A stretch of 21,429 nt of DNA from a virus. Below, in pieces: positions 1-21,429 of this stretch. Location: the IMG/VR virus record IMGVR_UViG_3300027580_000032, positions 1-21,429 of that record, one strand, 5' to 3'. The position numbers and the translations under genes were made by a program. A model generated the notes under the pieces. It saw only the letters and a program-made list of their open reading frames with translations, searched no databases and had not been told where the DNA came from. Within the stretch, counting starts at the first letter, position 1, and every line of letters begins with the position of its first letter.

Positions 1-174
1 GAAACGGCACCCAAATCGAAACCCGAGCCGGCGCCCGAGCCGGCGCCCGAGCCGGCGCCCGAGCCGGCGCCCGAGCCGGCGCCCGAGCCGGCGCCCGAGA
101 CACAGAAACGCGACCCTATCGAAGAAGTGGATTTCGAAGGGATCGACGATGACGATGTAGCGGACCTGATGTAA
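1..174 (+). CDS. C-terminal fragment of the gene before terL, probable small terminase subunit
   Basis: The frame is open from the left edge to a TAA at 172-174, giving 57 C-terminal residues; the start lies outside the window. What is visible is six perfect EPAP units followed by a short charged stretch and a very acidic end (EGIDDDDVADLM). No DNA-binding domain is visible because the N terminus is missing. The TAA overlaps the ATG of the large terminase gene (TAATG), so the two are probably translationally coupled. In tailed phages the gene just before the large terminase is usually the small terminase, which recognises the packaging site. The assignment to small terminase rests on position only; a different small packaging or structural protein is possible. 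Confidence 0.65.
   Translation, partial: ETAPKSKPEPAPEPAPEPAPEPAPEPAPEPAPETQKRDPIEEVDFEGIDDDDVADLM
25..96 (+). repeat. Six tandem 12-bp repeats encoding EPAP
   Basis: Six identical copies of GAGCCGGCGCCC run head to tail and in frame, each encoding Glu-Pro-Ala-Pro. They follow Lys-Pro and are followed by a lone GAG codon. The DNA identity between copies, not just protein identity, suggests recent expansion by slippage or unequal recombination. The protein segment would be a stiff, extended, negatively charged linker. Confidence 0.95.
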
Positions 175-1628
175 TGGCGGACGAACAGAGCGACGAGGCT
201 AAGCTACGGGAACTGCACGACCTGCTTGAAGCCGTGCAGCACCACCAGACCACCAACCAAATTGAGTGGTACCGGCCGGTGCCGAAGCAGGCCGAGTTCC
301 ATAAGCTCGGGGGCCAGTTTCAACAGCGGATGCTGATGGCCGGCAACCAACTTGGGAAGACCCTGAGCGCCGGCATGGAGGTGGCGATGCACCTCACAGG
401 CCTGTATCCAAGCTGGTGGCAGGGCCACGTGTTCCACCGAGCGAACCACTGGTGGGCCGCGGGCGTGACCAGCGAAAGCACCCGCGACAACCCCCAGCGC
501 ATCCTGCTCGGGCGCGGCCGGAGCTTTGGCACCGGAACCGTTCCGGCGCACACTCTCCACACCAAACCGGCAATGGCGCGCGGCGTGCCGGACGCCGTGG
601 ACAACGTCCAGGTGGTCCACAAAACAGGCGGCATCAGCACGCTCAAGTTCAAGAGCTACGACCAGGGCCGCGAGAAATGGCAGGGCGACACCCTGGACGG
701 CATCTGGTGGGACGAGGAGCCGCCCGAGGACATCTACGACGAGGGACTGACGCGGCTGAACCGTCGGCGTGGGCTGGCGCTGATTACTTTCACCCCGCTC
801 TTGGGTATGACGGAGGTGGTCCGCCGGTTCTACGAACCGGACCCCCAGGACAAGGGCCGGAACCAACGCGCCCTGGTCCACATGACGCTGGAGGACGCGA
901 CGTTCTACAGCGACGACGAGAAGGAAAGTATTCAGAACCAATACAGTCCCGCGATGCAGCGCGCCCGGATCAAGGGCCTGCCGATGCTTGGCGAGGGGCT
1001 GATCTACCCGTTTTCCGAGGAAGCGATCACGGTGGAACCCTTCTCGATCCCGGAGCATTACCGGCGGGTATGCGGCCTAGACCACGGGCTGCAACACCCG
1101 GCGGCGCTGGCGTGGCTGGCTTACGACCCGGACACCGACATCGTCTACCTGTACGACACGTGGAAGCAGAGCGACACGACCATTTCCGACCGAGTTCAGG
1201 CGTGGAAGCAGCGCGGCGACTGGATACCGGTAGCGTGGCCCCATGACGTCGGCGCCCGCGATAAAGGCGTGACAGGGCGCCCGTTCGCCGAGATTTACGA
1301 GAACTACGGCATGAAGATGCTGACGCACTCGGCGCGCATGAACCCGGACACCGGCGGCGCGCAGCCGCGTGAGCCGATCATCGAGGCGGTCTATACGCGG
1401 ATGCGCACGGGCCGGTTCAAGGTGTTCCAAAGCTGCCGGGATTGGTTGAGCGAGCAGCAACGGTACCACCGCAAGGACGGTCAGGTCGTGGACATGGATG
1501 ATGACCTGATCTCGGCGACCCACTACGCTCTGATGGAACTGCGGAACGCGGTGCCCTACTATTCCGCCCGCGTCACGCAAAGCGTTGCGCAAGGGGTTGA
1601 CCATGATCCCCTCGGCGGGTACCTTTAG
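174..1628 (+). CDS. terL: Terminase large subunit (packaging ATPase and nuclease)
   Basis: This 484-aa protein is the motor that pumps phage DNA into the prohead and cuts the concatemer. The ATPase half has a Walker A loop GNQLGKT at residues 57-63, a Walker B stretch LDGIWWDEE at about 174-182 with the catalytic Glu after the Asp, and a coupling motif around ITFTPLLG at 204-211. The C-terminal half has the RNase H-like nuclease pattern with acidic residues at D303 (GLDHG), D358 (WPHDVG) and D442-D444 (DMDDDLISA). The length is usual for podovirus terminases. The ATG at 174 overlaps the stop of the preceding gene and no good Shine-Dalgarno is present, so coupling is likely. The stop lies 25 bp before the next gene. 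Family identity is very secure; the exact packaging type (cos or headful) cannot be read from the sequence. Confidence 0.96.
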   Translation: MADEQSDEAKLRELHDLLEAVQHHQTTNQIEWYRPVPKQAEFHKLGGQFQQRMLMAGNQLGKTLSAGMEVAMHLTGLYPSWWQGHVFHRANHWWAAGVTSESTRDNPQRILLGRGRSFGTGTVPAHTLHTKPAMARGVPDAVDNVQVVHKTGGISTLKFKSYDQGREKWQGDTLDGIWWDEEPPEDIYDEGLTRLNRRRGLALITFTPLLGMTEVVRRFYEPDPQDKGRNQRALVHMTLEDATFYSDDEKESIQNQYSPAMQRARIKGLPMLGEGLIYPFSEEAITVEPFSIPEHYRRVCGLDHGLQHPAALAWLAYDPDTDIVYLYDTWKQSDTTISDRVQAWKQRGDWIPVAWPHDVGARDKGVTGRPFAEIYENYGMKMLTHSARMNPDTGGAQPREPIIEAVYTRMRTGRFKVFQSCRDWLSEQQRYHRKDGQVVDMDDDLISATHYALMELRNAVPYYSARVTQSVAQGVDHDPLGGYL

Positions 1629-1653
1629 GATGGCCTATAAGCAGGAGGCGAAT

Positions 1654-1863
1654 ATGGGACTTTTTGGCGGAGGACAACCCGACATCGTGGTGCCCGAGCC
1701 GACGCGGACCCGGCCCCGGCAACCGCCCGAGAAGGAGCAAACCGATACCCAGGCTGCCGGGCGTCGCCGCCGGCGCCAGGGGCGCGGGCGCGGCGAGACC
1801 GTGCTGACGGGGACCCTCGGCGGCGGTGACGAGGACCAGACGTCGAACCTTCTCGGGGGCTGA
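1654..1863 (+). CDS. Small conserved phage protein between terminase and portal (69 aa)
   Basis: The frame is open further upstream into terL, but an AGGAGG at 1643-1648 placed five bases before the ATG at 1654 decides the start. The protein opens MGLFGGGQPDIVVPEP, continues with a Pro/Arg-rich linker and an RRRRR-type basic run, and ends RGETVLTGTLGGGDE. Short proteins with a GxF/GG start, a proline-rich middle and a T-x-LTG end are commonly found between terminase and portal genes of podoviruses, without an assigned function. There is no membrane segment. It is probably a structural or assembly accessory that is largely disordered. Its stop is two bases before the next ATG. Confidence 0.8.
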   Translation: MGLFGGGQPDIVVPEPTRTRPRQPPEKEQTDTQAAGRRRRRQGRGRGETVLTGTLGGGDEDQTSNLLGG

Positions 1864-1865
1864 CC

Positions 1866-2036
1866 ATGCCGGCGAAGGTGGACAGCATCATCGCCAGCAT
1901 CCGGAATAGCGGGAAGGAAAAGAAATCGCAGTCCCAAGCGATTGCGATTGCGAAAGATCGGGGCCTGATTAAGCAAGATGGCGACAAGCTCGTCTTGACC
2001 GAAAAGGGCCGAAATGCAAACGGGTCCAAGCAGTAA
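1866..2036 (+). CDS. Small hypothetical protein (56 aa)
   Basis: An ATG two bases after the previous stop opens a 56-codon frame that ends in TAATG overlapping the portal start, so it sits exactly in the space between two real genes. The product begins MPAKVDSIIASIRNSGKEKK, continues SQSQAIAIAKDRGLIKQDG and ends with a polar, Lys-rich tail. The pattern of a short helix, a Gly-Lys-Ser/Gln turn and an AIAIAKDRGLI helix resembles small proteins found near phage portals whose function is unknown. Translation is probably coupled on both sides, since only a weak G-rich element (GGGGG before 1861) precedes it. I do not know its function. Confidence 0.75.
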   Translation: MPAKVDSIIASIRNSGKEKKSQSQAIAIAKDRGLIKQDGDKLVLTEKGRNANGSKQ

Positions 2037-3697
2037 TGGCGCAAGACGAAGACGACCGGAAGATCAAAGCCGATTTCGAAGACGCAAAACAAGCTCGCCA
2101 GAACTGGGAGAGCTTGTGGCAAGATATCTCCGATCTGGTGGAACTGCGGAACGACTTTACGGTCAAGCGAGAGAAAGGCCAACCGCGCCATAACCGCGTC
2201 TTCGACGCCACGGCCATCCGCTCGAACAGCCAGCTTGCCGCGGGTCTGGAGAGCTTTCTCGTGAACCCGCGGACCAAGTGGTTCGAGTTGCGCATCCCCG
2301 GGGAACTCGGCGAGCGCGAGGACGTCAAGCAGTGGCTTTCCGAAGTGCGAGACCGGATGCTCCAGCACTTCTCGCGCCCGGAGGTGAACTTTTACCCGGC
2401 GGTCCACGAGGGTCTGATCGAGCTTGGTGCCTACGGCACGATGGTCCATTTCATCGAGGACCAGCCCGGCAGCGACGACAGCCCGCGCTTCGTCAGCCGA
2501 CCACTCCCGGAGGTCTACGTCCGGGAGGCGGACAACGGCCGCATCGACACGCTGTACCGGAAGTTCACGCTGACCGCGCGGCAAGCCGCGCAGATGTACG
2601 GTGAGAACAACCTGCCCGAGCGTATCCAGAAGAAGCTCGCCAACAACAAGCAGAACGAGCCGGAGGAATTTCTCCAGGCTGTTGTGCCGCGCAAGGACTT
2701 CAATCCGGACAAGCCCAAGACGCAGGACAACAAGCAGTGGCGCTCGGTCCACTTCGCGATGGGTAAGGGCGAGCGCGTCCGCGACAGCGGGTTCGACGAG
2801 TTCCCGTTCACGGTGGCGCGGTGGACCAAGGCCACCGGCGAGGTCTACGGCCGGTCTCCGACGATGGAGGTCATGCCGGACATCCGGATGCTCCAGGAGA
2901 TGAGCAAGACGGTGCTCCGGGCCGCGCAGAAGATCGTAGACCCACCGCTTCTCGTCCAGGACGACGGGACCATGAACCCCGTCAAGACGATGCCCGGTGG
3001 GCTGAATTACTTCCGGGCATCGGTGGCCGGCAGCCAACAGGCCCCGGTCCAGCCCCTCCAGACCGGAGGCCGCGTGGACATCGGCGTGGACCTGATCCAG
3101 CAACGGCAGACCGCGGTCCAGCAAGCCTACATGATCCCGGAGATTATCGGGCTGGTGAGCCGCGGCGATAGCTCGCCGCTGAAAGCCACCGAGGTGGTGG
3201 GGCGTCAGCAACAGGCGCTCCGCCAGCTTGCGCCGATCCTGTCGCGCATCCAGAACGAGTTCTTGGCCCCGGCGGTGGACCGCACGTTCGCGATCATGCT
3301 GCGCCGGGAGCTTCTCCCGACGCCGCCCGAAGACATCCAGGGCGCCGACTTCACGGTCGAGTTCGTGTCCCAGGCGGCGCTCGCGCAGCAAGCGGCCGAG
3401 AACGAGAACATCCTGAACTGGCTGCAACAGGTGCTGCCGGTTCTCCAGATCGACCCGCAGGCCGCGAACAACATCGACACGGATGAGTTCGTGCGCAAGA
3501 CGGCCGAGACGAACAACGTCCCGCCCGAGCTTATGATCGACCGCGCGGTGGTCGAGGAACAGCGCGCCCAGGCGGCGCAGGAGCGAGGCCAGAACCGGCT
3601 GGTGGAGACCCTGTCGGAGGCCGGCCCCGGCATCCAGAGCTTGAGCGAGGGCGCCAAGACCCTGTCGGAGGTGTCGCGTGGTAGCGGACAGCAATAG
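2036..3697 (+). CDS. Portal / head-to-tail connecting protein
   Basis: This 553-aa protein is the dodecameric ring through which DNA enters and leaves the head. It belongs to the podovirus head-tail connector family. Recognisable signatures are the N-terminal helical arm with WESLWQDISDLV, the segment RVFDATAIRSNSQLAAGL at about residues 54-71, PRTKWFEL shortly after, ELGAYGTMVHFIED near 128-141, and GRSPTMEVMPDIRMLQEM near 272-289, which in this family lies in the core around the channel. The last 60 residues are Gln/Glu-rich helices. The ATG overlaps the preceding stop (TAATG). The C terminus overlaps the start of the next gene by 20 bp. The identity is secure from these motifs together with its place between terminase and scaffold. 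Confidence 0.94.
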   Translation: MAQDEDDRKIKADFEDAKQARQNWESLWQDISDLVELRNDFTVKREKGQPRHNRVFDATAIRSNSQLAAGLESFLVNPRTKWFELRIPGELGEREDVKQWLSEVRDRMLQHFSRPEVNFYPAVHEGLIELGAYGTMVHFIEDQPGSDDSPRFVSRPLPEVYVREADNGRIDTLYRKFTLTARQAAQMYGENNLPERIQKKLANNKQNEPEEFLQAVVPRKDFNPDKPKTQDNKQWRSVHFAMGKGERVRDSGFDEFPFTVARWTKATGEVYGRSPTMEVMPDIRMLQEMSKTVLRAAQKIVDPPLLVQDDGTMNPVKTMPGGLNYFRASVAGSQQAPVQPLQTGGRVDIGVDLIQQRQTAVQQAYMIPEIIGLVSRGDSSPLKATEVVGRQQQALRQLAPILSRIQNEFLAPAVDRTFAIMLRRELLPTPPEDIQGADFTVEFVSQAALAQQAAENENILNWLQQVLPVLQIDPQAANNIDTDEFVRKTAETNNVPPELMIDRAVVEEQRAQAAQERGQNRLVETLSEAGPGIQSLSEGAKTLSEVSRGSGQQ

Positions 3698-3947
3698 CGA
3701 ACAGCAGAAGCAACAGCAACTTGTTGACGACTTCAAGCAGGTGTTCAACACCGAAGCCGGGGAACGGGTCCTTCGTCATATCGAGGAGTTCTGCGAACTC
3801 CAGACCGATGGGTTCGACCCGGACCCCTATCGGATGGCCCACATCACGGGGCGCCGGAGCGTGGGCTTGATGGTGCTCCACTACCTGGAAATGTCGCGGG
3901 CCGAGTTTCAGCAACTCGTCCGCCGGCAATATGCGCAAGACGAATAG
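3678..3947 (+). CDS. Bbp19-like small phage protein
   Basis: The protein is 89 aa. A GTG at 3678 is chosen because CGGAGG at 3666-3671 is six bases upstream; both signals lie inside the end of the portal gene, so 20 bp are shared in two frames. The motif order FKQVFNTEAGERVLRHIEEFC, then DGFDPDPYRMAHITGRRSV, then a hydrophobic helix (LMVLHYLEM) matches the Bbp19-like phage family, named from Bordetella phage BPP-1: a VF-x-T-x-x-G-x-x-VL helix, a DP loop and a G-x-R-x-V helix. Members lie next to portal or scaffold genes and have no settled function. The stop is nine bases before the scaffold ATG. Confidence 0.78.
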   Translation: MVADSNSEQQKQQQLVDDFKQVFNTEAGERVLRHIEEFCELQTDGFDPDPYRMAHITGRRSVGLMVLHYLEMSRAEFQQLVRRQYAQDE

Positions 3948-3956
3948 GAGGCACGG

Positions 3957-4901
3957 ATGACCGCCGAAACCGATACGCAGACCGAGAGCCAGACCGAAAC
4001 GCAGGGTGACGCCCAGGGCGAGAGCCAGGGCACTCTGCTCGGGGGCAGCGCGCCCGAACCGCAGGGTGAGAGCCAGACCGCGGGCGAAAGCGACGCGGGC
4101 CAACAGGGTACCGGCGAGCAGGGGTCCACCAATCCGCTCCTCGACATGATCGGGGACGAAGACCTGAAACGGGACCCCAGCCTCGGGCAGGTCCAGTCGG
4201 TCGAGGACCTCGCCAAGAGCTACGTCCACGCGCAGAAGCTCGTCGGCAAGGACAAGATCGCCCTGCCGACGGACGAGAACGACACCGAAGCGTGGAACGA
4301 TGTGCTGTCCAAGCTCGGGCGCCCGGACAGCCCGGACGACTACCAGCTTCCCGAGGTGTCCGAGGACAGCGCCGTCAAGATGCCGGAGGGCATGGACCAG
4401 TGGTTCAAAACCAAGGCCCATGAGCTTGGCTTGACCAACAAGCAGGCGCGCGAACTGTGGGGCGGCTACGTCTCTGAGGTTGCCGAAAAGGAGGTGCAGA
4501 ACCTCCAGACCCACGCCCAACAGCAGCGCCAGGAGGCCGAGAAGCAGCTCAAGAGCGAGTTCGGCAACGCCTTTCAGGAAAAGCTCCAGGACGCCCGCGA
4601 AGCTCTCAAGCAATACGACGTGGACGGCAGCGTGGCCCAGGCGCTCGACCGCACCGGTGCCGGTAACGATCCGGGCGTCGTCAAGATGCTGGCGCAGATC
4701 GGCGAGCAGTTCCGCGAGGACAAGGTCGGCGGTAGCTCCAAGCAATTCTCCCGGACGCCGCAACAGGCTCAACAGGAGATCAATGAGTTGAAGGCCGACA
4801 GCAACTTCATGCAGGCGTGGATGAACCCGAGCGCGCCGAACCACCAGAACGCGGTCGAGAAGCTGCGCGCGCTGTACGAGGAAGCGTATCCCAACGGTTG
4901 A
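3957..4901 (+). CDS. Capsid scaffold protein
   Basis: This 314-aa, strongly acidic protein guides coat assembly and is then lost from the head. AGGAGG at 3946-3951 sits five bases before the ATG. The first 55 residues are low-complexity, built from repeated Gln-Thr-Glu, Gln-Gly-Glu-Ser and Gly-Glu units. Next come a compact segment including SLGQVQSVEDLAKSYVHAQK and LPTDENDTEAWNDVLSKLG, a helix GLTNKQARELWGGYVSEVA, a long coiled coil of Gln/Glu/Lys, and a C-terminal helical hairpin that should bind the coat protein. The order of disordered head, helical middle and placement directly before the coat gene is typical of podovirus scaffolds. Its TGA stop lies within the -35 box of the capsid promoter. 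Confidence 0.88.
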   Translation: MTAETDTQTESQTETQGDAQGESQGTLLGGSAPEPQGESQTAGESDAGQQGTGEQGSTNPLLDMIGDEDLKRDPSLGQVQSVEDLAKSYVHAQKLVGKDKIALPTDENDTEAWNDVLSKLGRPDSPDDYQLPEVSEDSAVKMPEGMDQWFKTKAHELGLTNKQARELWGGYVSEVAEKEVQNLQTHAQQQRQEAEKQLKSEFGNAFQEKLQDAREALKQYDVDGSVAQALDRTGAGNDPGVVKMLAQIGEQFREDKVGGSSKQFSRTPQQAQQEINELKADSNFMQAWMNPSAPNHQNAVEKLRALYEEAYPNG

Positions 4902-4926
4902 CGCCGGGAGAACATTGTCCTATGCT
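4898..4926 (+). promoter_or_regulatory. Candidate sigma70 promoter for the capsid gene
   Basis: TTGACG at 4898-4903 (five of six consensus bases) is followed by exactly 17 bases and TATGCT at 4921-4926 (four of six, including the first T, second A and last T). Transcription would start near 4932-4934, about 105 bases before the capsid ATG. The -35 box includes the stop codon of the scaffold gene. It sits at the head of the longest intergenic gap in the structural operon, where extra transcript for the most abundant protein would be useful. It is predicted from sequence alone. Confidence 0.55.
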
Positions 4927-5039
4927 GGAGGCAGATTTCGGGTAGCCTTTAGAGGTCCGAACCAGCACAATCGCCAAAGCGTCCCGCAGGGGGTAGCGCG
5001 TAGGCATCAGAAAGGCAGTAGCACAAAGGGACCGAGAGG
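4902..5039 (+). other. Capsid mRNA leader with a nested hairpin
   Basis: This 138-bp gap holds no gene. After the promoter it can fold: TTCGG at 4937-4941 pairs with CCGAA at 4957-4961, and CCT at 4946-4948 pairs with AGG at 4953-4955 around a TTAG loop. In a read-through transcript TGCTGG at 4923-4928 can also pair with CCAGCA at 4962-4967. The rest (about 4970-5024) shows nothing obvious. AAAGGGA at 5025-5031 is the likely ribosome binding site, eight bases before the ATG. Confidence 0.45.
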
Positions 5040-5903
5040 ATGTCTTTCGAGGTAACTACGGCGTTCGTGAACCAGTTCCGCGATACCGTAATGATGCTCG
5101 CGCAGCAACGCGGGAGCAAGCTCCGCGGGACGTTCATGGAGGACACGCTGACTGGCAAGTCGATGTTCTTCGACCAGATCAGCCCCACGCAGGCCCAGCG
5201 TACCACGACCCGGCACGCTGACAGCCCCCTGATCTCGACGCCCCACCGTCGGCGTCGAGTCTCGTCCATCGACGTGGAGTGGGGTGACCTGATCGACGAC
5301 TTCGACAAGCTCCGGATGCTGATCGACCCGCAGTCCGCGTACAGCCAGAATGCGGCCTGGGCGGTGGGCCGTGAGATGGACGACATCATGTTCGAGAAGT
5401 TCTTCGCCGACGCGGCTACCGGCGAGGATGGCTCGGGCACCACCAGCTTCCCGGCCGGCCAGCAGGTGTCGAAGAACTCGGAAGGGCTGAACGTGGACAA
5501 GCTCCGCGAGGCGCGGAAAATCCTGCTCCAGAACGAGGTCGATCTGGACATGGAGACGCCCTACATCGCCATCCCGGCGAAGGCCCAGGACGATCTTCTG
5601 AACCAGACCGAGGTCACCAGTTCCGACTTCAACACCGTGCGCGCGCTGGTCCAGGGTGAAATCGACACCTTCCTTGGGATGCGCTTCATCCGCACCGAGC
5701 GGGTGCCGACGGATGACTCCGGGGACTATCGCATCCCGGTGTGGGTCCCCAGCGGCATGGCTCTGGCCGTCAGCAAGGAACCCACGGCGCGTATCGAGGA
5801 GCGCCCGGACAAGCGGTTCTCGCAGTACGTGTACTACAGCATGTCGGTCGGCGCGACCCGTCTGGAGGAAGACAAGGTCGTCGAGATTGGCGCCCTGGCG
5901 TAA
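5040..5903 (+). CDS. Major capsid protein
   Basis: This 287-aa protein forms the shell. It opens MSFEVTTAFVNQFRDTVMML, has the segment DSPLISTPHRRRRVSSIDVE at about residues 60-79, then WGDLIDDFDKLRMLIDPQSAYSQ in shorter blocks and WAVGREMDDIMFEKFF, and ends with a beta-rich part including FLGMRFIRTERVP and VSVGATR-like strands (SMSVGATRLEEDKVVEIGAL). This layout is that of a podovirus coat family with an HK97-type fold. The region around residues 115-160 with GTTSFPAGQQV should be the exposed loop. It follows the scaffold gene and its own promoter and is followed by a hairpin, as expected for the most expressed protein. The ATG at 5040 has AAAGGGA eight bases upstream and GAGAGG directly abutting it. 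Confidence 0.9.
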   Translation: MSFEVTTAFVNQFRDTVMMLAQQRGSKLRGTFMEDTLTGKSMFFDQISPTQAQRTTTRHADSPLISTPHRRRRVSSIDVEWGDLIDDFDKLRMLIDPQSAYSQNAAWAVGREMDDIMFEKFFADAATGEDGSGTTSFPAGQQVSKNSEGLNVDKLREARKILLQNEVDLDMETPYIAIPAKAQDDLLNQTEVTSSDFNTVRALVQGEIDTFLGMRFIRTERVPTDDSGDYRIPVWVPSGMALAVSKEPTARIEERPDKRFSQYVYYSMSVGATRLEEDKVVEIGALA

Positions 5904-5904
5904 C

Positions 5905-5932
5905 GGGTAGGCCCTTCGGGGCCTACTCCCTT
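5905..5932 (+). terminator. Hairpin with cUUCGg tetraloop after the capsid gene
   Basis: Just after the capsid stop, GTAGGCCC at 5907-5914 pairs perfectly with GGGCCTAC at 5919-5926 around TTCG, the very stable C(UUCG)G tetraloop. Two more pairs (G-U and G-C) extend the stem to ten. The following bases are TCCCTT, which is a poor U-tract, so it may act as a partial terminator or as a 3'-end stabiliser of capsid mRNA. It lies 27 bases before the next gene. Confidence 0.7.
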
Positions 5933-5955
5933 CAACCTTAGAAGGAGACGAGAGA

Positions 5956-6432
5956 ATGGCAGACGTGAAAAGCGCCCAGGTCACGGCCCTGGACGCCGAA
6001 CCCACCGAGGTGTTGGAGCCGGGTACTCTCGGCGGCCGCGTCCGTATCGCCAAGTTCAGCGTGGACCTGACGGACGTCGGCAGCGGCGACGTGGCCTACT
6101 GCATCGACCTGCCGCCCAACGCGGTACTGCACGAGCTTCGCCTGTTCCAGGACGGCTCCGACAGTACGACGTTCGACTTCGGCAACACGACGCAGCCGGA
6201 TGGTATCCTGGATGGTCAGGCGATCAACCAGGAACTCAGCATTCAGGCTGCGAACAACAATTCGACCGGCACCAACGGGTTCAGTCCCGAGGACTGGTTC
6301 AAGCCCCTGTGGGAAGCGATGGGTTATTCCAGCCGCGTGGCCGCGGGCAGTCGCATCCGGCTCAAGTTGACGCCGGGTAGCGAGCCGGCGAACAACACCG
6401 TGTTCGGGACCATCACCTACGTGGTGGACTAA
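5956..6432 (+). CDS. Probable capsid cement/decoration protein
   Basis: This 158-aa protein has no membrane segment and is predicted to be all beta. AAGGAGA at 5942-5948 sits seven bases before the ATG. Visible blocks are GTLGGRVRIAKFSVDLTDVG, then AYCIDLPPNAVLHELRLFQD, DSTTFDFGNTTQPDG, and a C-terminal strand pair SRIRLKLTPG and TVFGTITYVVD. The pattern of alternating strands with a central FDFGN/DG loop is like small head proteins that follow the coat gene in many podoviruses. In phage BPP-1 the gene after the coat gene encodes a jelly-roll cement protein, and this window shares a similar gene order (Bbp19-like, scaffold, coat, this protein). The cement role is an inference from position and strand pattern. 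A minor tail or completion protein is the main alternative. Confidence 0.7.
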   Translation: MADVKSAQVTALDAEPTEVLEPGTLGGRVRIAKFSVDLTDVGSGDVAYCIDLPPNAVLHELRLFQDGSDSTTFDFGNTTQPDGILDGQAINQELSIQAANNNSTGTNGFSPEDWFKPLWEAMGYSSRVAAGSRIRLKLTPGSEPANNTVFGTITYVVD

Positions 6433-6442
6433 GGAGGCTGCT

Positions 6443-6643
6443 ATGGCAGTGGACTACAGCAAGCTCCGAAGCCTCGCTTCCGGCGTGCCGGTGTCAGACC
6501 CGATCACGCTCACCGCCGAAGAAACGGCCGACGCCAGCGGTTCGGGCGCGGACGCGGTGATTAACACCAACAAGACCCGGATCGCCGAGATCGAAAGCGT
6601 GCTCGCAAGCCTCGGGGTGATCGACCTGAGTTCAAACGAGTAA
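6443..6643 (+). CDS. Small hypothetical virion-region protein (66 aa)
   Basis: AAGGAGG at 6431-6437 is five bases before the ATG, and the gap from the previous stop is ten bases, so it is clearly translated with the gene before it. The protein opens MAVDYSKLRSLASGVPVSDP, has an Ala/Asp/Gly-rich linker, and ends in one amphipathic helix TNKTRIAEIESVLASLGVID. There is no membrane segment or Cys pair. The single short helix could form a small coiled coil. It ends the operon segment before a strong terminator, so it is probably made at high level with the coat protein. I do not recognise a family. Confidence 0.72.
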   Translation: MAVDYSKLRSLASGVPVSDPITLTAEETADASGSGADAVINTNKTRIAEIESVLASLGVIDLSSNE

Positions 6644-6654
6644 TCGCTTCGGTC

Positions 6655-6683
6655 TGGACCTTTCCGACCATGTGTGCCATGAT
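6655..6683 (+). promoter_or_regulatory. Possible extended -10 promoter before the tail genes
   Basis: TGGACC at 6655-6660 (four of six), 17 bases, then CATGAT at 6678-6683 (four of six) with TG one base upstream (6675-6676), which fits an extended -10. The start point would fall near 6690, within the terminator stem, so transcripts from it would lack the left arm and escape termination. Each box is weak, so this is tentative. Confidence 0.25.
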
Positions 6684-6684
6684 A

Positions 6685-6715
6685 GGGGGCAGGATGCGTT
6701 CCTGCCCTCTTTTTC
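6685..6715 (+). terminator. Strong intrinsic terminator after the head genes
   Basis: GGGCAGGA at 6687-6694 pairs perfectly with TCCTGCCC at 6700-6707 around the five-base loop TGCGT; a G-U and a G-C pair extend the stem to ten. TCTTTTTC follows at once. This is a textbook Rho-independent terminator on the + strand. It separates the highly expressed head genes from the tail genes. Confidence 0.87.
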
Positions 6716-6731
6716 TGCGCACGGAGGACCT

Positions 6732-7079
6732 ATGCTGACGAGCATCTTGATCGGCGCCGGAACGACCCTGGCCGGCATCATCGTTCGCTTGCTCTGGAAC
6801 CGCAAGGTGGGGCGCCATATGCGCGCCAAGTGGCACCGCCGGTGGCTCACCCGGTGCGGCGTCACCGTCGGCAAGACCATGCTGCGGATGCCGACCCCGA
6901 GCGGCTTTGAGCTATGGGAGGTAGAAGACCTGGACGGGTCCGACATGCTGCTGCGCAACCTGTCGTCGCCGGGCCACGAGCGAACCACGTTCCGGTGGTA
7001 CCCCATCGCGCGGCTCCGGAAGGAGGGGATTGATTTCGTCGAGGTAACAGGGAGCGACGGCGATGGCCGACAAGGTTGA
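6732..7079 (+). CDS. Hypothetical basic protein with N-terminal membrane segment (115 aa)
   Basis: The frame is open upstream through the terminator, but GGAGGA at 6723-6728 places the true start at the ATG at 6732, downstream of the hairpin. Residues 2-21 (LTSILIGAGTTLAGIIVRLL) form one clear membrane helix. It is followed by a strongly basic stretch, WNRKVGRHMRAKWHRRW, which by the positive-inside rule would keep the C-terminal part in the cytoplasm. The rest has TPSGFELWEVEDLDGSDMLL and a TTFRWYPIARLRKEG block that look like short strands. It overlaps tail tubular A by 17 bp. I do not recognise the family. It might be a tail-assembly factor or a membrane-active lysis or superinfection protein, but nothing decides this. 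Confidence 0.72.
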   Translation: MLTSILIGAGTTLAGIIVRLLWNRKVGRHMRAKWHRRWLTRCGVTVGKTMLRMPTPSGFELWEVEDLDGSDMLLRNLSSPGHERTTFRWYPIARLRKEGIDFVEVTGSDGDGRQG

Positions 7080-7701
7080 GCTTGCCAACCTCGCCCTCCA
7101 GGAGATGGGCGCCGAACCCATCACGTCCCTCACGGAGGACTCCAAGACGGCACGGGTTATGAACCTGCGCCTGGACCCCCTGCTCGATAGCTTCCTTCGG
7201 TCGCACCCGTGGAACTTTGCCAAGGACCGGGCGCGCCTGTCGAAGCTGGTGGAGGAACCGGCGTTCGGGTTCCAGTTCGCCTACGCGCTGCCGTCGGACT
7301 GGGTGCGCACGCTTCACGTGGTCACGGATGGGAACAACCTTCCGGAGCAACAGGTCACCGAGCCGCACTACAAGATAGAGGGCCGGCGTCTTCTGGCAAA
7401 CCACGAGGAGGTGTTCCTGATCTACATCCGCCGAGTGGTGAACACCGAGGAGTGGGACCCCCTGGCTCTGGACGCTTTCGTGCTCATGCTGGCAAGCCGG
7501 ACGGCTCGGGCGATCACGCAGAACCTTGATCTGGCGCAATCTCTCGCTAACGACTTCCGGACCAAGCTCCAAGAGGCCCGGCACACCGACGCCACCGACG
7601 AGCCGGCCCAGCGGATCGAGAGCGACGAGTGGCTCGTCTCCCGCTTCGACGGCGGGGCCACGCGCCCATTTGGCTTCCGCGGGATCGACACGGAGGGCTG
7701 A
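7063..7701 (+). CDS. Tail tubular protein A (T7 gp11-like)
   Basis: This 212-aa protein forms the ring that binds below the portal and closes the head after packaging. The family signature is visible: VELANLALQEMGAEPITSL near the start, then a helix LRLDPLLDSFLRSHPWNFA at about residues 35-53, where HPWNFA is the hallmark, RARLSKL, then FGFQFAYALPSDWVRTLHV at about 67-85, and a C-terminal long helix with LASRTARAIT. The length is normal for the family (about 190-220 aa). GGGAG at 7050-7054 is eight bases before the ATG, inside the end of the preceding gene. The stop is two bases before the ATG of tail tubular B. Confidence 0.93.
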   Translation: MADKVELANLALQEMGAEPITSLTEDSKTARVMNLRLDPLLDSFLRSHPWNFAKDRARLSKLVEEPAFGFQFAYALPSDWVRTLHVVTDGNNLPEQQVTEPHYKIEGRRLLANHEEVFLIYIRRVVNTEEWDPLALDAFVLMLASRTARAITQNLDLAQSLANDFRTKLQEARHTDATDEPAQRIESDEWLVSRFDGGATRPFGFRGIDTEG

Positions 7702-7703
7702 AC

Positions 7704-10472
7704 ATGCCAAGCCTTGACGTCGTTCAGACAAACTTCACGCGCGGTGAACTCAGCCCTCGCCTTCGGAGCCGGCTGGATTTCGAGGGCTTCTTTAACGGCG
7801 TGGCGGAGATGCGGAACTTCTTCCCGGTGGTCCAGGGCGCGGCGGTAAAGCGCCCGGGCACTCGGCACGTCAACCGCCAGGATGGCGCCGCGCGGCTGGT
7901 GCCGTTTGAGTTCAACGTCGAGCAGACCTACGTCTTCGCGTTTGAAGACCAAGCGGTGAAAATCTACACGGAAAACCCGGTCAGCGAGAACCGCCGCTTG
8001 CGCCTGAACAACACCGTGTTGTCGGCGCGCGAAATCGGGCAGTTCGCGATCACCAACGGAACTTTCGACAGCGACCTTTCAAACTGGACGACGTCCAGTG
8101 GGTCGAGCAGTTCCGTGACGCAGAACAACGGCCGCGCCGAAATCCAAGTCGCCGCCGGCGAAAGCGCGGGTATCGAGCAAGAGCTTGACGTTGCCCTGAT
8201 CGGCACGGAAAAGGACCACTTCGTTCGCTTTGAAATCGGCACGGTCTTGGCGCAGAAAGGCCAAGAAGTGGAGTTCCGGGTCGGCACGGTATCCGGGGCA
8301 CAGGACGTCCAATTTCACCGGCTCCAGCCGGGGACCCACCTCGTCAAGTTCAACCCCGGCGAAAACGACACGGTGTTCCTGTCGTTCAATGTCGTAGAAC
8401 CTGACAGTGATATAACAGTATTTGTGGATAATGTCGTCGGATTTGCAAATGAAGATGTATTTCTGCCGACGCCCTATTCTGCGGATGAGGTCAATCAACT
8501 TTCTTGGGCACAATCCGCTGACATTCTGTTCTTGACGCACCCCAACTATTTTCCACGAGAGCTTCGGCGCTTGAGCGAAAACGAGTTCTCGCTCGTGTTC
8601 TACGACTTCAAGGATGGTCCGTTCGACGACCCAAACCAGACCGACACGGAATTGGAGTTCAGCGCAGCGACCGGCACGGTAACCGTCACCGCGAGTTCGA
8701 CCGACGGGATTAACGGGGGAGACGGCTTCAAAGCGTCGGATGTCGGGCGGCTGATCCGGTTCCGGCCGGAGGACCCCGCCAGCGTGACCCCGGCCACCGA
8801 CGGAACCACGGCGGAGTTCACCTTCGACTTCCCCGTTGCCTCCGAGGACGATGTCCGGGTGACGCTGACCAACATTGGCGGCAGCGAAGCAATCCAGAAC
8901 ATCGGCGAGGGGGCCACCATCGAAGCCATCCCCGAGGTGGACTACAAGCTGACGCTGAACGACGACGGCCGGGGCGGGACGGTGGACTTCGGCGTCTCCA
9001 AGCCGCCGGCGTCCGAGATCGAAGTCAATATCACCCGGGACAATTCGTTTTGGGGCTGGGCGGAGATCATCTCCGTCGAGAGCAACACAAGCCTGACCGT
9101 TGTGGTCAGGAATGACGGAGGTCTGGCCGGCCTTGGCCCGGCGCCGACGTGGCGCCTCGGCTCGTGGACCGGGTCCGGCTCCGGGTTCCCGCACGTGGTC
9201 ACGTTCCACGACCAGCGGCTCACGTTCGGGAGCAGTTTCCGGAACCCGCAGAACCTGTGGATGAGCCGCACGGCGGCGTTCGACAGCCATCAGCCGACGG
9301 AAAGCGACGGGACGGTCAACCCGGACAACGCGCTCGACGTCGAACTCGCGACGTCCCAGGTGAACTTCATCCGGTGGATCAGTAGCTTCTCCAACGGGCT
9401 GGCGGTCGGCACCAGCGGCAGCGAGTTCCTGATCCGGAAGTCCGGCACCGCGGAACCTTTGGGGCCAGAAAACATCCAGGTCCAGAAACAGACGCGCCGC
9501 GGCAGCGCGCCGTTCGTGCCCGAGGCGAACGTGGGGCACTCGATCTTTTTCGTTCAGCGGGACCAGCAAACGCTTCGAGAGGCAGCGTTCGACTTCGACA
9601 CAAATGGCCTTGTTGCCCGAGACATGTCCGTTTTCAGTGAACACCTTCTGCGTTCGGGCGTGTCACGAATGGCGTACCAGCAATCGCCGGAAAGCATTTT
9701 GTGGCTGTTGACAAATGACGGAAACCTTGTTGGGTTTACAATTGAAAGTGACCAACAGGTTTTCGGATGGACAAAGCATAACGTCAGCGGTAAAATCGTA
9801 TCTATTACTGTAATCACGGACCCGGCGAGCGCAAACGACCGCCTGTGGATGGTCGTGGAGCGCACCATCAACGGCACCACGCAGCGCCACGTCGAGTTCA
9901 TGGAAGGCCCGTGGTTCGGCGACCGGGACCCCGTCGAGGAAGCGTTCTTCGTGGATGCGGGGGCTACTGTGGTGAACCCGTTTCCGGACAACGCAGTCCG
10001 GGAGGGCCTGGACCACCTGGAGGGCGAGGAGGTTGCGATCCTGGCGGACGGCGCGGTCGCTGACCGCAAAACCGTCGAGAACGGCCGGGTGACCCTGGAG
10101 ACCAACAACGAGAGCCGGTTGGCGACGACGATCCACGTGGGGTTGCCCTACACGGCTCGGATCGAGACGTTCCCGTACGACCAGGGCCAGCGCGGCAGTA
10201 CCTCGAAAGGGAAGGTCAAGCGGATCAGCGAAATCGAAATCCAGTTTTTCGAGACCGTGGGTCTCTTGTACGGTCGCAAGGAACTCGACCGGTTGCCGTT
10301 CCGAAGCAGTTCGGACCCCATGAGCCAACCGGTGCAGCCGTTCACGGGCGTGCGCGAGGTGAAGATGCCGGCGGACTTCTCGCCCCAGGCCATCGTGCAG
10401 ATCGAGAGCGACCAGCCGCTCCCAGCGACGATCCTGTCGCTCACCATCGACATGGTTTTCGAGGACCTGTGA
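7704..10472 (+). CDS. Tail tubular protein B (T7 gp12-like nozzle)
   Basis: The protein is 922 aa from the ATG at 7704, which has GGAGGG six bases upstream (7692-7697); an earlier in-frame ATG lies inside tail tubular A and is not favoured. It forms the tail nozzle. Family blocks in order: NFTRGELSPRLRSRLDF near the start, AAVKRPGTRHV at about 48-58, YSADEVNQLSWAQSADILFL near 258-277, WGWAEI at 450-455, FHDQRLTFGS and SEFLIRK in the middle, then FVPEANVGHSIFFVQRD, ILWLLTNDGNLVGFT and a beta-rich C terminus. Residues 362-447 look like an added tail-fibre-type beta domain. Two stretches of DNA (about 8395-8560 and 9600-9830) are much more AT-rich than the rest. Its TGA overlaps the next ATG. 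Confidence 0.93.
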   Translation: MPSLDVVQTNFTRGELSPRLRSRLDFEGFFNGVAEMRNFFPVVQGAAVKRPGTRHVNRQDGAARLVPFEFNVEQTYVFAFEDQAVKIYTENPVSENRRLRLNNTVLSAREIGQFAITNGTFDSDLSNWTTSSGSSSSVTQNNGRAEIQVAAGESAGIEQELDVALIGTEKDHFVRFEIGTVLAQKGQEVEFRVGTVSGAQDVQFHRLQPGTHLVKFNPGENDTVFLSFNVVEPDSDITVFVDNVVGFANEDVFLPTPYSADEVNQLSWAQSADILFLTHPNYFPRELRRLSENEFSLVFYDFKDGPFDDPNQTDTELEFSAATGTVTVTASSTDGINGGDGFKASDVGRLIRFRPEDPASVTPATDGTTAEFTFDFPVASEDDVRVTLTNIGGSEAIQNIGEGATIEAIPEVDYKLTLNDDGRGGTVDFGVSKPPASEIEVNITRDNSFWGWAEIISVESNTSLTVVVRNDGGLAGLGPAPTWRLGSWTGSGSGFPHVVTFHDQRLTFGSSFRNPQNLWMSRTAAFDSHQPTESDGTVNPDNALDVELATSQVNFIRWISSFSNGLAVGTSGSEFLIRKSGTAEPLGPENIQVQKQTRRGSAPFVPEANVGHSIFFVQRDQQTLREAAFDFDTNGLVARDMSVFSEHLLRSGVSRMAYQQSPESILWLLTNDGNLVGFTIESDQQVFGWTKHNVSGKIVSITVITDPASANDRLWMVVERTINGTTQRHVEFMEGPWFGDRDPVEEAFFVDAGATVVNPFPDNAVREGLDHLEGEEVAILADGAVADRKTVENGRVTLETNNESRLATTIHVGLPYTARIETFPYDQGQRGSTSKGKVKRISEIEIQFFETVGLLYGRKELDRLPFRSSSDPMSQPVQPFTGVREVKMPADFSPQAIVQIESDQPLPATILSLTIDMVFEDL

Positions 10473-10885
10473 TGCACCGTGAAGACCTCTACCCCGGAGA
10501 CGTGGACCGCATCGAGCCACAGGCTTCGCAGCAAGGGATCGACTTCTCGGCGTGGGATGGCGCGCCCGGATGGAAGATCGTGGACAGCGATGGGACCATT
10601 CAGGCGATCTTCGCGCTCCCCGAGGTGGAACCTGGGCGCGTGGCGGCGTTCACGATTTTCAGCCGGCACCTGACCGTGGAGGCGTTGAAATTCTCCGCGC
10701 GGGAGGCGTGCGATTTCCTTCACGAGTGGGGTGACTTCCGCCGGTGCGAAGCGTATGTTCTGGAAGGGAACGACCACGAGATGCGGTGGTGCTGGAAGAC
10801 GCTCGGGATGAAGCTGGAGGGCAAGCTGAGAAAGTTTGCGCCAGACGGCCGGTCGTGCTATATTTTCAGCGTGGTGAGGGAGTAG
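10472..10885 (+). CDS. GNAT-like acetyltransferase-fold protein at the T7 gp13 position
   Basis: The protein is 137 aa from the ATG at 10472, which overlaps the previous TGA; GAGGA at 10461-10465 is six bases upstream. A GTG one codon earlier is possible. The first part is helical and polar; then come strands GWKIVDSDGTIQAIFALPEV and AFTIFS, and a C-terminal block WCWKTLGMKLEGKLRKFAPD followed by SCYIFSVVRE. That last block has the shape of the end of the GNAT fold (helix, LGM/F, EG-x-L/R strand, final aromatic strand). Similar small GNAT-like proteins lie between the tail tube and internal virion genes of many podoviruses, in the place of T7 gp13. Acetyltransferase activity is not shown; the acetyl-CoA loop is not evident. 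Confidence 0.75.
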   Translation: MHREDLYPGDVDRIEPQASQQGIDFSAWDGAPGWKIVDSDGTIQAIFALPEVEPGRVAAFTIFSRHLTVEALKFSAREACDFLHEWGDFRRCEAYVLEGNDHEMRWCWKTLGMKLEGKLRKFAPDGRSCYIFSVVRE

Positions 10886-10888
10886 ACC

Positions 10889-11476
10889 ATGGGCATCGAA
10901 ACAGCCATCGCGCTTTCCGTTGCGGGCAGTCTCGTGACCGCGGCAGGCCAGTTCTCCGCGGCGCAGCAACGCGCCCAAACTGCGGAGACGAATGCGAAGC
11001 TCGCCCGCATTGAAAGCCGTCGCCAGCAACAGCGCGCCCAACTTCAACGCGAGATTGGGTCGGCCGAAGCGGAACGGCGCGCTCGTGCCGGCGAAGAACA
11101 GATCGGCGCCGCCCGGGCCGCGGTCGGGGCCAGCGGCGTCCAGCTAACGGGGACGTCGCAAGATGCTATTGCTGACGTGGCCCTTGAGGCTGAACTGAAC
11201 GAGGAACTCGCCACCTTCGAGAGCGAAATCCAAGCCCAGGAACTGGAGCGTGGCGCCGCGCGCTCGCTCACCCAGGCCAACGCATTGGAGAGCAGAGCAG
11301 ATGCAGCGAGAACCGCGGGGGCGATCCAGCTTGGTGGGTCTGTACTTGGCACAGCGGGTCAGGCATTGGGCCGCATTGGCGGCGGAAGTCCTGGCGGCAG
11401 CCCCGGCGGGGGCGCGGGCGGCGGCGGCCCGCCTAGCCCCGGTAATCTTGCTGGCGGCGTTGGCGGCGGTAGGTAA
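10889..11476 (+). CDS. Internal virion protein (T7 gp14-like)
   Basis: This 195-aa protein is probably carried in the head and ejected at infection to form the outer-membrane part of the DNA channel. GAGGGAG at 10876-10882 is six bases before the ATG. Residues 3-25 (IETAIALSVAGSLVTAAGQFSAA in part) form a hydrophobic helix, then comes an Ala/Gln/Arg-rich coiled coil with NAKLARIESRRQQQRAQLQR, then GEEQIGAARAAVGASGVQL, a small Gly turn GTSQDAIADVALEAEL, another coiled coil, a second weakly hydrophobic helix, and a flexible Gly/Ser/Pro tail. The RAAVGASGV turn followed by G-T-x-x-D is a common signature of gp14-type proteins in podoviruses. The stop lies 13 bases before the next ATG. Confidence 0.82.
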   Translation: MGIETAIALSVAGSLVTAAGQFSAAQQRAQTAETNAKLARIESRRQQQRAQLQREIGSAEAERRARAGEEQIGAARAAVGASGVQLTGTSQDAIADVALEAELNEELATFESEIQAQELERGAARSLTQANALESRADAARTAGAIQLGGSVLGTAGQALGRIGGGSPGGSPGGGAGGGGPPSPGNLAGGVGGGR

Positions 11477-11489
11477 ACACGAGGTTAAT

Positions 11490-14400
11490 ATGGTCCGCAT
11501 TCCCGACAATTTTCAGTCCCGACTTCCGAACGTCGGAGCGCCGACGGGCGCTGGCCGCATTGACACCTCCACGGCCACGCAAGAGGCCCTGGCCGGCGCA
11601 GGCCGACAGCTTCAACAGTTCGGCGACCAGATGTTCCAGCAAAGCGTGACCGAGCAAGCGTCGAAACTTGAGCTTCAAGGTCAGCAACAGCTTGAACAAC
11701 TCCAGAACGAAGCGATCCAGCAAGAGGACTTTCGCACCGCGCCGGATACGTTCCGCGAACGCGCGAAGAACACAGTCAGCGAAGTGGTCAACCGGGCCAA
11801 CCCCACTGTTCAAGCTGAGGTCCGGGGCCGTCTGGCGCGGCAGGCGGCCACGATGACGAGCCAACTCCGCGAGCGCAGCGTCAGCATGAGCCGAGACGCG
11901 ACCGAGGCCGCGGTCAACAACCAGCTACAGGCGCTCTCGAAACAGTACGCGCAGACCGACCGTCCCACCGCGCGAAAGGAACTGCGGTCGCAGATGCAGC
12001 AAACGGCGGAGCGGCTTCGCTCGGCGGGCTTGACCGGCCCGGAGGTGGAGCAACAGCAACGTCGCGCGCTTGCGACGGCGGACGCTGCGCGCGTCCAACA
12101 GCTTCTGAACCAGGACAAAGTCGATGGGGCTTCCGAGTTCCTGGCCCAGTCCGAAGACATCTCGGTTGACCAGACGCGCATCTTGAAGAACCGGATCGAC
12201 GCGAAGCGCCGGGAGGTCAACCAGCGGCTACGCGGCGCGTTGCAGGTCGCCGAAGACCACTTCATGTCCACCGGGCAGCTTCCGAAGGTCAACGTCGGGC
12301 CGTTCGAGACGCTGGAGGAGTTCGAGAACCAAGCGGAAGGCACCGAGGTAGGGCGCGCGTTGCGGGGCCTGCGCAACAACGCATCGTTCATCCAAAACCA
12401 CGGCTCGAAAAGCATTGTCGAGCAGCAACAGCAGATCGCAAACCTCCAGGGTCAAGCCCAGCGGGACCCCAAAGTCCGTCGCCGCATGGAACTGGCGAAG
12501 CGCACGACCCGCGCGCAAGTGGATGCTCTCCAGAGCGATGACCCCTACGGGGCCGCAGCCCAACTCGGCCTTATCAGCGCGCAGCCCAATCTGCCGTTGC
12601 AGTCTGCCGCCCAGGGGGCCGACGGGGGACCCGAACTGGCCGAAGCTCTGAACAAGCGGATCGAGGCGCAGCAATCGCTTACGGCCCACCTTACCGGGCA
12701 GCGCCCGGACGACGCGACGCTCGGCGGGCAGGTGGACCTGTTGAAGGAAAGCGAGCGCGAGCAGCTTCAAGCCCTCCTGGACAGCCAGCCCGCGGCCGCA
12801 GCCACCACGCTCCTGCAACAGATGTCCCAGTCCCTCGGCCCGGATGGGACCCGGAAGCTGGCCGGCTCCCTGGCGAAGCAGAGCAACATCGTGGGGTTTG
12901 CCGCTCAGGTCGCGGGCGAAAGCCCTTCGGTCGCGAAAAAGGCTTTGCGGGGGCGCGCCGCCGCGGACGCCGGGGTGAAGGTGCCGGGGGAAGCGGACAC
13001 GGAGTTCCGAAACGCAGTCGGCCGTTCGCTGTCCATTCAGGCCCGCCAGCGCGTCCGCCCGGTGACGGACGCCATCTACAAGACGATGGTCATCGACCAG
13101 GACCTCGACCCGAATGAGTTCCACGCCGATCAGTTCCAGAAGGCCGCTCGGCTGGCTGTTGGCGGCACGCTGGATAGCTCGGGCGAAGTGCGCGGTGGCC
13201 CGGTAGAGGTCAACGGCCGCGTCACGCTGCCGCCGCGCCGGGGCATGGAGGAAAACGAGACCCGCGATGCGTTCGAGGCGCTGGCGGAGGAACGCAACGC
13301 GCCCGCCATCCAGAACCACGCAAATGGGCTTCCGGCCCGCGTGAACAGCCAGGGCGAGTTTGAACAGCTTAATCTCGAAGACCTGGAAGACGCGCAGCCG
13401 CGCCACGTCGGCGGCGGCCGGTACGTGATGCGGTTCAACCAGGACGGCAAGGCGATCCACGCGGTGGACCCCCAAACGGGCGAGCCGCGCGGCGCATTCG
13501 TTATCAACATGCGCGACGCTCTGGACAGCGGCGATCTCCAAACCAAGCCGCGGGAAGGCAAGACGATCATCGACATCCCGTTGCTGGGCGAAATCAACGT
13601 CGGCAGCACCGGGGTCGCCGAGGAGTTCGGCACGGAGCCGAACCAGCCGCAGCCCATCGGGCGCGGTGGTCCGGGCCAGCGCGGGCAGACGGAGTTCATT
13701 ACGCCCGGGAACACCGGCCCGCCGATCCGGCAGGGCTTCGGCTCCATGTTCAGCCGGGCGTTCCGCGGCGCGGTGGACTTCCTGACCGAGGACGACGGCG
13801 GTGACCCCGGAGTGGTGACCGTTGACGTCCCGTCGCGCCCGCCGCGCGGCGTGGGCCAGACCTTCCAAGACCGCGCGGTCCCAAAGCCGGGGAACGACGC
13901 TGACCGTCCGCCGATCCCGCCGACGAAGACCCGCGAAGTCCTGCGCGCTCTCCAGGCGCAGGTCCCCGACATGACGGTCAACGAAAAGAATGAACTTGAA
14001 GTTCCGGATGACGTTCTCCGAAATGTCAAGTTCCAATTTGCCGACGAACGGCCGTTCGACGCGGCTCCATTCCAAATGCCGCGCGGCATCCGGAACAACA
14101 ACCCCATGAACGTCAAGAACTTCGACATCCCGTGGCGTGGTTCCATTGATAACCCGACGGACGAAACCTTCGAGCAGTTCAACAATCCGGCGATGGGTAT
14201 TCGTGCGGGTCTCCGCGACCTTATGAACGACCACCTCAAAGATGGCAAAAAGACCATTCGCGGGTTGATCGGTGAGTTCGCTCCGGAGAGCGAGAACCCC
14301 ACCAGCGAGTACGTGAACTTCGTCTCGAACCGTGTCGGCGTGTCGCCGTCCGCTGAAATCGACTTCATCAAGCCCTCGTTGTTGCAGGACTTCGTCCGGG

Positions 14401-14495
14401 CGACCATCGAGTTCGAGAACGGGATACAGCCTTACAGCGACCGAACCATTGCTTCCGGCATCGCAATGGCGATTGAAAGCCAACCGGGGGCGTAA
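11490..14495 (+). CDS. Internal virion protein with C-terminal peptidoglycan-type domain
   Basis: The protein is 1001 aa. The frame is open for 80 codons further upstream across the gp14-like gene, but a GAGG five bases before the ATG at 11490 and normal spacing make this the start. The N-terminal 600 residues are Gln/Arg/Ala-rich helices (coiled coils), as in T7 gp15-type ejection proteins. The middle has a short beta block around RYVMRFNQDGKAIHAVDPQT and a Pro/Gly linker. Residues 864-990 start PRGIRNNNPMNVKNFDIPWR and include FEQFNNPAMGIRAGLRDLM, TIRGLIGEFAPESENPTSEY and VNFVSNRVGV. That order (RNNN-x-N, F-x-x-F-x-x-P-x-x-GIRA, FAP-x-x-EN-x-T) is that of a domain found in virion proteins linked to cell-wall opening. 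Enzymatic activity is inferred. Confidence 0.85.
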   Translation: MVRIPDNFQSRLPNVGAPTGAGRIDTSTATQEALAGAGRQLQQFGDQMFQQSVTEQASKLELQGQQQLEQLQNEAIQQEDFRTAPDTFRERAKNTVSEVVNRANPTVQAEVRGRLARQAATMTSQLRERSVSMSRDATEAAVNNQLQALSKQYAQTDRPTARKELRSQMQQTAERLRSAGLTGPEVEQQQRRALATADAARVQQLLNQDKVDGASEFLAQSEDISVDQTRILKNRIDAKRREVNQRLRGALQVAEDHFMSTGQLPKVNVGPFETLEEFENQAEGTEVGRALRGLRNNASFIQNHGSKSIVEQQQQIANLQGQAQRDPKVRRRMELAKRTTRAQVDALQSDDPYGAAAQLGLISAQPNLPLQSAAQGADGGPELAEALNKRIEAQQSLTAHLTGQRPDDATLGGQVDLLKESEREQLQALLDSQPAAAATTLLQQMSQSLGPDGTRKLAGSLAKQSNIVGFAAQVAGESPSVAKKALRGRAAADAGVKVPGEADTEFRNAVGRSLSIQARQRVRPVTDAIYKTMVIDQDLDPNEFHADQFQKAARLAVGGTLDSSGEVRGGPVEVNGRVTLPPRRGMEENETRDAFEALAEERNAPAIQNHANGLPARVNSQGEFEQLNLEDLEDAQPRHVGGGRYVMRFNQDGKAIHAVDPQTGEPRGAFVINMRDALDSGDLQTKPREGKTIIDIPLLGEINVGSTGVAEEFGTEPNQPQPIGRGGPGQRGQTEFITPGNTGPPIRQGFGSMFSRAFRGAVDFLTEDDGGDPGVVTVDVPSRPPRGVGQTFQDRAVPKPGNDADRPPIPPTKTREVLRALQAQVPDMTVNEKNELEVPDDVLRNVKFQFADERPFDAAPFQMPRGIRNNNPMNVKNFDIPWRGSIDNPTDETFEQFNNPAMGIRAGLRDLMNDHLKDGKKTIRGLIGEFAPESENPTSEYVNFVSNRVGVSPSAEIDFIKPSLLQDFVRATIEFENGIQPYSDRTIASGIAMAIESQPGA

Positions 14496-16253
14496 ATGCC
14501 GTACTTCTCGGACTTCAACGAACTGGACAGCGCCAACCGGAACCCCACTCGGGGGCCGACCACGAGCTTCATGGAGAACGCCGGCGCGGCGTTCGACAGC
14601 TTCGTCGAGGGCAGCACCACGATTAGCCTCGCGCTGAACGTGGACCAACAGATCGACGAAATCAGCCAGCGCGTTCAGCAGGTGACCGGGCAGAACATCG
14701 AGCCGTCCGTTGGGGAGCGCATCATGGGCGAGGACCGCGGCCTTACGCGTGTCCCGCCCGAGTTCCTGGAGCGCGCCCGGGAAGCGGTGCGGAACAACCC
14801 GGAGACGCTGGGGGACCTACCTACCACAGAAGACGCAATCCGGGACCGCATCCGGCGCGAGGTACAGGCGTCGGAACAGGAAGCCGCGGACATCGCCGAG
14901 CGCGCGGGCATCTCGGGGACGCTGGGCGGGTTTGCCGGCACGCTCGGGGGTTCATTGACGGACCCGGCGTTGCTGGCTTCCCTCGCCGCCGGCGCTCCGG
15001 CCAGCGCCGGCATCATCCGCACGGCGTTGATCGAGGCCGGGATCGGCGCGGCGTCGGAGGTGCCAATCCAGGCTGCGGTCCAAACCCAGCGCGCAAACAT
15101 CGGGCTGGACGCGGGACTGGACCGCGCGCTGCGCAACATCGCCGCGGCCGGCGTGGGCGGAGGTATCCTCGCTGGTGGGATACGGGGAGTGGAACTCGGG
15201 ACCCGCAAGGCTTTGGGGTTCGACACCCGGCAAGCGGCCGAGACCGCCGAACAGGCAGGCCTCACCGAAGCAAGCGCCGACGTCAAGGCCGCGGCCGAAA
15301 ACATCAAGCGCCAGACCGACATCGAGTCGAACAACCCATTCACCCGGGCGTTCCCCGAGAACAACGCCGTGTTCAACCGGGTTTTCGACGAGACCTTGAG
15401 CCAACTTCGCGATGAGGGGGTGACGCCAGGGTACTCGACCAACATCCCGGTGCGCGATGAGGCGCTACCGGAGGGCCGGACGGTGAACGAAAACACCGCA
15501 GACACGCCGGCCAACCTCATCGACCGCGATGTGATCCGCGACTTCACCGAGTTCGGCCGGATGTTGAAAGCGGAAATCCGCACCCGAGCGGACCAGCAAA
15601 CCGCGGACGCGGTTCGCAGCGTGGTGACCCGGGAAGCGCGTCAGGTCCGGGACCCGCAGGCCCTGGCCCGAACGCTGCAAAGCGCCGAGGAAATCGAAGA
15701 CCTTCGCCGTGCTTTCGAGCAGCGGCGCAAGGAAGCGCGCCGCCCAGGCGCCACCTCGCAGAAGAAGGCCGCGGTCACCCGCGCAGAACGCCAGCTTCGC
15801 CAGCGGATCGGGGAACTGTTCCCGCGGGCGGACGAGGATGCAGTCGAAGAACTGGTGCAAGGCGAGAGCCGCGTGCAACAGGCCCTGCGCACCGTCCAGC
15901 AATCCGGCCAGCGGCGTTCGCTGTCGCGCCTTTCGCGCCGCACGCCGGATGAGGTGGCGAATGAACTGCGAGGGATGGTGGAGCAGAAGCCGTCCAGCGC
16001 GGCAATGGGGCGGAGTTTCGCCCGCGCCACCGCCGTCGCCCGGAACGCCGAACGTATCCTGGAGGACCAGGATACGCAGATCGAGCGTTTGCGGCAGTCC
16101 ATCGAAGACGATATACCGGGGGACCTGGAGGTATCCGTGGTCAACGCCGACGGGAAGCAGCTTACCAGCGTTCGGGGCGCGCTTGACGATCTCGACGACG
16201 AGCAGCGCCTGCGGGACGAAATCCGAAACTGCCTTGGAGTGGGACAGCAATGA
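14496..16253 (+). CDS. Internal virion protein, membrane-type segment plus coiled coils (585 aa)
   Basis: The ATG follows the previous TAA with no gap (TAAATG). The N-terminal 130 residues are polar (SQRVQQVTGQNIEPSVGERI, VPPEFLERAREAV). Residues from about 136 to 193 are Gly/Ala-rich and hydrophobic (GTLGGFAGTLGGSLTDPALL, then AGIIRTALIEAGIGAASEVP), followed by a second glycine-rich stretch near 215-235 (AAGVGGGILAGGI). These look like segments that can enter a membrane after ejection. The C-terminal half is long charged helices. The layout and place match large internal virion or ejection proteins of podoviruses. Its end overlaps the next gene by four bases (ATGA), so the two are probably made in equal amounts and act together. 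Confidence 0.82.
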   Translation: MPYFSDFNELDSANRNPTRGPTTSFMENAGAAFDSFVEGSTTISLALNVDQQIDEISQRVQQVTGQNIEPSVGERIMGEDRGLTRVPPEFLERAREAVRNNPETLGDLPTTEDAIRDRIRREVQASEQEAADIAERAGISGTLGGFAGTLGGSLTDPALLASLAAGAPASAGIIRTALIEAGIGAASEVPIQAAVQTQRANIGLDAGLDRALRNIAAAGVGGGILAGGIRGVELGTRKALGFDTRQAAETAEQAGLTEASADVKAAAENIKRQTDIESNNPFTRAFPENNAVFNRVFDETLSQLRDEGVTPGYSTNIPVRDEALPEGRTVNENTADTPANLIDRDVIRDFTEFGRMLKAEIRTRADQQTADAVRSVVTREARQVRDPQALARTLQSAEEIEDLRRAFEQRRKEARRPGATSQKKAAVTRAERQLRQRIGELFPRADEDAVEELVQGESRVQQALRTVQQSGQRRSLSRLSRRTPDEVANELRGMVEQKPSSAAMGRSFARATAVARNAERILEDQDTQIERLRQSIEDDIPGDLEVSVVNADGKQLTSVRGALDDLDDEQRLRDEIRNCLGVGQQ

Positions 16254-18718
16254 CGCTCGACTTGCGCGCGTGCCTGACCGCCAAAAGCGAGGAAGGCCGG
16301 GTCACAAAGGAGAAAGCCGAACGGGCCATCAACCGGTTCGAGGAACTGAACAAGGCCCTCGGCGACGCCCTGGAGGCGGGCAACCGCTTGGAGATCGAGC
16401 AGGCGGACGCCTTCCGCCGGCAGCAATGGACCCGGTTGAACGAACTGGTCAAGCAGAACGAGGTCATCAGTCGGCTTGACCGGAACGAAAACGTGGCCGA
16501 GCAGCGCATCGCCCGGAGCCTTTTCGACTTCACGACCAGCGGCCAGATTAACGAGCAGAGCGTGTTCCGGAATTACGAGGCCGTCCGGAAGACCACGCTC
16601 GCGATGATCTCCCAAACCATCGAGCGGTTTGAGCCGCGGGCTGCCGGGCTGCTCGACCCCGAGAACACGACGGCCGGCGAGACCAAGATGCGCGCGGTGG
16701 TCCGGGAGGTGTTCGGCGAGGACAGCAAGGACGCCGAGGCCAAGGAGATGGCCCAGGGCATCAGCCAGGGGTTGGAGTTCCTGCGCCAGGAGTTCAATCG
16801 CAACGGCGGCAACATCGACAAGCGTGAAGACTTCGGGATGCCCCAGCTTCACGACAGCCAGCGCGTCTCCCAGGTGTCGAAGGAGGAGTGGGTCTCCGAA
16901 ATCAAGCCGCTGCTTGATCGGCGCAAGATGATCGACTTCGATACCGGCGAGCAGATGACCGAGGAGCAGATCGACGATCTGCTGTCGGAGAGCTACGACA
17001 ACATTACGACCCACGGGCTGTCCGACTTCGACCCCACGCGGGGCATAGCCGGTGGCTCCAAGCTGACGTCTCGGCGCCAGCACATGCGGTTCCTCCAATT
17101 CCGCTCGGCCGACGATTGGTTCGAGTACCAACGGAAATTCGGCCCGAACGACGGGAACATAATGACCACGCTGACGGGCCACATCGACAAGATGTCCGCG
17201 GACATCGCGCAGATGCGCGTCTTGGGGCCAAATCCGCGATCCACGCTCGACGCCTTCGCGCGCACCGTTCGGAACCGCAGCGGGAAGCGCCTGGAGAACT
17301 TGTTGGAGAACAACCTCCGCGAGGTAAGCGGCGAGGCCAACCAGCCCGAGACGCCGGCGGGGATGGGGCAGAAGATCGCCGGCGCCGGCATCGCGGCGCG
17401 GAATTTCCTGACATCAAGCCTGCTCGGGCAGGCGTTCTTTTCGTCCCTGGTTGACATCCCGTTCAGCCAGATGGCCGCCAGCCACGCCGGCCTGCGCCCG
17501 GTGCGCCTGATCGGCCGGCACGCGCGCCTCATGCGGAACACTCGGGCCGGCCAGCGCCACCTGAACCGGCTCCAGCTTGTGAACGAGAGCCAGATCGACA
17601 AAGCGATGGCGGCGAGCCGGGTCAGCGGTGAGGTGCTCGGCACCCGGGGCGTGCCCGGTCTGAGCCGGCGCATCGCAGACGTGGTCATGCGCGCGTCGTT
17701 CCTCCAGCCCTGGACGGACATGGCCCGTGGGGCCTTCGGCGAGGAGTTCCTGGCGACGCTCACGGAGAACGCCGGCCGGACCCTCGGAGAACTGGAAACG
17801 CCGCTCCAGAACACGCTACGGCGCAATGGCATCGACGAGGCGAAGTGGGACACGATTCGCAACGCCCCGCGGTTCCAGATGGACGACCGCGGCACGGACA
17901 TCATCCGGCCCTTTGAGGTCATGGAGCAGGACCGCGAGACGGCCTTTGCCCTCCAGCGGATGATCTCCAGCGAGACCGAGTTCGCGGTGCCGACAGGGCT
18001 GTCCACGGTGCGCGCGGAGATGCGCCGGGGCACGCCCCCGGGCACTCTGGCCGGCGAGTTCCTGCGCTCCGCCAGCCTGTTCAAGAACTTCGTCGGCACG
18101 GTGACGGCGCTCCAGTTCGGCCGCTTCGCGCAGATCGAAGGCGGCTTGAACAAGGCCCGCTACGGCGTGTTGCTCGCGATGACGACGGGCGCGATGGGGT
18201 TGGTGGCCGAAAGCCTCGCCAATCTGGCGGACGGCAAGGAACCACCGGTCATCGACCCCACGACGCCCGAAGGCCGCGCGAACCTTGCCAAATCCTTGTG
18301 GCGCGCCGGCTCGTTCGGCATCCTGAGCGATCTGGTCTTCACGGACTTCGACCGCTTTGGCACCAGCCTCGGGGAAACGCTCATGGGACCGGTGGTCAGC
18401 GAAATCGTGGGACCCGGGTTGAACCTGACAGCCGGGAACCTGCGCACGCTTCTCACCGAGGAGGGCGCCCTGCGGGAGCCGCTGAGGTCCACAGACGCCG
18501 GCCGTGACCTCGTCGAGTTCGTCCAGGGCCTAACCCCCGGGCAAAACCTCTGGTGGTCCAATCTGGCCGTGCAGCGCCTGTTCTTCGACGAGGCACAGAA
18601 GCTGGTGGACCCCGAGGCCGCGCGTAGCTTCCGGCGGATCGAGCAGAGCGCCGAGGAGCGGGGCACGGACTTTTTCGAGGGCGCCGAACCCGGCGAAGCC
18701 TTGGGCCTAGGGGAGTAG
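16250..18718 (+). CDS. Large internal virion protein (822 aa)
   Basis: The ATG is within the ATGA overlap; GGAGTGGGA upstream gives a weak ribosome site, so coupling is likely. It opens with a long helical part (LRACLTAKSEEGRVTKEKAE). The middle has conserved phage blocks: DFGMPQLHDSQRVSQVSKEE at about 194-213, RRQHMRFLQFRSADDWFEY at about 275-293, and NIMTTLTGHIDKMSADIAQM followed by GPNPRST. Two hydrophobic segments occur near 387-408 (LTSSLLGQAFFSSLVDIPFS) and 638-660 (YGVLLAMTTGAMGLVAESLA). A C-terminal block GSFGILSDLVFTDFDRFG followed by MGPVV is typical of this family of large podovirus virion proteins, which are packed in the head and ejected with DNA. No enzyme motif is visible. Its stop overlaps the convergent gene by 12 bp. 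Confidence 0.85.
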   Translation: MTLDLRACLTAKSEEGRVTKEKAERAINRFEELNKALGDALEAGNRLEIEQADAFRRQQWTRLNELVKQNEVISRLDRNENVAEQRIARSLFDFTTSGQINEQSVFRNYEAVRKTTLAMISQTIERFEPRAAGLLDPENTTAGETKMRAVVREVFGEDSKDAEAKEMAQGISQGLEFLRQEFNRNGGNIDKREDFGMPQLHDSQRVSQVSKEEWVSEIKPLLDRRKMIDFDTGEQMTEEQIDDLLSESYDNITTHGLSDFDPTRGIAGGSKLTSRRQHMRFLQFRSADDWFEYQRKFGPNDGNIMTTLTGHIDKMSADIAQMRVLGPNPRSTLDAFARTVRNRSGKRLENLLENNLREVSGEANQPETPAGMGQKIAGAGIAARNFLTSSLLGQAFFSSLVDIPFSQMAASHAGLRPVRLIGRHARLMRNTRAGQRHLNRLQLVNESQIDKAMAASRVSGEVLGTRGVPGLSRRIADVVMRASFLQPWTDMARGAFGEEFLATLTENAGRTLGELETPLQNTLRRNGIDEAKWDTIRNAPRFQMDDRGTDIIRPFEVMEQDRETAFALQRMISSETEFAVPTGLSTVRAEMRRGTPPGTLAGEFLRSASLFKNFVGTVTALQFGRFAQIEGGLNKARYGVLLAMTTGAMGLVAESLANLADGKEPPVIDPTTPEGRANLAKSLWRAGSFGILSDLVFTDFDRFGTSLGETLMGPVVSEIVGPGLNLTAGNLRTLLTEEGALREPLRSTDAGRDLVEFVQGLTPGQNLWWSNLAVQRLFFDEAQKLVDPEAARSFRRIEQSAEERGTDFFEGAEPGEALGLGE

Positions 18719-18967
18719 GCCGGCGGCGGCGATCTTCGCCACCGCCAGCCCCGTGGTCACCACGACACCGGAAACCGCGGCCCCGCCGAGAACCCGGGCG
18801 CGGAACCGCTCCAGGGCGCTGATCCGCTGCTCCAGGTACTCGTACCCTCGGGAGTGGGAATGGTCCGTGTGGTCGATCTTGCCCTCGATCTTCTCAAGCT
18901 GGAGCTTGATCGCGTTCATGTCCCCGCGGAGTTCCCCGATCTGGTACTCTCGGTTCTGGTCCTCCAT
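18707..18967 (-). CDS. Holin/XhlA-like small membrane protein (86 aa)
   Basis: The start at 18967 is chosen because the tail fibre stop and this ATG form a TAATG overlap, and GGGGGA lies seven bases upstream. The protein has a polar N terminus, an amphipathic coiled coil (RGDMNAIKLQLEKIEGKI at about 14-31 and EYLEQRISALERFRARV at about 43-59), and one C-terminal membrane helix at about 58-80 (LGGAAVSGVVVTTGLAVAKI). A coiled coil followed by a single C-terminal helix is the shape of XhlA-type haemolysin/holin accessory proteins and of several phage membrane proteins encoded after tail fibres. A role in lysis is plausible but unproven, and no endolysin is seen in the window. A larger reading of the same frame from 19153 runs through the fibre gene and is not favoured. 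Confidence 0.72.
   Translation of the reverse strand: MEDQNREYQIGELRGDMNAIKLQLEKIEGKIDHTDHSHSRGYEYLEQRISALERFRARVLGGAAVSGVVVTTGLAVAKIAAAGLLP
18722..18746. other. Hairpin at the junction of the two convergent operons
   Basis: GGCGGCGGCGA at 18722-18732 can pair with TCGCCACCGCC at 18736-18746 with one mismatch and a three-base loop. It begins three bases after the stop of the last + gene and lies inside the coding sequence of the - strand membrane protein. No run of T follows on either strand, so it is not a standard intrinsic terminator. In such GC-rich sequence it may be chance. Confidence 0.35.
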
Positions 18968-21429
18968 TACTCGATCCCCCGCACTCGGACCCGGGCGCGG
19001 GAAATGGTCTCCGAAGGGTTCGAACTGAACAAGCGAAGCTGGTCCACGACCGTTGCGTTCTCGTGGGTGCCGGCCAACCACTCGAAAGTGACGTCGCCGG
19101 TAAGCCCTTCGGTGTAGATTTTCGTGTTCGCGTCCGGGTTCCGGGCGCCCCACACGTGGATTTTATAGTACGCGGTGTCCGCACTATCGTCGGCCGGCGG
19201 GCCACCGCGCCATTGGAATTGCTCCTGCCCGCTGGCGGCGTCCACGCGCGGCTCGCTGATGTCGAACGGCGTGGTCTGTTGGTTGTACCGGTAGTCGTTG
19301 GTGAAGTACGAGCTTCCGCCGTCGCCCGAGAACTGGATCGCCAACGCACCGCTGCCCGCGGAGAACTGGACCTCCGTCATCTCGATGACGAAGCGCGTGA
19401 ACGACGTGTCGAGCGGAACCGAGATTTCGTCCACCGGCGCCGTGATGTTCGTCGAGAAGGTCAGCTTCTCATCTACGGAGCTTGCGCCCGTGCCGCTGGC
19501 GACGCCTCCGCTGCCGGCCACGGCAGCCGTCAGCACGCGCTCATTCTGCTTGGTCGCGATGCCGAACGTGAACGTCCCGTCGGTTTGGACGACGCCCTGG
19601 TCATCCAGGAAAAGACGCTGACCCGGCTCGAAGTTCGTGGACGTGTTCACGAACGTCTCGGACCCGCGGAGCGCCACCGTCACGTCATCCCCAGCGGCAA
19701 AGTCCTCCGTGGCGACACCGATCCACTGGTCGCGGTTTGTGGTGACCCCAGGCGTGGACCCCACAGTAACCCGGAGGGCAAAATCGTGTTCGGACTGTGA
19801 CCCCCTATACGTTGCGACCACTGCCCCAAAATCCGAGTCGAATACGCCGGGTGCGCGGTTGTTTGTGTCTGCATCGCCGAGCGGAGACAGGAGCGTCAGC
19901 AAACCAGACGCCCCTTGCCCGCCGGGCAACAGGTTAATTTCCGGCCCGCTCGGGTCCACGAACCCGGTAAGCGCAGCTATTCCAGAACTGCCCGCAGCGC
20001 CAAGGCCAGGGGCTTCTCCGACGAAAACGAAGGTCCCGGTATTCGCGTCAAAAGTAGGATGTCTTAATGATGGTGACTCATCGCCAAAAGTAGATTGGCT
20101 CTCAACCGTAAGGTTAGCGCCAGTAGCAGAAATAACGGCTCCAAATAGGCCGCTATTATTTCCCCAAAGCGCCACAAAGAATTTGTTAACAGAGTCCCAA
20201 ACCGTTCCGTAATTACCAAAGCCATTTTCACTAAGTTGGATGGAATTTCCGAAGACAATCTCGGTCCCGTTAAGAGTAATGCCGATTACAAAAGGCTGTT
20301 CTCCAATGGTTTCGGGCTGATATGCTACGCAAAAGGCGTTGTTTTCAGGCGAATATGAGAACCGACGCGCAACCGCACCGTTTGTGCCTCCGATTGGGTC
20401 CGATACAAAGCTACCAAACGAAAGAGTTTGGCCGACGGCATCAACCGATGCGGCCAGAAAACCGGCGTTATTGGAGCTTTCGATCCTTGCGCCGATCAGA
20501 ATTACGCCTTGTTCGGGATCGTACCCGGCCCCGATGCTTACAGAGTTAGAAGCAATCTCTCCAGACGTCTGTTTTGCCCCTACAGATAGTGTAAGGTTGT
20601 TGTAATCCGGCTTGCACACGTAACCTACAAGTTCACCTGAAAAATCGCCCCCTGCGGTCTCATCTCGGGCAACGACGACGAAAGTGTCGCCAACGGAGTC
20701 GTATACTAGAGAAAGACTTCCTTCAAACCCGAATATAAATTCCTCAATAAACTGCGCCGGACCAATCGCGTCAACAACTTGGTTCTCCGCGTCCAAAGTA
20801 AATAGGACAATTTTCCATTTACCGTTATCGTCTCTGTCTCGGAATAACGCAGCGTGCGTTTTGCCCTTCGGGCTATAAGCGTGTTCTGATGGACCACTGT
20901 TGACTGTAATCAGCGTAGAGGTGTCGATGGCACCTCCGTTGGTCTCCGAACGCTTGACCAACTCGACCTCCGCACTACTGCGGAGGGCCACCGGATCACC
21001 GCGCTGGCCGTTTTCCGCGGCGGTGAAGGTTTTCGAGATGGAGGACCCACCACCAATGTCGCCGGCGTTCACGATGGTAGTTTCGCCGTCTTCGCCCTCC
21101 TCGCCCGGGTTGATGACGATGTCACCGTTTTCGTTGGTGCCGAGCGTGATGTCACCCGAGACCTCGTTGATCGAGAACACGTTGGCCTCGGGGGTCCACT
21201 CCCCGGAGGTGGGGTTAAAGCTGATAACGTCTCGCGCGTTCGGGCTGGAGGCGCTGACGTTGGTCAGGTCGCTCAGGGTCTGCGGCGCCGTGATGGTCAG
21301 GTCGCCGTCTTCATCGACCAAATCCTGGAGGTCGGTCAGCGTCGGGCAGCCTTGGGTGTTGAACTGAATGAACTTGCCGGCGCGGGTCTCGGCCGGCGGC
21401 AGGGGCGGGCAGTCCGGGTTCTCGCCCGG
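18967..21429 (-). CDS. Tail fibre / receptor-binding protein, N terminus beyond the right edge
   Basis: The frame is open from the right edge to a TAA at 18967-18969, giving 820 residues. An internal TTG at 21321 could be read as a start, but the frame continues upstream with fibre-like sequence (ETRAGKFIQFNTQGCPTLTD), so the gene is partial. Order from the N side: LSDLTNVSASSPNARDVISF, a short GDI/GNI-type strand repeat, SISKTFTAAENGQRGDPVAL, seven repeated aromatic-Asp/Ser units (20877 down to 19840) likely to form a beta-propeller, a shaft domain (QWIGVATEDFAAGDDVTVAL, then FEPGQRLFLDDQGVV and FGIATKQNERVL), and a C-terminal beta-sandwich (TRFVIEMTEVQFSAGSGALA, FSGDGGSSYFTNDYRY, ending RARVRVRGIE). 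These blocks are well known in podovirus fibres. No chaperone or CLec-type end is visible. Confidence 0.9.
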   Translation of the reverse strand, partial: PGENPDCPPLPPAETRAGKFIQFNTQGCPTLTDLQDLVDEDGDLTITAPQTLSDLTNVSASSPNARDVISFNPTSGEWTPEANVFSINEVSGDITLGTNENGDIVINPGEEGEDGETTIVNAGDIGGGSSISKTFTAAENGQRGDPVALRSSAEVELVKRSETNGGAIDTSTLITVNSGPSEHAYSPKGKTHAALFRDRDDNGKWKIVLFTLDAENQVVDAIGPAQFIEEFIFGFEGSLSLVYDSVGDTFVVVARDETAGGDFSGELVGYVCKPDYNNLTLSVGAKQTSGEIASNSVSIGAGYDPEQGVILIGARIESSNNAGFLAASVDAVGQTLSFGSFVSDPIGGTNGAVARRFSYSPENNAFCVAYQPETIGEQPFVIGITLNGTEIVFGNSIQLSENGFGNYGTVWDSVNKFFVALWGNNSGLFGAVISATGANLTVESQSTFGDESPSLRHPTFDANTGTFVFVGEAPGLGAAGSSGIAALTGFVDPSGPEINLLPGGQGASGLLTLLSPLGDADTNNRAPGVFDSDFGAVVATYRGSQSEHDFALRVTVGSTPGVTTNRDQWIGVATEDFAAGDDVTVALRGSETFVNTSTNFEPGQRLFLDDQGVVQTDGTFTFGIATKQNERVLTAAVAGSGGVASGTGASSVDEKLTFSTNITAPVDEISVPLDTSFTRFVIEMTEVQFSAGSGALAIQFSGDGGSSYFTNDYRYNQQTTPFDISEPRVDAASGQEQFQWRGGPPADDSADTAYYKIHVWGARNPDANTKIYTEGLTGDVTFEWLAGTHENATVVDQLRLFSSNPSETISRARVRVRGIE
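19840..20877 (-). repeat. Seven-fold protein repeat in the tail fibre (likely beta-propeller blades)
   Basis: Seven units each carry an aromatic residue followed by Asp or Ser and then a hydrophobic strand: AYSPKGKTHAALFRD, LVYDSVGDTFVVVARD, AGYDPEQGVILIGAR, FSYSPENNAFCVAYQ, TVWDSVNKFFVALWG, PTFDANTGTFVFVGE and GVFDSDFGAVVATYR. The aromatic codons start at 20877, 20703, 20523, 20355, 20199, 20052 and 19842, giving periods of 58, 60, 56, 52, 49 and 70 residues. Between them lie second strands such as TLSFGSFVS and EIVFGNSIQ. The DNA copies are not alike, so the repeat is old or diversified. Confidence 0.75.

Follow-up and report, generated by a model that had tools for sequence, protein, structure and literature searches.

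The window analysed here takes in the whole of the IMG/VR virus record IMGVR_UViG_3300027580_000032, which is 21.4 kb long (21,429 nucleotides) and is listed without a completeness estimate. A podophage structural module in it holds an adaptor gene (tail tubular protein A; 7063..7701, + strand; phrog_394, E 1.4e-54), directly followed by the gene of a 922-residue nozzle, or tail tubular protein B (7704..10472, + strand). The nozzle belongs to the tail protein family phrog_376 (E 1.4e-175), as shown by a match that spans positions 1–710 of the 712 in the profile, that is, its whole length, and by the fold of solved nozzles. The Tail Nozzle of Carin-1 (PDB 8ck1) also matches in sequence (E 2.9e-75). 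The AlphaFold model of the full nozzle, with 52 sequences in the underlying alignment, reached a pLDDT of 80.3 and a pTM of 0.80; VIA-align superposed it on 8ck1_A with Z 41.0 and rmsd 2.0 over 649 aligned residues, and on the T7 nozzle 9jyz_P with Z 28.1. A Pfam search of the whole nozzle returned no match. The list of open reading frames starts the gene upstream, at GTG 7629; we prefer ATG 7704 because the relatives start at the equivalent position. A genome_contigs scan returned no relative and hence no hint of the host.

Towards the far end of the window, an open frame of 820 residues (18967–21429, − strand) runs off the window end. By eye its make-up is fibre-like, and part of it weakly resembles head decoration or scaffolding families; it gave no phage match at E ≤ 0.01 and has no counterpart in the records of the three close relatives described below. 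Adjoining its stop is a small frame (18707–18967, − strand; about 86 residues from MEDQNREY) that appears holin-like by eye, with a hydrophobic C-terminus.

The nozzle contains a stretch of 95 residues (aa 354–448; 8763..9047, + strand) between the motifs GRLIRF and FWGWAEI. On either side lie the two parts of a presumed nozzle-tip domain, so assigned from its place between propeller strands and from mapping to T7. The first part (aa 305–353; 8616..8762, + strand) ends in GRLIRF (aa 348–353), and the second (aa 449–492; 9048..9179, + strand) starts with FWGWAEI (aa 449–455). Within the stretch, a core that resembles fibre N-termini (aa 366–446, DGTTAEFTFDF ... IEVNITRD; 8799..9041, + strand) is detected by an HMM of cyanophage fibre N-domains. 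The core includes a conserved loop (aa 397–419; 8892..8960, + strand) that holds QNIGEGATIEAIPEVDYKLTL. The peptide quoted in the original prediction is present, and its residue range, aa 362–447, is correct; the nucleotide range that went with it, 8785–9045, lies two bases off frame and runs into stops, the in-frame range being 8787–9044.

Three close relatives were found (L001, L002 and L003), with nozzles 68–76% identical to that of the window. All three carry the segment, at 71–75% identity, so it is not an artefact of a single assembled contig; a chimera was rejected, the segment being on four separate contigs. Scans of viral_contigs with profiles A1 and A2 recovered the same three relative contigs. 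Mean pairwise identity among the four close nozzles is 74% for the insert, 63% for the tip flanks, 59% for a second, carbohydrate-binding-module (CBM)-like insert discussed below, and 95% for the loop. Few stretches within the first 573 residues of these four nozzles are as conserved as the loop with QNIGEGATIEAIPEVDYKLTL, which is longer than its counterpart in the fibre domains compared.

The wider family was surveyed in an alignment of 100 nozzles, comprising the window, its three relatives, 16 nozzles from named phage records and 80 from viral_contigs, these last being the best 80 of 595 confirmed, picked by likeness to the window. We scored the link, defined as the residues that separate the VGRLIR strand from the G(W/Y/H)xxI strand (aa 354–448 in the window). 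In this set, with the best 80 of 595 included, the link is six residues or fewer in 74 nozzles, counting three rows without the VGR motif whose link value is doubtful (L032, L063 and L066). It is 94–95 residues long in four, namely the window and its three relatives, and the fibre-type insert occurs in this clade only. Ten nozzles have a link of 62–80 residues of different sequence, five have other lengths (L028, 140; L021, 58; L023, 41; L093, 14; L020, 11) and seven have no aligned residues there. The segment is thus an insertion into a hairpin that most of the nozzle family keeps short, and on this point the original prediction, which had placed an insertion between GRLIRF and WGWAEI where a short link is normal, was right.

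A tree of 98 rows was built without the insert columns (L081 and L021 were left out, and 10 rows fall in an unscored class). The four insert-bearing nozzles form one group (SH-aLRT 100), which nests in a set of seven rows (support 96) whose other members are two short-link rows and L028. The fibre-type insert therefore has a single origin. The different module of the ten nozzles, which were grouped by eye, follows a W...Y...Y... pattern, often with PxHTxG and DG. One of the four modules tested in Pfam matched CBM_5_12 (E 1.2e-5, 25.7 bits; cut-off 26.2). On the tree, this other type of module requires at least three changes by starred branches, and four by the shortest count. With a single origin for the fibre-type insert and at least three changes for the other, the hairpin is a repeated insertion point. 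Separately, three nozzles (L085, L092 and L069) have extra segments just after the GYxKI strand, e.g. TTTLSSGINNSATSFNIASNTGFQ..., so other hairpins of the tip domain may accept insertions as well.

The likeness to fibre or spike N-termini, also predicted originally, is borne out by profile comparisons in both directions. The fibre HMM comprises 59 unique N-domains of cyanophage-type fibres and was seeded from matches of the insert itself, which favours the insert; on it the four inserts score 27.2, 20.7, 19.2 and 19.1 bits (the last being the window insert), against 10.3 bits for the best shuffle (1,953 reported of 2,000 made). T7 gp17, a true PF03906 member, scores 14.4 bits, below all four inserts, and none of the 96 other nozzles is among the 25 best rows (down to 6.0 bits). 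Alignment of the insert with the fibre HMM by hhalign gave a probability of 93%, or 96% with Dpo31 and S38C3 added. In the reverse search, an HMM of the insert was run against 3,461 frames, a set that includes loci fetched with the fibre profile and whose ranks are read by locus class rather than by per-ORF annotation. Here ranks 4–60 are all fibre-derived loci, the fibre matches fall mostly within the first ~60 residues of the frame, and no frame from the other nozzle loci ranks among them. Six of the nine PHROG families matched by the inserts are also matched by genuine fibre N-domains (36476, 13518, 1640, 6518, 32829 and 27277).

Direct searches were less uniform. The insert of L003 retrieved 27 records by tblastn (E 0.2 to 8), mostly tail fibre or tail proteins, and in the four records fetched the match lies at or near the fibre start. 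The window insert alone gave no tblastn match against phages at E ≤ 10, and phmmer of it against the PDB returned only unrelated weak matches. For profile A2, the best PDB match is domain D1 of Dpo31 from Carin-1 (E 0.017), over most of the domain. Neither the inserts nor the four records of the clade match PF03906, a model that control fibres hit with E values of 1e-10 to 1e-43; Dpo31 D1 has no PF03906 match either. The C-terminal 66–67 residues of the inserts, taken alone, are not clearly above chance, 4 to 21 of 1,902 reported shuffles reaching their score, and most reverse matches cover profile positions 5–50, with Dpo31 (3–84) as the exception. The homology thus rests mainly on the first ~45 residues. 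Overall, the inserts resemble the wider fibre N-domain profile above chance, while lying inside a nozzle instead of heading a fibre or spike, and from these comparisons we consider the insert very probably homologous to fibre N-domains.

In a local profile alignment with T7 gp12 (probability 95%), the insert region falls between T7 residues ~131 and ~343. Set beside the nozzle-tip location described for T7 in PMC6702177, this makes the nozzle tip domain the most likely seat of the insert, and the hairpin that carries it probably faces the host. What is called the "fibre dock" in T7 and P-SCSP1u is another domain of the nozzle, located close to the adaptor (PMC10575957 and PMC6702177). By the same alignment the insert site would fall at the distal tip, away from the T7 dock, and the earlier suggestion that the segment may be a fibre dock draws no support from this layout.

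The nozzle has a second insertion at aa 113–248 (8040..8447, + strand), for which a CBM-like jelly roll is predicted from the fold match of the model. The range 111–250 of the model matches the porphyran-binding CBM 8xmz with Z 13.5 and rmsd 2.6 over 125 aligned residues, and the range ~111–250 matches 3jxs with Z 13.3; further CBMs were matched too, so that the predicted model has the CBM jelly-roll fold. In sequence, aa 113–248 match CBM_4_9 at E 1.6e-4 and 22.5 bits, below the cut-off of 25.9, and a Pfam search at record level gave no CBM_4_9 match for it. Among the aligned nozzles, with the best 80 of 595 included, this insert was seen by eye only in the window clade, where it diverges faster than the fibre-type insert. 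It is the clearer adhesin candidate of the two, as far as the predicted fold can tell. At the corresponding site (aa 89–250 of the window), many Pelagibacter-type nozzles have another module of 80–89 residues (TISGATxANPVVIT...HGYSNGDEV...VGMTELN), present in 29 of the 100 nozzles, again with the best 80 of 595 included (e.g. L014, L011 and L012), which marks this site as a second insertion point.

Two readings would make the segment something other than a captured fibre domain. The notion that it belongs to the normal nozzle fold draws on the fact that all three close homologs carry it, an outcome that the original prediction had counted against itself. The wider family lacks it, however: with a link of six residues or fewer in 74 of the 100 nozzles (best 80 of 595 included), and with the insert group nested among short-link nozzles in the tree, we rejected this notion and regard it as hardly credible. 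The other reading takes the insert for an unrelated β-sandwich, Ig-like or of the CBM_X2 type, that shares DG-x-T-x-F-x-F with fibres by chance or convergence. Its basis lies in the fold data and in the non-significant score of the C-terminal half. Modelled alone, the insert reached a pLDDT of 56, and values within the full AlphaFold model range roughly from 38 to 69; a fold search with the low-confidence isolated model (pLDDT 56) gave no match at E ≤ 0.001, and its top VIA matches, at Z 6.8, were generic Ig-like domains. CBM_X2 (PF03442) was matched by the L003 insert (E 0.0058, 17.1 bits, below the cut-off of 28.9), one insert of the four, whereas fibre families are matched by more inserts and in both directions, and on the fibre HMM the inserts outscore T7 gp17, a true PF03906 member. 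We therefore judge an unrelated sandwich improbable.

What the domain does is less certain. In the account that we tentatively favour, at a little under even confidence, a β-sandwich of the fibre-start type (as in the T7 gp17 N-terminus and Carin-1 Dpo31 D1) would have been inserted once, in the clade ancestor, into the surface β-hairpin of the nozzle tip domain, a recurrent insertion point that takes sugar-binding-like modules in other nozzles. Taking the nozzle to be a hexamer, as in solved relatives, six copies would stand near the distal end of the tail as exposed accessory modules, contacting the host surface as the nozzle lands, in concert with the CBM-like insert at aa 113–248. Host-surface contact is favoured because the same hairpin carries sugar-binding-like modules elsewhere and probably faces the host. 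An exposed module is consistent with the CBM_5_12 match of one module at the same point, with the second, CBM-like insert in the same nozzle and with the mapping of the site to the T7 tip region. Against this account, the domain in fibres anchors to the tail, without known host binding, PF03906 is unmatched and the fold prediction of the insert is weak. An adhesin by homology alone was rejected, since this domain forms the tail-side end of fibres; the description in PMC10575957, with the N-terminal domain attaching to the tail, likewise speaks against the original idea of the nozzle's own accessory adhesin. Close behind, and nearly as likely as host contact, comes the docking of another tail protein. 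Here the domain would keep its ancestral job and pack against or hold a fibre, possibly of a second type, or an adjacent nozzle subunit, which we take as a real but lesser possibility. Attachment to the tail is the known role of the family (P-SCSP1u fibre N-termini; Dpo31 D1), and conservation is higher in the insert than in the surrounding tip, its loop at aa 397–419 reaching 95% identity. In the four sequences available, 74% identity for the insert, against 63% for the flanks and 59% for the CBM-like insert, fits a virion-internal partner better than a fast-changing adhesin. On the other side, the insert rejoins the nozzle strand straight after ITRDN, without the FFPGSAIKAEDLN stretch, probably a helix, seen after the domain in the fibres inspected; lacking such a stretch, it is not a complete anchor. 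Its mapped position at the distal tip also lies apart from the fibre dock of T7, and no second copy of the domain occurs in the window or in the records of the three relatives, all four being fragments. A neutral or bracing decoration, which stiffens or spaces the tip without a binding partner, would suit a short hairpin that, from one family member to another, accommodates various modules or stays empty; it seems rather unlikely given that the insert is kept in all four clade members and is more conserved than its flanks. Also unlikely, and more so, is that the nozzle captured a fibre's anchoring domain and uses six copies as an additional ring of attachment sites at the tail tip, each able to pair with a similar domain on a separate fibre or spike protein; if true, domain pairing would let the clade carry extra fibres at the distal end or swap them.

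For either host contact or contact with a tail protein, the nozzle would be directly involved in adsorption or in displaying fibres, beyond its role as a DNA gate. More broadly, one hairpin of the podophage nozzle tip emerges as a natural site for mounting modules. Most nozzles leave it empty and others fill it with a sugar-binding-like or fibre-type module, suggesting that exchangeable parts are mounted at the tip. Insertion of domains in nozzle-like proteins is already known from the crAss001 muzzle, as described in PMC10172136. A literature search, in which few subscription journals were covered, brought up no title that mentions a nozzle with a fibre-type domain, which does not prove that there is none.

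Compared with the T7-type fibre N-domain (PF03906; T7 gp17, Syn5 gp46), the insert shares the DG-x-T-x-F-x-F motif, the strand after it, the Y strand, the x-V-x-F strand and the PA...I-x-I-x-R end, with significant HMM similarity in both directions. It differs in being internal to a nozzle instead of starting a fibre, in having no helix-like stretch after it, in its longer, highly conserved loop and in not reaching the Pfam model. The fibre N-termini of P-SCSP1u, made up of a jelly roll with a helix, sit between the docks of the adaptor and the nozzle (PMC10575957). The best PDB sequence match of the insert, Dpo31 D1 of the Cobetia phage Carin-1 (PDB 28lx, 8ck1; E 0.017), is a β-sandwich of residues 8–87 that joins the trimeric spike to the virion base, according to PMC13317679. 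Whereas D1 is a spike-to-virion joint, the insert sits in the nozzle itself, and the Carin-1 nozzle has another kind of module at the insert point. With the phrog_376 nozzles (Pelagibacter HTVC010P type, Carin-1 gp36, epsilon15 gp12), the window nozzle shares the whole-length match and the gene order after the adaptor; it is set apart by the fibre-type insert, confined to 4 of the 100 aligned nozzles (best 80 of 595 included). The crAss001 muzzle gp44 is likewise a nozzle-like propeller with inserted domains. PMC10172136 describes these domains as Ig-like and of the "crass fold"; they are not fibre N-domains. They are inserted in and between the propeller blades, the length of the protein varies by insertions, and the distal domain is thought to touch the cell surface.
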